A stretch of DNA of 64,000 nt from Sandaracinus amylolyticus (GTDB lineage: Bacteria; Myxococcota_A; Polyangia; Polyangiales; Sandaracinaceae), in the NCBI RefSeq assembly GCF_021631985.1, contig NZ_CP070225.1, positions 1,674,001-1,738,000 of the forward strand, written 5' to 3'. The notes under the pieces are model-generated. The model did no database searches. It saw nothing but the letters and a program-made list of their open reading frames with translations, and was not told the origin of the DNA. The position numbers were made by a program, and so were the translations under genes. Position 1 is the stretch's first letter. Each line of letters begins with the position of its first letter. This document shows, one piece after another, positions 1 to 64,000 of the stretch.

Positions 1-285
1 GAGGTGCGCGCGATCTTCGAGGGCACCGCGGAGCGCAGCGTCGACGTGAGCGGGCTCGAGCTCGAGGATCTGCCCACGCGCGCGGTGCCGTCGAACGCGC
101 CGATCCGCGCGGTCTCGCTCTCGGACGACGGCATCGTCGTGCCGATCGAGGTGTTCGAGCCGCTGCCCGAGACCGGCGTGCGCCCGCGCGCCTCGAGCGC
201 ATCGAGCACCGCGATCGTGCGACCTCGGAGGACGTGGATCGAGCGGGTGATGCGCGCAGTTGCGCGCGTGCTGCTCATTCGTTGA
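1..285 (+). CDS. C-terminal end of an unidentified protein (cut by window edge)
   Basis: The reading frame is open from the first base and closes with TGA at 283-285, so this is probably the last 94 codons of a gene that starts outside the window; the GTG at 4 has no ribosome binding site in view. The visible part is acidic and Val/Pro-rich, then ends in a basic amphipathic tail (WIERVMRAVARVLLIR). I recognise no domain and do not assign a function. It converges on the CoA transferase gene, with 31 bases between the two stops. Confidence 0.6.
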   Translation, partial: EVRAIFEGTAERSVDVSGLELEDLPTRAVPSNAPIRAVSLSDDGIVVPIEVFEPLPETGVRPRASSASSTAIVRPRRTWIERVMRAVARVLLIR

Positions 286-316
286 AGAGAGCCAACAATA
301 CGCGCTCGTGCGGGCC

Positions 317-1512
317 CTACGCGGGCGAGCGCTGCTCGGCGATCACACCGCGCGCGACGAGCGCGTCGATGGCGTCGTCGCTCATCGCGAGGCGCTCGTG
401 CAGCACCTCGCGCGTGTGCGCGCCCAGCGCTCCGCCGGGCCACTCGGTGCGTCCCGGCGTGCCGTCGAGCTTGGGCGCGATCGCGGGGATCGTGAGCGAG
501 CGTCCGTCGATCTCGACCTGCTCGAGCATGCCGCGCGCGCGCAGCTGCGGATCGTGCAGGAGGTCGCGCGCGTCCTGGATCGGGCCCGCGGGCACGGCCG
601 CGTCCTCGAGCACGCGCACGATCTCGTCGGCGGTGCGGGTGCGCGTCCACACGGCGATCGCCTCGTCGAGCTCGCGCTGTCGCGCGACGCGCGCCGGGTT
701 GCCGCGCAGCCCTTCGAGATCGGGGCGCTCGATCGCGCGCATCAGGCGCTGGAAGTTGGACTCGCTGTTCGCGCCGATGACGACCCACTTGCCGTCGCGG
801 GTCGGGTAGGTGTTCGACGGGACGATGCCGGTGACGGTCGTGCCCGCGCGCTCGCGCACCACGCCGCGATCGGCTTCGGGGATCATCGACTCGAGCACGC
901 TCACGATCGACTCCGTGAGCGCGACGTCGATGGTCTGTCCGGTGCCGCCCTGTGCGTCGCGCTCGTAGAGCGCCATCACGATGCCGAGCGCGGCGTGGAT
1001 CCCGGCGAGCGAGTCGCCGAGGCTCACGTTCGCGCGTGCCGGCGGGCGATCGGGGAACCCGGTGACCGAGCGGAGCCCGCCGACCGCCTCCGCGACCGAC
1101 GCGTAGCCCGGCCGGTGCGCGTGCGGGCCCGTCTGCCCGAAGCCCGACACGCGCGCGTACACGAGGCGCGGATTCGCGGCGCGCAGATCGTCGGGGCCGA
1201 GCCCCCACTGCTCCATCGTGCCGGGCCGGAAGTTCTCGATCAGCACGTCGCTCGTCGCCGCGAGCTCCTTCACGAGCGCGCGCCCTTCGTCCCGGCGCAG
1301 ATCGATCACGACGCTGCGCTTGTTGCGCGCGAGGCTGCGCCACCACAGCGACGTGCCGTCCTCGACCACGCGCCAGGTGCGGATCGGATCGCCGCCCGGC
1401 GGCTCGACCTTGATCACGTCGGCGCCGAAGTATCCGAGCATCGTCGCGGCCCAGGGCCCCGCGAGGAGCTGGCCGAGCTCGAGCACGCGCACTCCGTCGA
1501 GCGGGCGTCGCG

Positions 1513-1516
<4 letters not shown>
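317..1516 (-). CDS. CaiB/BaiF-type (family III) acyl-CoA transferase
   Basis: Protein of 399 aa that moves coenzyme A between carboxylic acids through an aspartyl-CoA thioester, as known for formyl-CoA transferase, CaiB and alpha-methylacyl-CoA racemase. The N-terminus carries the family nucleotide fold (VLELGQLLAGPWAATMLGYF, then GADVIKVEPP at 31-40). The catalytic Asp is probably D168 in NVSLGDSLAG. Length matches the family (about 400). The GTG start at 1516 is chosen because it overlaps the stop of the upstream aldo/keto reductase as GTGA, which implies translational coupling and a shared pathway, perhaps acyl-CoA or branched-chain metabolism. The substrate cannot be told from sequence. 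Confidence 0.9.
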
Positions 1517-2544
<1,028 letters not shown>

Positions 2545-2651
2545 CGTGTCCTCCCCGCGGTGGGTCGCGCCTACCTGCGGCGCTCGCGCGGAGAGGTCAA
2601 GCACCGGGCGCGCGTCACCTCATGCGATGACGCGCGCCCCGGTCTCGGAGG

Positions 2652-4190
2652 TCAGCGCGCGCGCAGATACGCGCGGTCGGTCTCGATGGTGCCCGCGCTG
2701 CTCGTGGCCTCGGGGCGGATCACCGGGCGCGTGGGGCTGATGTCGTCGTCGACGTTGTAGCGCGGGCCCGCGACCCACTCGCCCGGCGTGATCGCGGGAT
2801 CGCTCGTGTTGCCGCCCGGCGTGTAGCCGGTGGCGAGGTTGTGCTCGGTGAGCGCGGGCAGATCGGTGCGCCACGGCGAGTCCGCGGGGAGCAGCTGCGT
2901 CGCGCTCGTCGGTCCGTGCGCGAGGTGCGACCACTCGATGAACGACGCGTCGTACCAGCGGGTCGGCAGACCGAGCACGAGGATCGACGCGAGGCCGGTC
3001 ACCATCGAGCGCACGTTGGTGCGGCAGTAGTGGATGTACGTGAGGTTCGGGGCGAGCGCGGCCTGCGCGTCGAAGATCGCGCGCAGCTCCGACTTCGGGA
3101 GGAACCGGAAGCCACCCTCGGCGTTCGTGAGCAGCTGGGTCCACGGCACGGTGCGCGCGCCGCGGATGCGTCCTTCGAAGAGCGGCGAGCAACGCGAGTT
3201 GGTGCCGGTGCCGGTGTAGCTCGCGCAGTCGCGGCGACCGCTGTTCGTCGCCTTGGGCAGGCCGAGCGCCTCCGCGCCGCCGCGCGCATCGAGCACGCGG
3301 TACGCGGGATCCGCGTCGCGCACGATCGGGATGAGCTCGCCCACGTGCACCACGAGCGTCGTGTGATCGCGGCGCAGATCGCTCACCCGCGTGGTGCCGT
3401 CGTCGGGGGGCGTCGTCGCGGCGGTCTCGGCGACCGGCAGGCCTTCGTTCGTGCCGTTCCAGTCGAGGGTGCCGTTCAGCACCGCGAGGTGCTCGGGCTC
3501 GGTGCCCCAGTACGCGAGCCAGAGCCAGCCGCGACCGAGCTGCTGCACGGCGCCGCCCGTCGTGCCGGGGAGCTGCTCGAAGACCCACACCACGAGGTCG
3601 CGCCGCGGATCGATGCGGTAACGCTGGAGGAACGCGTCGGTGCTCTCGCCGCGCGGGATCTCCGCCTCGATCGAGGAGAGCCCGCTGTCGCGCTCCTCGA
3701 GCAGCGAGGCCTGGGGCACGTCGTAGGTGCGCACGCCCGCCGACACCGGCGAGACGTGCAGGCGCGACGTCGCGCCGGTCGGGACGATCTGGAGGATCAC
3801 GAGGTCCCCCGTGATCGCGGCGGGGCGCGTCGCGGCCCAGTCGCGCACCCAGCGCCCGAGCGTCGCGCCGGTGATCAGACCGTAGGTGTTCGTCGCGTAG
3901 TCGGCGGCGGACTCGCGCGCGAGATCGGCTGCGGTCGCGACCTGCACGTCGTCGCCGGTCGACGCGTCGGTGCCGGCGTCGACCGTCGCGTCGAGCGCGA
4001 TCTCGCCCGCGTCCTCCTCGACCTCGCCTGCGTCTTCCTCGACCTCGAGGGCCGCGTCGCGTCCTGCGTCGGTCGCGGTCGATGCATCGCGATCGTCCTC
4101 GTTCACATCGTCGTCGCCTCCACACGCGCTGCACGTCAGCGCGAGGACGAACGAGACAGAGCGCAGTGCGGACGAACGAGCACGAGCCAT
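2652..4190 (-). CDS. Rhodanese-like sulfurtransferase lipoprotein
   Basis: Protein of 512 aa with a hydrophobic signal ending in a Cys-containing lipobox-like stretch (LALTCSACGG), then an Asp/Ala/Glu-rich spacer with DAG and VEEDAGE repeats (about 30-80), typical of myxobacterial envelope lipoproteins. Two rhodanese-like halves follow. The second holds the loop CRTNVRS, matching the thiosulfate sulfurtransferase consensus CRxxxR(S/T), with C389 as the likely persulfide-carrying residue. A periplasmic or surface sulfur-transfer role is inferred. The ATG at 4190 is chosen because GGAGG lies 8 bases upstream. It is transcribed divergently from the lipoprotein gene at 4330, across a strong palindrome. 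Confidence 0.8.
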   Translation of the reverse strand: MARARSSALRSVSFVLALTCSACGGDDDVNEDDRDASTATDAGRDAALEVEEDAGEVEEDAGEIALDATVDAGTDASTGDDVQVATAADLARESAADYATNTYGLITGATLGRWVRDWAATRPAAITGDLVILQIVPTGATSRLHVSPVSAGVRTYDVPQASLLEERDSGLSSIEAEIPRGESTDAFLQRYRIDPRRDLVVWVFEQLPGTTGGAVQQLGRGWLWLAYWGTEPEHLAVLNGTLDWNGTNEGLPVAETAATTPPDDGTTRVSDLRRDHTTLVVHVGELIPIVRDADPAYRVLDARGGAEALGLPKATNSGRRDCASYTGTGTNSRCSPLFEGRIRGARTVPWTQLLTNAEGGFRFLPKSELRAIFDAQAALAPNLTYIHYCRTNVRSMVTGLASILVLGLPTRWYDASFIEWSHLAHGPTSATQLLPADSPWRTDLPALTEHNLATGYTPGGNTSDPAITPGEWVAGPRYNVDDDISPTRPVIRPEATSSAGTIETDRAYLRAR

Positions 4191-4264
4191 GGTGAAGACC
4201 TCCATCGGTGCGCGCCGCCGAGCACGCCGCGTTCCATGCGCGCGCAGCGCAGATCGCCGGCGAG

Positions 4265-4301
4265 CCGCGATCGATCACGGGCGCGCCGTGATCGATCGCG
4301 G
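4265..4301. promoter_or_regulatory. 16-bp perfect inverted repeat in a divergent promoter region
   Basis: Arms 4265-4280 and 4286-4301 are exact reverse complements (CCGCGATCGATCACGG), separated by GCGCG. A further half-site (CCCGTGATCGGTC) follows at about 4306-4318. The block lies in the 139-bp space between the divergent genes starting at 4190 and 4330, where a repressor or activator controlling both would bind. No cognate regulator is adjacent, so the function is inferred from position and symmetry only. Confidence 0.5.
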
Positions 4302-4329
4302 TCCGCCCGTGATCGGTCAGACTGATCGG

Positions 4330-4869
4330 GTGATCCGTCGTGTCGTCCCGCTCCTCGCGCTCGCGTCGCTCCTCGCGCTGCCGGGCTGTTTCACCGAGTC
4401 TCCCGCCGCGCTCGCCGACACCCAGGGCGTGCTCGTCGGATGGACGTGCGAGCACGGCGACTGCGAGGTCGAGCCGCGCACCGCGACCGTCGATCCGCCG
4501 GCGTGCGGCGAGCGCGACCAGTGGGTCGTCGGCGCCGGCGCGATCGCGATCCTCTGCGCCGCCACCGAGAGCGACGGGGGCGAGCTGACGGTGCACGAGG
4601 CGACGTGCCGTCCGCTCGCGTGCGACGACGAGCTCGACTGCCCGCAGTGGGAAGATCTCGTCTACGGCTGCGACGGCGGCGTGTGCACCACCGATCGCTT
4701 CGACCTCGACGTGCTCGACGTGCGCGCCGCGTGCCTGCGTGGCGTGCCGCGCGCCCCGACCTGTGCGCTGCAGGACGAGGATCCGGCGACGATCGATCGC
4801 AGCGCGCTCGCGACCAACGCGTGCCCCGGCGAGGGCCCGTGCGAGCTCCCGGAGGCGTGCCTCGAATGA
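4330..4869 (+). CDS. Cys-rich hypothetical lipoprotein
   Basis: Protein of 179 aa. The first 20 residues form a signal peptide with a clear lipobox (LLALPGC), so it should be lipid-anchored in the envelope. The mature part has about a dozen cysteines, probably disulfide-bonded outside the cytoplasm; I recognise no domain. The GTG at 4330 is chosen because it puts the arginines directly before the hydrophobic core. The stop overlaps the start of the M90 peptidase gene (ATGA), so it is the first gene of a three-gene unit with the peptidase and an alpha/beta hydrolase. Confidence 0.7.
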   Translation: MIRRVVPLLALASLLALPGCFTESPAALADTQGVLVGWTCEHGDCEVEPRTATVDPPACGERDQWVVGAGAIAILCAATESDGGELTVHEATCRPLACDDELDCPQWEDLVYGCDGGVCTTDRFDLDVLDVRAACLRGVPRAPTCALQDEDPATIDRSALATNACPGEGPCELPEACLE

Positions 4870-5753
4870 GCGACTCGAACGATCGCGGCGCGGCGATCGG
4901 CGCGGTGCTCGTGGGCGCCGCGCTCGGGCTGCTCCTCGGACTGCGCTTCGGTCCGCTCGCCGGGATCGTGATCGCGCTCGTCGTCGCGATCGCGCTCCAT
5001 CTCCTCAAGACACGCCGCACCCGCCGCCGTCGCGCGCTCGCGCGCACGCCGTTCCCCGCGTCGATGCGCGCCGTGCTCGAAGCGCGCGTCGAGTACTACC
5101 AGCGGCTCTCGCCCTCGGAGCGACGGCGCTTCGAGGACGAGGTGCGCTTCTTCCTCGACGAGCAGACGATCACCGGCCCACGCGGCGCCGCGCTCGGCGA
5201 GCGCCTGCGCGTGCTCGTCGCGGCGTCGGCGGTGATCGTCGTGTTCGGTCGTCGCGGGTTCCGCTATCCGAAGCTGCGCGACGTGGTCGTGTACGACGAG
5301 GCCTTCGACGAGGAGTACCGAGAGGGCCACGCCAAGCACATCCTCGGCATGGTGCACGGGCAGGGGCCGATCCTCTTCTCGGCGCGCGCGCTCGAGCAGG
5401 GATTCGCGAACACGCGCGACGGACTGAACGTCGGTGTTCACGAGTTCGCGCACGTCCTCGACTTCGACACCGGGCAGGCGGACGGAGTGCCGAGCTTCAT
5501 GCCGTGGAACAGCGTCACGCCCTGGCTCTCGGTCATGCACGACGAGGCGCAGCGCATCGAGCGACGGCGATCCATCCTTCGTGGATACGCGACCACGAAC
5601 GAAGCGGAGTTCTTCGCGGTCGCCACCGAAGCGTTCTTCGAACGACCGAGGGCGATGCGAGACAAGCACCCCGAGCTCTACGCGCTCCTGCGCGACACCT
5701 TCGGACAGGATCCTGCTGCGTCGCCCAGCGAGCCGCAGCGAGGTGACGCGTGA
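4866..5753 (+). CDS. M90 (MtfA-like) zinc peptidase with N-terminal membrane segments
   Basis: Protein of 295 aa. Residues 8-48 are hydrophobic and probably form one or two membrane helices, followed by a basic stretch. The rest resembles the Mlc titration factor A (MtfA) family. The zinc motif HEFAH is at 192-196, and downstream NEAEFFAVATEAFFE supplies the further glutamate ligand expected in this family. E. coli MtfA acts on or with the glucose repressor Mlc; no Mlc homologue is seen here, so the target is unknown. The membrane anchor is a departure from soluble MtfA. Coupled to both neighbours by 4-base overlaps (ATGA upstream, GTGA downstream). Confidence 0.85.
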   Translation: MSDSNDRGAAIGAVLVGAALGLLLGLRFGPLAGIVIALVVAIALHLLKTRRTRRRRALARTPFPASMRAVLEARVEYYQRLSPSERRRFEDEVRFFLDEQTITGPRGAALGERLRVLVAASAVIVVFGRRGFRYPKLRDVVVYDEAFDEEYREGHAKHILGMVHGQGPILFSARALEQGFANTRDGLNVGVHEFAHVLDFDTGQADGVPSFMPWNSVTPWLSVMHDEAQRIERRRSILRGYATTNEAEFFAVATEAFFERPRAMRDKHPELYALLRDTFGQDPAASPSEPQRGDA

Positions 5754-6787
5754 CGCCGCGCGCGCGCTTCGCGTTCGATCCGCGCACGATCGACGCCGCG
5801 AGCCTCCGGCGCGAGCTGCACGGGCACTACTGGACGTTCGGCAGCTTCGTGCGCGGCGTGGTGCGTCCCGAGCGTCCACTCGTCGACGTTCCGTTCTCGA
5901 CGACGCTGATCGATCCCATCTCGGGGCCGCTCGCGCTCGACGGACGGCTCGCGGTGCCCGAGGGCGGCGCGCGCGAGGCGGTCGTCGTGCTGCACGGGCT
6001 CGGTGGCGACGTCACGAGCCGCTACATGCTGCTCGCCGCGCGCGCGGTGCTCGACGCCGGCATGGCGTGCCTGCGCCTCCACATGCGCGGCGCCGATCGC
6101 AAGGGCGCGGACGTCTATCACGCGGGGCTCACCGAGGATCTCGATGCGGCGCTCCGGAGCGAGGCGCTCGCCGGATACGAGCGCCTCTACGTGATCGGCT
6201 ACTCGCTCGGCGGTCACGTGACGCTGCGCTGGGCCGCAGGGCATGCGCTCGAGCATCCGCGTGTGCGCGCCGTCGCGGCGATCTGTCCGCCGATCGATCT
6301 CGCCGCGGGCGTGCGCGCGATCCAGCGGCTCGATCGACGCCCCTACCAGTTCCACGTGCTGCGCGGGCTCAAGGACCAGTACGCCGCGGTCGCCGCGCGT
6401 CACGGCGAGCGCACGCGCGTCGCGCCGATCCCGGTCGAGCAGGTGCGGCGCATCCGCACGATCCTCGAGTGGGACGAGTGGGTGATCGCGCCGCGCTACG
6501 GATTCCGTAGCGCCGAGCACTACTACGAGCAGGCCGCGGTCGCCCCGCACCTGCGCGCGATCGAGAAGCCCGCGCTCTTCGTCGCGGCCGACGCGGATCC
6601 GATGATCCCCGAGATGACGGTGCGTCCCGGGCTCGCGCGCATCAGCGAGCACGTGCGCGTGGTGTGGACCGGGCGCGGCGGGCACGTGGGGTTCCCCGAC
6701 GACGTCTCGCTCGGGCTCGCGCCGCGTCGCGACGGCGATCTCGGCGTCGAGCCCGAGGTCGTCGCGTGGCTGCGCGCGCAGTCGTAG
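5750..6787 (+). CDS. Alpha/beta hydrolase (YheT-like)
   Basis: Protein of 345 aa with an alpha/beta-hydrolase fold of the YheT/EMB8 type. The oxyanion region is VVVLHGLGG. The nucleophile elbow is GYSLGG with S152, the acid is D281 or D283 in AADADPMIP, and the catalytic His is H312 in GRGGHVGFP. Family members hydrolyse esters or lipids; the substrate is not evident. The GTG start overlaps the stop of the M90 peptidase gene (GTGA), so the two are probably made together. There is no signal peptide, so the product is cytoplasmic. Confidence 0.85.
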   Translation: MTPRARFAFDPRTIDAASLRRELHGHYWTFGSFVRGVVRPERPLVDVPFSTTLIDPISGPLALDGRLAVPEGGAREAVVVLHGLGGDVTSRYMLLAARAVLDAGMACLRLHMRGADRKGADVYHAGLTEDLDAALRSEALAGYERLYVIGYSLGGHVTLRWAAGHALEHPRVRAVAAICPPIDLAAGVRAIQRLDRRPYQFHVLRGLKDQYAAVAARHGERTRVAPIPVEQVRRIRTILEWDEWVIAPRYGFRSAEHYYEQAAVAPHLRAIEKPALFVAADADPMIPEMTVRPGLARISEHVRVVWTGRGGHVGFPDDVSLGLAPRRDGDLGVEPEVVAWLRAQS

Positions 6788-6886
6788 CGCGTGCGTGAGA
6801 GGTTCCGGGTCGCTCGCGGCCCTCTTCGGTGACTGCGGTCGATGCAGGCGCGAGCGCGCCGCGTCACGCGTCGTCCGAGGAGGACC

Positions 6887-8338
6887 ATGTCGATCCGAGA
6901 CGCACGTTCGCTCGAAGAAGGCACCGATCTGTCCGCCGACGTCTGCATCGTCGGCGCGGGCGCCGCGGGGATCACGATCGCGCTCGAGCTGCTCGGTCGC
7001 GGGCGCTCGGTGCTGCTGCTCGAGAGCGGCGCGATGGATCTCGAGCCATCGACGCAGGCGCTCTACGACGGATCGATGAGCGGCATCCGCACGTTCCGCC
7101 TCGACGATCATCGGTGGCGCCACTTCGGCGGATCGACGAATCGATGGGCGGGCTGGTGCATGCCGCTGCTCGCGGAGGACTTCACCGCGCGCGCTCACGT
7201 TCCGCTGAGCGGGTGGCCGATCGGGCTCGACGATCTCGCGCCGTACTACGAGCGCGCGCAGGAGCGCGTGGAGATCGGCGACGAGTGGTCGCCCGAGCGC
7301 CTCGCCGCGAGCGCGGGACGAGCGCTGCTTCCCTCGCCGGGCGGGAGCCTCGCGACGCGCGTGTTCCGCTACAGCCCACCGACCCGCTTCGGTCGCAAGT
7401 ACCGGCTACTGCTCGAAGACTCGGCGCAGACCGACGTGCTGATGCACGCGAACGTCGTCGGCATCGAGCTCGACGGCACGCGTGTGTCGCGGCTCTCGTG
7501 CGCGGCGCTCGGCGGGCCGCGCTTCTCGGTCGAGGCGGACGCGTACGTGCTCGCGATGGGCGGGCTCGAGAACGCGCGCATGCTGCTCGCGTCGCGCGTC
7601 GCGAACGAGAGCGGGTGGGTCGGTCGCTGCTTCATGGAGCACCCGCACCTCTACGACTCCGCGGCGTGGCTCGAGCTCGGCGGCACCGACGTGGGCTTCT
7701 ACGCGGACACGCTCGCGACCGAGGCGGGCGACGAGATCCGCGGTGTGCTCGCGCTCTCGCGCGAGGTGCGCGAGGTCGAAGGGCTGCTCGACTTCACGAT
7801 CACGCTGCGCGAGCAGGACGTCGGCGCGGAGACCGGCGAGGTGCGCGGCGAGGACGTCGCGGCGCTGTGGCGCGGCGCGGGCGATGCGCGTCTCTTCCGC
7901 ATGACGCTGCGCGCGGAGCAATCGCCCTACGAGGAGAGCCGCGTGACGCTGCGCGACGACGTCGACGCGCTCGGCGTTCCGCGCCTCGATCTGCGCTGGC
8001 AGGTGCGCGACGACGATCTGCGCGCGTACCGCCGTGCGATGGAGATCCTCGGGCGCGAGCTCGGCGCGGCGGGGCTCGGGCGGGTGTGGACACCGCGCGA
8101 CGACGAGGGGCGCTTCGCCGACGAGATCGCACCGGGCGGGCATCACATGGGCACGACGCGGATGTCCGCCGACGCGGCGCAGGGCGTGGTCGACGCGGAC
8201 TGCCGCTGCCACGAGGTCGAGGACCTCTACGTCGCGGGCTCGTCGGTGTTCACGACCGGCGGGAGCGCGAACCCGACGCTCACGATCGTCGCGCTCGCGG
8301 CGCGGCTCGCGGATCACCTCGCGGGAGGTGCATCGTGA
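6887..8338 (+). CDS. GMC-family FAD-dependent oxidoreductase
   Basis: Protein of 483 aa. The dinucleotide-binding motif VGAGAAG lies at 22-28, and a GMC C-terminal domain holds the His pair (GGHHMGTTRM, H419/H420) and SANPTLTIVALAARLADHL at the end. Such flavoproteins oxidise alcohols or sugars and pass electrons to quinone or cytochrome. ATG 6887 has GAGGAGG upstream. It is first of three genes joined by GTGA overlaps, followed by a small Tat-type lipoprotein and a diheme lipoprotein. By analogy with three-subunit gluconate/fructose dehydrogenases it may be the catalytic subunit. It lacks its own signal peptide, so export would need the Tat partner. Confidence 0.88.
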   Translation: MSIRDARSLEEGTDLSADVCIVGAGAAGITIALELLGRGRSVLLLESGAMDLEPSTQALYDGSMSGIRTFRLDDHRWRHFGGSTNRWAGWCMPLLAEDFTARAHVPLSGWPIGLDDLAPYYERAQERVEIGDEWSPERLAASAGRALLPSPGGSLATRVFRYSPPTRFGRKYRLLLEDSAQTDVLMHANVVGIELDGTRVSRLSCAALGGPRFSVEADAYVLAMGGLENARMLLASRVANESGWVGRCFMEHPHLYDSAAWLELGGTDVGFYADTLATEAGDEIRGVLALSREVREVEGLLDFTITLREQDVGAETGEVRGEDVAALWRGAGDARLFRMTLRAEQSPYEESRVTLRDDVDALGVPRLDLRWQVRDDDLRAYRRAMEILGRELGAAGLGRVWTPRDDEGRFADEIAPGGHHMGTTRMSADAAQGVVDADCRCHEVEDLYVAGSSVFTTGGSANPTLTIVALAARLADHLAGGAS

Positions 8339-8739
8339 TCGCGCGTCGCGGGTTCGTGCAGGTGAGCGCGCTCGCGGCGATCGTGATCGCGCTCGGGGGA
8401 TGCGAGGACGTCGTGCGGCCGATCGTGCTCCGCGACGAGCGCACGCGGCGTGCGGCGCGGCGCGCCGAGATGCTCGTGGATCGTGCATCGGCGGACGCGC
8501 TCGGCAGCGTGCGTCGCGAGGCGCTGATGCCCGAGGGCGACGAGGAGCTCGCCGCGGAGATCGTCGAGCCGACGATCGTGCTGCTCGACACCGACGAGTC
8601 GATCGACGCGCTCCGAGCGCGCATCGCGCAGCGCGTCGAGGACGACCTGCTCGAGGATCGCATCGACGATCTCGAGGGGTGGACCATGAGCACGACCGAG
8701 CTCGCGATCTGCCTCCTCGTGCACCTGGTGGAGCCGTGA
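8335..8739 (+). CDS. Small Tat-type lipoprotein, candidate dehydrogenase gamma-like subunit
   Basis: Protein of 134 aa. The N-terminus carries a twin arginine followed by a hydrophobic core (ARRGFVQVSALAAIVIALGGC), combining a Tat-like motif with a lipobox Cys. The rest is charged and helical with no domain I recognise. It sits between a GMC flavoprotein and a diheme lipoprotein, overlapping both by GTGA. In known gluconate and fructose dehydrogenases a small Tat-signal subunit carries the folded flavoprotein to the periplasm. I infer the same role here from order, size and signal, not from sequence similarity. Confidence 0.6.
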   Translation: MIARRGFVQVSALAAIVIALGGCEDVVRPIVLRDERTRRAARRAEMLVDRASADALGSVRREALMPEGDEELAAEIVEPTIVLLDTDESIDALRARIAQRVEDDLLEDRIDDLEGWTMSTTELAICLLVHLVEP

Positions 8740-9713
8740 GGCGCGCGCTCGTCCTCGTGGTCGTGCTGCTCGGCGCGTGCGAGCCACCGCGGCTCGGGCT
8801 CGATCGCCGCGAGCCCAACCCGACGTGCCGCGGTCGCGCGACGTTCCCCGACGTGCTCGCCGACACCGGCTGCTTCGAGCCCGGATCGTCCACGCCGATC
8901 GCGGCGCTGCTGCCCTACGACGTGCGGGTCCCGCTGTGGTCCGACGGCGCGGAGAAGGAGCGCTTCGTCGCGCTGCCCGACGACGAGAGGCTCGAGGTCG
9001 ACGACGAAGGACGCGTGGTGCTCCCGCCCGGCGGCGTGCTGGTGAAGACGTTCCGCGCCGGCGCGCAGCCGATCGAGACGCGGCTCCTGGTGCGCGACGA
9101 GCAGGGCGTGTGGCACGCCGCGACGTACCTGTGGAACGAGGCCGGCTCCGAGGCGCGTCGCTTCGAGGGCGGCACCGTCGAGCGCGGCGGGCTCACCTGG
9201 GACGTGCCGCGCGAGGACGAGTGCTTCGACTGTCACGTCGACGCCGCCGGGGTGAGCCTCGGGCTCGAGCTCGCGCAGCTCGACACCGACGTCGCGTACG
9301 CCGCGACCGGCCGCACCGCATCGCAGCTCGAGACGCTGGTCGCGATCGGCGCGCTCGCTCGCGAGGGGCTCGAGCACGAGCACACGCCCTACGAGCCCGA
9401 CGACGTGCGCGCGTATCTCCACGTGCAGTGCGCGCATTGCCATCGACCGGGCGGCAGCGCGACGGTCGCGATCGATCTGCGCGCCGACACCGACGAGCGG
9501 TGGATGAACGTGATCGATCAGCGCCCCGAGCGCGGCGATCCCGAAGGCGAAGCGGGCATCCTCGTCGCGCCCGGCGCGCCCGAGCGCTCGGTGCTCTACC
9601 AGCGCCTCACGAGCGACGATCCGACGTGGCGCATGCCTCCGCTCGGCACGCGACGGGTCGACACGGCCGGGGTCGCGCGCGTCGCGGCGTGGATCGAAGC
9701 GATGGGCGAGTGA
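8736..9713 (+). CDS. Diheme cytochrome c-like lipoprotein
   Basis: Protein of 325 aa with a lipoprotein signal (VVVLLGAC). Two CxxCH haem c sites are present: CFDCH from C163 and CAHCH from C232, the latter followed by RPGG. The region starting TCRGRATFPDVLADTGCF and the segment on being driven into a 'wSDGAEKERF' form resemble a family of myxobacterial and proteobacterial diheme proteins often described as hypothetical. It likely accepts electrons from the GMC flavoprotein encoded upstream. The GTG start overlaps the previous stop (GTGA). A distal Met ligand is plausible in WRMPPLGT but unproven. Confidence 0.8.
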   Translation: MRRALVLVVVLLGACEPPRLGLDRREPNPTCRGRATFPDVLADTGCFEPGSSTPIAALLPYDVRVPLWSDGAEKERFVALPDDERLEVDDEGRVVLPPGGVLVKTFRAGAQPIETRLLVRDEQGVWHAATYLWNEAGSEARRFEGGTVERGGLTWDVPREDECFDCHVDAAGVSLGLELAQLDTDVAYAATGRTASQLETLVAIGALAREGLEHEHTPYEPDDVRAYLHVQCAHCHRPGGSATVAIDLRADTDERWMNVIDQRPERGDPEGEAGILVAPGAPERSVLYQRLTSDDPTWRMPPLGTRRVDTAGVARVAAWIEAMGE

Positions 9714-9738
9714 ACGTCCTTCGCATTTCTTCATGATC

Positions 9739-9757
9739 CCACCCGAAGGTCGGGTGG
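9739..9757. terminator. Hairpin after the dehydrogenase operon
   Basis: CCACCCGA and TCGGGTGG (8 bp, perfect) are separated by AGG. The hairpin lies 26 bases after the diheme gene stop and 36 bases before the efflux adaptor start, without a T-run. It could end the upstream operon or shape the leader of the next one. Confidence 0.45.
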
Positions 9758-9792
9758 ACCGGTCGCGACCCCACCGCTTACGCTCGCCGGTC

Positions 9793-10893
9793 ATGCGCGC
9801 GGGGGTCGTGGTTCTCGTGGGGGTGCTCGCGTCGGCGTGCGGCGCGAGCGAGGCCGCGGCGCCGGCGGTCGCGGAGCGTGGTCGCCTCGTCGTGGTCGAG
9901 CCCTCGGTGTCGGGCGTGGCCGAAGAGCGCGTCACGATGCTCGGCGACGTGCAGGGCGAGGTCGAGGTGCGCGTGTTCGCGCAGGTGCCCGAGCGCATCC
10001 GCGTGCTGCACGTGCAGGAGGGCGATCACGTCGAGGCGGGCGATCCCATCGCGACGCTCGAGGCCGACCTCCAGGCGACCGGCGTCGCGCAGGCGGGCGC
10101 GGCCGTCGAGGCGGCGAGCTCGGCGCGCGATCAGCTGCGCGCCGATCTCGATCGCGCCACGCGCCTCGCCGCGACCGGCGCGATCCCGCGCGCGCAGGTC
10201 GACGCGCTCGCGGCGCAGCTCCGCGCGTCGGAGGCCCAGGTCGCGCAGGTCTCGGCCGCTCATCGAAGCGCGGGCGCGCAGCGCGCGCGCACCGTGATCC
10301 GCGCGCCGGTCGCGGGCACCGTCGCGCTGCTCGCGGTGCAGGACGGCGACATGGTCGCGCCCACGATGCCGATCTGCAGCGTCGTGCGCACGACGCGCGT
10401 GAAGGTCGCGCTGCGGGTGACCGAGCAGGACTGGGTGCGCATCCGCGAGGGCATGGAGGTCGAGATCGCGCCTCCCGCGCTCGAAGAGGTGGTGCGACGC
10501 GGCACGGTCTCGCGGGTGTCGCCGGTCATCGATCGGATGACGCGCACCGCGATGGTCGAGGTGATGGTCGACAACGCCGACGGCGTGCTGCGCCCCGGCA
10601 TGGTCGCGCGCGCGGGCGTGGTCCTCGCGCGGCGCGAGGGCGTGACGATGATCGCGGGCCGCGCGGTCGTGATGACGCCGGAGACCGACACCGATCATCG
10701 CGCGGTGGTGTTCGTCGCCGAGGGCGAGACCGCGCGCCGCCGCGACGTGCGCATCGGCGTCCGCTACGGCGAGCGCATCGAGATCGCGGAAGGGCTCGCC
10801 GCGGGTGAGCGCGTCGTGGTCGAGGGCCAGCACCTGCTCCGCGACGGCGCGCCGATCCGCGTCGCCGGCGAGAGCGCGGCGGGGCCCGGATGA
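9793..10893 (+). CDS. RND efflux periplasmic adaptor (MFP) lipoprotein
   Basis: Protein of 366 aa with a lipobox (VLASACG). It shows the adaptor architecture: a lipoyl half with IRVLHVQEGDHVEAGDPIAT, a helical hairpin (about 95-165), the second lipoyl half (RTVIRAPVAGTVALLAVQDG), then beta-barrel and membrane-proximal domains. Known members bridge an inner-membrane RND pump and an outer-membrane channel. The ATG at 9793 places the signal peptide at the N-terminus; an earlier in-frame ATG at 9733 would add 20 unlikely residues and lies inside a hairpin. The stop overlaps the pump gene (ATGA). No outer-membrane factor is encoded in this unit. Confidence 0.92.
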   Translation: MRAGVVVLVGVLASACGASEAAAPAVAERGRLVVVEPSVSGVAEERVTMLGDVQGEVEVRVFAQVPERIRVLHVQEGDHVEAGDPIATLEADLQATGVAQAGAAVEAASSARDQLRADLDRATRLAATGAIPRAQVDALAAQLRASEAQVAQVSAAHRSAGAQRARTVIRAPVAGTVALLAVQDGDMVAPTMPICSVVRTTRVKVALRVTEQDWVRIREGMEVEIAPPALEEVVRRGTVSRVSPVIDRMTRTAMVEVMVDNADGVLRPGMVARAGVVLARREGVTMIAGRAVVMTPETDTDHRAVVFVAEGETARRRDVRIGVRYGERIEIAEGLAAGERVVVEGQHLLRDGAPIRVAGESAAGPG

Positions 10894-13800
10894 ACTGGGG
10901 GGCGCTGTCGATCCGTCGCGGTGTGACGACCGCGATGGTCTACCTGTGCCTCACGGGGTTCGGGCTCTTCACGCTCTACAACCTCCCGGTCAATCGGCTG
11001 CCCGACGTCGAGTTCCCGGTCGTCGCGATCGTCACGAACTACGTGGGCGCGAGCCCCGAGGACATGGAGACCCTCGTCACCTCGCCGATCGAGCGCGCGG
11101 TGGCCTCGGTCGAGAACGTCGAGCGCGTGCGATCGATCTCGCGCCCCGGCACCTCGATCGTGATCGTGAGCTTCACGTGGGGCACCGACATGGACTTCGC
11201 GGAGGTCGAGGTCCGCAAGAACATCGAGCTCTTCGCGGGTGATTTCCTCCCGGAGGAGGCCACGCGCCCGCTCACGTTCGCGTTCGATCCATCGCTCGCG
11301 CCGGTCGTGTTCATGGCGGTCGAGGGCCCGATGGACGCCCATCGGCTGCGCGAGATCTCGAGCGACGAGATCCAGCCCTTCCTCGCGCGCCAGCCAGGTG
11401 TCGCCGCGGCCGAGGTGATCGGCGGCCTCGCGCGCGAGATCCAGGTGCGCCTCCATCCGATCTGGCTGCAGGCGAACGGCATCTCGCCCTCGCAGGTGGT
11501 CGACGCGCTGCGCGCCGCGAACGCCATCGTGCCCGCGGGCGGCGTCGACGACGGGACGCAGCTGCTCTTCATCCAGCCGACCTCGACGTTCCGCAGCGTC
11601 GCGGAGATCGAGGACGTGATCGTCGGCGCGCGCGGCGGGCGCCCGGTGCTGCTGCGCGAGGTCGCGGAGGTCGTCGACACGTTCGAGGAGCAGACGCGCG
11701 TGGTGACCGCCGACGGTCATCCCGCGGTGCTGCTCGCGGTGCGCAAGCAGAGCGACGCGAACACGGTGCAGGTCTCGCGCGCGGTGCACGACGCGATGCC
11801 CGCGCTGCGCGCGCAGCTCCCCGAGGGCGTCGAGGTCACGCCGCTCTTCGACGAGGCGGAGTCGATCCTCCGCGCGATCGGCAACCTCGGTGACTCGGCG
11901 AACGAAGCGTTCTGGCTCACCGCGATCGTGCTGCTGCTCTTCCTGCGCAGCTGGCGCGCGTCTCTGATCAACGTGCTCGCGGTGCCGGCCTCGATCTTCG
12001 TCGCGTTCGTCGCGATGTCGGCGCTCGGCGTGACGCTGAACCTCGTCAGCATGGCCGGGCTCGTGCTCGCGATCGGCATGATCGTCGACAACGCGACGGT
12101 CGTGCTGGAGTCGACGTTCCAGAACATCGAGAAGGGCATCGACCCCGCGAAGGCGGCGACGATGGCGGTCGAGGAGATGACGATGCCGATCGTCGCCGCG
12201 ACGCTGACGACCGTCGTCGTGTTCCTCCCGATCCTCCTGGTCGAAGGCATCGCGGGAGAGCTCTTCCGCGACATGGTCCTGACCATCTGCGCGTCGATGC
12301 TCGCGTCGCTCGTCGTCGCGGTGACGCTGGTGCCGCTGATGAGCGCGAAGATGCTCGGCACCGATCACACGACGCGCTTCGCGAAGGCGCTGACGCGCGC
12401 GACCGCGTGGATCGACGCGATGGGACCGGCGTACGAGCGCGGGCTCGTGTGGTGCACGCGGAACCCGTGGAAGGTCGTCGTGATGGCGAGCGTCGCGTTC
12501 GTCGCGTCGTGCGCGGTGGTGCCCTTCCTCGGCCGCGACTTCCTGCCGCACTCGGACGTCGCCGACATCCGCATCGAGGTCACGGCCGCGCCCGGCATCT
12601 CGCTCTCCGAGATGCGCCGCCGCGTCGAGCACGTGGAGCAGGTGATCCGCGACGAGGTGCCGGAGCTCCAGGTCGTCACCGCGGACTTCGGCACCGCGCA
12701 GGGCATCTCCGCGATCTTCGGCGCGACCGCGAACACCGGCACGATGCGGGTGCGCCTGCCGCCGCGTGATCAGCGTGAGCGCAGCCAGCAGGAGATCGAG
12801 CGCGCGCTCACCGAGCGCTTCGCCGACATCCCCGGGCTCGACATCGAGATCCAGACGCTCGCGATCGGCGGCGGCGCGGGCGGCGACGTCGAGGTGAAGA
12901 TCTTCGGCGACGATCTCGGCGACGTGCGTCGCTTCGGCGAGGTGCTGCGCGACGAGCTCTCGAGCGTCGAGGGCGTGCGCGACGCGCGCTTCTCGATGGG
13001 GCAGGGCAGCCCCGAGCTGCAGGTCGAGTTCGATCGCGAGCGCATGCGGGTGCTCGGCCTCGCGCCGGCGCAGGTCGCGGGCGCGATCGCCGCGTACTAC
13101 CAGGGCGTGCCTGCGACGGCGTTCCGCGAGGGCGGCGACGAGCACACCATCCGCGTGCGCGCGGCCCGCGAGCACCGCGAGGATCTCGACGCGCTGCGCT
13201 ACCTGCCGATCCCGCTCGCGACCGGCGCGACCATCCCGCTCGGCTCGGTCGCGCGCGTCGGCGATCGCCTCGGCACCACCGACATCGAGCGCGAGAACCA
13301 GCGTCGCTACGCGACCGTGTTCATCTCGATGGGCGAGGCCGATCTCGGCACGCTCACCACCCGCATCGAGGAGCGCATCGCCGCGCTCGGCGTGCCCAGC
13401 GGTATCCGCACCGAGATCGGCGGCGCCGCCGCGGATCTGCGCGATGCGTTCTTCAAGCTCGCGCTCGCGCTCGGGGCCGCGCTCGCGCTCGTCTACATGG
13501 TGATGGCCGCGGAGTTCGAGTCGCTGCTCGAGCCGCTCGTGATCATGGCGACGGTGCCGCTCGCGATCATCGGCGTGGTGCTCGCGCTCGCGGTCACCGG
13601 GACCTCGCTGCAGGTCACCGCGCTCGTCGGCGTGATCCTGCTCGGCGGCATCGTCGTCGCGAACGGCATCGTGCTGATCGACGTGCTCAAGCGGCGTCGC
13701 GCCGAGGGCGTCGATCTCGTCGAGGCCACGCTCGAGGCGGGGCGCACGCGCCTGCGGCCGATCCTGATGACCGCGCTCACGACGATCGTCGGCATGGTCC

Positions 13801-14027
13801 CGCCCGCGCTGGGCACCGGCGACGGCGCGGAGATCTGGGCGCCGCTCGGGCGCGCGGTCGTCGGCGGTCTGACCGTCTCGACGCTGCTCACGCTCTTCGT
13901 CGTGCCGGTGCTCTACGTGCTGCTCGCGGGATGGATCGATCGCCGCAAGGCGCGCCGCGCGAAGCCGAGCGAGCCCGCGCCCTCGGAGCCGATGGCCGAG
14001 ACCCCGGTGCGCGAAGCCGCGGAGTGA
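10890..14027 (+). CDS. RND efflux transporter permease (AcrB/HAE1-like)
   Basis: Protein of 1045 aa, the usual length for RND pumps. It starts with the first transmembrane segment and the porter-domain pattern (NRLPDVEFPVVAIVTNYVGA). The TM4 proton-relay region reads GMIVDNATVVLE, so one acidic residue is kept and the second is Asn, as in many non-AcrB RND proteins. The C-terminal half repeats the fold (GVILLGGIVVANGIVLIDVL). It uses proton flow to expel substrates through the adaptor encoded upstream (ATGA overlap). The last 115 bases overlap an antisense gene (STAS-like). Substrate is unknown. Confidence 0.95.
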   Translation: MNWGALSIRRGVTTAMVYLCLTGFGLFTLYNLPVNRLPDVEFPVVAIVTNYVGASPEDMETLVTSPIERAVASVENVERVRSISRPGTSIVIVSFTWGTDMDFAEVEVRKNIELFAGDFLPEEATRPLTFAFDPSLAPVVFMAVEGPMDAHRLREISSDEIQPFLARQPGVAAAEVIGGLAREIQVRLHPIWLQANGISPSQVVDALRAANAIVPAGGVDDGTQLLFIQPTSTFRSVAEIEDVIVGARGGRPVLLREVAEVVDTFEEQTRVVTADGHPAVLLAVRKQSDANTVQVSRAVHDAMPALRAQLPEGVEVTPLFDEAESILRAIGNLGDSANEAFWLTAIVLLLFLRSWRASLINVLAVPASIFVAFVAMSALGVTLNLVSMAGLVLAIGMIVDNATVVLESTFQNIEKGIDPAKAATMAVEEMTMPIVAATLTTVVVFLPILLVEGIAGELFRDMVLTICASMLASLVVAVTLVPLMSAKMLGTDHTTRFAKALTRATAWIDAMGPAYERGLVWCTRNPWKVVVMASVAFVASCAVVPFLGRDFLPHSDVADIRIEVTAAPGISLSEMRRRVEHVEQVIRDEVPELQVVTADFGTAQGISAIFGATANTGTMRVRLPPRDQRERSQQEIERALTERFADIPGLDIEIQTLAIGGGAGGDVEVKIFGDDLGDVRRFGEVLRDELSSVEGVRDARFSMGQGSPELQVEFDRERMRVLGLAPAQVAGAIAAYYQGVPATAFREGGDEHTIRVRAAREHREDLDALRYLPIPLATGATIPLGSVARVGDRLGTTDIERENQRRYATVFISMGEADLGTLTTRIEERIAALGVPSGIRTEIGGAAADLRDAFFKLALALGAALALVYMVMAAEFESLLEPLVIMATVPLAIIGVVLALAVTGTSLQVTALVGVILLGGIVVANGIVLIDVLKRRRAEGVDLVEATLEAGRTRLRPILMTALTTIVGMVPPALGTGDGAEIWAPLGRAVVGGLTVSTLLTLFVVPVLYVLLAGWIDRRKARRAKPSEPAPSEPMAETPVREAAE

Positions 14028-14440
14028 TCACGCGAGCGCACGCGCGCCTTGCGCAGCTCCGCCTCGAACGACGAGCGCTCCGAGTGCGACACGATGAACC
14101 CGCCGATCAGCGGGTTCACGAGGTTCACGCCCATCTGGAGGAGCCGCGAGCGCACGAGGACGTGCACGACGACCTTGCCGCGGTGCTCGCTCAGCCAGCT
14201 CGTCCACCGACGACGACAGTCGGTGTCGTACGACTCGAGCGCCTCGCCATCGATGAACACCACGATCGATCCGTGCCGCGCGATCACCGGCTCGAGCGCC
14301 TCGAACACCGGGACCATCGTCTCGCCGGTCGCGGCGCGCTCGACGCGCAGCAGCGCGACGCCCGGCGCTTCGTGCTCCAGCGTGAGCGCGCCGACCTTCG
14401 TCGTGATGCGGAACCCACGCGCGAGCGACTCCCTCTGCAT
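13913..14440 (-). CDS. STAS/SpoIIAA-like hypothetical protein
   Basis: Protein of 175 aa. Residues 10-125 alternate strands and helices: a beta-rich start (GALTLEHEAPGVALLRVE), then IVVFIDGEALESYDTDCRRR, then VVVHVLVRSRLLQMGVNLVN. This pattern resembles STAS-like proteins common in myxobacteria, but the match is by eye. The last 40 residues are low-complexity because the frame stays open through 115 bases antisense to the RND pump gene; no earlier stop exists. ATG 14440 is preceded by a weak purine-rich stretch. A regulatory partner is not evident. Confidence 0.6.
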   Translation of the reverse strand: MQRESLARGFRITTKVGALTLEHEAPGVALLRVERAATGETMVPVFEALEPVIARHGSIVVFIDGEALESYDTDCRRRWTSWLSEHRGKVVVHVLVRSRLLQMGVNLVNPLIGGFIVSHSERSSFEAELRKARVRSRDHSAASRTGVSAIGSEGAGSLGFARRALRRSIHPASST

Positions 14441-14546
14441 CTCGGCTTCCCCGGAAGAAACGTAGTCGCGTTCCCGTTGCGAACGCAATCGTCGCGTGCG
14501 AACGAATCGAGCCCGAATGCCCGAGATCGCGCATGATCCCAGGCGA

Positions 14547-16112
14547 ATGAGCGAGCGAGGCGAGCTGCGCCGTGCCGTCGCGAAGGACGCGCTCGCGGTC
14601 GCGCTCTCGCTCGTGACGTGCCCGTTCGCGTTCGTCCTCACGCCGCCGCGCACCGCACTCTTGCTCGGCTCGGCCCTCGCGCTCGCGGGCGGCTCGCGCG
14701 AGGCACGGCGCGGCGCGTTCGGTCCGGGCGCGCTCGCGATCGCGATGACCATCCCACTGATCATCGCGTCGTTCGCGGGCCACGGCATCGCGGGAGACGG
14801 CGCGGCCGGGCACGCGCTCGGGCTGCTCATGCCGGTCGTGCTCGGCGCGGTGATGGCGCCTTTCGCGCTCGCGCCGCTCGCGCTGCTCGATCGCGCGGAA
14901 GGAGCGCTCGCCGCGATGGTGCGCGCGTTCGAGCTCGCGGTGCGTCGCGGCGCGGCGCGAATGCTGCGCGATGGTGCGGCGCTCGGTGGGCTGGTCGGGA
15001 TCGCGGTGTCGATCGTGGTCGCGGTGGAGTCCGTGCAGAGCCTGATCGCGGCGTGGGCCTGCGTCGCGATCGTCATGCCGATCGGCGCGATCGTGCTCGC
15101 GCGCGCATACGTGGACGCGTCGCAGCGCGCAGCGCTCGACGGGGCGCCCGACACGCGCGTGACGCAGGGGCTGCAGCGGATCGTCGTGCTGGTGGTGCCC
15201 GCTGCGCTCGCGCTCGGCTTCGCGCTGCTCGCCGCGGCGCTCACGCCCGCGCCGATGGTGCACCGCGAGATCGGCAGCGAGACGCTGTGGCGTGGTGCGC
15301 CCTGGGTGAGAGGCACGACGACGCTCCCCGGCGATCACGGGATCGAAGTCACGTTCGAGCGCGACACGGTCGTGGTGCGCACCGCGGACGGCGGAGGCGC
15401 GGGGCGGATCGAGGTCCCGCGTGATCGACGCCTGGACATCGAGCTGACACGCGTCGCGCGCACGACGTTTCGTGGCGTCGAGTGCTGGGCACTGCGCGTC
15501 GACGACTACGTCGCGGTCATCGACGACGAGGGCGTGCGCCTCGACGACTCGACGCTCGATCGCATCGCCACGCGCGCCGGCGCGCAGTCGCTCGTGATGG
15601 TGCTCGTCGCGCTCGCGGCGCTCGCGTGGTGGAGCCGGCGCATGTCGCGCGCGATGGCGCAGGCTCGCGCGCTCGACGCACCGCGCTGGGGCGGGTCCGA
15701 GGTCGACCCTACGCAGGTGGTGCTCTTCGCCGGCAGGCTCCGCCTCGACGAGGGCGCGTACGTCGAGGGCGGGCGCACGTCGGCGAACGTGACCGGCGCC
15801 GGGCGCGTGGTGTCGCTCGACGGCTCCGTCGTGATCGCGTTGCCGACCGACGTGCCGCTGCTCGTGCCGAGCGAATCGCGGCCCGTCGATGGCGCGGAGG
15901 TCGCGATCGCGCTGCCTTCGGCCGCGCTCGCGCGCCTCGGACCGCGCGCGGGCGCTTGCGCGTGGCCGGAGGGCGCGCGGCTCGTGCTCGGCGATCGCGA
16001 CGAGGCCGCCGAGCAAGTGCTCGCGAGCGCCGCGCGGAGCGCGTCCCTCAGCGCGCTCGTCGCCGCGGTGATGCTCGGAGGCGTGGCCCTCTCGATCGCG
16101 ATGCGGCTCTGA
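14547..16112 (+). CDS. Multi-pass membrane protein of unknown function
   Basis: Protein of 521 aa. The N-terminal third has about six hydrophobic segments (around 13-35, 60-80, 90-120, 145-170, 170-195, 215-245). A soluble beta-rich segment follows (about 245-335), then one more helix (LVMVLVALAALAWW) and another soluble stretch (400-490), with a final helix at the C-terminus. I do not recognise the family. Of three in-frame ATGs the one at 14547 is chosen because AGG precedes it. The gene is followed closely by the GT-C-like gene at 16177, so they may be co-transcribed. Confidence 0.65.
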   Translation: MSERGELRRAVAKDALAVALSLVTCPFAFVLTPPRTALLLGSALALAGGSREARRGAFGPGALAIAMTIPLIIASFAGHGIAGDGAAGHALGLLMPVVLGAVMAPFALAPLALLDRAEGALAAMVRAFELAVRRGAARMLRDGAALGGLVGIAVSIVVAVESVQSLIAAWACVAIVMPIGAIVLARAYVDASQRAALDGAPDTRVTQGLQRIVVLVVPAALALGFALLAAALTPAPMVHREIGSETLWRGAPWVRGTTTLPGDHGIEVTFERDTVVVRTADGGGAGRIEVPRDRRLDIELTRVARTTFRGVECWALRVDDYVAVIDDEGVRLDDSTLDRIATRAGAQSLVMVLVALAALAWWSRRMSRAMAQARALDAPRWGGSEVDPTQVVLFAGRLRLDEGAYVEGGRTSANVTGAGRVVSLDGSVVIALPTDVPLLVPSESRPVDGAEVAIALPSAALARLGPRAGACAWPEGARLVLGDRDEAAEQVLASAARSASLSALVAAVMLGGVALSIAMRL

Positions 16113-16176
16113 ATCACGTCGCGCCGTGCCCCGTTGGGGATCGGCGTCCCCGGACGTACGCTCACGCGCACACGCG

Positions 16177-17760
16177 ATGCGCGACACGTCCACGACGACG
16201 GTCGTGATCAGCGCGGCGCTCGCGGGCGTCGCGACGATCACGTGGCTCGCGCTCGTCGTCGCGTACTGGACCTTCACCGTCGACGACACGTTCATCCTGC
16301 TGCGCTACGCCGATCACGTGGCGCGCGGCATCGGTCCGACGTGGAACGTCGGTGCCCCTCCTGCCGAGGGCTACACCAGCCCGCTCTGGGTCGCGGTGCT
16401 CGCGATCGCGCGCGGCTTCGGCGCGACGAGCGTGCTCGCGCCGAAGGTGCTCGGCGTGCTCGCGATGGCGCTCGCGATCGCGCTCGTCGCGCGGCTCGCG
16501 TGGCGGCTCGCGCAGATCACGCGGCACGGCTCGCCCGCGCTCGCGAGCGCCTCCGCCGCGTTCGTGATCGCGGCGTGGCCCGCGACCGCGATCCACGCGA
16601 TCTCAGGCATGGAGACCGCGCTCGCGACCTGCCTCGTCGCCGCGTATGCGCTCGCGCTGGTCGAGACCATCGAGGCGGGTGGCGCGTCCACTGCGCTCAC
16701 CGCGGCGACCGCGTCGCTGGGCCTCGCTGCATCGCTCGCGCGCCCCGAGCTCAACCTCTTCGTCGCGCTCGCGTCGATGCTCGCGCTGGTGCGGCTCGAT
16801 CGCTCCTCACGCGCGCGCTTCGCGGCGTCGGTGCTCGTGCTGCACGCGATCCCCGGCGCGATCTACTTCGCGTGGCGAGCTCGCTACTACGGGCTCTGGC
16901 TTCCGCTGCCGTTCTACGTGAAGGCGGCTCTGCCGGGCACGACGTTCGCGGGCGCCGAGGAGGCGCTCGGCTTCGCGCGCGCGCTGCTGATCGAGCGCGT
17001 CGAAGTCGGGATCGCGGTCGCGATCGGCGTCGCCACCGCGCGTCGCGCGCTCGTGCCGCTGATCGTCGCGGCCCTCGCGGTGTGGCTCTTCTTCTTCGTG
17101 CCCGCGCACGAGATGGGCTTCGACTTCCGCTATCCGTTCCCGATCGTCCCGGTGCTCGCCGCGTCCGCCGGGCTCGGCGTCGCGCGCATCGCGCGCTGGC
17201 TCTGCGCGCCCCTCGAGCGCGCGTGGAGCCCCGCCGCGGTGGCGTCGATCGTCGCGATCTCCGCGTTCGCGTCGAGCGCGCCGCACCTGCCGGGCAGCCT
17301 CGCCGAGAAGCGCGACTACGGCGCGGGCATCGAGCGTGCGCACGCGCGCATCGGTCGCGCGCTCCACGATCTCGGCGACACGATCGATCGCCCGGTGGTC
17401 GCTGCGCTCGACGTCGGCGCGATCGCGTACTTCTCGCAGTGGACGGTGCTCGACACCTGGGGGCTCAACGAGCCGCGCATCGCGCGCACCGGTCGTCGCG
17501 ACGCCGAGCCGGTGCTCGCGGAGTCGCCCTCGGTCGTGATCGTGGTCTCGTCGCGCGCCGATCGTTTCGCGCCGCACTTCGAGCACGAGCAGGCGCTCTG
17601 GGACGGTGCGCGTGCGCGCGGCATGACCCAGGTCGCGCGGTTCGAGTTCCTGCCCGACTACCAGCTGCTCGCGCTCGCGGCCCCGGGATCGCCCGTCGCC
17701 TCGGCGCTCGCCGTCGCGTCCTCGCCGTCGACCGCCGCGCTCGCGTCCGCCCCGCCCTGA
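16177..17760 (+). CDS. GT-C type glycosyltransferase-like membrane protein
   Basis: Protein of 527 aa with about ten hydrophobic segments. The first periplasmic loop contains VDDTFILLRYADHVARG and, further on, EGYTSPLWV. This acidic pair plus EGYT pattern is typical of polyprenyl-phosphate-sugar dependent GT-C enzymes and arabinosyltransferase-like proteins. The likely role is to transfer a sugar to a lipid or glycan on the outer face of the inner membrane. The C-terminal domain is soluble (about 400-510). Its last 103 bases overlap an antisense lipoprotein gene. Acceptor and donor are unknown. Confidence 0.72.
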   Translation: MRDTSTTTVVISAALAGVATITWLALVVAYWTFTVDDTFILLRYADHVARGIGPTWNVGAPPAEGYTSPLWVAVLAIARGFGATSVLAPKVLGVLAMALAIALVARLAWRLAQITRHGSPALASASAAFVIAAWPATAIHAISGMETALATCLVAAYALALVETIEAGGASTALTAATASLGLAASLARPELNLFVALASMLALVRLDRSSRARFAASVLVLHAIPGAIYFAWRARYYGLWLPLPFYVKAALPGTTFAGAEEALGFARALLIERVEVGIAVAIGVATARRALVPLIVAALAVWLFFFVPAHEMGFDFRYPFPIVPVLAASAGLGVARIARWLCAPLERAWSPAAVASIVAISAFASSAPHLPGSLAEKRDYGAGIERAHARIGRALHDLGDTIDRPVVAALDVGAIAYFSQWTVLDTWGLNEPRIARTGRRDAEPVLAESPSVVIVVSSRADRFAPHFEHEQALWDGARARGMTQVARFEFLPDYQLLALAAPGSPVASALAVASSPSTAALASAPP

Positions 17761-18647
17761 CCCGCGAAGAGCGAGAGCCGAGACGCCGGCGCGACCGACA
17801 TCCCGCGCGCGCCGGGATGCGCGGCGATCCACCGTGCGACGGGCTCGGGCAGCGCCGCGTCCTCCGCGATCGCCGCGGGCACGCGCGGGTCGCGGATCGT
17901 CGTCGCGCGGGTGTACGACGACCACTCTCCGTCGCCGCACGCGTAGCAGGCCTCGGCGACGAAGACGTGATCCATCACCACGTGCCCGGCGTCGAACACG
18001 GGCACGCTCGCGACCGGCTCGACATCCTCGAGCTCGAGCGGCGTCTCGATCGCACCCTCGCCCTCGGCGAGCAGCGCGTCGCGCGCCCGCGCGCGCAGAT
18101 CCGAGGTGGGCCCGAGCTCGAGCTCGGCGCGCGAGCCGGTGCGCACGTCGATGACCCGCATCGCGACCTCCACGTCGCCGTGCGCGCCGCACGCGAAGCG
18201 CTCCGCCCGCTCGCGCACGAAGAGCCACGGACCGAGGCTCGCGACCGGCACGAGGTCGTGCTCGAGCGACGCGAGCCCTTCCGCGTCGAGCGCCTCGAGC
18301 AGCACGCGCCGCGCTCCGGTCGCGACCTCCACCGCGACGAGCCGCGTGCGCGTCCCCTGGTCCCCGCCCGGCGCGCCGGTGTCGTCCTGCTCGAGCTGAT
18401 CGCACGTCGGGAGCACGATCGTCTCCCGCTCGCGCTCGATCGCGACCAGCGACGTGCCCGCCGCCATCACGAGCCCGGGGCGCTCGGCGTGCGCCTCGCC
18501 GTCCGAGTCGATCCACGTCGTGCGCGCCTCGCTCCACACCAGCCAACCGCGCTCGGGCGCCGGGGTCGCGATCGGGTCGTTCGCAGGAGATCGCGCCCCG
18601 CACGCGACGAGCGCGAGGGCGGCGGAGGCGAGGGCGAGGGCGCGCAT
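17658..18647 (-). CDS. Hypothetical lipoprotein
   Basis: Protein of 329 aa with a signal peptide and lipobox (ALALVACGA). The mature protein reads like a beta-propeller or repeat-strand protein with short hydrophobic strands (RGWLVWSEARTTWIDSDG; TRLVAVEVATGARRVLLE) and one CYACGDG cysteine pair, but I cannot name a domain. The C-terminal 35 residues are Ala/Ser/Asp-rich and fall in the 103 bases antisense to the glycosyltransferase gene. ATG 18647 is preferred over one 13 codons upstream because it starts the signal peptide. Confidence 0.65.
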   Translation of the reverse strand: MRALALASAALALVACGARSPANDPIATPAPERGWLVWSEARTTWIDSDGEAHAERPGLVMAAGTSLVAIERERETIVLPTCDQLEQDDTGAPGGDQGTRTRLVAVEVATGARRVLLEALDAEGLASLEHDLVPVASLGPWLFVRERAERFACGAHGDVEVAMRVIDVRTGSRAELELGPTSDLRARARDALLAEGEGAIETPLELEDVEPVASVPVFDAGHVVMDHVFVAEACYACGDGEWSSYTRATTIRDPRVPAAIAEDAALPEPVARWIAAHPGARGMSVAPASRLSLFAGQGGADASAAVDGEDATASAEATGDPGAASASSW

Positions 18648-18764
18648 GGTGATGCGCGTCCCATATGCACGCAGAGCGCCGATCACAGCCCCGATTCGTT
18701 CGCTGATTCGTGGGCAATTCCTAATAGTTGGCGCGTCCGGGCGGACACGCCTCCGCGTCCCGGC

Positions 18765-21305
18765 TCACGCGCGGCGGATTCCTCGCAGCTCGACGACGAG
18801 ATCGCCCTCGTCGCGGCTGCGCGGCAGATCGATGCGCGCATCCACGAAGAAGTCGCCGGCATCCTCGGGATCCAGCAGCGTCTGCTCGACGCGCCACACG
18901 TCGCGATCCTTCTCGATGCGCGTGTGTCGCGGCGCGCGCGCCGCGGGATCGAGGCGCACCGCGCCGTGCTCGACCTCGAAGTCGACGAGCTCCTGCGCGA
19001 TCGACTCCGCGGTCCACGCGGGATCGCCGTCGGGCGCGACCACCATCGCCGCGGCCTCGCCGAACGCACGACGAGACAGCGCGCGCACGAAGCGGAACAT
19101 CGCGTTGCGCACCAGCACCGTGAGCGCCTTGGGATCCGCGGTGATGTCCGCGGTCTCGACGCCGCGCTCGGGATGCTCGGCGCGATCGACCACGCGCTCC
19201 GGATCCTTCAGCGACTCCCACTCGTCGAGCAGGCTCGAGTCGACCTGGCGCACCACGGCGCGCAGCCAGTCGGTGAGGTCGTAGACCTCGTCGGTCTTCG
19301 CGGCCTCGGGCACGTTCTGCACGAGCGCCTTGTACGCGTCCGACAAGTAGCGCAGCAGCACGCCCTCGGAGCGCGCCATGCCGTACTCCTTCACGTACTC
19401 GTTGAAGCTCGCGCCACGCTCGTACATGTCGCGCGCGACCGACTTCGGGCGGAGGCCGTCCTTCGGCACCCACGGGTGCACCTTCGAGAACGCCTCGAGC
19501 GCGGCCTCGAGCATCTCGCGGTTGGGGCGCGGCACGTCGATCTTCTCGAGCTCGGCCATGCGCTCCTCGTACTCGACGCCCTGCGCCTTGAGCTCGTTGA
19601 CCTTCTGCTCCTTGAGCTTGTCGAGCTGACGCATCAGCACGATCTCGGGATCCTCGAGGATCGACTCGACGACGCTCAGCACGTTCAGCGCATAGAGCGG
19701 ATCGTCGCGATCGAGCTTCGGCACCGTGTCGAGCACGAAGAGCGAGAGCGTCTGGTGCAGCGAGACGTCCTCCTGGAGCTCGCCGTGCACCGCGATCTCG
19801 CCGCGATCGATCTCGATCACGTCCGCTTCCTTCAGCGATCGATAGAGCGCGATCGCGTGGCGCGCGTGATGGAACTTCCGGGTGCGCGACTCGTGCGAGC
19901 CGCGGATCAGCGCGCGCATCTCGCGGCAGCCGTCGCCGTGGCGATCCCACGCGCCCTGGAGCACGGCGAGCATCATCCCGTGCGAGACCTTGAAGCGCGA
20001 CTCGAGGCGCTCGGGCTCGCCGTTGCGCAGGCGATCGAAGGTCTGTTCATCGAAGTGCGCATAGCCCTTCTCGGGCGGCTTCTTCGTGACGAGCTTCTTC
20101 TGCTTCTTGGGATCGCCCTGCGCCTTCTCGCGCGCGATCTTGTTCTCGATCACGTGCTCGGGCGCCTGGGCCACGACCCAGCCGCGATCGTCGTAGCCCT
20201 TGCGCCCGGCGCGGCCCGCGATCTGCTGGAAGTCGCGCACGGTGAGCACCGACGTCTTCTGTCCGTCGAACTTGCAGAGCTGCGTGAAGAGCACGCTGCG
20301 GATCGGCACGTTCACGCCGACGCCGAGCGTGTCGGTGCCGCAGATGACGGGCAGCAGGCCCTTCTGCGCGAGCTTCTCGACGAGCAGCCGGTACTTCGGG
20401 AGCAAGCCGGCGTGGTGCACGCCCACGCCGTGCTTCACCCAGCGCGCGAGGTCCTTGCCGAACGGCGTGTCCCAGCGGAAGCCGTGGAGCGCTTCCTTGA
20501 TCTCGTGCTTGCGGTCCTTGCTCGCGATCTCGACGCTCATCAGGTCCTGCGCGTGCTCGGCCGCGCCGCGCTGCGTGAAGTGCACGACGTAGACGGGCGC
20601 GCGGTTCTTCGCGATCAGCTCGGCGAGCGTCTCGTGGAGCGGCGTCTCGCGGTATTCCCACTCGAGCGGCACGGGGCGCTGCATCGAGCGGATGGTCACG
20701 ACGTCGCGGCCGGTGCGCTCCTTCAGGTCCTGCTCGAAGACCTTCGTGTCGCCGAGCGTCGCGCTCATGAGCAGGAACTGCGCGCGCGGCATGCGCAGCA
20801 GCGGGATCTGCCAGGCGACGCCGCGATCGCGATCGCCGTAGTAGTGGAACTCGTCCATCACGACCGACGCGACGCCGGTCTCGTCGCCCTGGCGGAGCGC
20901 GAGGTTCGAGAGGATCTCCGCGGTGCAGCACACGATCGGCGCGTCGCGGTTCACGCTCGCGTCGCCGGTCATGAGCCCGACGTTCTCGGGCCCGAGCTCG
21001 CGGCAGAGCGCGAAGAACTTCTCGCCGACGAGCGCCTTGATCGGCGCGGTGTAGAAGGAGCGCGTCCCGTCGGCGATCGACTTCGCGTGGAGCGCGCTCG
21101 CGACGAGCGACTTCCCCGAGCCCGTGGGTGTCGCGAGGATCACGTGCTTGCCCGCGAAGAGCTCGAGGATCGCTTCCTCCTGCGCGGGGTAGAGCGAGAG
21201 CTTCTTCTCCTCGGCGTACGCGAGGAATCCTTCGAGCAGCGCGTCGGGATCGCGCGCGCCCTTCACGTGCTTCGCGAGCGGTGCGTGCGCGGCGTCCAGC
21301 GTCAT
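18765..21305 (-). CDS. DEAD/DEAH-box (Ski2-like) helicase with DUF3516-type C-terminus
   Basis: Protein of 846 aa. Helicase motifs appear in order: Q-like region (LYPAQEEAI), Walker A TGSGKS (61-66), motif Ia (TAPIKALV), DEFH Walker B (151-154), MSATL (motif III), VHHAGLLPKYR, and QIAGRAGRKG (motif VI). The order and the GxDxxGRKG ending match Ski2/Mtr4-like RNA helicases. The long C-terminal region matches what is usually annotated DUF3516 in Actinobacteria and myxobacteria. Probable role: ATP-dependent unwinding of RNA; the target is unknown. ATG 21305 is chosen; the frame stays open upstream through a hexamer array as (Asp-Ala)n, but no start there has a ribosome binding site. Confidence 0.9.
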   Translation of the reverse strand: MTLDAAHAPLAKHVKGARDPDALLEGFLAYAEEKKLSLYPAQEEAILELFAGKHVILATPTGSGKSLVASALHAKSIADGTRSFYTAPIKALVGEKFFALCRELGPENVGLMTGDASVNRDAPIVCCTAEILSNLALRQGDETGVASVVMDEFHYYGDRDRGVAWQIPLLRMPRAQFLLMSATLGDTKVFEQDLKERTGRDVVTIRSMQRPVPLEWEYRETPLHETLAELIAKNRAPVYVVHFTQRGAAEHAQDLMSVEIASKDRKHEIKEALHGFRWDTPFGKDLARWVKHGVGVHHAGLLPKYRLLVEKLAQKGLLPVICGTDTLGVGVNVPIRSVLFTQLCKFDGQKTSVLTVRDFQQIAGRAGRKGYDDRGWVVAQAPEHVIENKIAREKAQGDPKKQKKLVTKKPPEKGYAHFDEQTFDRLRNGEPERLESRFKVSHGMMLAVLQGAWDRHGDGCREMRALIRGSHESRTRKFHHARHAIALYRSLKEADVIEIDRGEIAVHGELQEDVSLHQTLSLFVLDTVPKLDRDDPLYALNVLSVVESILEDPEIVLMRQLDKLKEQKVNELKAQGVEYEERMAELEKIDVPRPNREMLEAALEAFSKVHPWVPKDGLRPKSVARDMYERGASFNEYVKEYGMARSEGVLLRYLSDAYKALVQNVPEAAKTDEVYDLTDWLRAVVRQVDSSLLDEWESLKDPERVVDRAEHPERGVETADITADPKALTVLVRNAMFRFVRALSRRAFGEAAAMVVAPDGDPAWTAESIAQELVDFEVEHGAVRLDPAARAPRHTRIEKDRDVWRVEQTLLDPEDAGDFFVDARIDLPRSRDEGDLVVELRGIRRA

Positions 21306-21359
21306 GGGACGCGGACGATAGCGCTTTTTCGAGTGCTGTCGGCGCGCTGCGCAGGACGA

Positions 21360-21569
<210 letters not shown>

Positions 21570-21670
21570 TACGAAGCAGTGTCGCGCGGCTCTGCTCGCA
21601 CGAGCGGTCGGCGATGCTCGTCGCGAACGAGTGCAGCGGCTGAGCACTGCCCGGCCGCCGCACATTCGGT

Positions 21671-21988
21671 TCACCGCGTCAGCTTCCAGAGCACTGCGCA
21701 GAGCGCATCGAGTCGGTTCATCAGCTTCGCGTCGAGCGCGTCGACGTATCCGAACGCCTCGGCCACGCGCAGTGCGACATCGACCTCGCGCGCGCTTCCG
21801 AGCGCGGTTCGGAGCCGCATCCGCCCGTTGCCGTCGTGAGCGCCACTGCCCTCGGCTGCGTTCAGTGCGACCGACGCCATCGCACGACGCAGCTGATCTG
21901 CGAGCGATCGGTCGTGCTTCGCGACCTGCTTCGCGATGCGGCTCACATCGCGACAGCACTCGATTGCGTTCTCCGTGATCTTCAGCAT
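21671..21988 (-). CDS. Four-helix-bundle protein (S23/IVS-like, bAvd-like fold)
   Basis: Protein of 105 aa. It is all helical with the family pattern: an N-terminal helix (MLKITENAIECCRDVSRIAK), then DRSLADQLRRAMASVALNAAEGSG, a helix with SAREVDVALRVAEAFGYV, and a last helix (LMNRLDALCAVLWKL). This matches the small four-helix bundle family known from 23S rRNA intervening sequences and related to the Avd protein of diversity-generating retroelements. Those proteins form basic pentameric bundles that bind nucleic acid. ATG 21988 has GGAGG 7 bases upstream. There is no reverse transcriptase or rRNA nearby. Two oppositely oriented hexamer arrays flank it. Confidence 0.85.
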   Translation of the reverse strand: MLKITENAIECCRDVSRIAKQVAKHDRSLADQLRRAMASVALNAAEGSGAHDGNGRMRLRTALGSAREVDVALRVAEAFGYVDALDAKLMNRLDALCAVLWKLTR

Positions 21989-22047
21989 CTCGTCCTCCGT
22001 TTCGCCCGACTCGGGGCACCCGCCTCCCGCCGTCGCGCGCAGACCGG

Positions 22048-22134
22048 GTCAACGACGCGAAGCGCCCGCGCGGAGCCGCACGGAGCGAAGCGGAGGAGGC
22101 GAGCACGGGTGACCGCGAAGCGGTCATCGTTGAC
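22048..22134. repeat. Imperfect inverted repeat with embedded GCGAAGC hairpins
   Basis: GTCAACGA at 22048-22055 is the exact reverse complement of TCGTTGAC at 22127-22134. Inside is a perfect 6-bp hairpin (GACCGC-GAA-GCGGTC, 22111-22125). The heptamer GCGAAGC, known to form an unusually stable DNA mini-hairpin, occurs three times in this 90-bp stretch. It lies upstream of the four-helix gene, between it and the large hexamer array. No gene is seen from 21989 to 22660. Confidence 0.55.
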
Positions 22135-22210
22135 GCGGTCGAGCACGTCGGCACGCTCGAGACCCCCGAGCGGGAATTCTCCGGCCACCGATCGAGACCG
22201 TCTTCGGCCT

Positions 22211-22547
22211 GACGCTGGCGCTGACGCGGACGCTGACGCTGACGCTGACGCTGACGCTGACGCTGACGCTGACGCTGACGCTGACGCTGACGCTGACGCT
22301 GACGCTGGACGCTGACGCTGACGCTGACGCTGACGCTGACGCTGACGCTGACGCTGACGCTGACGCTGACGCTGACGCTGACGCTGACGCTGACGCTGAC
22401 GCTGACGCTGACGCTGACGCTGACGCTGACGCTGACGCTGACGCTGACGCTGACGCTGACGCTGACGCTGACGCTGACGCTGACGCTGACGCTGACGCTG
22501 ACCGCTGACGCTGACGCTGACGCTGACGCTGACGCTGACGCTGACGC
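22211..22547. repeat. Hexanucleotide array (GCTGAC), about 56 units
   Basis: About 56 units of GCTGAC, that is GCGTCA read on the minus strand, so it is inverted relative to the 21361-21564 array. The first four units vary slightly; the rest are nearly identical. Two single-base insertions (an extra G near 22308 and an extra C near 22503) shift the phase, so no one reading frame is kept across the array. It ends 39 bases before a candidate TetR operator. Confidence 0.95.
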
Positions 22548-22585
22548 GAAGCCCCCTTGACGCCCGTCCCCCACGCCATCAATAA

Positions 22586-22601
22586 GTGAGCACCCACTCA
22601 C
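22586..22601. promoter_or_regulatory. Candidate TetR operator upstream of the efflux regulator
   Basis: GTGAG and CTCAC are separated by CACCCA, 60 bases before the regulator start. The half-sites share GAG/CTC with the palindrome at 23332-23349 in front of the efflux operon. An autoregulatory site is likely; the assignment rests on position and symmetry. Confidence 0.45.
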
Positions 22602-22660
22602 GAACGCCCCGCCCTAGCACTCCGCTCCGCCCACCTGCGAGCCTCCCCCGCTCACGAGAC

Positions 22661-23284
22661 ATGGCCCGTCCGACCACGATCTCCGACGACGCGATCCTCG
22701 AAGCCGCCCGCGAGGTGTTCCTCGAGCGCGGCCCGAGCGCGACGACCGCCGAGGTCGCGGCGCGCGCGGGCGTGTCGGAGGGCAGCATCTTCAAGCGCTG
22801 GCGCACCAAGGACGCGCTCTTCTTCGCGTGCATGGCGCCGGTCCCGATCGCCGAGATGGGCTGGATCGCGAAGCTCCCCGCGCGCGTCGGCACCCGCACG
22901 TTCCGGGAGAACCTCGAGGAGATCGCGCTCGAGATCGTCGCGCTCTTCCGGCTGATCATGCCCTCGATCCTCATGCAGCAGGCGATGGGCGAGCAGCACC
23001 GGCGCATGAGCGACTTCGAGACCGCGCCGCCGATCGTCGCGCGCCGGAAGCTCGCGGCGTACCTCGACGCCGAGCGCAAGCTCGGTCGCGTGCGCGCGAT
23101 CGACGTCGACGTGATGGCGCGCGCGATGCTCGGCGCGCTCTTCAGCTTCGTGCACCTCGAGGTCTCGATGGCGGGCCAAGATCCCTCGCCCATCGCAGCC
23201 GAGACCTACGTGCGCGGCTTCATCGAGATCCTGGTCGCGGGCGCCGTGCCCGCCGACGCCACGTCCAAGCCGAAGCGCAGGTAG
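22661..23284 (+). CDS. TetR-family transcriptional repressor
   Basis: Protein of 207 aa. The N-terminal helix-turn-helix is clear (about 28-48: TTAEVAARAGVSEGSIFKRW), preceded by the usual helix AILEAAREVFLERG. The C-terminal ligand domain is variable and helical. ATG 22661 is the start that places the first helix near the N-terminus; an upstream in-frame GTG at 22586 sits in a candidate operator. It is directly followed by the TolC/ABC/HlyD operon, so it probably represses that operon and itself. The inducer is unknown. Confidence 0.9.
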   Translation: MARPTTISDDAILEAAREVFLERGPSATTAEVAARAGVSEGSIFKRWRTKDALFFACMAPVPIAEMGWIAKLPARVGTRTFRENLEEIALEIVALFRLIMPSILMQQAMGEQHRRMSDFETAPPIVARRKLAAYLDAERKLGRVRAIDVDVMARAMLGALFSFVHLEVSMAGQDPSPIAAETYVRGFIEILVAGAVPADATSKPKRR

Positions 23285-23331
23285 TCGTCCTGGATCCTCC
23301 CGATCCGGATCGTCCTCGTCTGCGGAGTTAT

Positions 23332-23349
23332 TGAGTATGCAATCACTCA
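23332..23349. promoter_or_regulatory. Candidate TetR operator overlapping the TolC gene start codon
   Basis: TGAGT and ACTCA arms with an 8-base spacer, so that the ATG at 23337 lies within the site. GGAG is 10 bases before that ATG. A repressor bound here would block transcription elongation or initiation close to the start. Related to the site at 22586-22601. Confidence 0.45.
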
Positions 23350-24647
23350 TTATTCGCGTCCCACTGATCCTCGCGCTGCTCGCGCTCCCATCCGCGGCAC
23401 GGGCGCAGCAGCCGCTCTACGTGTTCCTCCGCGCGGCAGAGGAGGGTGGTGCGCTCGACCTGCGCGAGGCCGAGCTCACGCGCGAGCAAGCGCGCTCGCA
23501 GGTCGACGAGGCGCGCGCGCGCCTCTTGCCGTCGCTCGGCGCGAGCGCGGGCTACACGCGCAACCAGGCCGAGGTCGTCGCGGAGTTCCCCGCGCCCGAC
23601 GACACCGGGATGCTGCAGACGCAGCGCGCGGTGATCACGCCCTACGATCAGCTCGAGGCGCGCGTCGCGCTCACGGTGCCGCTGATCGACGTCGGCGCGT
23701 GGTCCAGCTTCTTCGGGGCGGAGGCGAGCGCCGATGCAGAGACGCTGCGCGTCGATGCGCGCGCGATCGACGTGCGGGTCTCGGTCGTCACCGCGTACCA
23801 CGCGCTGGTCGCGGCGCGCGCGGTCCAGGACGCCGCGGCGCGCACGCTCTCCGCGGCGGAAGAGAACCTCGCCGTCGTCTCGTCGCGCGCCGACGCGGGC
23901 CTCGCGTCGGAGCTCGATCGACAGCGCGCGATCGCCGACGTCGAGCGTGCCAACCAGAGCGTCGCCGAGGCCGATCTGCAGGCCGCGCTCGCCGAGCGAC
24001 AGCTCTACGTCGCGACCGGCGTCGAGCCCGACGGCACGCGCGCATCGCTCGACGCGTCGCTCGAGGACGAGGCCCCGCTCGCGACGTGGATGCGCGCCGC
24101 GGGCGATCTGCCCTCGGTGCGCGCCGCGGTGCGCGACGTGCGCGCTGCCGAGCTCGCGCGCGACGCTGCGTGGCAGGCGATGCTGCCGACGATCGCCGCG
24201 ACCGCGAGCGAGCGCATCACCAACGCGGCGGGCTTCGGACCCGAGGCGCTCTGGGCGATCGGCGTGAGCGCGACCTGGGCGCTCGACTTCGGTCGTCCCG
24301 CGTCGCTGAGCACCCGCGAGCGGCAGATCTCGCTCGCCGAGGTGCGCCTCGATCGGGCGCAGCGCACCGCCGAGACGTCGATGTACGAGGCATGGCACCG
24401 GGTGCGATCGCTGATCGCGCGCGCCCGCTCCGCGCGCGCCGCGGAGGCCGCGAGCGAGCGTGCCGCGGTGGTCGCGCGCGCTCGCGCCGAGGCCGGGACC
24501 GGCACCCAGCTCGAGCTCAGCCAGGCCGAGCGCGATCTCTTCAGCGCGTCGGTGCAGCGCATCCAGGCCGACGCCGATCTCGAGGTCTCGCGCCTCGCGT
24601 TGCGCCTCCGCAGCGGTCTCGCGGTCGACGACGGGGGCGCGCCGTGA
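23337..24647 (+). CDS. TolC-family outer-membrane efflux protein
   Basis: Protein of 436 aa with a cleavable signal (MQSLIIRVPLILALLALPSA, cut after ARA). The rest is long amphipathic helices with the internal duplication typical of outer-membrane efflux proteins; the repeats around 30-60 and 130-215 show the AExxL and ARAxLLPSLGASAGY pattern. It should form the trimeric exit duct for the ABC exporter encoded next. ATG 23337 is preferred to TTG 23331, as GGAG is at 10 bases. Its stop overlaps the permease start (GTGA). Confidence 0.93.
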   Translation: MQSLIIRVPLILALLALPSAARAQQPLYVFLRAAEEGGALDLREAELTREQARSQVDEARARLLPSLGASAGYTRNQAEVVAEFPAPDDTGMLQTQRAVITPYDQLEARVALTVPLIDVGAWSSFFGAEASADAETLRVDARAIDVRVSVVTAYHALVAARAVQDAAARTLSAAEENLAVVSSRADAGLASELDRQRAIADVERANQSVAEADLQAALAERQLYVATGVEPDGTRASLDASLEDEAPLATWMRAAGDLPSVRAAVRDVRAAELARDAAWQAMLPTIAATASERITNAAGFGPEALWAIGVSATWALDFGRPASLSTRERQISLAEVRLDRAQRTAETSMYEAWHRVRSLIARARSARAAEAASERAAVVARARAEAGTGTQLELSQAERDLFSASVQRIQADADLEVSRLALRLRSGLAVDDGGAP

Positions 24648-25830
24648 ACGACGTGATCGCCACGACCACGCGCGCGCGCCGCAACGCGGTGCGGGGGCGC
24701 GGAGGACGCCTGCGCCTCATGGCGCGCCTCGGCGTGCGCATGATGTTCCACGACCGCTTCAAGCTCGTCGGCACGCTGCTCGGCGTCGTGTTCGCGGTCG
24801 TGCTGGTGAACCAGCAGATGGGCGTGCTCTTCGCGCTCCTCGACAAGAACACGATGTTCGTCGACCACGCGGGCGCCGACGTCTGGATCCTCCCGCCCCA
24901 GACCGAGACGCTGCAGGGCGGCGCGCCGATCGCGCTCTCCACGCTCTCGCTCGCGCGGACGACCGCGGGCGCCGAGTGGGCCGAGCCGCTCGCGTTCGGC
25001 ACCGCGACCGTGCGTCGCCCCGACGGAGGCAACGAGCCGGTCTCGCTCGTGGGCACGCGCCTGCCGCGCCTCGCGGGCGGCCCGTGGAACGTCGTCGCGG
25101 GCGATCCGCGCGATCTCGCCGAGCCCGACGTGGTGTTCTTCGAGGATTCGCAGCGCACGAAGCTCGGCGGGATGAACCTGCGCAGCGTGCGCGAGATGTC
25201 GGGCCGCCGCGTGGTCGCGGGCGGCTTCACGTGGGGGCTCTCGCCGTTCGCGCCGCCCTACGCGTTCAGCGAGCACGACACCGCGCGCGACATCCTCGGC
25301 ATCGCGACCGATCAGACGAGCTTCGTGCTGGTCGGCGCGCGCGAAGGAGTGTCTCCCGAGCGACTGCGCGATGCGCTCGCGGCGCGCCTCCCCGATCTGC
25401 GCGTCGTGACCGCGCGCGACTTCTCCGACGGCATCGTCGCCTACCTGCTCGCCGAGCAGCTCGGGATCAGCTTCGGCACGTCGACGACGTTCGCCGTGAT
25501 CGTCGGCTTCGTGATCGTCGCGCTCTCGATGTTCTCCGCGGTCGTCGACAACGTGCGCGAGTTCGGGACGCTCAAGGCGATGGGCTGCACGACGTGGAAC
25601 CTCGCGTCGCTGCTCTGGGTGCAGTCGCTGCTCTACGCGTTCCTCGGCACGACGTTCGGGCTCTTCCTCGTCACGCGCATGGCCGAGGGCATGCGCTCTC
25701 CGCAGCTCTCGCTCGTGCTGCCGACCTGGATGTGGCTCGGCTCGTACGTCGGCATGGCGATCCTCTGCGTGCTCGCGTCGACGCTCGCGCTCGTCCGCGT
25801 CCGCAACGTCGAGCCCGGCATGGTGTTCCG

Positions 25831-25834
<4 letters not shown>
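24644..25834 (+). CDS. ABC transporter permease (MacB/DevC-type, FtsX domain)
   Basis: Protein of 396 aa. One membrane helix near 35-55 (KLVGTLLGVVFAVVLVNQQM), a large periplasmic domain, and then three C-terminal helices carrying the FtsX pattern (FAVIVGFVIVALSMFSAVVDNVREFGTLKAMG). This topology matches DevC/MacB-like exporters. The GTG at 24644 overlaps the TolC stop (GTGA), and the stop overlaps the ATPase gene (ATGA). With TolC, ATPase and HlyD it makes a tripartite exporter, possibly for a lipid or peptide, as in cyanobacterial DevBCA. Confidence 0.93.
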
Positions 25835-26508
<674 letters not shown>

Positions 26509-26509
26509 C

Positions 26510-27610
26510 ATGCACATCGTCCGCCGATACGTCCGCCCGTTCCTGTTGATCACCATCGTCGCGCTGCTCACCGTGGTCGTCGTCCGCACCGCGCTCGCGG
26601 GCACCGACACCGCGCCGCGCGACGTCGATCGCGAGATCGCCGCGCGCGCCGAGCCGACACCCGGCCAGCAGCACGACCTCACGCTGCGCACGCCCGACGG
26701 CGAGTGGGTCGGCGGGCTCGGCCTGATCGAGCCCGCGCGCCCCGAGTCGCGTCTCGCACCCGCCATCGCGGGTCGCATCGCGGCGGTGCACGTCGAGGAG
26801 GGAGCGCGCGTCGGCGCGGGGACGCTCCTCGTCGAGCTCGAGAGCGGTCCCGAGCAGGCCGCGCTCGCCGCCGCGGAGGCCGAGGTCGCCGTCGCCGAGG
26901 CGACGTTGGTGCGCAGCCGTCGCGGCGTGCGCGCCGAGGACCTCGAGGCGCTCACCAGCGACGCGCAGGCCGCGACGACGCGCGCCGAGCTCTCCGCGGG
27001 CGTGCTCACGCGCCTCGAGGCCGCATCGCGCGGCGGTGGCGTGACCGTCGACGAGCTCGAGCGCGCGCGACGTCAGGCCGACGCCGATCGCCTCGGCGCG
27101 CTCACCGCGTCGGCGCGACAGCGCGCGGGCCAGAGCGGTCGTCGCGAGGACGTGCTCGTCGCGCACGCGCAGCTCCAGGCGGCGATCGCACGTCGTGATC
27201 AAGCGCGCGCCGCGCTCGATCGGCTGCGCATCGTCGCGCCGGTGGACGGCGAGATCCTCGAGGTGCACTTCCGCGTCGGCGAGTACGTGCAGCCGGGCGG
27301 CGAGGAGCCGCTGATCGTGATGGGCGACACCTCGCGGCTGCGCGCGCGCATCGACGTCGACGAGCGCGACGTGGCGCGGGTGCGCGCCGGCGCGGCCGCG
27401 CGCATCTCGGTCGACGCGTTCCCCGATCGCTTCTTCGACGGCCGTGTGGTCGAGATCGGACGGCGCATGGGCCGCAAGAACGTGCGCTCCGACGAGCCCA
27501 CCGAGCGCATCGACACCAAGGTGCTCGAGGTCGTGGTCGAGCTCGGCGAGGACGCGCGCGAGCTGATCGTCGGCCAGCGCGCGATGGGCTATCTCGCGCC
27601 CGCCGAGTGA
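26510..27610 (+). CDS. HlyD/DevB-like membrane fusion protein
   Basis: Protein of 366 aa with one N-terminal membrane helix (PFLLITIVALLTVVVVRTAL). Two lipoyl halves (AGRIAAVHVEEGARVGAGT and RIVAPVDGEILEVHFRVGEY) surround a long coiled-coil hairpin (about 115-235). It is the inner-membrane adaptor that would dock the ABC permease to TolC in the periplasm. Starts one base after the ATPase stop. Last gene of the TetR-controlled efflux operon. Confidence 0.93.
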   Translation: MHIVRRYVRPFLLITIVALLTVVVVRTALAGTDTAPRDVDREIAARAEPTPGQQHDLTLRTPDGEWVGGLGLIEPARPESRLAPAIAGRIAAVHVEEGARVGAGTLLVELESGPEQAALAAAEAEVAVAEATLVRSRRGVRAEDLEALTSDAQAATTRAELSAGVLTRLEAASRGGGVTVDELERARRQADADRLGALTASARQRAGQSGRREDVLVAHAQLQAAIARRDQARAALDRLRIVAPVDGEILEVHFRVGEYVQPGGEEPLIVMGDTSRLRARIDVDERDVARVRAGAAARISVDAFPDRFFDGRVVEIGRRMGRKNVRSDEPTERIDTKVLEVVVELGEDARELIVGQRAMGYLAPAE

Positions 27611-27675
27611 GATGTCGCGCGATCGTGGCCCATTCGGCTAGTGATCCGCCCGGAGAGTACGCGTACCGTGCTGCA

Positions 27676-29805
27676 ATGACGCGCGCTTCGGGCGTTTCCG
27701 CCGTCCTCTTCGCCTTCGCCTTCGTCTTCGCGCTCGGCTGCGACTGTGGCGGTGACCCGCCGGGCGGGCGCGGCTGCGACACCAACCGCGACTGCCGCAC
27801 CGGCGAGATGTGCATCGACAGTCGGTGCACGCGCGGGCAGGACGGCGCGCTGCCGGGCCTCGACGCGATGCCGATCGACGCTCCGACCAGCCGCGTCGTG
27901 TCGGTACGCATCGAGCCCGCGACCGCGATGCTCGAGTCGGTCGACGGCTCGCGCCCGACCGTCGACTTCATGGCCGTCTCGGTGTTCGACGACGGCATGG
28001 AACGTCCCTCGAACGGACCCTCGTTCACGATCGACAACGTCTCGCTCGGCGACCTCGACGAGGCGAGCGGGGAGTACATCGCGAACGGCGTGATCGGCGG
28101 CGCCGCGACCGTGACGCTGAGCGTGCCCGGCCCGGGCGGCACCGTCCTCACCGCGACCGCGAGCCTCACGGTGCGCGTCCGCCGCACGCTGCGCGGCGAC
28201 GCCATCACCGACGACGACGTCACGCGCATCGACGGGCTCACGCCGACGGTCGACCCTGCCCGCAGCGCCGTCGTCTACCCGCTCGACGGCGTCGTGATGC
28301 CGCAGAACGTCTATCCCGCCGACGTGCAGTGGAACACGTCGGCCGCGGGCGATCTCTTCCGCGTCACGATCACCAAGCCGAGCGCGACCGTCGTCGCGTA
28401 CCTCGTGCACGACCCCGCGATGCACTGGCTCGTCGACGCGGGCGCGTGGCGCACGCTCGCGCAGACCGATCCCGACGCGCAGGCCGAGCTCGTGGTCGAT
28501 CGCCTCGAGGCATCCAGCGGCCAGCTCGTGCGCAGCGCGACGATCCACGTGACGTTCGCGCGCGCCGCGCTCACGGGCAGTGTCTACTACTGGGAGATCG
28601 CCTCCCTGCCGGGCGGCGGTGAGACCGGCCGGATCCTGCGCATCGATGATGGCGCGGGCACCGCTGTGAACTTCATGCCCTCGCCGCCGGTCGCGCCGAA
28701 CGATGGAGCGCGCTGCGTGGGCTGCCACACCGTGTCGAACAGCGGTCGCTACATGGCGGGCCGGCTCGGCGGTGGCGAGAACATGGGCGCGATCTTCGAT
28801 CTCACGACCGACCTCACGGGGACGAACCCGTCGACGGTCTGGCCGGTGACGGGCTCGTCGCTCACGTGGTGGTTCTCGTCGTGGAGCCCCGACGACACGC
28901 GCCTCGCGGTGGCGTACTGGGACGACAACGCATCGCAGCGTCGCATCCGCATCTACGATCCGTTCGCGGGCACGGAGGTCACGGTGACCGGCACCCTGCC
29001 GGTCGGTACGCATCCCGCGTGGTCGCCCGATGGACGCAGCATCGCGTACGTCGCAGGCACGGACTCGTGGGGCGGCAATTTCACCCGCGGCGACATCGCG
29101 ATCCTGTCGGTGACTGCGCCCGACACCGTCGGCACGTCGATGACGATCCACACCGCCGCGTCGATCGCCGGCTCGACCGCCGACAGCTATCCGACGTGGT
29201 CGCCCGACTCGCAGCACATCGCGTTCGCCAACGGGAGCGGCGCGCGTAGCGAGCGCGATCTCTCCTCGCTCTACCTGATGCGCGGCGACGGCGCGGAGGT
29301 GACGCACCTCGCGCGCGCATCGAGCACGGGGCGCCTCGATTACCAGCCGCGTTTCTCGCCCTTCGTGTCGGGCGAACCGCCGCAGTACTACTGGATGAGC
29401 TTCCTGTCGCGCCGCGACTACGGCAACGCTCCGCGCGGCAACGTCACGCGCCCGCTGACCCGTCGCCAGCAGATCTGGGTCACCGCGATCCGCATCGGTG
29501 CGCCGGCGGGCGAAGACCCGAGCGCGGTGCCCTACTGGCTCCCGGGACAGAGCCCGCTCAGCGCGAACATCAGCGCCTTCTGGGCGCCCCGTCCGTGCCG
29601 CGAGGACGGGGAGGGCTGCAGCGTCGGCAGCGAGTGCTGCGGCGGCGACTGCCGTCCTCCCGCAGGCGGCGGCGCGCCCGTCTGCTCGCCGCCTCCGCCC
29701 GAGAACTGCCGCGAGTCGGGCGAGACGTGCAGCACGACCGCCGACTGCTGCCCCGACATGGGGCTCACCTGCATCAACCGCGTCTGCGTCGCGGGCCCGG
29801 GCTGA
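27676..29805 (+). CDS. PD40-like lipoprotein with a haem c site and Cys-rich tail
   Basis: Protein of 709 aa. A signal peptide ends in ALGCDCGG (lipoprotein). A Cys-rich segment follows (GCDTNRDCRTGEMCIDSRC), then Ig-like strands (about 75-190). A CxxCH site (CVGCH, 347-351, RCVGCHTVSNSGRYMA) is followed by PD40/TolB-type propeller repeats (for example HPAWSPDGRSIAYVAG and SYPTWSPDSQHIAFAN). The C-terminus has disulfide-type Cys pairs (CCPDMGLTC). The haem near the propeller suggests a periplasmic redox or sensing role, which is inference. Its stop abuts the convergent MopE-like gene. Confidence 0.75.
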   Translation: MTRASGVSAVLFAFAFVFALGCDCGGDPPGGRGCDTNRDCRTGEMCIDSRCTRGQDGALPGLDAMPIDAPTSRVVSVRIEPATAMLESVDGSRPTVDFMAVSVFDDGMERPSNGPSFTIDNVSLGDLDEASGEYIANGVIGGAATVTLSVPGPGGTVLTATASLTVRVRRTLRGDAITDDDVTRIDGLTPTVDPARSAVVYPLDGVVMPQNVYPADVQWNTSAAGDLFRVTITKPSATVVAYLVHDPAMHWLVDAGAWRTLAQTDPDAQAELVVDRLEASSGQLVRSATIHVTFARAALTGSVYYWEIASLPGGGETGRILRIDDGAGTAVNFMPSPPVAPNDGARCVGCHTVSNSGRYMAGRLGGGENMGAIFDLTTDLTGTNPSTVWPVTGSSLTWWFSSWSPDDTRLAVAYWDDNASQRRIRIYDPFAGTEVTVTGTLPVGTHPAWSPDGRSIAYVAGTDSWGGNFTRGDIAILSVTAPDTVGTSMTIHTAASIAGSTADSYPTWSPDSQHIAFANGSGARSERDLSSLYLMRGDGAEVTHLARASSTGRLDYQPRFSPFVSGEPPQYYWMSFLSRRDYGNAPRGNVTRPLTRRQQIWVTAIRIGAPAGEDPSAVPYWLPGQSPLSANISAFWAPRPCREDGEGCSVGSECCGGDCRPPAGGGAPVCSPPPPENCRESGETCSTTADCCPDMGLTCINRVCVAGPG

Positions 29806-31560
29806 TCACCGACCCCGCAGCGAGACGAGATAGACGTCGCTGTAGCCGAGCGTCGGCTGATCGAGGCCGGCGACGCCGAGCGAGTTGGCGTGGAACGCGA
29901 CGACCACGTCGCGTCCCCGCGCCTCCGCCGAGGCCGCCGCGACCGCGTCCGAGTCGACCAGCGACTCGATCCATCGCGGCGCCCCGTCGCGCGTCACCGA
30001 GGCGAGCAGCGTGAGCCGGTTGCGCTCGGCCGCGAAGTCCTGGCCGAGCACGGTGATGGTGCTGCCGCTGCCCCCGACGGCGAACGTGACGTTCCCCTCG
30101 TCGTCGATCACCGGGGACCCTGCCGATGCGCGGTTCGACGCGGTCGCGGCGAGCACGACCCACCGCCCCGTGCCGTCCGTGCCGAACGACGCGACGTAGG
30201 CCGAGCCGAACGACGTCGCCTCGATCGTGCGGCCCGCGACCGTGAGCGATCCCGAGAACTCGCCGGTCACGATCATCGTGTCGCCACCGAGCGCGAGGCC
30301 CGTCGGGTTGGGCACGCCGAGCGGCACCAGCGCGCCCGCAGCACCGTCGTTCCCGACGCGCGCGAGGACGGTGCCCGGTGCCGCTGCGAACGTGCTCGTC
30401 CCGAACGTGATCGGACCGCCGACGCTCCCCAGCGCGAAGATGGAATCGGTCGTCGTCACGACGCGCGCGACGCTCGCACCTCCGCTCGTGGGCGCGATCA
30501 CGAGCACCGTGCGAATCAGATCGTTCGCCTGCACGAGCGCGACGTATCCCGCCGACCCCGACGAGGTGAACGTCCTCGTCCCGATCGTCGCGCTCGTCAC
30601 GAACGTGCCCGCGAGCACCACGTCGCCGGTCGCCGCGACCGCGATGTCGCTCGGGCTCGTCCCCCGGATCTCGTGGATCCACCGACGCGCTCCGAGGCCC
30701 GAGTAGCTCGCGAGGAACCCGCGACGCATCGAGGTCGTCAGGGTCGTCCCTGCGAACTCGAGCGTGCCGTCGTAGTCGCCCACGACGTACACGTTCCCCG
30801 CGCCATCGATCGTCACGAGCCGCGCGTTCGCCCCGCGCGATGCGCGGATCGTGTCGGCCCAGCGCGGCGCGCCTCCCGTGCCCGCGACGCCGACGAACGC
30901 GCTCGGCTGGCCCGCCGAGCCCGTCATCGCGATCGTGCCGAACGACCCGCTCGCGCCGAGCGTCCCGACCAGCGCGGTGGAGTCGTTCTCCACGTCGGGG
31001 TGGCGCGCGAGGTCCCCGATGAACTCGGCGCCGGTCGATCCCGCCTGCACGAACCACTCGCCGAGAGGCAGCGCGACGCACGACGACGCGCGGCACGTCT
31101 CGTCGACGTCGCACGCTTGATCGCACGCACCGCAGTGCGCGACCGACTCGCGGAGATCGACCTCGCACCCGTTGTCGAGCTCGCCGTCGCAGTCGCGGAG
31201 ATCGGGCTCGCACGAAGCGACCTCGCAGCGAGCCGCGCGGCACATCGTGGTGAGCGCGCCGGCCGGGAGCTCACCGCAGTCGATCTCGCCTTCGTCGGTC
31301 CGATCGTCGCAGTCGTCGTCGGATCCGTTGCACAGCTCGGCGCCCGGGACGCACGGTGTGCCGCCGTCCGGCACCGCGGCGTCGCTCTGGTCGGGCGGAG
31401 CGCAGGTCCCGCCATCTCGAAGGACGAGCCCGTCGGGGCACACACAACGGCCTTCGTCGCGATCGTACTCGAGCTCCCCGCACTCGTAGCCCGGGTCGCA
31501 GCCCGACGTGACGAGGAGGAGCGCCGCGACGAGGCCTGGGCAGTGGTGACGTCGTGTCAT
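29806..31560 (-). CDS. MopE-like Cys-rich lipoprotein with beta-propeller-type repeats
   Basis: Protein of 584 aa. Lipobox LVTSGC. Residues 70-115 hold NGSDDDCDDRTDEG, the Asp-rich Cys-flanked motif found in MopE-type myxobacterial surface proteins (putative metal binding). EGF-like Cys spacing follows (CGACDQACDVDETC). The remaining part repeats short strands such as GDVVLAGTFVTSATIG and GNVYVVGDYDGTLEFAG, consistent with a propeller with SBBP-like repeats. Probably surface-exposed and adhesive, or used for metal binding; function is unproven. The ATG at 31560 is the one that begins the signal peptide. Confidence 0.75.
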   Translation of the reverse strand: MTRRHHCPGLVAALLLVTSGCDPGYECGELEYDRDEGRCVCPDGLVLRDGGTCAPPDQSDAAVPDGGTPCVPGAELCNGSDDDCDDRTDEGEIDCGELPAGALTTMCRAARCEVASCEPDLRDCDGELDNGCEVDLRESVAHCGACDQACDVDETCRASSCVALPLGEWFVQAGSTGAEFIGDLARHPDVENDSTALVGTLGASGSFGTIAMTGSAGQPSAFVGVAGTGGAPRWADTIRASRGANARLVTIDGAGNVYVVGDYDGTLEFAGTTLTTSMRRGFLASYSGLGARRWIHEIRGTSPSDIAVAATGDVVLAGTFVTSATIGTRTFTSSGSAGYVALVQANDLIRTVLVIAPTSGGASVARVVTTTDSIFALGSVGGPITFGTSTFAAAPGTVLARVGNDGAAGALVPLGVPNPTGLALGGDTMIVTGEFSGSLTVAGRTIEATSFGSAYVASFGTDGTGRWVVLAATASNRASAGSPVIDDEGNVTFAVGGSGSTITVLGQDFAAERNRLTLLASVTRDGAPRWIESLVDSDAVAAASAEARGRDVVVAFHANSLGVAGLDQPTLGYSDVYLVSLRGR

Positions 31561-31647
31561 GGGGGCGTCTCGGCCCGAACCATACGGCCGTTGCGCCCTC
31601 GCGAGAACGACGGGCACGCACACCACGCGCGCCCGTCGTTCACCACA

Positions 31648-33168
31648 TCACTGACAGCGACCGCCGACGCAGACCAGGCTGCCCTCGCAGTCCCAGCTCG
31701 ACGCGCAGCTCTGTCCCGCGCTGCGATCGACGCATCGATTCCCGCTGCACGTCATCTCACCGCAGCAGTCGTCGGCGGTGCGGCAATACCCGCCTTCCCA
31801 ACCGACGCAGCAGCTGCGCGAGGTCGCGCCGAAGGTCTGCGGCAAGCACGACAGGCCGCCGCAGCACTGCGCGCCGCTCGTGCACGTCCTGCCCTCGATC
31901 CCGCACGACGACGGATTGCGGCACGTGTTCGCGACGCAGCGCAGCCCGCTGCAGCACTGCGCATCGCTGCCGCACGGAGAGCCTCCGCCGCTGCACATCG
32001 GTCCCGCGTCCTGCATGCAGACGCCGTTGCCGAAGCGCTCGTCGGTGCACGCGCTCGCCTCCGAGCACGCCCACGCGCCGTTCGCGCATCGATACCAGCC
32101 GCAGCGGCTCGTGCCGCAGCCCGAGTAGCTCACCTGCACGCAGTCGCCGTGATCGACGTTGCGCCCGAGCGTCGTCGAGCGACATCCCATGCCCGTCGTG
32201 CCGCACGCCGCGTTCGCGTGACGCGCCGCGGTGCACGTCGTCGGCTCGGCGCAGGTCCACGCGCCCGCGCTGCACATGTACCAGCCGCACCCGGCGGCGT
32301 TGCACTCGTGGCGCTCGGGCCCGACCTGCACGCACTCGCCGTGGCGCACGTTGCGCCCGAGGATCGTGCTGCGGCAGCCGGGCGGGCCGGCGTCGCGCCC
32401 CGCATCGCGTCCCGCGTCGCGCCCCGCATCGCGTCCCGCGTCCCGACCCGCATCGCGTCCCGCGTCCATCGGCACGCCCGCGTCCATCGCCGCCGGCATG
32501 CACGAGTCCGTGCCGTTCAGGAGCCGCCGGTACGCCTCCACGAGCGACATGTACGTGGGCACGTAGACGCGCCCGACGCCGTCGACCTGCTGGCGGATGT
32601 TGAAGTGCAGATGGATCGAGGTCGCGGAGTCGCCGAACTCGTCGGACACGCGGCCGAGCTCGTCGCCGCAGTCGACGCGATCGCCCACCGCGACCGCGAC
32701 GTTGTCCATGTGGAGGTAGTCGTATCGCGTGCCGTCGGCCGCGGTGAGATAGACGCTGTAGGTGCCGATCTGCGTGATGCGCCCCGCGACGACCGCGACC
32801 GCCGGATGCGTCCCGCGCCGGCACGTCGAGGGGCGGATGTCCTGCCCCTGATGGCCTTGCCCCGCCGGGCAGAGCGGCATGTCCCAGGTGCGCCGCTCGC
32901 AGTAGTTGTCGTGCCACGGGTACGCGTAGTTCGCGTCGTCGCAGGTGCTCCCCGCGGCGCCGTGCAGACCTCCGACGCCCCACACCTGCGAGTTCGCGTA
33001 CGCCGGGCTGTTCTGGATCGGGAAGCGGATCCCCGGCGCCCACACCGTGTCGTCCATCCGGCCCATGCCTGCGCCCTCGAGCTGACCCGAGGGCTCGAAG
33101 GTGAACTGCGCGGCGGCCGCGCCCGGCATCGCCGCGCACAGCGCGATCGCGACGATCGCGCGCCTCAT
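31648..33168 (-). CDS. Secreted M23 (LytM-type) peptidase-like protein with DAGR linker and Cys-rich tail
   Basis: Protein of 506 aa with a cleavable signal (to about 20). The M23 domain has the metal ligands H106 and D110 (GHQGQD), further His in YDYLHMD, and H186/H188 in IHLHFN. A linker repeats DAGR about seven times (approx. 235-262). Two tandem modules (GCRSTxLGRNVxHGxCVQV) follow, then Cys-rich knots ending in GGRCQ. M23 enzymes cut peptidoglycan cross-links or glycine peptides; lysis of prey walls would fit a predatory myxobacterium but is inference. The start overlaps the stop of the lipoprotein gene (ATGA). Confidence 0.85.
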   Translation of the reverse strand: MRRAIVAIALCAAMPGAAAAQFTFEPSGQLEGAGMGRMDDTVWAPGIRFPIQNSPAYANSQVWGVGGLHGAAGSTCDDANYAYPWHDNYCERRTWDMPLCPAGQGHQGQDIRPSTCRRGTHPAVAVVAGRITQIGTYSVYLTAADGTRYDYLHMDNVAVAVGDRVDCGDELGRVSDEFGDSATSIHLHFNIRQQVDGVGRVYVPTYMSLVEAYRRLLNGTDSCMPAAMDAGVPMDAGRDAGRDAGRDAGRDAGRDAGRDAGPPGCRSTILGRNVRHGECVQVGPERHECNAAGCGWYMCSAGAWTCAEPTTCTAARHANAACGTTGMGCRSTTLGRNVDHGDCVQVSYSGCGTSRCGWYRCANGAWACSEASACTDERFGNGVCMQDAGPMCSGGGSPCGSDAQCCSGLRCVANTCRNPSSCGIEGRTCTSGAQCCGGLSCLPQTFGATSRSCCVGWEGGYCRTADDCCGEMTCSGNRCVDRSAGQSCASSWDCEGSLVCVGGRCQ

Positions 33169-33743
33169 CGGGAGCGCTCCTCGTGCGCCGGGACCAGCCC
33201 GCTCGCGAGCTCGCTCAGGAACGCGCTCTCCGTGCAGCGGGTGTCGGACGACGGGCGCGAGCACTCGATCTCGATCGAGTACGCGACGTCGCCCTCCATC
33301 CACGCGAGGCTGCGGATCCCCTCGTTGATCGTCTCGCGCGCGGGCTGACCGCGCACCGACGCGCGCGGGGCCGGCAGACCCTGCAGCTCCTCGGGCGAGA
33401 GCTGCGCGTGCCCGCGGTTCGATCCCTCGAGCGCGATCGCGATCTCTTCGTCGCGATACGAGATCGCGCACCAGCGCTCGCCCGCCATCACGGTGCTGCG
33501 CGCCGCGTAGGCCGCCGGAAGCACGAGCATCGGGAGCGGCGAGCGCGCGAGCTCCTCGCGCGATCCCGCGGGCAGCGTGGCCACCGCGGGATCGTCGGAG
33601 AGCGTGCGCTCCGGCGTCGTGGGTGTCGGTGTCGGCGCCGGTTCGGGCGGCGGCTCGGTGGGGCCGGAAGGCGAGTGCGACGTCGCGCACGCGGCGAGCG
33701 CGAGCGCGGTGCAGCCGACGAGTGCGGATCGGACCAGGTTCAT
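33165..33743 (-). CDS. Hypothetical lipoprotein upstream of the M23 peptidase
   Basis: Protein of 192 aa. Signal peptide with lipobox (LALAACATS), then a Pro/Thr-rich spacer (PPPEPAPTPTPTTPERT) and a compact domain with an isolated Cys pair (CSRPSSDTRC). No domain is recognised. ATG 33743 has AAGGAGGAG just upstream. Its stop overlaps the start of the M23 gene (ATGA), so the two are coupled and the lipoprotein may act on or with the peptidase. Confidence 0.7.
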   Translation of the reverse strand: MNLVRSALVGCTALALAACATSHSPSGPTEPPPEPAPTPTPTTPERTLSDDPAVATLPAGSREELARSPLPMLVLPAAYAARSTVMAGERWCAISYRDEEIAIALEGSNRGHAQLSPEELQGLPAPRASVRGQPARETINEGIRSLAWMEGDVAYSIEIECSRPSSDTRCTESAFLSELASGLVPAHEERSR

Positions 33744-33769
33744 GGCTCCTCCTTCGCGATGCGCGCGAG

Positions 33770-34711
33770 TCACATGCAGGTCAGTCGCGGCGAGCCCGCC
33801 AGCGAGGCCGCGATGCAGTACGGGCTCGCGCCGTCGCTCGAGCAGCACTGCAGATCGCCGGGGCAGGGCTGCTCGGGGCCGCACGGCGTGCTGCACACCA
33901 GCCGACGCTGACCGGCGGCGAAGAGACCGAGGCAGAGCGGCGCCGCGGCCGCGCAGTCCGCGTTGCACGCGCAGTCTCCGCCGATCGCGACGTCGCCGTT
34001 GCCGACGCATCCGCTCCCGGGCGGCGCGCAGCTCGGCGGCGAGAGCAGCAGCTCGTGCCGGCACTCGTCGGCACCGCAATTCTCGTCGATCGCGCACGGA
34101 CGCGCGCACGACTCACCGATGCACGCGAGGTCGCCCTCGCAGTCCGCATCGCACGTGCACTCCGCGTCCTCCGCGCCGGGCTCTCCGCCGAGGCACTCGC
34201 GGCACGTGGGAGGCGTGCCGTCGCACGACGAGCCCTCGGGGCATCCCGCGCTCGCGCAGTCGACCTCGCACACGCCGTCCTCGCAGGCGCCGCCGCTGCC
34301 GCAGTCGGCGCTGCATCCACACGCGCCGCCGGGCGCGACCGTCCCCGCGATCTCCGCCGCGCAGCGGATGCACACCTCGTCGTGGCACTCGCTGCCGTTC
34401 GGGCACGCACCGCCCTCGCCGCACGCCGACGCGCACACGCCGGGCGCGTACGCCGGCGCCGCGAGCTCCACGCAGCTCGGTGCGTCCGCGGCGCACTCCT
34501 CGTCGAGCTCGCACTGCTCGCCGAAGCCGGTGCGTCCCGCCGCCGAGTCGACGTTCCCGCCGTCGCGTGTGCCCGCGTCGAAGGGCCCGCTCGCGTCGGC
34601 AGGCGCGTCGTCCGAGCCGCACGCGCCGAGCAGCGCCAGCGCGACCGGAGCGAGCAGAAGAAGCCGACGTGGCGCGCACCGGTGCGCGCCGCCCGAGCAG
34701 CGATCGATCAT
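33770..34711 (-). CDS. Cys-rich lipoprotein with repeated disulfide modules
   Basis: Protein of 313 aa. Lipobox LALLGACGS, then a DAG-type spacer. The rest is 30-odd cysteines in short modules such as CSADCGSGGACEDGVC and CNADCAAAAPLC, typical of disulfide-knot repeats in myxobacterial surface proteins. No enzymatic motif is seen. It is followed after 26 bases by the next lipoprotein gene, so it may be first in a three-gene unit with that gene and the M23 peptidase. The start is the ATG at 34711; other in-frame starts are possible. Confidence 0.72.
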   Translation of the reverse strand: MIDRCSGGAHRCAPRRLLLLAPVALALLGACGSDDAPADASGPFDAGTRDGGNVDSAAGRTGFGEQCELDEECAADAPSCVELAAPAYAPGVCASACGEGGACPNGSECHDEVCIRCAAEIAGTVAPGGACGCSADCGSGGACEDGVCEVDCASAGCPEGSSCDGTPPTCRECLGGEPGAEDAECTCDADCEGDLACIGESCARPCAIDENCGADECRHELLLSPPSCAPPGSGCVGNGDVAIGGDCACNADCAAAAPLCLGLFAAGQRRLVCSTPCGPEQPCPGDLQCCSSDGASPYCIAASLAGSPRLTCM

Positions 34712-34922
34712 TCGAGGACCTTCTCCGGCTTGGGGATCGAGCCCGCGCGAACGAGCTCGTGCCGCCTGGCGCGACGCGCAGCCATCACCCCCGGCTGCGC
34801 GCTCGCGTCATCACATCGGCGACGCTCGCCGTGGGTCTAGGGGGCGCTCGGCCCGCGCGCAACGAACTGCTGCGATGCCGGAATCGTGAACCGCGAAGCC
34901 CTGCGTCGCGCGCCGACGCGGA

Positions 34923-35135
34923 TCAGCCGCGGCCCGCGACGCCTGCGAGCTCGCCGAACGTCGGCGCAGCCATGCCCGCCGCGCCGAGCTCTTCGATCGT
35001 CCTCTGCGCGCGCACCGCGACCGCGATGGGCCCCAGTCCCTCCGCCGCGTGCGGCCCGATCGCGCTCACGCCGAGCACGACGCGCGTCTCGGGATCGCAC
35101 GCCACACGCAACATGCCGCGCGCTACGCGCGGATC
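34923..35135 (-). pseudogene. Remnant of the 3' end of the adjacent pyridine nucleotide-disulfide oxidoreductase-like gene
   Basis: About 210 bases match the last 70 codons of the flavoprotein gene at 35624-37021 in the same orientation. For example RGMLRVACDPETRVVLG reads RGMLRVVCDPETRVVLG in the intact gene, and both end in a TGA after GGR or GRG. Homology stops near 35135, so only the dimerisation end is kept. No start fits. It is separated from the intact gene by the 42-bp array. The stretch 34712-34922 holds no gene I can support. Confidence 0.85.
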
Positions 35136-35228
35136 GACGAGGCGGGCTTCGCGGTCTCGGACGGAAGGAAGGAGACGCAGCTCGCGCGGACGCGATCACC
35201 CATCCCGACCGACTCCAAACTCGGTCTC

Positions 35229-35538
35229 GATGGGTCCGACCCATCCCGATCGCCGTGAATCTCGATCTCGATGGGTCCGACCCATCCCCGATCGCCGTGA
35301 ATCTCGATCTCGATGGGTCCGACCCATCCCCGATCGCCGTGAATCTCGATCTCGATGGGTCCGACCCATCCCTCATCGCCGTGAATCTCGATCTCGATGG
35401 GTCCGACCCATCCCTCATCGCCGTGAATCTCGATCTCGATGGGTCCGACCCATCCCTCATCGCCGTGAATCTCGATCTCGATGGGTCCGACCCATCCCTC
35501 ATCGCCGTGAATCTCGATCTCGATGGGTCCCACCCATC
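35229..35538. repeat. Eight-copy 42-bp tandem array with a palindrome in each unit
   Basis: The palindrome GATGGGTCCGACCCATC starts at 35229, 35270, 35312, 35354, 35396, 35438 and 35480. A variant with a CCC centre starts at 35522. Spacing is 41 then 42 bases. Units 1-3 end in (C)CGATCGCC, later ones in CTCATCGCC. All frames stay open on both strands because 42 is divisible by 3. It lies between the pseudogene copy and the intact flavoprotein 3' end. Confidence 0.95.
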
Positions 35539-35623
35539 CCGCGCCGACATCCCGTGAGGGCGAAGCGCTTGGTGATGAGCTCGAGGCGCTCCCATCCACG
35601 GCGGCACCCGAGCTCGGCCGCCG

Positions 35624-37021
35624 TCAGCTCCGCCCGCCGATCCCCGCGAGCTCGCCGAACGTCGGCGCAGCCATGCCCGCCGCGCCGAGCTCTTCGATCG
35701 TCGTCTGCGCGCGCACCGCGACCGCGATCGGCCCCAGCACCTCCGCCGCGTGCGGTCCGATCGCGCTCGCGCCGAGCACCACGCGCGTCTCGGGATCGCA
35801 CACCACGCGCAGCATCCCGCGCGCGTGGCGATCGACGCCCACGCCGTGCAGCGCGCCCTTCACGCTCTCGTCGAACGAGACCGTGCGCACGTCGACGTCA
35901 CGCCTCGCGAAGCGCGCGCGCTGCGGCGAGAGCCCGACGATCGCGAGCTCGGGCTCGCAGTAGACGGTCTCGACCCAGCCGTTCGCGATCACGCGCGGCG
36001 CATCGAGCCCTGCCGCGCGACGCCCCGCGATCCAGCCCTCGACGTGCGCCTTGCTCGCGACGAACGCGCCGCCCGCCGCATCGCCGCACGCGATCACGCT
36101 CGGCACCTTCGTCGAGCGCAGGGTGTCGTCGACCACCACCGCGCCGTTGCGCGTGTCGATCTCCACGCCGATCGCGTCGAGCCCGAGCCGCGCGGTGTCG
36201 GCCCGACGTCCCACCGCGACGAACGCGCGCTCGGCCGAGTAGGTGCGCCCACCGTCGAGCGTCGCGGTCACGCTCTCGCCGCTGCGCACGACCTTGGTCA
36301 CGCGCTTGCCGTGCACGAGCTTCACGCCGCGCTCCATCAGCACGTCGCCGAGCGAGTCGGCGAGCTCGCGATCGAAGCCCGGCAGCAATCCGAGCTCGTC
36401 GACGATCCACGTCACCTCGACGCCCAGCTCGCGGAACGCATAGGTCGCTTCGGCGCCCGTCGCGCCACCGCCGATCACCAGCATCGTGCGCGGCAGATCG
36501 CGCAGCGTGCGCAGGTGCCGCGGCGCGAGGATGCGCTCGCCGTCGGGCCGCCCTCCGCCGGCCGCCGCAGCGTCCCCGAAGAACCCGGTCGGGAACCACG
36601 GCACCGAGCCCGTCGCGATCACCGCCGCGTCGAAGCGCTCGCGCCGCGCGCTCTTGCCCTCGCGCGCGATCTCGATCGCGTCGGGCGCGACGAAGCGCGC
36701 GATCCCGCGCGCGGTCTCCACACCGGCGTCCTCGAGCCGCTTCGCGAGCCGCGCGCCCTCGAGCTCCGCGACGCGACCCATCTCCGCGATCACGTGCGCG
36801 AGATCGTCCGCGTCGATGCGCCCCGAGACCTTGCGCACCCGACGCTCGCCGACGAGGTGGAGCAGCACCTTCGAGGGCACGAGCGACGCGTGGGTCGAGC
36901 GCCCGCCGATCGCTTCCTCCGCGACCAACGTGACGCCCGCGCCGTGTCGCGCCGCTTCCACCGCGGCCGACACCGCCGCAGGTCCCCCACCGATCACCAC
37001 CACCGCGCGCGTGTCGCTCAT
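35624..37021 (-). CDS. Pyridine nucleotide-disulfide oxidoreductase-like flavoprotein without active-site cysteines
   Basis: Protein of 465 aa with FAD motif (IGGGPAAVSAA, from I10), NAD(P) motif (VIGGGATGAEATYAF) and the C-terminal dimerisation domain. Where class I enzymes have the redox pair (GGxCxxxGCxPSK), this one has GGRSTHASLVPSK, so the cysteines are S42 and L47. The His of the usual HPTxxE is Ala (A452 in AAPTFGE). It most resembles soluble transhydrogenase-type (SthA) proteins, which also lack a full disulfide. It may move hydride between nicotinamides or use another acceptor. ATG 37021 fits the FAD motif near the N-terminus. Confidence 0.85.
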   Translation of the reverse strand: MSDTRAVVVIGGGPAAVSAAVEAARHGAGVTLVAEEAIGGRSTHASLVPSKVLLHLVGERRVRKVSGRIDADDLAHVIAEMGRVAELEGARLAKRLEDAGVETARGIARFVAPDAIEIAREGKSARRERFDAAVIATGSVPWFPTGFFGDAAAAGGGRPDGERILAPRHLRTLRDLPRTMLVIGGGATGAEATYAFRELGVEVTWIVDELGLLPGFDRELADSLGDVLMERGVKLVHGKRVTKVVRSGESVTATLDGGRTYSAERAFVAVGRRADTARLGLDAIGVEIDTRNGAVVVDDTLRSTKVPSVIACGDAAGGAFVASKAHVEGWIAGRRAAGLDAPRVIANGWVETVYCEPELAIVGLSPQRARFARRDVDVRTVSFDESVKGALHGVGVDRHARGMLRVVCDPETRVVLGASAIGPHAAEVLGPIAVAVRAQTTIEELGAAGMAAPTFGELAGIGGRS

Positions 37022-37153
37022 CGTCGCTCCATCCACCGAGCCGCAGCACTGGTGCCGACGCGGAATCGCGGCAACCCGCCAGGTGTCGATCGGGGCACCC
37101 GTCGCGCGCCCTTCTGTGTCACGATTTCGGGCGCTGGGGGCCACGAAGCCGTC

Positions 37154-38263
37154 GTGTTCGTCGATCGCGAGCGCATCACCTTGTCCGCGGCGGCGATGCG
37201 ATTCGTCCTCGCGGTGTTCTCGCTCGTCGGTCTCCCGAGCGCGCTGCCCTCGATGTCGGCGCACCTCTCGGTGTTCGTCGCCTACATGCTCGCGGCCTGC
37301 CTCTTCCAGTGGATGATCTGGAAGAAGATCGGCGGGCTCGCCCGCGCGATGATCTCGGGCCTCGTCGACGTCGCGATGATCACCTTCATCGTGCACCGCG
37401 TGGGCAGCGGCTCGACCATGATGGTCGCGCTCTACTTCTTCGCGGGCATGATGAACACGCTCGTCGTGGGGCGGCGCGAGGGGCTCGTGCTCGCGGCGAT
37501 CGGCGCGCTCGCGTACGACGCCCTGCTCGTCGCGGAGAGCGCGGGCTGGCTGCCCTACGCGCCCGACGGTCCCTCGTGGATCGCATCGGCGCCCGATCCG
37601 ATCGAGGCCGTCGGCTCGGGCCTGATGATGACGGTCATGTCGCTCTCGCTCACCGCGCTGGTCGGCGCGCTCGTGCACCAGAACGCGCGGCGCGAGCAGG
37701 AGCTGATCGCGGCGAACAAGAAGCTCCAGGAGCTCAGCCTGCGCGACCCGCTCACGCAGCTCTACAACCGCCGCTACCTGATGGAGCGCATCGAGGCGGA
37801 GCTCGCGCGGGTGCGCCGCGGGAAGTCGCTCGCGGTGATCATGGTCGACCTCGATCGCTTCAAGCGCGTGAACGACGACACCGGCCACCAGCGCGGCGAC
37901 GTGCTGCTCCAGGAGCTGGCGCGTGGCCTCGCGCGCTCGGTGCGCGAGACCGACGTCGTCGGGCGCTACGGCGGCGACGAGTTCGTGGTGATCCTGCCCG
38001 ACACCGACGAGGCGCAGGGCACGAACGTCGCGAACCGCGTGGTCGAGGGGATCCGCGAGGTGGGCACCACCTTCGATCCCGATCGCCCGGTCACCGCGAG
38101 CGTCGGCCTGGCGCAGGCGCGCCCGAACGAAGACGCGCGCGCGCTGCTGCAGCGCGCCGATCGCGCGTCGTACGACGCGAAGGGCCGCGGCGGCGACCGT
38201 GTCGCCCGCGACTCCCAGGCGCCGGCGACGACCGAGCCCGTGCTCGAGCAGCACGCGCCCTAG
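37154..38263 (+). CDS. Membrane-bound diguanylate cyclase (GGDEF)
   Basis: Protein of 369 aa. The first 175 residues hold about five or six hydrophobic helices (FVLAVFSLVGLPSALPSM onward) and are a sensor module with no named domain. A GGDEF domain follows with DPLTQLYNRRYLMERIE and the intact catalytic motif GGDEF (273-277). A product-inhibition site RETD lies five residues before it. It should make cyclic di-GMP from GTP. The start is uncertain; the GTG at 37154 is in frame and is taken, but ATG 37196 would also begin a helix. The stop lies inside a long hairpin. Confidence 0.9.
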   Translation: MFVDRERITLSAAAMRFVLAVFSLVGLPSALPSMSAHLSVFVAYMLAACLFQWMIWKKIGGLARAMISGLVDVAMITFIVHRVGSGSTMMVALYFFAGMMNTLVVGRREGLVLAAIGALAYDALLVAESAGWLPYAPDGPSWIASAPDPIEAVGSGLMMTVMSLSLTALVGALVHQNARREQELIAANKKLQELSLRDPLTQLYNRRYLMERIEAELARVRRGKSLAVIMVDLDRFKRVNDDTGHQRGDVLLQELARGLARSVRETDVVGRYGGDEFVVILPDTDEAQGTNVANRVVEGIREVGTTFDPDRPVTASVGLAQARPNEDARALLQRADRASYDAKGRGGDRVARDSQAPATTEPVLEQHAP

Positions 38264-38332
38264 TACCGTTGCCCGGATGTTCGTTCCGGGATCGAGGTTC
38301 AGCCCGGAGCGAACATCCGGGCGACGGTACTA
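38261..38332. terminator. Long inverted repeat at the end of the GGDEF gene
   Basis: Arms 38261-38283 and 38310-38332 (23 bases) pair with one mismatch; the first begins with the gene's own TAG stop. A shorter inner pairing (CCGGG/CCCGG) lies in the loop. A second, related hairpin (CCCGGA/TCCGGG, 38340-38358) follows before the convergent hydrolase stop. Together they likely end transcription in both directions. Confidence 0.7.
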
Positions 38333-38374
38333 GGAGAAACCCGGAACGAAGCTCCGGGCGGAGGTACTGAGGGC

Positions 38375-39214
38375 TCAGGCCATCCGCGCGAGCATCACCC
38401 GCACGAGGCCCTCGGGATCCTCGGCGTGCACCCAGTGATCGGTCGCCAGGCGATCGACCGTCACCCGGCCCGGCAGGCGCGCCGCGAGCGCGTCGAGGCG
38501 CGCACGATCGGTCTCGTCGAGCACGCCCGAGCGCTCGCCGATCACGACGTGCACCGACGTGCCCTCCGGGGGCGCCTCGACGACGCCCCACAGATCGGTC
38601 GCGAAGTACGACGCGAGCAGCGCGCGGATCGACGGGATCGGCGGCCCGAACCGGAAGCCGTCGTCGGAGCGGCGCAGGCTCATCGCGAGCCACGGCGCGA
38701 TCGCCGGCCGCGGATCCTGCGCCAGCACCGCCTTCACGAACGCGTCGCGCGAGTCGAACGGGTAGGGCAGGGCGTCGAGCATCTCCACGACCCGCACCGT
38801 GCTCTCCGAGCCCCTCGCGTCCTCGCGCGCCCCCGGCGTGCTGTCGACGATCATCACGTGCTCGAGCCCCGCGCGCTCGCGCTCGGTCGCGAGCCACTGC
38901 AGCGCGACCTTCCCGCCGAAGCTGTGCGCGAGCACCGCGCGCGCCGGTGCCTCGAGCGAGCGCGCGAGCGACGCGACGTCCTCCGCGGCCTGCGCGAGCG
39001 TGTCGGGCCCGGGCGCCTCGAGCGACGCGCCGTGACGCCGCAGATCGACCAGCACCGCGGCCCACTCGGGCCGTGCCGCGACGAAGCGCCGCGCGATCGT
39101 GCGCAGGTTCGCGCCGCTGCCGAGGATGCCGTGCAGGAGCAAGATGCTGCGCGTCGGCGTGCGATCCGGCGCGCGCACGATGTCGTGAGCGAGAGCCACG
39201 CCGTGCGATAGCAC
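38375..39214 (-). CDS. Alpha/beta hydrolase (YbfF-like esterase)
   Basis: Protein of 279 aa. Canonical features: oxyanion loop (LLLHGILGSGANL), nucleophile elbow AHSFGG with S98, and a C-terminal DHWVH segment bearing the catalytic His. The Asp is probably in the strand VIGERSG onward. Similar to YbfF/esterase-like proteins of about 250-280 aa. No signal peptide, so cytoplasmic. The GTG at 39214 is taken (GAGGGG upstream); a second GTG at 39199 is possible. The start is divergent from dnaX, 46 bases away. Confidence 0.85.
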   Translation of the reverse strand: MLSHGVALAHDIVRAPDRTPTRSILLLHGILGSGANLRTIARRFVAARPEWAAVLVDLRRHGASLEAPGPDTLAQAAEDVASLARSLEAPARAVLAHSFGGKVALQWLATERERAGLEHVMIVDSTPGAREDARGSESTVRVVEMLDALPYPFDSRDAFVKAVLAQDPRPAIAPWLAMSLRRSDDGFRFGPPIPSIRALLASYFATDLWGVVEAPPEGTSVHVVIGERSGVLDETDRARLDALAARLPGRVTVDRLATDHWVHAEDPEGLVRVMLARMA

Positions 39215-39260
39215 GCGGTCGGGATCCCCTCGCGCGGGGATTTGCTATCTTCGCGCGCTC

Positions 39261-41720
39261 ATGGCGTACACGGTCCTCGCGCGGAAGTATCGACCGCAGA
39301 CGTTCTCCGACCTCGTCGGGCAGGAGCACGTCACGCGCACGCTCGGGAACGCGATCGCCTCGGGCCGCGTGGCGCACGCGTTCCTGTTCACCGGCGTGCG
39401 CGGCGTGGGCAAGACGACCACCGCGCGCATCCTCGCCAAGGCGCTCAACTGCGCGACGCGCGGACCGACCAGCGAGCCCTGCGGGACGTGTGATCCGTGC
39501 CGCGAGATCACGACCGGCGTCGACCTCGACGTGCTCGAGATCGACGGCGCCTCGAACAACAGCGTCGAGGACGTGCGCAGGCTGCAGGAGACCATCCCGT
39601 TCCGCCCTGCGCGCGACCGCTTCAAGATCGTGATCGTCGACGAGGTCCACATGCTCTCGACGGGCGCGTTCAACGCGTTCCTCAAGACGCTGGAGGAGCC
39701 GCCGCCGCACGTGAAGTTCATCTTCGCGACGACGGAGTCGCACAAGGTCCCGATCACGATCCGCTCGCGCTGCCAGCGCTACGACTTCCGTCTGATCCCG
39801 CAGAGCGTCGTCGCGGCGCGGGTGCGCGACATCCTCGGCCGCGAGGGCATCCAGGCCGACGACGCGGCGGTCGCGATCGTGGCGCGCGAGGCCGCGGGCT
39901 CGATGCGCGACGCGCTCACGCTGCTCGACCAGATCGTCGCGTTCGCGGGCACGACGCTGGTGGGCGAAGAGGTCGCGCGGGTGCTCGGGATCGCGGATCG
40001 CGATCTGCTGCATCGCGCGTCGGCGGCGGTGCTCGAGGGCGACGGCGCGGGCGCGCTCGGCGTGGTCGACGCGCTCGCGACGCGCGGCCTCGACATGCTG
40101 CACTTCTCGAAGGCGCTCACCGAGCTGATGCGCGATCTCGTGGTGCTCAAGGTCGCGGGCCCGGGCACCGAGCTCGTCGCGCTGGTCGAGGAAGAGCGGC
40201 GCAAGGCGCTCGATCTCGTGGAGCGCGTCGAGGAGCTCGAGATGCAGCGCGCGTTCGCGTCGCTCTCGCTGCTCGTCGACGAGATCGCGAAGGCGTCGAT
40301 GCCGCGCCTGGCGCTCGAGATGGGCCTGGTGCGCCTCGCGACGCGGCCGCCGCTGCGCGCGATCGCGGAGATCGTGGCGCGCCTCGACGCGCTGCAGTCG
40401 GGACGCCCGGCGGGCCCGGCGCCGAGCGGGCCGCGTGGTGGTGGCGGCGGGGGCGGCCGTGGTGGTGGCGGCGGCACGCGCACGCCGCGCGCGACCGCGG
40501 CGCCCGACGACGCGAGCGCGCTGATCGAGCGCCTGCGTGGCCCGGGCGCGCGCATCGAGACGGCGGAGCGTCGTGCGGTGATGCCCGCGGCCGACGACGC
40601 CGAAGAAGAACCTGCCCCTGCCGCGAGCGCGTCGTCGTCGGGCGGGCTTCGAGCGCCCGCGGCACACGAGAGCGCCGAGCCGTCGAGCGCCGGAGCAACC
40701 CCCACCGGACCGGTAGCGAGCGCTGTCGCACCGGTAGCGAGCGCTGTCGCACCGGTCGCGAGTGCTGTCGCACCGGTAGCGAGCGCTGTCGCACCGGTAG
40801 CGAGCGCTGTCGCACCGGTAGCGAGCGCTGTCGCACCGGTAGCGAGCGCTGTCGCACCGGTAGCGAGCGCTGTCGCACCGGTAGCGAGCGCTGTCGTACC
40901 GGTAGCGACTTCGTCCCGCCCCGGAGCGACTTCGTCCGGACCCGCAGCCAGCGTTGTCGCACCGGGAGCGACTTCGTCCGCACCCGTAGCGAGCGAGCTC
41001 CGACACGAAGTGACTCGTTCCGGACCTGTTTCGGCGCAGTCCGCGCCGGCGGCACGTCCTGTCCCGCCGGTCGATCCCGCGCTCGCGTCGGTCGACGCGC
41101 TCTTCCAGGCGCTCTCCGCGACCCCGCGTCCCGCACCGGCATCCCGCCCCGCGCCGGCGCCCGCGGTGCCGGCGTTCGTGCCCGCCGCGTTCTCCCCCGC
41201 CGTCGCCCCCGCACCCGCACCCGCCGTCGCCCCCGCCCCCGCACCCGCACCCGCCGTCGCACCCGCACCCGCACCCGCACCCGCCCCCTCCCGCGCCGCT
41301 CCGCCCGACGCCGACGCCACCACCCGCTGGGAGACCGTCGTCGCCGTCCTCATGGAGACCCGCCCCGCGCTCGGCTCGGTCCTCCTGCACGCCTCGCCCT
41401 CGCGCGTGGGCCGCGACGAGATCGTGATCGCGTTCCCCTCGGGCTCGTTCTACCGCCGTCAGGCCGATGCCCCCGACGCGCGCGCCGCGATCGCCGAGAT
41501 CGCCGAGCGCGTCCTCGGGGCGCGCCCCTCGGTCCGCGTCATCGAGCGCGACGCCGGCGATCCCGGCGGCCAGACCATCGCCGAGCTCGAGGCCGAGCGT
41601 CAGCGCGCCCGCTGGGAGGCCACGAAGAAGAAGGCGCTCAACCACCCGATGGTGGTCGAGGCGCTCTCGGTGTTCGAGACGCGCCCCGACGCCGCCGAGG
41701 TACGACTCGAGGGCGATTGA
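39261..41720 (+). CDS. dnaX: DNA polymerase III subunit gamma/tau
   Basis: Protein of 819 aa, the clamp-loader ATPase of DNA polymerase III. AAA+ motifs: Walker A GVRGVGKTT (45-53), zinc-binding cysteines C64, C74, C77 and C80, DEVH box (127-130), and the SRC box (RSRCQRYDF). A long Pro/Ala-rich linker follows, holding nine copies of PVASAVA encoded by a 21-bp tandem repeat (from residue 484), then Pro/Ala repeats. The C-terminal 130 residues look like the tau polymerase-binding domain (VVAVLMETRPALGSVL). Followed by ybaB and recR, the classic order. Start at ATG 39261 with no strong ribosome binding site. Confidence 0.97.
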   Translation: MAYTVLARKYRPQTFSDLVGQEHVTRTLGNAIASGRVAHAFLFTGVRGVGKTTTARILAKALNCATRGPTSEPCGTCDPCREITTGVDLDVLEIDGASNNSVEDVRRLQETIPFRPARDRFKIVIVDEVHMLSTGAFNAFLKTLEEPPPHVKFIFATTESHKVPITIRSRCQRYDFRLIPQSVVAARVRDILGREGIQADDAAVAIVAREAAGSMRDALTLLDQIVAFAGTTLVGEEVARVLGIADRDLLHRASAAVLEGDGAGALGVVDALATRGLDMLHFSKALTELMRDLVVLKVAGPGTELVALVEEERRKALDLVERVEELEMQRAFASLSLLVDEIAKASMPRLALEMGLVRLATRPPLRAIAEIVARLDALQSGRPAGPAPSGPRGGGGGGGRGGGGGTRTPRATAAPDDASALIERLRGPGARIETAERRAVMPAADDAEEEPAPAASASSSGGLRAPAAHESAEPSSAGATPTGPVASAVAPVASAVAPVASAVAPVASAVAPVASAVAPVASAVAPVASAVAPVASAVAPVASAVVPVATSSRPGATSSGPAASVVAPGATSSAPVASELRHEVTRSGPVSAQSAPAARPVPPVDPALASVDALFQALSATPRPAPASRPAPAPAVPAFVPAAFSPAVAPAPAPAVAPAPAPAPAVAPAPAPAPAPSRAAPPDADATTRWETVVAVLMETRPALGSVLLHASPSRVGRDEIVIAFPSGSFYRRQADAPDARAAIAEIAERVLGARPSVRVIERDAGDPGGQTIAELEAERQRARWEATKKKALNHPMVVEALSVFETRPDAAEVRLEGD
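40710..40898 (+). repeat. 21-bp tandem repeat inside dnaX, nine copies
   Basis: Units of CCGGTAGCGAGCGCTGTCGCA start at 40710 and repeat every 21 bases through about 40898; one copy (40752) has two substitutions. They encode the heptapeptide PVASAVA. Degenerate copies follow to about 41020. This is a flexible linker between the ATPase and tau domains, so length change is probably tolerated. Confidence 0.95.
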
Positions 41721-41732
41721 GCGACTGCCCAA

Positions 41733-41813
41733 AAATCGGCTCGCCGGCGGAGGGCCCTCCCGTCCGCGTGCGCCGCACGCTCCCGTGCGGGCCCTCCGCC
41801 AGGCGAGCACTCC
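41733..41813. repeat. Two-stem palindromic element, copy 1 (after dnaX)
   Basis: Begins AAATCGGCTCGCC and ends CGAGCACTCC. The outer stem is GGCGGAGGGCCC (41746-41757) with GGGCCCTCCGCC (41789-41800), a perfect 12-bp pair. The inner stem is GCGTGC-GCC-GCACGC (41766-41780). Copy 2 at 58638-58714 has the same ends and core (CCGTCCGCG, GCTCCCGT), but different stem bases that still pair. It separates dnaX from ybaB. Confidence 0.75.
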
Positions 41814-41892
41814 AGCTGGACCGAGCGCGTTGTGTCGCCGGGGCCTCTGAGTAACAATCGCCCCCCTTCCAACCCGGAGCGAAGCAGATCCG

Positions 41893-42219
41893 ATGAGCAC
41901 GCATTTCCGCGGCGGCATGAGCGAGCTGATGCGCCAGGCCAGCCGCCTTCAGCGCAAGATCGAGCAGCGCAAGAAGGAGCTCCATAGCGAGGTGGTCGAG
42001 GCCGGCGCCGGCAACGATCAGGTCAAGGTGAAGGTCAACGGCGCCAAGGAGCTGGTCTCGATCGAGATCGCGCCCGAGCTCCTCAAGGGCGAGGACCTCT
42101 CGATGGTCCAGGATCTCGTCGTCGCCGCGGTGAACGCCGGCATGAAGAAGGCGAACGAGGTCGTCGACGCCGAGCTCGAGAAGGTCACCGGCGGTCTCAA
42201 GATCCCGGGCTTGTTCTGA
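41893..42219 (+). CDS. ybaB: YbaB/EbfC-family nucleoid-associated protein
   Basis: Protein of 108 aa with the YbaB pattern: an N-terminal helix with LMRQASRLQRKIEQRKKEL, then central strands around VKVNGAKELVSIEIAPELLK, then a C-terminal helix. Known members bind DNA as homodimers with a tweezers-like shape. Located between dnaX and recR as in many bacteria, though the element at 41733-41813 stands between it and dnaX. ATG 41893 is used; the next in-frame ATG is eight codons on. Confidence 0.93.
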   Translation: MSTHFRGGMSELMRQASRLQRKIEQRKKELHSEVVEAGAGNDQVKVKVNGAKELVSIEIAPELLKGEDLSMVQDLVVAAVNAGMKKANEVVDAELEKVTGGLKIPGLF

Positions 42220-42280
42220 GACCCTGGCGGGCGCGCGTGGCTTGCGGCCGTGCGCGTCGCCCGCAGGTGCCCGATCGACG

Positions 42281-42871
42281 ATGGACGATCCGCTCGCCGA
42301 GCTCGTGATGCTGCTCGCGCGCCTCCCCGGCATCGGGGAGCGCACCGCGACGCGCCTCGCTCACCACGTGCTCGGCGCGGATCCCCAGTACGCCGCCGCC
42401 CTCGGTGCCTCGATCGCGCAGATCCACGAGCGCGTCCGGCACTGCGAGCGCTGCGGCAACTGGGCGCTCGATCCGCTCTGTCGCGTGTGCGCCGATCCGC
42501 GGCGCGACCCCGCCGTGCTCTGCGTCGTGGCGCGGGTGCCCGACCTCGCCGCGATCGAGAAGAGCGGCACGTTCCGCGGCCGCTACCACGTGCTGCACGC
42601 GCTGCTCGCGCCGCTCGACGGCATCGGCCCCGACGCGATCGACGTCGATCGCCTGATCACACGGGTGCGCGAAGAAGGCGTGCGCGAGGTCGTCGTCGCG
42701 ACGCCGCTCAGCGTCGAGGGCGAGGCGACCGCGCTCTATCTCGCCCAGTCGCTCAAGCCCTTCGGTGCGCGGGTCTCGCGCATCGCGAGCGGCCTGCCGC
42801 ACGGCGGCGAGCTCGAGTTCGCCGATCAGATCACGCTGGGCCGCGCCCTCGACGGACGACGAGAGCTGTGA
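42281..42871 (+). CDS. recR: Recombination mediator protein RecR
   Basis: Protein of 196 aa, typical RecR length. Helix-hairpin-helix (RLPGIGERTATRLAHHVL), a C4 zinc finger (C55, C58, C67, C70), and a Toprim domain (about 78-165). With RecF and RecO it loads RecA at gaps. ATG 42281 is the start nearest the helix-hairpin-helix; an upstream in-frame GTG would add 13 residues. Its stop overlaps sctV (GTGA), an unusual partner for recR. Confidence 0.96.
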   Translation: MDDPLAELVMLLARLPGIGERTATRLAHHVLGADPQYAAALGASIAQIHERVRHCERCGNWALDPLCRVCADPRRDPAVLCVVARVPDLAAIEKSGTFRGRYHVLHALLAPLDGIGPDAIDVDRLITRVREEGVREVVVATPLSVEGEATALYLAQSLKPFGARVSRIASGLPHGGELEFADQITLGRALDGRREL

Positions 42872-44709
42872 CGCCCAGCGAGCGCGATCCCGCCACGCTG
42901 CGTCGCTACGCGGACGCCGGGCTCGCGCTCCTCGTCGTGCTGATCGTCGGGATGATGATCGTCCCGCTGCCGACGCCACTCCTCGACGTGCTGCTCGCCG
43001 GCAACGTGTCGCTCGCGATCGTGATCCTGCTCGTCGCGATGTACGTGCCCGACGCGCTCGCGTTCACGTCGTTCCCGACGATCCTGCTGGTCACCACGCT
43101 CTTCCGGCTCGCGCTCAACGTGAGCTCGACGCGGCTCATCCTGCTGCAGGCCGACGCGGGCGAGGTGATCCGCGCGTTCGGCGACTTCGTGGTGCAGGGC
43201 AACTACGTCGTCGGCGCGGTCGTCTTCCTGATCCTCACGCTGATCCAGTTCATGGTGATCGCGCGCGGCAGCGAGCGCGTGGCCGAGGTCGGCGCGCGCT
43301 TCGCGCTCGACGCGATGCCAGGCAAGCAGATGGCGATCGACGCCGATCTGCGCAGCGGCGCGCTCGGTCACGACGAAGCGCGTCGCCGCCGTCGCCTGCT
43401 CCAGCGCGAGAGCCAGTTCTACGGCGCGATGGACGGCGCCATGAAGTTCGTGAAGGGCGACGCGATCGCGGGCATCGTCATCACCGGCGTGAACATCGTG
43501 TTCGGCGTCGTGATCGGCGTCGCGATGCACGACATGGGCGCGGTGGAGAGCCTGCAGCGCTACGGCCTGCTGACGATCGGCGACGGCCTGGTCTCGGAGA
43601 TCCCGTCGCTGCTCATCTCGACCGCCGCGGGCCTCGTGGTCACCCGGGTCGCGTCGGAGGACGAGCAGAGCTCGCTCGGCGGTGACGTGGGGCGGCAGAT
43701 CTTCGGCAACCCACGCGCGCTCGCGATCGCGTCGGGGTTCCTCGTCCTGCTCGCGATCGTGCCCGGGCTCCCGCCCGCGCCGTTCCTGGTGCTCGCGGCG
43801 GTGTTCGGCGGCGTCGCGTGGCGGCTCTCGCGCCGCGCGCCTCGAGTCGTCGATGCGCGCGGCGCGGAGCGCTCGCCCCGTCTCGTCCCGATCGCGATCG
43901 AGCTCGGCCCCGCGCTCGCCGCGCAGCAGCTCGACGTGTTCCTCGAGCATCACGTCCCGGCGCTGCGTGACCGCCTGTTCGCATCGCTCGGCGTCGTGCT
44001 GCCCGAGGTGCACGCCCGCGCGAGCGCCACGCTGCCTCCGCGGGGCTACACCATCCACCTGCACGAGATCCCGGTCGCGCGCGGCGAGCTCGAGGGCGAC
44101 GATCTCGCGGTGCACCTCGAGCTCGCGGTGCGCCGTCGCGCCGCCGATCTCGTGGGCCTCCAGGAGGTGCAGTCGATGCTCGACCAGCTCGAGCGCACGC
44201 ACCCCGCGCTGGTCCGCCACGTCGTGCCCAAGCCGATCGCGCTGCCGCTCCTCGCCGACGTGCTGCGCCGCCTGGTCTCCGAGGGCGTCTCGATCCGCCC
44301 GCTCCGCGAGATCCTCGAGGCCCTCGCGGTCGCGAGCACGAGCGATGCGGCCGTGCTCGCGGACTCGCTTCGCGTCGCGCTGCGCCGACACCTCACGCAC
44401 GGGCACGCCGCCGAGGGCGTGCTCGAGGTGCTCGTGCTCGACCCCGAGATCGAGGAGACCTTGCGCGATGGCCTGCAGCGCAGCGGCGCGCTCGCGCTGC
44501 CGCCCTCGATCGCGCGCGATGTCGTCGCCGTCGTGCGACGTGCGGTCTCGTCGCGCGAGGGTCGCGTCCCACCGCTGCTCACGCAGCCCGACGTGCGCCG
44601 TCCGCTGCGCCGCCTGCTCGAGGTCGAGCTCCCCGACGTCGCCGTCCTCGCGTACACGGAGCTCGACCCCGCCGTCACCGTGAAGACCGTCGGGCGGGTC
44701 GCGTTGTGA
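42868..44709 (+). CDS. sctV: Type III secretion export gate SctV (FlhA/YscV family)
   Basis: Protein of 613 aa (SctV about 690, so slightly short). About seven to eight N-terminal membrane helices. The FHIPEP-type signature region reads LFRLALNVSSTRLIL. The cytoplasmic loop carries MPGKQMAIDADLR and DGAMKFVKGDAIAG, the latter closer to SctV than to FlhA. The soluble C-terminal domain has four-subdomain character (about 350-600). Other type III genes (SctJ, SctN, SctRST) are absent in this window. The start overlaps the recR stop (GTGA). A functional apparatus would have to be encoded elsewhere. Confidence 0.9.
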   Translation: MTPSERDPATLRRYADAGLALLVVLIVGMMIVPLPTPLLDVLLAGNVSLAIVILLVAMYVPDALAFTSFPTILLVTTLFRLALNVSSTRLILLQADAGEVIRAFGDFVVQGNYVVGAVVFLILTLIQFMVIARGSERVAEVGARFALDAMPGKQMAIDADLRSGALGHDEARRRRRLLQRESQFYGAMDGAMKFVKGDAIAGIVITGVNIVFGVVIGVAMHDMGAVESLQRYGLLTIGDGLVSEIPSLLISTAAGLVVTRVASEDEQSSLGGDVGRQIFGNPRALAIASGFLVLLAIVPGLPPAPFLVLAAVFGGVAWRLSRRAPRVVDARGAERSPRLVPIAIELGPALAAQQLDVFLEHHVPALRDRLFASLGVVLPEVHARASATLPPRGYTIHLHEIPVARGELEGDDLAVHLELAVRRRAADLVGLQEVQSMLDQLERTHPALVRHVVPKPIALPLLADVLRRLVSEGVSIRPLREILEALAVASTSDAAVLADSLRVALRRHLTHGHAAEGVLEVLVLDPEIEETLRDGLQRSGALALPPSIARDVVAVVRRAVSSREGRVPPLLTQPDVRRPLRRLLEVELPDVAVLAYTELDPAVTVKTVGRVAL

Positions 44710-44872
44710 ACGCCGGGTCACGTCGAGCGCACCGCGGTTGTCGATCGCGGTCGAGTCGAGCGGGATCCCCATCGAAAACGCGAGGCAACGCAGCTAGCAT
44801 CGCGTGGCACCAGAGTTGCTCGACCGCGACGCCAGTGCCGCTGGCCCGCCTCCACCGGGGGTTCGACTCGCG

Positions 44873-45760
44873 ATGACCAACCGCATCCTTTGTGCTCTTT
44901 CCGTCCTCGGCGTCGCCGCCGTGCTCCTCGCGCCTTCGATGCGCGCCGAGGCTCAGTGCCGGCCCGACGACATTTTCTGCGCGGAGCTCCGCATCGGCCC
45001 CGCGCAGCCGCCTCCTCCGCCGCCGCCGGTGATCGTGCAGCCGCCGCCTCCGCCGGTGGTCGTGCAGCCGCCGCCTCCGCCGGTGGTCGTTCAGCCGCCG
45101 CAGCCGCCGGTGGTGATCGTGCAGCCGGCCCAGCCGCCCCCGCCTCCGCGCGTGGTCGTGGTGCGCCCGGTGCAGCCGCCGCCCCCGCACGTGGTGCAGG
45201 TGCAGGTCGAGCGCCGTCGCGTGGTGCGCTACGAGCTCGTGCCCGAGTTCGACGTCGGCGTGCACATCGCGCTCGCCGGTCTGATGACCGAGAACGTCGG
45301 GATGGGCGGCTTCCAGGGCGCGTTCCGTTTGCGCCCGATCCGTCACCTCGCGATCGACATCGGGTCGGGCATCTTCGGCGGCGAGAGCCTCAACTACGGC
45401 GCCGACAGCGGCGGTCGCTGGGAGGTTCCCTTCACCGTCGACATGCTCTTCTTCTTCAACCCGCAGCACCGCTTCCAGGTCTACGCGCTCGTCGGTGCGG
45501 GCGTGTCGATCGCGGGTCAGGAGACGCGTCTCGGCGAGCGTCAGCTCGAGTACGTGGGCGGTGAGGCCGGTCTCGGCTTCGAGTGGCGCATCGGCCGCCA
45601 CTTCGCGCTCAACCTCGATGCGCGCGGCTTCCTCCGCCAGCACGTGGGCGACGACGGCTACGAGTTCGTGCGCCGTGGCGAGGACGGCGAGCTCGAGGGC
45701 ACGAACCTCTCGGGCGGCTTCTACGGCACCGTCGGCATGACCTTCTACTTCGGCGGGTGA
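44873..45760 (+). CDS. Outer-membrane beta-barrel protein with Pro-rich N-terminal linker
   Basis: Protein of 295 aa. Signal peptide to about 26 (SMRAEA). A linker of PPPVVVQPP-type repeats spans about 40-115. The rest alternates amphipathic strands ending in aromatic residues and terminates with GTVGMTFYFGG, a typical barrel C-terminus. Its length suggests an eight-strand barrel. The linker might span the periplasm or contact peptidoglycan. ATG 44873 is chosen since the signal peptide begins there. No operon partner upstream. Confidence 0.78.
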   Translation: MTNRILCALSVLGVAAVLLAPSMRAEAQCRPDDIFCAELRIGPAQPPPPPPPVIVQPPPPPVVVQPPPPPVVVQPPQPPVVIVQPAQPPPPPRVVVVRPVQPPPPHVVQVQVERRRVVRYELVPEFDVGVHIALAGLMTENVGMGGFQGAFRLRPIRHLAIDIGSGIFGGESLNYGADSGGRWEVPFTVDMLFFFNPQHRFQVYALVGAGVSIAGQETRLGERQLEYVGGEAGLGFEWRIGRHFALNLDARGFLRQHVGDDGYEFVRRGEDGELEGTNLSGGFYGTVGMTFYFGG

Positions 45761-45796
45761 AGCCGCGCCGCGGGTCGAGAGCCCCTCGAACGTCGA

Positions 45797-45828
45797 ACGC
45801 CCCGATCTCCTCGCGGAGGTCGGGGCGT
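45797..45828. terminator. Bidirectional terminator hairpin
   Basis: Arms 45797-45810 and 45815-45828 pair with one G-T-type mismatch around a TCGC loop. It lies between the stops of two convergent genes (45760 and 45837), so it can serve both. The GC-rich stem is strong; the flanking T-run is weak. Confidence 0.75.
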
Positions 45829-45836
45829 CGTGCGTT

Positions 45837-47252
45837 TCACTTCCGGTTCAGCAGCCGGCTGATGAGGCCCTTGGGCTGCGTTCCCGGCGGCGGGGGAGGC
45901 GGCTGCGACGAGGGCAGCGGCGGCGGGATCTGAGAGCGCGGGATGCGGCCCTCGCCGTCGTCGCTCGAGCCCACGCTCGACTCGCCCTCGCCGAGCTCGA
46001 GGTCGTCGAGCACCAGCACGTCCTCGTCGATCATCAGCTCGAACTCGCCCGAGGGAGGCATGTCCGAGGGCTCGACCGCATTCGAGAGCGAGTCGCCCAC
46101 GATCGAGTCGAGCTGCGCGTCGAGCACGTCGCCCGGCGGGCGCGGCGGCAGCGAGCTGCGCGGCGCGAGCGGGTCGCCGAAGAGCGCGGTCGCGTCGCCG
46201 TCGTCGTCGAGCGGACGGCTGCCGTCGGCGCCGTGCCCTCCCGCCGCGAGCGCCTCCTGGAGATCCGCGCCGAGCAGGTCCGCGAGGTCCTGGTGCGCCG
46301 CGGGCTCGGCCTCGGGGCGGGGATCGTCGAAGAGATCCGCGAGCGGGCCCGGAGCGACGCTGGCCGGAGCCGCGTCGTCGAAGAGGTTCGCGAGCGGTCG
46401 ATCGTCGCGGGTGGCCGGCGGCGGGAGCACGACCTCGCCGGTCGGCTCCTCGCCGATGACCTCGTCGCTCGTGAGCAGCGCGTTCTCGAGGCTGTTGGGG
46501 TCGCGGACGTCGGTCGTGTCCTCGAACGCCTCGACCGCAGGTGCGCCCGGCGGCGTGGTGTCGGGGACCGGCGCCTCGGAGGGCGGGCGCGGCGGGCGCA
46601 CCGACGGGGCACGCGCCGGAGCCGGCGGGATGTCGCGAGCCTGCGCCGCGGCGGCGCGGATCGCGGCCACGCGCGCGGCGATCGCGGGCGACGCGTCGGT
46701 GGGCTCTTCCTCGACCGGCGGCTCGATCGGCCGGCGCGCCGCGGGCGGATCCTCCACGTCGAGCTCGAGCACCGGCGGCAGCGCTGCGCCGCGGAGGATC
46801 TCGTCGGGCAGCTCCACGAGCCCCGACCCGTCCTCGGGGGGCGGCTCGATCGGCGCGGGGCGCTCCCACGTCGCGGGCTTCGCGACCATCCCCGGCGGCG
46901 GCACCGTCTCGACGCGCGGCGCCGCAGGGATGCTCGCAGGGCGCGGGAAGCTCGACGGCGCTCGGGCCGGCGCCGGCGGGCGCGGCGGAGGCTTCGCGGT
47001 GAGGGGCCGTGCCGGCGGAGGCGGCGTGGGCGGCCGGGCGCGCGGCGGCTCGGCGACCGGCGCCGTGGCCTCGGCCGGCGCGGGCTCGGATCGCGACCGC
47101 TCGGAGAGGCCGTCGAGCACGGCGTCGATGGCGTCCAGCGCGCTCGGCGCGCCGTCGCGCGCGCGCTGGATCACGGCACCGAGCAGCTCGTCGCTCTTGC
47201 CGAACGACGCCAGCTCGCGGTCGACGTCGGCGAGCCGCTCCGGGGTACCCAT
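45837..47252 (-). CDS. Pro-rich, low-complexity hypothetical protein
   Basis: Protein of 471 aa. A short N-terminal helical region (1-50), then Pro/Ala-rich disordered sequence to about 150, then acidic segments with repeated LFDD-type motifs (LANLFDD, LADLFDD, LADLLGAD) that look like short linear docking motifs, and a C-terminal PPPPPGTQPKGLISRLLNRK tail. No globular domain is visible. Probably a scaffold or adaptor; function unknown. ATG 47252 is the only sensible start. Codon use is typical of the window. Confidence 0.65.
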   Translation of the reverse strand: MGTPERLADVDRELASFGKSDELLGAVIQRARDGAPSALDAIDAVLDGLSERSRSEPAPAEATAPVAEPPRARPPTPPPPARPLTAKPPPRPPAPARAPSSFPRPASIPAAPRVETVPPPGMVAKPATWERPAPIEPPPEDGSGLVELPDEILRGAALPPVLELDVEDPPAARRPIEPPVEEEPTDASPAIAARVAAIRAAAAQARDIPPAPARAPSVRPPRPPSEAPVPDTTPPGAPAVEAFEDTTDVRDPNSLENALLTSDEVIGEEPTGEVVLPPPATRDDRPLANLFDDAAPASVAPGPLADLFDDPRPEAEPAAHQDLADLLGADLQEALAAGGHGADGSRPLDDDGDATALFGDPLAPRSSLPPRPPGDVLDAQLDSIVGDSLSNAVEPSDMPPSGEFELMIDEDVLVLDDLELGEGESSVGSSDDGEGRIPRSQIPPPLPSSQPPPPPPGTQPKGLISRLLNRK

Positions 47253-47276
47253 GCGGGCGTCGATGTTGCCTCGGAA

Positions 47277-47942
47277 CTAGGGGCGCCGTAAAGGCCGACG
47301 TCGTGCCGGCGGGGGCGGCTCGAGCTCCGGCTCGAGGTAGCGGCGCACCAGCGTCTTGAGCTCCTCGCGCATCGCGCCGCGCAGCGAGGGCGCGCTGCGC
47401 GAGGACACGAACATCGTCGACGCGAAGGTCTGCACGATCACGGTCGCGAGCAGGCGCGGGCGGCGCTCCGGGAGGTGCGGCGCGCGCGTCTCGAGGAGCT
47501 GCGCGAGGCGCTCGATCATCGCGCGGGTGAGCGCGTCGTCGCGCTCCTGGTAGACCGGGTAGAGCGCGAAGTTCACCACGACCGCGCGGAACGCGGGATC
47601 GCTCCCGTGCAGCGCCGCGAACGCGTCGACCGCGCCGTCGATCAGGGTGGGCCACGGCACGTCGTCGGGCACCGTCGCGAAGAGCGCGTCGAACGCCTCG
47701 CGCGAGCGCTCGAGCGTGCGCTCCGCGACCGCGTCGAAGAGCGCGGTCTTGTTCGGGAAGAACTGATAGACCGAGCCGATCGACGTCTCGGCGCGCTCCG
47801 CGATCCCCTCGACCGTCGTCGCCTCGAAGCCCGCCTCCGCGAAGAGCGTCGCGGCGGCGTCGAGGATCGCGTCGTAGCGACGCCGGCTGCGCGCCTGCAC
47901 CGGCACGCGCCGCTCTTTCTCGCTGTCGCCGGGTCTCGCCAC
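47277..47942 (-). CDS. TetR-family repressor divergent to the P450
   Basis: Protein of 221 aa from the GTG at 47942. The HTH is in residues around 35-60 (EATTVEGIAERAETSIGSVYQFF), with the N-terminal helix YDAILDAAATLFAEAGF. The C-terminal part is the ligand-binding domain. The start is uncertain: an upstream GTG at 47975 lies inside an operator half, and one at 47906 has GAGAAAGAG before it. It is transcribed away from the P450 gene with two 22-bp operators between. Likely an autoregulated repressor of the P450. Confidence 0.85.
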   Translation of the reverse strand: MARPGDSEKERRVPVQARSRRRYDAILDAAATLFAEAGFEATTVEGIAERAETSIGSVYQFFPNKTALFDAVAERTLERSREAFDALFATVPDDVPWPTLIDGAVDAFAALHGSDPAFRAVVVNFALYPVYQERDDALTRAMIERLAQLLETRAPHLPERRPRLLATVIVQTFASTMFVSSRSAPSLRGAMREELKTLVRRYLEPELEPPPPARRRPLRRP

Positions 47943-47956
47943 GGGGAGGTTGCGCG

Positions 47957-47978
47957 AATGTGAGGCACCTCTCACGTT
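47957..47978. promoter_or_regulatory. 22-bp operator A (imperfect)
   Basis: Related to operator B: the left half keeps A-A-x-G-T-G-A-G-G and the right half keeps C-T-C-A-C-G-T-T, with a mismatched centre. It overlaps the most upstream possible TetR start. Centre-to-centre distance to B is 28 bp. Confidence 0.65.
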
Positions 47979-47984
47979 TCGTCG

Positions 47985-48006
47985 AACGTGAGGCGAGCCT
48001 CACGTT
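47985..48006. promoter_or_regulatory. 22-bp operator B (perfect palindrome)
   Basis: AACGTGAGGC and GCCTCACGTT flank a GA centre; the 10-bp arms are exact. It lies 28 bases before the P450 start and adjacent to operator A. Such palindromes between a TetR gene and its target are typical repressor sites. Confidence 0.75.
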
Positions 48007-48034
48007 CTGCTCCGACGCCCAGGGGAGGTGCGAG

Positions 48035-49429
48035 ATGGACGCGAGGCCCTACGAGTCGATGCCGACACTGCCCGGGGCGCTGCCGCTGCTCGGGCACTGG
48101 CCCGAGATCATCCACGACGTCTTCGGGTTCCTCGAGCGCGCCGCAGAGCGCGCCGACGTGGTGGGCGTGCGCTTCGTCCACCAGCGCGCGGTCATCACCC
48201 ACGACCCCGCGATGATCCAGCACGTGCTCCAGCAGAGCCCGCGCCTCTACACCAAGAGCCGCAACTACGCGGGCATGAAGAAGGTCGTGGGCGAGGGACT
48301 GCTCACGAGCGAGGGCGAGTTCTGGAAGCGGCAGCGCAAGCTCGCGCAGCCCGCGTTCCATCACGCGAAGCTGCGCGGGATCACGCGCACGATGGTCAGC
48401 GCGACCGAGGACATGCTCGCGCGCTGGCGCACCTGGGAGGACGGGCAGCCCTTCGACCTCCACGAGGAGATGATGCGCGTCACGCTGCGCATCGCGGGGC
48501 TCTCGCTCTTCGGCGCGGATCTCGACGGAGACGCGCGCGAGATCGGCTCGGCGCTCGGCGTGATCCTCCCGTGGGTCAACGGGATCATCCAGGACCCGTT
48601 CCGTCCGCCGCTCTGGGTCCCGACCCGCGAGAACCGCGCGCTGCGCGAGGCGCTCGCGACGCTCGATCGGCTCGTGTACCGCATCGTCGAGGAGCGCCGC
48701 CGCAACGACCCCGAGCACACGCGCGACGATCTGCTCTCGATGTTGATGGGCGCGGTCGACGAGGGCGGCGGGCGCATGACCGATCGGCAGCTGCGCGACG
48801 AGATCCTCACCGCGGTGCTCGCGGGGCACGAGACGACGGCGAACGCGCTCGCGTGGACCGGCATGTTGCTCGCGCGGCATCCCGACGTGGGTGCGCGCGT
48901 CGAGCGCGAGGCGAGCGCCGTGCTCGGGGATCGATCGCCGAGCGTCGACGATCTGACGAAGCTCGAGCTCTGCGATCGTGTGGTGAGCGAGTCGTTGCGC
49001 CTGTACCCGCCGGCGTGGGAGTTCGAGCGCGAGGCGATCGCCGACGACGTCGCGGCGGGGTGGCGCATCCCGAAGGGCACGGTCGTGATGATCGCGCCGT
49101 GGACGCTGCATCGCTCTCCGCGCTTCTGGGACGACCCCGCGCGCTTCGATCCCGATCGCTTCCTGCCCGAGCGCTCGGTCGGACGGCCGCGCTACGTGTA
49201 CCTGCCCTTCGGCGACGGACCGCGCGTGTGCATCGGCAAGGCGTTCGCGATGATGGAGGCGAAGCTCTTGCTCGCGATGATGGCGCGCGAGGTGCGCTTC
49301 GAGCTCGAGCCCGGCGCGCACGTGCGCCCCGAGCCGAGCGTGACGCTCCGTGCGCGGGGCGGCGTGCCGATGCGGTTCCGGCGCGTCGCCTCCGCCGCGC
49401 GCTTCCTCGATCAGACCACGAGCGCGTAG
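48035..49429 (+). CDS. Cytochrome P450
   Basis: Protein of 464 aa. I-helix AGHETT (263-268), K-helix ExxR (ESLR), and the haem loop FGDGPRVCIG with C399 as the axial ligand. It has no membrane anchor, so it is a soluble bacterial P450; the sequence resembles fatty-acid or terpene hydroxylases, but the substrate is not fixed. GGGGAGG lies 7 bases before ATG 48035. Transcribed away from the TetR gene across twin operators. Its last 19 bases overlap the convergent alaS stop. Redox partners are not in this window. Confidence 0.95.
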   Translation: MDARPYESMPTLPGALPLLGHWPEIIHDVFGFLERAAERADVVGVRFVHQRAVITHDPAMIQHVLQQSPRLYTKSRNYAGMKKVVGEGLLTSEGEFWKRQRKLAQPAFHHAKLRGITRTMVSATEDMLARWRTWEDGQPFDLHEEMMRVTLRIAGLSLFGADLDGDAREIGSALGVILPWVNGIIQDPFRPPLWVPTRENRALREALATLDRLVYRIVEERRRNDPEHTRDDLLSMLMGAVDEGGGRMTDRQLRDEILTAVLAGHETTANALAWTGMLLARHPDVGARVEREASAVLGDRSPSVDDLTKLELCDRVVSESLRLYPPAWEFEREAIADDVAAGWRIPKGTVVMIAPWTLHRSPRFWDDPARFDPDRFLPERSVGRPRYVYLPFGDGPRVCIGKAFAMMEAKLLLAMMAREVRFELEPGAHVRPEPSVTLRARGGVPMRFRRVASAARFLDQTTSA

Positions 49430-52065
49430 ACGCGCTGCACCGCGTCCCCGAGCTTGCTCGGGTCGGTGCCGCCCGCCTGCGCGAAGTCGGGACGGCCGCC
49501 GCCGCCTCCGCCGACCACCGCGGCGGCGTCCTTCACGATGTCGCCCGCCTTGAAGCGGCTCGTGACGTCCTTGCTGACGCTGCACGCGAGGATCGCCTTG
49601 CCGTCCTTGGTCGCCGAGCCGAGCAGCACCACCGCGGGCGCGAGCTTGTCGCGCAGCTGATCCGCGAGCTCGCGCAGCGCCTTCGCATCGCCGAGATCGA
49701 CGGTCGCGCCGAGCACCTTCACGCCCGCCTGCTCGCGCGCCTGCGCGGTCAGATCGCCGCCGCCCGCGCCGCCGCTCACCAGCTTGTGCTGCAGGCGCTC
49801 GATCTCGCGCTGCAGCTCCTTCTGGGTCGCGAGGAGCTTCTCGACCTTCTCCTTCGCCTGCGAGGGCGTGCCCTTGAGCAGCGCCGCGGTCTCGCCGAGA
49901 TCGCGCTCGAGGCCGCGCGCCCACGTGAGCGCGCCGCGTCCCGTGACCGCCTCGATGCGGCGCACGCCCGCGGCGACGCCGCCCTCGCTGACGATCTTGA
50001 AGAGCCCGATGTCGCCGGTGCGCGACGCGTGGGTGCCGCCGCAGAGCTCGATCGAGTCGCTCGTCATGCGCAGCATGCGCACGACCTCGCCGTACTTCTC
50101 CTCGAAGATGCCGATGGCGCCCTTCGCCTTCGCCTCGGCCATCGGGAGCACCTCGGTCTCGATCGGCGCGTTGAGCAGCACCTTCTCGTTCACGAGGTCC
50201 TCGATGCGCTGCACCTCGTCGAGCGTGAGCGGGCGCGAGCCCGAGTAGTCGAAGCGCAGGCGATCGGGCGACACCAGCGAGCCCTTCTGGAGCGCCGCCG
50301 GGCCGAGCACGGTGCGCAGCGCGTAGTGCAGCAGGTGCGTCGCGCTGTGGTTGCGGCGCGTCGCGCTGCGGCGGGTGTGATCGACCTCGAGCTCGACCTT
50401 CGCGCCCACCTCGAGCGTGCCCTTGGTGAGCTTGCCCTGGTGCACGAAGAGGCCCTCGACCGGCTTCTGGGTGTCGCGCACCTCGAACGTCGCGTCGCCC
50501 GCGCGGATCACGCCGCGGTCGCCGACCTGGCCGCCGCTCTCGCCGTAGAACGGCGTGCTCTTGGTGACGATCTCGCCCTCGTCGCCCTCGCGCAGCACCT
50601 GCACCTCGGCACCGCCCGCGACGAGCGCGGTGATCGTCGAGGTGTCGCGCTCGCGCTCGTAGCCGGTGAACTGGGTCGCGCCGACGCGCTGCGCGATCGC
50701 GTAGTGCACTGCGGCGACGCCCTCGCCCGAGCGGATCGGGCCGCCACCGCCGCGGCTGCGGTCGCGGGCCTCCTCGCGCTCCGCCTTGTAGCCGTCCTCG
50801 TCGACGGTGAAGCCCTGCTCGCGCCCGATCTGCTGCTGCAGATCGAGCGGGAAGCCGAACGTGTCGTGCAGCCTGAACGCCGCCGCGCCGCCGAGCGTCG
50901 CCTTGCCGTCGGTCTCTTCGTGCAGGAGCTCGAGCCCGCGCTTGAGCGTCTGGCGGAAGCCGCGCTCCTCGTTCTGCGTGACGTCGGCGATCGCGTCGCG
51001 ACGCTCGCGGAGCTCGGGATACTGCTCGCCCATCAGGTCGACGACGCGCAGCGCCACCTCGTGGAGGAAGAGCCGCTCGATGCCGAGCATGTGCCCGAAG
51101 CGGATCGCGCGGCGCATGATCGAGCGCAGCACGCTCTCGCGGCCCGCCTTGTCGGGGAAGACGCCCTCCGCGATGCAGAACGCGGTCGCCCGCGCGTGAT
51201 CCGCGATCACACGCATCGCGACGTCGTCGCGCGACATCGTGCCGCCGTAGGGCTTGCCGCTGATCTGCGACGCGAGCTCGACCAGCGGGCGCAGCAGGTC
51301 GGTGTCGTAGTTCGACACGACGCCCTGCACCGCCGCGGTGATGCGCTCGAGGCCCATGCCGGTGTCGACGCTCTGCGCGGGGAGCGGCGTGAGCGTGCCG
51401 TCCTCGAAGCGCTCGAACTGCATGAACACGTTGTTCCAGATCTCGACCCAGCCCGCGCCGTCTTCGCCCGGCTCCTGGCCGAACTTCGCGAGGTCGGGCT
51501 CGCCTGCGCCCATCCAGAAATGGATCTCGGTGCAGGGGCCGCAGGGACCGGTCTCGCCCATCGACCAGAAGTTGTCGGCCTTGCCGAGGCGGATGATCCG
51601 CTCCGGCCCGAAGCCCGTGACCTCCGCCCAGATCTGCGCGGCCTCGTCGTCCGCGGGCAGCCCGGGCTCGCCCTCGAACACCGTGACGACGAGCTTCTCC
51701 TTCGGCAGCGCGCAGGTGCCGACCACGAACTCCCACGCCCACTTGATCGCGTCGCGCTTGAAATAGTCGCCGAACGAGAAGTTCCCGAGCATCTCGAAGA
51801 ACGTGTGGTGGCGCGCGGTCACGCCCACGTTGTCGAGGTCGTTGTGCTTGCCCTTGACGCGCATGCACTTCTGCGACGTCGTCGCGCGCTTGTACGGGCG
51901 CTGATCCTTGCCGGTGAAGACGTCCTTGAACTGCACCATCCCGGCGTTCGCGAAGTACAGCGTCGGGTCGTTCGGCGGGACCAGCGGCCCGCTCGGAAGG
52001 CGGGTGTGGCCGCGCTCCTCGAAGTGACGCAGGAACGCTTCGCGGATCTCTCGAGAGGTCTTCAT
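49411..52065 (-). CDS. alaS: Alanyl-tRNA synthetase
   Basis: Protein of 884 aa, typical length. Class II core: motif 2 region HHTFFEMLGNFSFGDYFK and the motif 3 region GMGLERI. The editing domain holds the zinc residues HSATHLLH and CGGTH. A C-terminal C-Ala region follows with a Gly-rich GGGGGGRPDFAQAGG. Charges tRNA-Ala and clears misacylated Ser/Gly. The ATG at 52065 is the only start that keeps the family N-terminus MKTSREIREAFLRHFEERGH. Its stop overlaps the P450 end by 19 bases. Single gene, convergent with P450. Confidence 0.98.
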   Translation of the reverse strand: MKTSREIREAFLRHFEERGHTRLPSGPLVPPNDPTLYFANAGMVQFKDVFTGKDQRPYKRATTSQKCMRVKGKHNDLDNVGVTARHHTFFEMLGNFSFGDYFKRDAIKWAWEFVVGTCALPKEKLVVTVFEGEPGLPADDEAAQIWAEVTGFGPERIIRLGKADNFWSMGETGPCGPCTEIHFWMGAGEPDLAKFGQEPGEDGAGWVEIWNNVFMQFERFEDGTLTPLPAQSVDTGMGLERITAAVQGVVSNYDTDLLRPLVELASQISGKPYGGTMSRDDVAMRVIADHARATAFCIAEGVFPDKAGRESVLRSIMRRAIRFGHMLGIERLFLHEVALRVVDLMGEQYPELRERRDAIADVTQNEERGFRQTLKRGLELLHEETDGKATLGGAAAFRLHDTFGFPLDLQQQIGREQGFTVDEDGYKAEREEARDRSRGGGGPIRSGEGVAAVHYAIAQRVGATQFTGYERERDTSTITALVAGGAEVQVLREGDEGEIVTKSTPFYGESGGQVGDRGVIRAGDATFEVRDTQKPVEGLFVHQGKLTKGTLEVGAKVELEVDHTRRSATRRNHSATHLLHYALRTVLGPAALQKGSLVSPDRLRFDYSGSRPLTLDEVQRIEDLVNEKVLLNAPIETEVLPMAEAKAKGAIGIFEEKYGEVVRMLRMTSDSIELCGGTHASRTGDIGLFKIVSEGGVAAGVRRIEAVTGRGALTWARGLERDLGETAALLKGTPSQAKEKVEKLLATQKELQREIERLQHKLVSGGAGGGDLTAQAREQAGVKVLGATVDLGDAKALRELADQLRDKLAPAVVLLGSATKDGKAILACSVSKDVTSRFKAGDIVKDAAAVVGGGGGGRPDFAQAGGTDPSKLGDAVQRVYALVV

Positions 52066-52244
52066 CGTCGGCTCTTCGGGTCGGGTCGCAAGTTGTGAAG
52101 CCGGTGAAACTGCCCGGCAACGTGGGTGGTCTCGAGCTTCGGGCTTCCGCGCTCGTGGAGCTGGATGCGGGCGCGCCGCACTCTAAGTGATCGCACCGGC
52201 GCCGGGGGGCGTCGTGGCTCCGTGGTCGGGAGCCGGGGGGCGCG

Positions 52245-53654
52245 ATGCGACCGTCGTTCGATGATTCGGAGAGCGAGCCAGGGGGGCTCCGCTCGGGGGT
52301 TCGGCGTTCCGGGGCCGAAGATCCGCGCATCGCGCACGCGCTCGGTCGCGTGGGGCGCATCGTGCGGCGGAAGTGGCGGCTCGACGCGTTGCTCGGGATG
52401 GGCGGGATGGCGGCGGTGTACGCGGCGACGCACCGCAACGGGCACCGCGTCGCGCTGAAGCTGCTGCACCCGTGGCTGCTGGCGTGGCCCGACGCGCGCG
52501 AGCGCTTCCTGCGCGAGAGCTACGTGGCGAACTCGATCGCGCACCCCGGCGTCGTGCCGGTCGCCGACGACGACGAGGCGGAGGACGGCGCGCCCTTCCT
52601 CGTGATGGAGCTGCTGCACGGCGAGAGCCTCGAGGATCGGATCGCGCGGCTCGGGCCGATGTCGTTCTCGGAGGCGCTGCTCGTCGCGAACGATCTGCTC
52701 GACGTGCTCGCCGCGGCGCACGCCGCGAGCGTCGTGCACCGCGACGTGAAGCCCGACAACGTGTTCCTCGAGCGCGCCCAGCCGCGCGGGCGACTGCGGC
52801 TGCTCGACTTCGGGATCGCGCGGCTGCGCGAGATCGCGGGCGAGGGCGCCGAGACGCGGCAGGGCGTGCTGCTCGGGACGCCGGCGTACATGTCGCCCGA
52901 GCAGGCGCTCGGGCAGTGGAACCGCGTCGATGCGCGCACCGATCTGTGGGCGGTGGGCGCGACGCTGTTCGCGATGATCTCGGGGCGCCCGCCGCGACGC
53001 GGCGACGACGTGCGCGCGCTGATCGCGGCGTCGCAGGAGCCGCTGCCCGATCTGCGCGACCTGGTGCCCGACGTGCCCGAGCCGCTCGCGAAGCTGGTCG
53101 CGAAGGCGACCGCGTACGATCGCGACGCGCGCTTCGCCGACGCGGTGCGCATGCGGGAGGCGGTCGATCGCTGCCGCCGCGAGATCTCGGTGACCGACAC
53201 CGCGATCTCGCTCGGCCGTCTCGCGCAGACGATCGGGGGCGCGCCGAAGCCGGCCGCGCCGCCCGACACCCAGGAGTTCGAGCGGGCCGATCTCGCGCTC
53301 TCGAGCTCGACCCCGTTCGACGACGAGGACCCGACGCACTTCGAGCCGATCGCGGAAGCGCTCGCGGTGCTGCGCGCGCCGGTCGGCGAGGACGATCCCA
53401 CGGCGTTCCTCACGCGCGGCGCGGTCGTGCAGGCGATGGCCGAGAGCACGCGCGCCGAGGTGGAGCGAGCGTGCGCGGTGAGCGTCGCGCTCCCGCAGGC
53501 GGCAGCGCCCCCGCCGCCTTCGACGAGCGCCCCGGTCCCCCCGCCGGTGCGCCCGACGTTCGAGCTCGATGCGCGATGGGTCGTCGCGATCGTGCTCGCG
53601 CTGCTCGCGATCGCGGGCGTGATCGGGCTGGTGGTGAGCCGGCTCTCGCGCTGA
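52245..53654 (+). CDS. Ser/Thr protein kinase with C-terminal membrane anchor
   Basis: Protein of 469 aa. Kinase domain about 45-310: Gly-loop LGMGGMAAVY, Lys K72 (VALKLL), catalytic loop HRDVKPDN (D167), DFG at 188-190, and APE-like MSPEQ. A Pro/Ala-rich linker follows (about 430), then a single membrane helix (about 445-463: WVVAIVLALLAIAGVIGLV). So the kinase faces the cytoplasm with no extracellular domain to speak of. All active-site residues are kept. Typical of myxobacterial STPKs. Divergent from alaS, 179 bases apart. Start at ATG 52245; the targets are unknown. Confidence 0.93.
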   Translation: MRPSFDDSESEPGGLRSGVRRSGAEDPRIAHALGRVGRIVRRKWRLDALLGMGGMAAVYAATHRNGHRVALKLLHPWLLAWPDARERFLRESYVANSIAHPGVVPVADDDEAEDGAPFLVMELLHGESLEDRIARLGPMSFSEALLVANDLLDVLAAAHAASVVHRDVKPDNVFLERAQPRGRLRLLDFGIARLREIAGEGAETRQGVLLGTPAYMSPEQALGQWNRVDARTDLWAVGATLFAMISGRPPRRGDDVRALIAASQEPLPDLRDLVPDVPEPLAKLVAKATAYDRDARFADAVRMREAVDRCRREISVTDTAISLGRLAQTIGGAPKPAAPPDTQEFERADLALSSSTPFDDEDPTHFEPIAEALAVLRAPVGEDDPTAFLTRGAVVQAMAESTRAEVERACAVSVALPQAAAPPPPSTSAPVPPPVRPTFELDARWVVAIVLALLAIAGVIGLVVSRLSR

Positions 53655-53791
53655 CTGCGCCTGCGAACGCCTCTCGATCCCGGCGGAATCACGTCGATCG
53701 GAGAAAGCCCCGTCGTTTCCGGCGGTTACCATCCGGTGCGCGGCGACGGCGTCGACCCGCTGCGTGCGTGCACGGACCGCCTGCACGCCTG

Positions 53792-54022
53792 CACGAGAGC
53801 ACCGCGCGCGTGCACGAGGCCACCGTGCGCGTGGACGAGGCCACCGTGCGCGTGGACGAGCCCACCGCGAGCGTGCACGAGCCCACCGTGCGCGTGCACG
53901 AGCCCACCGCGGACGTGTACGAGCCCACCACGCGCCTGCACGAGCCCGCCGCGCGTCTGCACGAGCCCGTCGCGCGTCTGCGTGCGCTCATCGCGCGTCT
54001 GCACAACGCCACCGCGCGTCCG
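53792..54022. repeat. 21-bp minisatellite, 11 imperfect units
   Basis: Units start at 53792 and every 21 bases (such as CACGAGCCCACCGTGCGCGTG). Substitutions are frequent but indels absent, so all frames stay open. A reading frame from GTG 53768 to 54151 would encode repeated HEPTVRV-like heptads, without a ribosome binding site; I do not call it a gene. It lies in the 480-base gap between the kinase and the convergent outer-membrane protein, which otherwise holds no gene I can support. Confidence 0.85.
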
Positions 54023-54079
54023 CCTGAACGCGCTGCGCGTCCTTCGGGGTCTCGACGAACCGTGTTCGTCGCCGTCCAC

Positions 54080-54118
54080 GACCACGTCAACGTCGTGATC
54101 GTCGACGTGATCGTGGTC
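54080..54118. terminator. Imperfect hairpin between kinase and outer-membrane protein genes
   Basis: GACCACG...ACGTCG at 54080-54095 pairs with 54103-54118, with three central mismatches and a 7-base loop. It lies 18 bases after the minus-strand outer-membrane gene stop, so it may terminate that gene. Confidence 0.4.
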
Positions 54119-54135
54119 GGCTTTCGCGGTCGTCC

Positions 54136-55698
54136 CTACCGGAACGCGTAGCCGAGGTACACGCCCCAGCGGAGGTAGTGATCGACGGCGGTCTCGCGGA
54201 CGCCGCCGATCACGTTGCCCGACGCATCGACCGGCCACGGCTCCCAGAGGTTGTCGTCCATGTACTGCTGATCGGGCGGGAGCTCGGGGCATCCCGCCGG
54301 CGTCGCGCAGCCGACCTGACCGCGGTACGTCGTCTGGAACTGGAAGTACTCGAAGCGCACCGCGACGAACGCGCCCTCGGCGAGCCACGTCGCCTCGTGC
54401 CGGAGCTCGGCGCCCACGAGCACTCCGTTCGCGGGGCCGGTCTCGATGCCCCACACCTCGCGGGTCTTCGCGCCGATCTGCAGCCCCACGCGGTAGTCGG
54501 CGCGCAGCGCGACCACCAGCGCATCGGGGACCAGCGCGGCCTCGAAGCCGCCGCCGAGCGAGAGGTACTGGTGCTCGACCGGCGGGATGATCGCGTCGAG
54601 ATCGATGAGCTGCAGCGTCGTGGGGTCGAGCGTGAAGCTCGACACGCCCCACAGCACCTCGAGCATCAGCTGGAAGTCGCCGCGTCGCTCGCCGAAGCGA
54701 TAGCGCCCGCGCACGCCGGCCTGCACGTCGAGCTGATCGGTCCCGATCTCGATGCGCCCGTCGCCCGCGCACTCCGCCGCGCTGCGACGACAGCCGAACG
54801 ACGAGAGGAACACCGAGTGGCGGAACGAGACGAGCACGCCGAGCCAGGGGAACGCCTGATCGCCGAGCGCGCCCGGGTAGAGCTCCGCCTCGACGCCGAG
54901 CTCCGCGTGGCCGATGCCGCTCGACGTGTAGCCGCGCGACTCGTCGTAGAGCGCGGTCGCGGGATCGGCGGCGGGCTGTCCGCGGCGCACCGCGTAGACC
55001 GTCGCGTTCGCCGACATCGAGCGCCACAGCGAGCCCGCGGAGAGCGAGAGGCGGAACGAGTCGTAGCGGCCCGGCGCGCCGGGCTCGATCGGCGCGTCTT
55101 CCTCCTCGATGGGCTCTTCTTCGGCGTCTTCCTCTTCGTCGATCGGCGGCGGCTCCTCTTCGTCCTCGCCGCGCTCGCGCCGCACGACGGTCGACGGGGG
55201 AGGCGCGGTGCCGGGCACGCTCGTGCGCTCGAGGTGGGGGCGCAGCCGGGTCGCGCCGCCGCGCCCCACGCCGTCCATCGCGCTGGTGGTGCGACCGCTC
55301 CAGCCCTCGCTCGCGACGTGCTCGCCGTTCGCCGCGTTGCGTACCCGCACCACGAGCCGCCAGGTGCGGCGCGATCGCGACACGGTGCCCGAGACGAACG
55401 CGCGCGCGTCGAGCGCGGCCGCGAGGCGCACGTAGTCCTCGCGCGTCTCGGGCTGCGCCATCCCGAGCTCGCGCGTGGTGCGCCACACGAGCGTCTCGTC
55501 GATGACGATCCACCCGGCGTCCTCGAGGTTCGCGACCAGCGCGCTGCGGAGGCGGCTCGCGCGTGGGCCTCGGAAGCGCTCGACGACGATGCGCCGCGAT
55601 TCCTCCGCGGCCTGGGCGGACGCCACCGAGCACGCAGCGAACGCGATCGCCGAGGAGACGAGGCACGCGAGCGCGCGCCGCAGGAAGAGCCGCACCAT
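54136..55698 (-). CDS. Exported protein with CsgG/FlgO-like N-terminus and beta-rich C-terminus
   Basis: Protein of 520 aa. A signal peptide (AFAACSVASAQA, cleaved about 29) is followed by a domain (30-140) with RIVVERFRGPRASRLRSALV and ALDARAFVSGTVSRSRRTW, resembling periplasmic TolB-N/FlgO-type folds. An acidic EEE/PPP linker follows (175-220). The C-terminal 300 residues alternate strands and end in LRWGVYLGYAFR, an outer-membrane barrel-like terminus. It could be a secretion or assembly factor; function not assigned. ATG 55698 begins the signal peptide. Divergent from recN. Confidence 0.7.
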   Translation of the reverse strand: MVRLFLRRALACLVSSAIAFAACSVASAQAAEESRRIVVERFRGPRASRLRSALVANLEDAGWIVIDETLVWRTTRELGMAQPETREDYVRLAAALDARAFVSGTVSRSRRTWRLVVRVRNAANGEHVASEGWSGRTTSAMDGVGRGGATRLRPHLERTSVPGTAPPPSTVVRRERGEDEEEPPPIDEEEDAEEEPIEEEDAPIEPGAPGRYDSFRLSLSAGSLWRSMSANATVYAVRRGQPAADPATALYDESRGYTSSGIGHAELGVEAELYPGALGDQAFPWLGVLVSFRHSVFLSSFGCRRSAAECAGDGRIEIGTDQLDVQAGVRGRYRFGERRGDFQLMLEVLWGVSSFTLDPTTLQLIDLDAIIPPVEHQYLSLGGGFEAALVPDALVVALRADYRVGLQIGAKTREVWGIETGPANGVLVGAELRHEATWLAEGAFVAVRFEYFQFQTTYRGQVGCATPAGCPELPPDQQYMDDNLWEPWPVDASGNVIGGVRETAVDHYLRWGVYLGYAFR

Positions 55699-55801
55699 CG
55701 TCTCGCGGGAGCGTACCAGAGCGGGCGCTTCCGAGCGGCGACGGGCGTCAGTCGTTCGCCGTGGTACACGTCGGCCGCCACCTGCGAGGTTGTGGAGCGC
55801 C

Positions 55802-57517
55802 ATGCTGAGCGTCCTGCGCGTGCGTCAGCTCGCGATCATCGACGAGCTCGAGGTCGTCTTCGGCCCAGGGCTGAACGTCCTCACCGGCGAGACGGGCGCC
55901 GGCAAATCGATCCTCGTCGACGCGCTGCAGCTCGTGCTCGGTGGGCGCGGCCGGCCCGAGATGGTGCGCACCGGCGCGCCGCAGGCGGAGGTCGAGGCGC
56001 TCTTCGACGTCGGTGACGATCCGGTCGCGATCGAGCGGCTGCGCGGCGCGGGCATCGAGACCGAGGGCGGCGAGCTGATCGTGCGGCGCGTGGTGTCGGC
56101 GCAGGGCCGCACCCGCGCGTACGTGAACGGGACGATGGCGACCCAGGCGCAGCTCGCGGAGCTCGCCGCGGGCATGGCGGACATCTCGTCGCAGCACGAG
56201 CACCACACGCTGGTCGATCCCGCGACGCACCTCGGGTACCTCGATGCGTTCGGTCGTCTCGAGGGGCTGCGCGGCGAGGTCGGCGAGGCGTACCGCGCGC
56301 TCGAGGCCGCGGATCGCGCGCTGGCCGAGGCGCAGGCGCGGGTGAAGGGGCGGGGGGAGCGCGAGGACGTGCTGCGCTTCCAGATCAAGGAGATCGACGA
56401 TCTCTCGCCGCGCCCGGGCGAGCTCGTCGCGCTCGCGGAGGAGCGGGAGCGGCTGCGCTACGCGGAGAAGCTCGTCACCTCGGCGGGCGCCGCCGAGGAC
56501 GCGATCTACGCGCGTGACGGGGCGATCTGCGAGGAGCTCTCGTCGCTCGCGGCGCGGCTCTCGGAGGCGGCGGACATCGACGCGCGGCTCGCGCCCATGC
56601 TCGCGGGGATCGAAGCGGCACGCGCGCAGCTCGAGGAGGCGGCGCGCGATCTCGGGCAGTACGCGCGCGACGTGACGATGGATCCCGAGCGCCTCGCCGA
56701 GGCGGACGAGCGGCTGCACCGGCTGACGCGGCTTGCGAAGAAGTACGCGGGCAACGCGGGAGAGGGCGCGGAGGACGCGATCCTCGCCCACCGCGATCAC
56801 CTCGCGACCGAGCTCGCGGAGCTGGACTCGGCGGAGGAGCGCATCGCGGAGCTCGAGGCGGCGCGGGCGAGGGCGCTGGCGAAGGCGGGCGATCTCGCGA
56901 AGGCGCTCTCGAAGAAGCGTCACGACGCGGCGAGCAAGCTGGGCGGCGCGATCTCGAGCGAGCTCGCGTCGCTGGGCATGGGCGGCGCGAAGGTGAGCAT
57001 CCACGTCGCGCGCCTCGATGGCGGGAAGGGCGAGCTCTCGATCGAGGGGTCGCGCCTGTCGGCCGGGGGCATCGATCGCGCGGAGTTCCTGATCTCGCCG
57101 AACAAGGGCGAGGAAGCGCGCCCGCTGCGCAAGGTGGCGAGCGGCGGCGAGCTCTCGCGCGCGATGCTGGCGATCAAGCGGGTGCTCGCGGGGCTCGGGC
57201 CTGCGGGCCTCTACGTGTTCGACGAGGTGGACACCGGCGTGGGCGGCGCGGTGGCCGAGGTGATCGGGCGGAAGCTGAAGGAGGTCGCGCGGCACCATCA
57301 GGTGCTCTGCGTGACGCACCTCGCGCCGATCGCGGTGTACGCGGATCGGCACTTCCTGGTTCGCAAGGACGTGGTCGGTGAGCGCACGCGGAGCGCGATC
57401 CTCGCGATGGACGAGGGCGAGCGGCTCGAGGAGGTCGCGCGCATGCTCGGCGGCCTGAACATCACCAAGAAGACACGGGACGCGGCGGCCGAGCTGCTGC
57501 GCGGAGCGCGGGCGTAA
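55802..57517 (+). CDS. recN: DNA repair protein RecN
   Basis: Protein of 571 aa, typical length. N-terminal ATPase half (LRVRQLAIIDELEVVFGPGL, Walker A GETGAGKS 29-36), a coiled-coil middle (about 155-360), and a C-terminal half with the signature ASGGELSRAMLAIK and Walker B YVFDEVDTGVGG. An SMC-like protein that acts at double-strand breaks. The ATG at 55802 fits the conserved N-terminus MLSVLRVRQL. The TonB-C-like gene follows. Confidence 0.97.
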   Translation: MLSVLRVRQLAIIDELEVVFGPGLNVLTGETGAGKSILVDALQLVLGGRGRPEMVRTGAPQAEVEALFDVGDDPVAIERLRGAGIETEGGELIVRRVVSAQGRTRAYVNGTMATQAQLAELAAGMADISSQHEHHTLVDPATHLGYLDAFGRLEGLRGEVGEAYRALEAADRALAEAQARVKGRGEREDVLRFQIKEIDDLSPRPGELVALAEERERLRYAEKLVTSAGAAEDAIYARDGAICEELSSLAARLSEAADIDARLAPMLAGIEAARAQLEEAARDLGQYARDVTMDPERLAEADERLHRLTRLAKKYAGNAGEGAEDAILAHRDHLATELAELDSAEERIAELEAARARALAKAGDLAKALSKKRHDAASKLGGAISSELASLGMGGAKVSIHVARLDGGKGELSIEGSRLSAGGIDRAEFLISPNKGEEARPLRKVASGGELSRAMLAIKRVLAGLGPAGLYVFDEVDTGVGGAVAEVIGRKLKEVARHHQVLCVTHLAPIAVYADRHFLVRKDVVGERTRSAILAMDEGERLEEVARMLGGLNITKKTRDAAAELLRGARA

Positions 57518-57606
57518 ATCCTCGGGCGGTGAGCAGAACGAGCGCGCGATCGCGCGTATGCTCGACGATCGTGCGGCCTCGCTCAGACGGTTCGGGTGGG
57601 TCGGAG

Positions 57607-58620
57607 GTGCGGGTGGCGTTGATCGGCGCCGCGCTCGCGGTGATCGGCGCGGCGTCGGGGCCCTTCGCGGCCCACGCGACCGAGCCCGACGCGACGGGCA
57701 CGGAGCGCACGCCCGATCCGCCGGGCGAGGAGAGTGCTCCGCCGCGGAGCGATGCGCGGCTCGAGCCCGGTCCGCGCGACGAGGGCGAGCCGCCCGAGGT
57801 CGAGCTGTTCCCCGAGGACACGCTGGGCGCGGCGGCGGGCTGGGAGCTGCGTCCCGAGCCGGCCCCGAGCACGACCGAGGAGCAGTCGGAAGAGGACCTC
57901 GACCGCTGGATGGACGGCCAGCTGCGCGACGACGCGGTGGGCGCGGGCGCGACCGACGGCTGGTACCACGCGCTCGGTCAGTCGATGCGCCGCGAGTTCC
58001 GCCCGAGCCTCGACGACATGACGCGCGATCGCCAGGCGCGCATGGACACGGTGCAGCGCGTGGCCGACGAGCTGGGACGGCACGCGCAGCGCCCGCAGCG
58101 CCCGATGGATCCCGCCGGCGTCGCACCGAGCACGATCTTCGCGCGCACGCGCGAGGACGAAGCGGTGCAGGACAGCTTCGATCAGCGCAGCCCGCTCTAT
58201 GCGCCGATCACCTGGCACCGCGTCGAGGTGCGGGTGACCCACGCGCCCGACGGGACGATCCTCGCGGTGCACGTGCTGCGCACGTCGGGCATGCCGTCGA
58301 TGGATCGTGCGGCGATCGAGGCGGTGCGCGCCGGGGCGACGAGCGCGCCGCGGCCGCCGCCGCGCGTGCACGGCGAGCGCCCGAATTTCGTGAGCGAGTG
58401 GGCGTTCGAGGTGGGCGACGTCGCGCCGCACTGGAACGTGGTGGGCGGCGTCGACGGGCCGACCGGCGAGGGCATGCAGGGCGCGGCGCTCGGTCGCGGC
58501 GTGATGCGCACGAGCGTCTCGCTTCTCCGCGTGACCGACGCGATGCACCCGAGCATCGAAGAGCGACGCGCGGAGCGCCGGCGCGAGCGTCGGGAACGCG
58601 CAGAGCGTCCCGAGCGCTGA
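57607..58620 (+). CDS. Exported protein with TonB C-terminal-like domain
   Basis: Protein of 337 aa from the GTG at 57607. A signal peptide precedes a Pro/Glu-rich linker (to about 110), a helical part, then a TonB-C-like domain (about 200-280) with VRVTHAPDGTILAVHVLRTS and MDRAAIEAVRAG, the usual pattern for a small alpha/beta domain that contacts outer-membrane partners. The end is Arg-rich. A GTG at 57529 and one at 57613 are alternatives; the one chosen gives R2 before the hydrophobic core. No proline cage or ExbBD nearby. Role unknown, may link inner and outer membrane. Confidence 0.75.
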   Translation: MRVALIGAALAVIGAASGPFAAHATEPDATGTERTPDPPGEESAPPRSDARLEPGPRDEGEPPEVELFPEDTLGAAAGWELRPEPAPSTTEEQSEEDLDRWMDGQLRDDAVGAGATDGWYHALGQSMRREFRPSLDDMTRDRQARMDTVQRVADELGRHAQRPQRPMDPAGVAPSTIFARTREDEAVQDSFDQRSPLYAPITWHRVEVRVTHAPDGTILAVHVLRTSGMPSMDRAAIEAVRAGATSAPRPPPRVHGERPNFVSEWAFEVGDVAPHWNVVGGVDGPTGEGMQGAALGRGVMRTSVSLLRVTDAMHPSIEERRAERRRERRERAERPER

Positions 58621-58637
58621 CCGGCGCTCCGCTCGAG

Positions 58638-58714
58638 AAATCGGCTCGCCCGCCGGTTCCTACCGTCCGCGCGCTTCGCGCGCTCCCGTCCAGGACCGGC
58701 GGGACGAGCACTCC
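58638..58714. repeat. Two-stem palindromic element, copy 2 (between TonB-C and rtcB stops)
   Basis: Same ends as copy 1 (AAATCGGCTCGCC ... CGAGCACTCC). The outer stem is CCCGCCGGTTCCT (58649-58661) with AGGACCGGCGGG (58692-58703), one bulged T. The inner stem is GCGCGC-TTC-GCGCGC (58669-58683). Stem bases differ from copy 1 while pairing is kept. It lies between convergent stops, consistent with a terminator or a dispersed palindromic repeat. Confidence 0.75.
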
Positions 58715-58723
58715 GGCAAGGAC

Positions 58724-59836
58724 TCAGGTGCCCTTGTGCACGAGCACGGGGCGCATCGTGCGGACCACGCGCACCAGCTCGCGCTGGGCACGCATCACGC
58801 GCTTCACGTCGTTGTACGCAGACGGCGCTTCTTCCACGAGCTGCGCCGCCATCCGCGCGTCGTACGCGACTCCGTCCATCTGCCGCGCGAGCTCGCGCGC
58901 CGACACTCGACGTCGCGCCTCGCCGCGGGTGAGCGCACGACCTGCGCCGTGCGCGCTGCTCGAGAGCGCGGGCGCGTGGCCGCGCCCCTCCGCGTGATGG
59001 CTCGCGGTGCCCATCGATCCGGGAACGAGCACCGGCGCACCTTCGTGTGCCGGCACCGCGCCCTTGCGATGGACCCAGAGCGACTCGCCGTCGTGCGACT
59101 CGCGCGCGACCGCGTCGTGATGGCACTCGATCCACGACGCCGCATCGGGCGTCGCGTGGGTGTGCGTCGCGACGATCTCCGCGACGCGATCCGCGATGAT
59201 GCGACGGCTCGTTCGTGCATAGGCGAGCGCGACGTCGAGATCGTGCAGGTACGCGCGCCCTTCGTCGCTCTCGGCGTCGAGGCACGCGAAGCCCTCGTCG
59301 TCGCGGGCTGCGCGCGCGGCGTGCGCCTCCTGGATGGCGGGCCCCAGCGCGCGCGAGCCCGAGTGCACCATCAGCCAGAGCGCGCCGTCCGCTTCGTCTT
59401 CCTGGAGCTCGACGAAGTGGTTGCCGCGCCCGAGCGTGCCGAGCTGCACCGCGCCATCGCGCGCGCGGATGCGCTCGAGCACGCTGCTCGAGAGCGGCGG
59501 GCCCTCGAGAGCGCGCGTGGGCCCGCGGTGGGTCGGCACCGCGCGCGAGAGATCGCCGAGCACGCGCGCTGCGATCCGAGGATCACGCACGCGCTCGGCG
59601 GACGTACCGAGGGACATCGCGGCCACGCCGCAGCCGAGATCGGAGCCGAGCAGCTCCGGCCTCAGCGTGCGACGCGTCGCGATCGCGGTGCCGACGCACG
59701 CATCGCCGGCGAGGTGCACGTCGGGCATCACTGCGACGCGCGCGACGTCGGGCGCGCGTGCGACGCGCTCGAGGAAGCGGCGGACGTCCGCCGCGAGCGG
59801 TCCTGCGGACCAGATCGCGATCGGTGCGACGCTCAT
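58724..59836 (-). CDS. rtcB: RtcB-like RNA ligase
   Basis: Protein of 370 aa. Metal ligands: C69 in SDLGCG, H140 in GNHFVE, H158 in MVHSGSR, and the ECHHD cluster (H239/H240). The guanylylation site is H296 in AHGAGR. These match RtcB, which joins 2',3'-cyclic phosphate ends to 5'-OH ends. Slightly shorter than E. coli RtcB (about 408). Its ATG overlaps the stop of the RbfA-like gene (ATGA). No archease or RtcR nearby. Probably an RNA repair or ribosome-rescue enzyme. Confidence 0.93.
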   Translation of the reverse strand: MSVAPIAIWSAGPLAADVRRFLERVARAPDVARVAVMPDVHLAGDACVGTAIATRRTLRPELLGSDLGCGVAAMSLGTSAERVRDPRIAARVLGDLSRAVPTHRGPTRALEGPPLSSSVLERIRARDGAVQLGTLGRGNHFVELQEDEADGALWLMVHSGSRALGPAIQEAHAARAARDDEGFACLDAESDEGRAYLHDLDVALAYARTSRRIIADRVAEIVATHTHATPDAASWIECHHDAVARESHDGESLWVHRKGAVPAHEGAPVLVPGSMGTASHHAEGRGHAPALSSSAHGAGRALTRGEARRRVSARELARQMDGVAYDARMAAQLVEEAPSAYNDVKRVMRAQRELVRVVRTMRPVLVHKGT

Positions 59837-60213
59837 CGCACCTCGTCTTCGGTCTTCGTGATCGCGTCGGCGTCGATCGTGGCGAGCACCACGAAGCCGA
59901 GCTCGGGCGCTCGCTTGCGGTTCACCTCGGTCGCGATCTCGCGCCGCAGGTAGGCGCGTGCTTCGGAGAGCGCCTCGCGCACCGACTCGCAGGCGTCGGC
60001 GGGCGCGGAGATCACCGCGAGCAGGTGGGCGTCGTCCGGGTTGGGGACGACCTCCATCAGACGCGCGTCGTCGAGGCGCGCGTCGTCGGCGCTCGCGAGC
60101 GCGAGCGAGAGGGCCTCGAAGGCCGCTGCATGCATCTTCTTGGAACGAGGATCGGACTCGGACGGGAACGAAGGACCGGCGCCGCGGGCGCGGCGCGGAG
60201 AACGCTTGCTCAT
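59833..60213 (-). CDS. RbfA-like (ribosome-binding factor A) protein
   Basis: Protein of 126 aa. It has the KH-like RbfA pattern: an N-terminal helix (AAAFEALSLALA), strands with LMEVVPNPDDAHLLAVISAP, a helix ESVREALSEARAYLRREIA, then KRAPELGFVVLA as in RbfA. RbfA helps 16S rRNA maturation in the cold. The N-terminus is basic and unusual (KRSPRRARGAGPS). It is coupled to rtcB by ATGA, and the pairing of a ribosome factor with an RNA ligase is notable. Similarity is judged by eye, hence the moderate confidence. Confidence 0.7.
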   Translation of the reverse strand: MSKRSPRRARGAGPSFPSESDPRSKKMHAAAFEALSLALASADDARLDDARLMEVVPNPDDAHLLAVISAPADACESVREALSEARAYLRREIATEVNRKRAPELGFVVLATIDADAITKTEDEVR

Positions 60214-60491
60214 GGAGGATCACCGTGGGCACGGATAGGTCACGTGACGCGCGGCCTCGCGGCGGCGTGGACCATCCACGCTCGCGATGCGAGCAACGCG
60301 CAGCTCCGCGCGGGCCCCGGGCTCCCACGACGTCCGTCGCGCTCGAGCTCGTTCAGGAGCGAGCGCGCGAGATCGTCGGGCCGGTGAGGCGCGACGCGGA
60401 GCGGTGTGACGCAAGAAGCACGGCGAGCCTCCTTTCCGGTGAGAGCGCCGGAAGATGCGCGCGCAGCTGCTCGCACGCAAGCTCGTCGGCG

Positions 60492-61109
60492 ATGGGTGTG
60501 TTCGTCCTTCGCTTCTCGTTCGAGCTCGAGCCGCCCTCGTTCGACGAGGTCGAGCGCGCGTTCGGGACCGAGATCGGCCGGGCCCTCACGTCTGTGGAGC
60601 CGGGGCCGCGGCTGGGCGCGAGTCGCACGTTGCGCATCCGCGCCGCGGAGGGCTTCGTGCTCGTGGAGCAGCGCGGCGGCGAGTGGGTGGTGCACGCCGG
60701 CATGGATCGCAGCGGCCCGCTTCGTCTTGCCTCGGACCTGCTTCGCTCCCTGGGAGGCCACCACCCACCTCGCAGCCCCGGCAGCCCGCACGAGCGCGAT
60801 TTCGGCGAGGAGTGGTACGGCTGGCTGTTCGAAGGGGGCGATTTCCAGATGCGCGCCGGAGCTCACGCCGTTCGGGTGTGGCACGGGTTCCTCTCGCGGC
60901 TCGAAGAGCTCGCTCGGACCGACCTGCTGTCGATGCTCGAGGCCCACGACATGGCGGCATTCGAGCGTGCGCTGAGCGTGATTCCGCCCGAGGCGCTGGC
61001 CCAAGACGTGTTCGGGGAAGTCCTCCCGCGCGTCCACGCCGAGCTCCTCGCGTTCCTCGCCCACGCGCGCGAGGCGGGGCTGCACGTCGACGTCCTGCTC
61101 GACACCTGA
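60492..61109 (+). CDS. Hypothetical protein
   Basis: Protein of 205 aa, acidic to neutral, with no signal or membrane segment. It starts MGVFVLRFSFELEPPSFDEV and contains strands and helices such as FVLVEQRGGEWVVHAGM and RVWHGFLSRLEELARTDLL. No family recognised. ATG 60492 is the best start. The 278 bases upstream hold no gene. Followed after 53 bases by prfC, so it may share its promoter. Confidence 0.6.
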   Translation: MGVFVLRFSFELEPPSFDEVERAFGTEIGRALTSVEPGPRLGASRTLRIRAAEGFVLVEQRGGEWVVHAGMDRSGPLRLASDLLRSLGGHHPPRSPGSPHERDFGEEWYGWLFEGGDFQMRAGAHAVRVWHGFLSRLEELARTDLLSMLEAHDMAAFERALSVIPPEALAQDVFGEVLPRVHAELLAFLAHAREAGLHVDVLLDT

Positions 61110-61162
61110 TCGGCCCCGTCGTGCGTCTCGCGCGTTCTTGCCCTAGATTCGCCCGCTCTCCG

Positions 61163-62761
<1,599 letters not shown>

Positions 62762-62780
62762 AGCTCCTCGATCGTGGTGG

Positions 62781-63758
62781 GTGAGCGCTCCGCGCTTATG
62801 TGATCCGAGCGTGGAGCCCACCCAGACGACGCAACCGATCCCCGACCGCATCGCGCACTTCCGCGTTCGCGAGAAGCTGGGCGAAGACGCGTTCGGGGTC
62901 ATCTACCTCGGCGACGACGAGAACGATCGCGAGCGCGGGCCGGTGCGCATCCGCGTGCTGCCCGAGTCGGTGCACCTCGAGCCCGATCGTCGCGCGCGCT
63001 TGATCCGCGATGCCGAGCGCTCGATGGCGATCGATCATCCGGGCCTCGCCGCGCTCTACGACGTCGGCGACGATCCGCGCGGTCTCTATCTCGTCTCGGC
63101 GCCGGTGAAGGGGCGCACGCTGCGCGCGTACGTCGAGGATCGGAAGCAGCTCGATCTCGCGGAGACGCTGCGCATCGCGCAGGAGATGACGAGCGCGCTC
63201 GGGGCGGTGCACCGCGAGGGCCTGGTGCACGGCGTGCTCTCGGACGAGCGCGTGATCGTCGACGACGCGGGGCGCGTGCACGTGATCGATCTCGGGCTCG
63301 CGGAGTTGGTGCGTCCCGTCGTGAGCGCCGAGCCGAGCGCGGTGATGCCCGACGAGAACCGTCGCGTGCTCGACGCGCGCACCGACGTCTACGCGATCGC
63401 TGCGATGATCTACGAGGCGCTCACCGGCACGCGCGTGAGCACGAACGAGCTGTCGAGCGATCCGCCCGAGCAGCTGCCGCGGATCGAGGGCGCGACGAAG
63501 GAGCGCATCCCCGCCGCGCTGGTGACGCTCCTGCAGCGCGCGACGTCGCGTGATCGCGCCGAGCGCCCCGAGGACGCGGATCGCTTCCAGGCCGCGCTCG
63601 CGAGCATCGATCTGCCGACCGAGCCGCTGGGCGAGCAGATCGCGGAGACGCGGAAGGACGTGCTCAAGGGCACGTCGAACGCGTGGGTCGTCGGCGCGTC
63701 GATCGCGATCGCGCTGGTCCTCACGTTCGTGCTGGTGCTGGTGATCGGCGGGACGTGA
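62781..63758 (+). CDS. Membrane-anchored protein kinase-like protein, probable pseudokinase
   Basis: Protein of 325 aa. The fold matches a bacterial Ser/Thr kinase (start GEDAFGVIY, residues 34-42), but the key residues are lost. The beta3 Lys is R58 (VRIRVL), and the catalytic loop is HGVLSDER (150-157), so the HRD Asp is V152, the Lys is S154 and the Asn is R157. The DFG Asp is kept as DLG (170-172). A membrane helix is at about 302-324. Such proteins bind rather than phosphorylate. The GTG at 62781 is used; 62811 is an alternative. Closely follows prfC. Confidence 0.85.
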   Translation: MSAPRLCDPSVEPTQTTQPIPDRIAHFRVREKLGEDAFGVIYLGDDENDRERGPVRIRVLPESVHLEPDRRARLIRDAERSMAIDHPGLAALYDVGDDPRGLYLVSAPVKGRTLRAYVEDRKQLDLAETLRIAQEMTSALGAVHREGLVHGVLSDERVIVDDAGRVHVIDLGLAELVRPVVSAEPSAVMPDENRRVLDARTDVYAIAAMIYEALTGTRVSTNELSSDPPEQLPRIEGATKERIPAALVTLLQRATSRDRAERPEDADRFQAALASIDLPTEPLGEQIAETRKDVLKGTSNAWVVGASIAIALVLTFVLVLVIGGT

Positions 63759-63779
63759 GCGCGATTCACGTGCGAGGCG

Positions 63780-64000
63780 TCAGCGACGCCGTCCGCCGCG
63801 GCGTTTGACCGGCCGGCGCGTGCCGCGGCGCTTCGTTCCGCGCTGCTTCGTGCCGCGGCGCGGCTCGTCGATCTCGTCCTCGTCGCTCGCCGGGCCTGCA
63901 TCGAGCCCGGCGTCGAGCCCGGCCGTGCTCGGCACCTGGCTCGTGCCCAGCGAGACGCCCGCGTCGGGCGCGCTCGAACGCGGACCGATCCCCGCATCGA
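63780..64000 (-). CDS. C-terminal end of an unidentified protein (cut by window edge)
   Basis: The minus-strand frame runs from the window edge to TGA at 63780-63782, about 73 codons. It contains AGLDAGLDAGPASDEDEID, like the DAG spacers of other myxobacterial proteins here, then a strongly basic tail (PRRGTKQRGTKRRGTRRPVK) ending in GGRRR. The start and the main domain lie outside the window. Function unknown. Confidence 0.5.
   Translation of the reverse strand, partial: DAGIGPRSSAPDAGVSLGTSQVPSTAGLDAGLDAGPASDEDEIDEPRRGTKQRGTKRRGTRRPVKRRGGRRR

Follow-up and report, generated by a model that had tools for sequence, protein, structure and literature searches.

Palindromic repeats at stop codons in Sandaracinus amylolyticus, a probable family of non-autonomous mobile elements

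The 64,000-nucleotide stretch of DNA from the soil myxobacterium Sandaracinus amylolyticus analysed here (the window) holds two similar hairpins at different genes, and the question they raise is what kind of sequence they are and how they came to be there. The first-pass annotation had placed two-stem hairpins at 41733-41813 and 58638-58714, had read their differences as compensatory changes, and had offered structured RNAs, terminators or REP-like elements as possible families. The coordinates and the named pairings were confirmed. In copy 1, GGCGGAGGGCCC pairs with GGGCCCTCCGCC and the inner GCGTGC with GCACGC; in copy 2 the stem is built on CCCGCCGG, and GCGCGC pairs with GCGCGC on the inside, a change from T-A to C-G relative to copy 1. 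Folded as RNA of the plus strand, copy 1 reaches -58.4 kcal/mol, where shuffles average -35.6 (z -6.9, equalled by 0 of 200 shuffles) and copy 2 reaches -45.6 kcal/mol (z -3.7, equalled by 1 of 200). We consider that both hairpins are probably members of a family of non-autonomous, REP/MITE-like mobile palindromes that insert at TGA stop codons.

The features at copy 1 are:

39261-41720, plus strand: dnaX, DNA polymerase III gamma/tau (gene call; NCBIfam dnaX_nterm, E 1.3e-125)
41718-41720, plus strand: dnaX stop codon TGA, the insertion site of copy 1
41719-41723, plus strand: GAGCG, left copy of the 5-bp repeat around copy 1, overlapping the dnaX stop
41724-41822, plus strand: copy 1, the entire inserted segment, 99 bp, subtype A (missing at the orthologous junction of the congener G008)
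41737-41813, plus strand: copy 1 palindrome between the conserved feet CGGCTCGC and GAGCACTCC
41739-41757, plus strand: 5' arm of the outer stem, GCTCGC plus GGCGGAGGGCCC (fold; pair counts in 39 other copies)
41758-41765, plus strand: conserved 5' internal loop, TCCCGTCC
41766-41780, plus strand: inner hairpin, GCGTGC-GCC-GCACGC (fold)
41781-41788, plus strand: conserved 3' internal loop, TCCCGTGC
41789-41808, plus strand: 3' arm of the outer stem, GGGCCCTCCGCC plus GCGAGC with AG between (fold; alignment)
41823-41827, plus strand: GAGCG, right copy of the 5-bp repeat
41893-42219, plus strand: ybaB/ebfC, the gene after copy 1
42281-42871: recR, after ybaB/ebfC

Those at copy 2 are:

57613-58620, plus strand: gene left of copy 2 with a TonB-like C terminus; stop TGA at 58618-58620
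58638-58714, plus strand: copy 2, palindrome with AAAT foot, subtype B (orthologous copy in G008, locus L092)
58715-58723, plus strand: tail of subtype B, GGCAAGGAC, which separates copy 2 from the stop codon by 9 bp
58724-59836, minus strand: RtcB-family gene
58724-58726: RtcB-family stop codon (TCA on the plus strand), 9 bp from copy 2

Anatomy and distribution of the family

The family consists of imperfect palindromes with fixed feet (CGGCTCGC and CGAGCACTCC), a variable stem, conserved internal loops and an inner hairpin. The parts follow the order AAAT, CGGCTCGC, variable outer arm, CCGTCC, inner hairpin, CTCCCGT, complementary arm, CGAGCACTCC, with about 80 bp between the feet and 99 bp inserted at copy 1; in the aligned copies the feet read AAATCGG and CACTCC. 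Among 115 distinct copies, a set that includes some false matches, the CCGTCC loop is exact in 91 and the CTCCCGT loop likewise in 91. Read by eye, GTCCA and GCTCGC recur at both element ends, inverted and with spacers of unequal length, a terminal inverted repeat that is only partial. At least three subtypes differ in their stems and keep the feet and loops: subtype A (GGCGCAGGGCCC..), to which copy 1 belongs, subtype B (CCCGCCGGTCC..), to which copy 2 belongs, and the rarer subtype C (TGCGCAGCCAGCTC.., inner TGCCC/GGGCA). The A and B labels follow a simple motif rule that mislabels a few copies, for example L056 and the copy at 3329 in L061, which have B-like tails, and L021, which has an A-like tail. 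Copies of subtype C were seen at L020:140-310, L065:4350, L066:5643-5813 and L080:5696, also in small arrays; direct repeats containing GAATTC lie on either side in L065 and L066 and on the right side only in L080. Its target may differ from that of A and B.

Copies are abundant in two genomes. A feet-only pattern (the two feet at fixed spacing), which misses copies with an altered foot and yields a few chance matches, gave 288 matches against 2 for the reversed pattern in the host genome G000 (Sandaracinus; 10.96 Mb in two contigs), and 135 against 2 in G008 (10,327,335 bp), where at least two of the matches listed, lacking the core, look like chance. With copy 1 as query, 40 candidates scored of 336 in G000 gave 73 alignments, some of them the same places on the opposite strand. 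The other 181 of the 183 genomes searched within the taxonomic order had 0-2 feet-pattern matches each (controls 0-4), and a subtype-A covariance model, run under strict filters with 25 candidates scored per genome, was positive in G000 and G008 only. A third genome of the genus, the draft G009 (6.0 Mb, 820 contigs), had no copies by pattern or model.

Inside the window, a model built from 39 other subtype-A copies, with neither window copy in its training set, ranked copy 1 first (E 8e-23) and copy 2 second (E 1e-16). Copy 1 read in reverse complement came third (E 1.7e-7); away from the two copies nothing scored better than 295-372 on the minus strand (E 0.0027). Since a model of subtype A alone detects copy 2, A and B are one family. 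A first covariance model (R1, automatic structure, 11 pairs) was left unused, and an Rfam search of the window gave no match at gathering score.

Dispersal extends to a plasmid: a copy lies on the 209,732-bp contig of G000, which is identical to plasmid NZ_MW053453.1 (Sandaracinus sp.) across the 2,101 bases that were compared, so that the family occupies both chromosome and plasmid. Arrays were counted at 18 of 96 sites in G000 and 6 of 32 in G008, both undercounts because identical copies were removed (those with identical flanks being counted once). Head-to-tail arrays of near-identical copies were noted at L087:5189-5601, L107:9427, L020:1275-1532 and L023:999-1329. In G000 the identity of a copy to its nearest relative has a median of 97%, and at least a tenth of the copies have an identical one; recent activity of the family is possible.

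Outside the genus the trail is thin. A stricter pattern that includes the 5' loop gave 18 matches in the species genome collection, with no Sandaracinus record among them, although that collection may leave out records of the window's own genome or of a very near one. One of these, L144 (MAG contig NZ_JACCSO010000540.1, labelled Nannocystis), is recovered by the covariance model at E 2.8e-15 and has the second loop; a true relative and a misbinned contig are both possible readings. The copy, at L144:69-145, sits at the contig end, with the stop of a reverse-strand ORF 7 bp beyond it. Of the remaining 17, L158 alone has a pattern match that also scores with the model (E 0.0002), and it is without the second loop; in L160 a weak model match was unrelated to the pattern match. 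Folding energy fails to separate L144 from the other outside matches and was not counted as evidence. Two pattern matches in viral contigs were not recovered by the model, and annotated phages, searched with copy 1 only, gave no match.

Stop codons and insertion

A common position after stop codons, which the first-pass annotation had suggested looking for, was found and is far more exact than expected. Sites were sampled from copies that were listed by the searches or lay in fetched regions; 164 non-redundant copies fell at 128 sites, of which one near a locus end was dropped. A predicted stop codon stands in register (within 8-20 bp to the left of the feet or 4-19 bp to their right, windows that were set after a first tally) at 97 of the remaining 127 sites, against 483 of 6000 random non-coding points scored with the same windows; 30 sites have none, and just 2 lie inside a predicted gene. 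Gene calls came from our own codon-usage caller and are not curated. In subtype A the stop precedes the left foot by 14-17 bp at 31 of 59 sites. Subtype B is stricter still, with the stop exactly 9 bp past the right foot at 42 of 65 sites, as compared to 23 of 6000 random points. The two subtypes are in opposite orientation relative to their stop codon. By an alternative yardstick, taken over the regions fetched by then and a looser copy set into which the loose pattern admitted false copies, stop codons make up 486 of 1,698 non-coding TGAs. Of the 117 stops in register, 112 are TGA (background 1,369 of 1,532). Part of the stop excess may be due to selection against insertions elsewhere, which cannot, however, account for a constant spacing of 9 bp.

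The junction between dnaX and ybaB gives the clearest view of an insertion. G008 reads GGCGATTGAGCGCGTTG at the orthologous position, with a single GAGCG and no element; the window has 99 bp more, placed after GATTGAGCG, and has GAGCG twice. The two genomes agree in the position of the dnaX stop, so copy 1 did not bring the stop with it. Copy 2, in contrast to copy 1, is common to both genomes at an orthologous site.

For 27 of the 128 sites both flanks lay in a fetched part of the other genome, and the other 101 were without a usable counterpart. Fourteen of these 27 rows are shared, representing seven sites seen from both genomes, copy 2 included; sharing was scored by pattern and the alignment was inspected for four of the seven. 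At one shared site (L107/L108) the array is longer in G008 than in G000. The remaining 13 rows are not shared. More element-free junctions with the stop in place were found at L014/L087, at L109 2918/L194, where the stop without the element is TAA in G008, and at L216/L196, where adjacent convergent stops TGA-A-TCA in G008 correspond to TGA-element-TCA in G000 with a B copy between. At L102, L103, L108 14293, L109 8424, L209 and L217 6700 the intergenic sequence is replaced and there is no clean empty site (L102 5123 is a doubtful copy), and L101, counted among the unshared, has a degenerate copy in the other genome.

Flanks across the family carry a faint trace of duplication. Left and right flanks resemble each other beyond shuffled pairs in a looser set with some false copies (8 of 5000 shuffles for A, 1 of 5000 for B); the later site tallies used the stricter pattern. 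Of the A sites, 23 have TGA to the left and YGA to the right, the orthologous pairs L006/L074 and L027/L077 among them; in 15 of these the two sides agree at the fifth base of TGAGN, with 10.0 expected from shuffles and 44 of 5000 as high. Positions 4, 6, 7 and 8 of the A flanks show no excess agreement. TCA is present on the left too at 18 of 39 B sites, against 4 of 59 A sites. The signal is weak, and it fits about five duplicated target bases blurred by age.

Pairing between the arms

Whether the arms vary together was examined within subtypes A and B only. The alignments (A2 and A3) took copies of the commonest length only, 40 of 54 distinct A and 36 of 51 distinct B, and one divergent copy was omitted from each (L054 and L071), a selection that leans to pairing. 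In the 39 gap-free A copies, standard pairs fill 91.7% of pair cells and double changes occur at 6 of 24 pairs; the covariation score of 0.080 was reached by none of 500 shuffles (0.039 ± 0.006), and structures slid by 1-3 columns scored 0.015-0.045. The number of further pair types was not unusual (105 of 500 shuffles). The 35 B copies have standard pairs in 94.7% of pair cells, with one stem position unpaired in 16 of 35, and their covariation is no higher than that of shuffles (83 of 500). Neither of the outcomes that the first-pass annotation had named as speaking against a structured family, a lack of further copies or a loss of pairing, was thus observed; its covariation was borne out between subtypes and within A, and not within B.

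An alignment-free comparison of arms, made on the looser set with some false matches, favours a copy's own arms in both subtypes. Own arms fold at -21.4 kcal/mol against -18.7 for arms swapped within subtype A, and at -18.2 against -16.0 within subtype B, with 0 of 2000 permutations as good in either case. Own arms were also favoured for the inner hairpin of B, where 0 of 2000 permutations did as well; in A they were not, with 415 of 2000 as good. Fitch counts over a tree of the 39 A copies put the state changes of the two pairs that vary most at 10 and 14, and many of these lead to mismatches.

It is likely that the fold is under selection. That is, however, only one explanation of the complementary changes, which the first-pass annotation had ascribed to selection on structure. 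They could instead arise by template switching, in which a quasi-palindrome corrects itself, or by exchange between copies, and we regard this as a real possibility while leaning against it. Exchange or conversion would produce a site such as the orthologous L006/L074, where the two species differ in both arms at once, and mismatched intermediates are frequent, with 13 of 39 A copies mismatched at columns 18-64. Arm-to-arm copying would tend, on the other hand, to erase unpaired loops, and CCGTCC and CTCCCGT are conserved and unpaired across A, B and C. Either origin of the pairing can go together with a mobile element.

Movement, rival explanations and relation to known repeats

High copy number, dispersal over chromosome and plasmid, presence/absence differences between species, a near-fixed stop register and arrays are all seen here, and they are what leads us to favour mobile palindromes. 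In the mechanism that we propose, an enzyme acting in trans would recognise the folded or duplex palindrome together with its feet and insert each copy by attacking a TGA that usually ends a gene, so that about 5 bp including the stop would be duplicated. The host gene would then keep its stop, and insertion would be nearly harmless. The stop would come to lie at the left end of A and the right end of B; as the outer ends differ and the stop is at opposite ends in the two subtypes, the outer ends may set the orientation. The stem would be kept because the folded form is what gets recognised.

A search for a mover took in four enzyme families, and none of them could be identified as the mover. 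Y1_Tnp (PF01797) gave no match in G000, G008 or G009, with a positive E. coli control, and is present in 5 of 7 other genomes of the taxonomic family searched. DDE_Tnp_1 (PF01609) had none in G000 and four identical-scoring genes in G008, whose fetched flanks held no full element (L139 has one 12-base near-match to a foot). For rve there were three matches in each of the three genomes and no element in the flanks of the eight loci fetched. RVT_1 gave 5 matches in G000, 14 in G008 and 0 in G009; one of 12 reverse transcriptase loci fetched, L172 in G008, has a full copy in its flank, and L163 in G000 shows no more than a partial foot of 10 bases. A model scan covered three of the five G000 reverse transcriptases (L163, L165 and L167); their best PADLOC models are RT_XIII or RT_other, of retron type, and there is no full element near them. 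The RVT_1 matches at these three loci pair by score with ones in G008. G008 also has eight RVT_1 matches of near-equal score, none of that score being in G000; seven were fetched (L162, L164, L166, L168, L170, L172 and L173), and L172 adjoins an element. These eight may be multiplied group II intron proteins.

The enzyme distribution admits a bolder reading, that of a stop-homing hairpin whose mechanism lies outside both the Y1 route of REPs and the common DDE route, a hairpin that would spare the host gene by duplicating the stop and might be copied through RNA by retron-type reverse transcriptases. Such enzymes are found in both carrier species and not in the one genome of the same genus without copies; this correlation, across three genomes of which one is a draft, is only a lead, and we think the reading unlikely.

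It is also improbable that these are REPs of the RAYT type, moved as single strands by an IS200/IS605-like Y1 enzyme since lost from the genus, with TGAG as the cleavage tag. The palindrome with unpaired conserved feet and the clusters do resemble REPs, the ends of GTAG REPs often contribute the TAG stop of an adjacent gene in the passages of PMC3733652 that treat them, Y1 enzymes occur in other genomes of the taxonomic family as noted above, and the copy 1 junction taken alone fits equally well. However, Y1_Tnp is absent from all three genomes of the genus, there is no GTAG foot, the element is about twice the size of a REP, and the base after TGAG is common to both sides beyond shuffles, which a Y1 enzyme would not give.

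An RNA element of 3' ends, that is, a terminator or mRNA-stabilising hairpin kept after stops and spread by duplication, would account for the stop register, the rarity of copies within genes and the very stable hairpins, and the subtype B hairpin ends with a T-rich foot on the strand of its stop gene. Subtype A, however, has the polarity opposite to its stop gene and no T run, and copy 1 lies within a dnaX-ybaB-recR gene string, where a terminator would be unwelcome. A clean insertion with repeated bases would demand a transposition step in any case, and judged from sequence such an element is very improbable. A family of intrinsic terminators, one of the options offered in the first-pass annotation, is not supported as the general explanation, as the terminator scan was negative at both window copies and A and B stand opposite to their stops, so that one T-rich foot (the reverse of AAAAT) cannot serve both. 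The REP-like alternative in that annotation, in contrast, is supported by dispersed, high-copy palindromes.

If mobile palindromes are the right reading, the genus carries abundant elements whose insertion is set almost to the base pair by a stop codon, so that hundreds of them cause no visible damage, and the family joins the CGTC REPs as one without the Y1 transposase tied to GTAG REPs. For annotation, if the sampled sites are typical, a few hundred genes of the genus carry an element at their 3' end. With two Sandaracinus assemblies that share some copies and differ in others, the identity of the mover becomes testable.

In the open-licence PMC literature searched there was no description of such a family in Sandaracinus, no report of stop-codon-directed insertion, and none of the near-fixed register, the element-free stop or the conserved internal loops. 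The S. amylolyticus genome paper used ISfinder and CRISPRfinder, and its relevant passages name no repeat family (PMC5010890). Contact with stop codons and a missing enzyme are not wholly without precedent, as the GTAG and CGTC REPs show in the relevant passages of PMC3733652. Like REPs and BIMEs of the RAYT type, the Sandaracinus family is high-copy, extragenic and clustered, its ends touch stops, and its stem changes are complementary, as noted for REPs in part of PMC2817692. Unlike them it is about twice as long, has conserved internal loops and a probable short TGA duplication, and lacks both a GTAG (or GTRG) foot and a Y1 enzyme in three genus genomes. CGTC REPs, in the passages of Di Nocera et al. 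2013 (PMC3733652) that describe them, are likewise palindromic repeats without a dedicated transposase; there CGTC is a terminal tag and the repeats measure 20-40 bp, whereas here CCGTCC is an internal loop. MITEs, as characterised in part of PMC10969869, are short, intergenic, flanked by direct repeats and able to form stem-loops. The Sandaracinus elements are likewise short, intergenic and stem-loop-forming, and copy 1 has a direct repeat on either side. They are unlike MITEs in being G+C-rich and locked to stop codons with only a partial terminal inverted repeat, and a limited search of PF01609 and rve loci found no parent IS with matching ends. The attC sites of integrons are folded recombination sites with variable self-complementary stems. 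Although no cassettes lie between the arrayed Sandaracinus copies and the conserved bases differ, a variable self-complementary stem is common to both.
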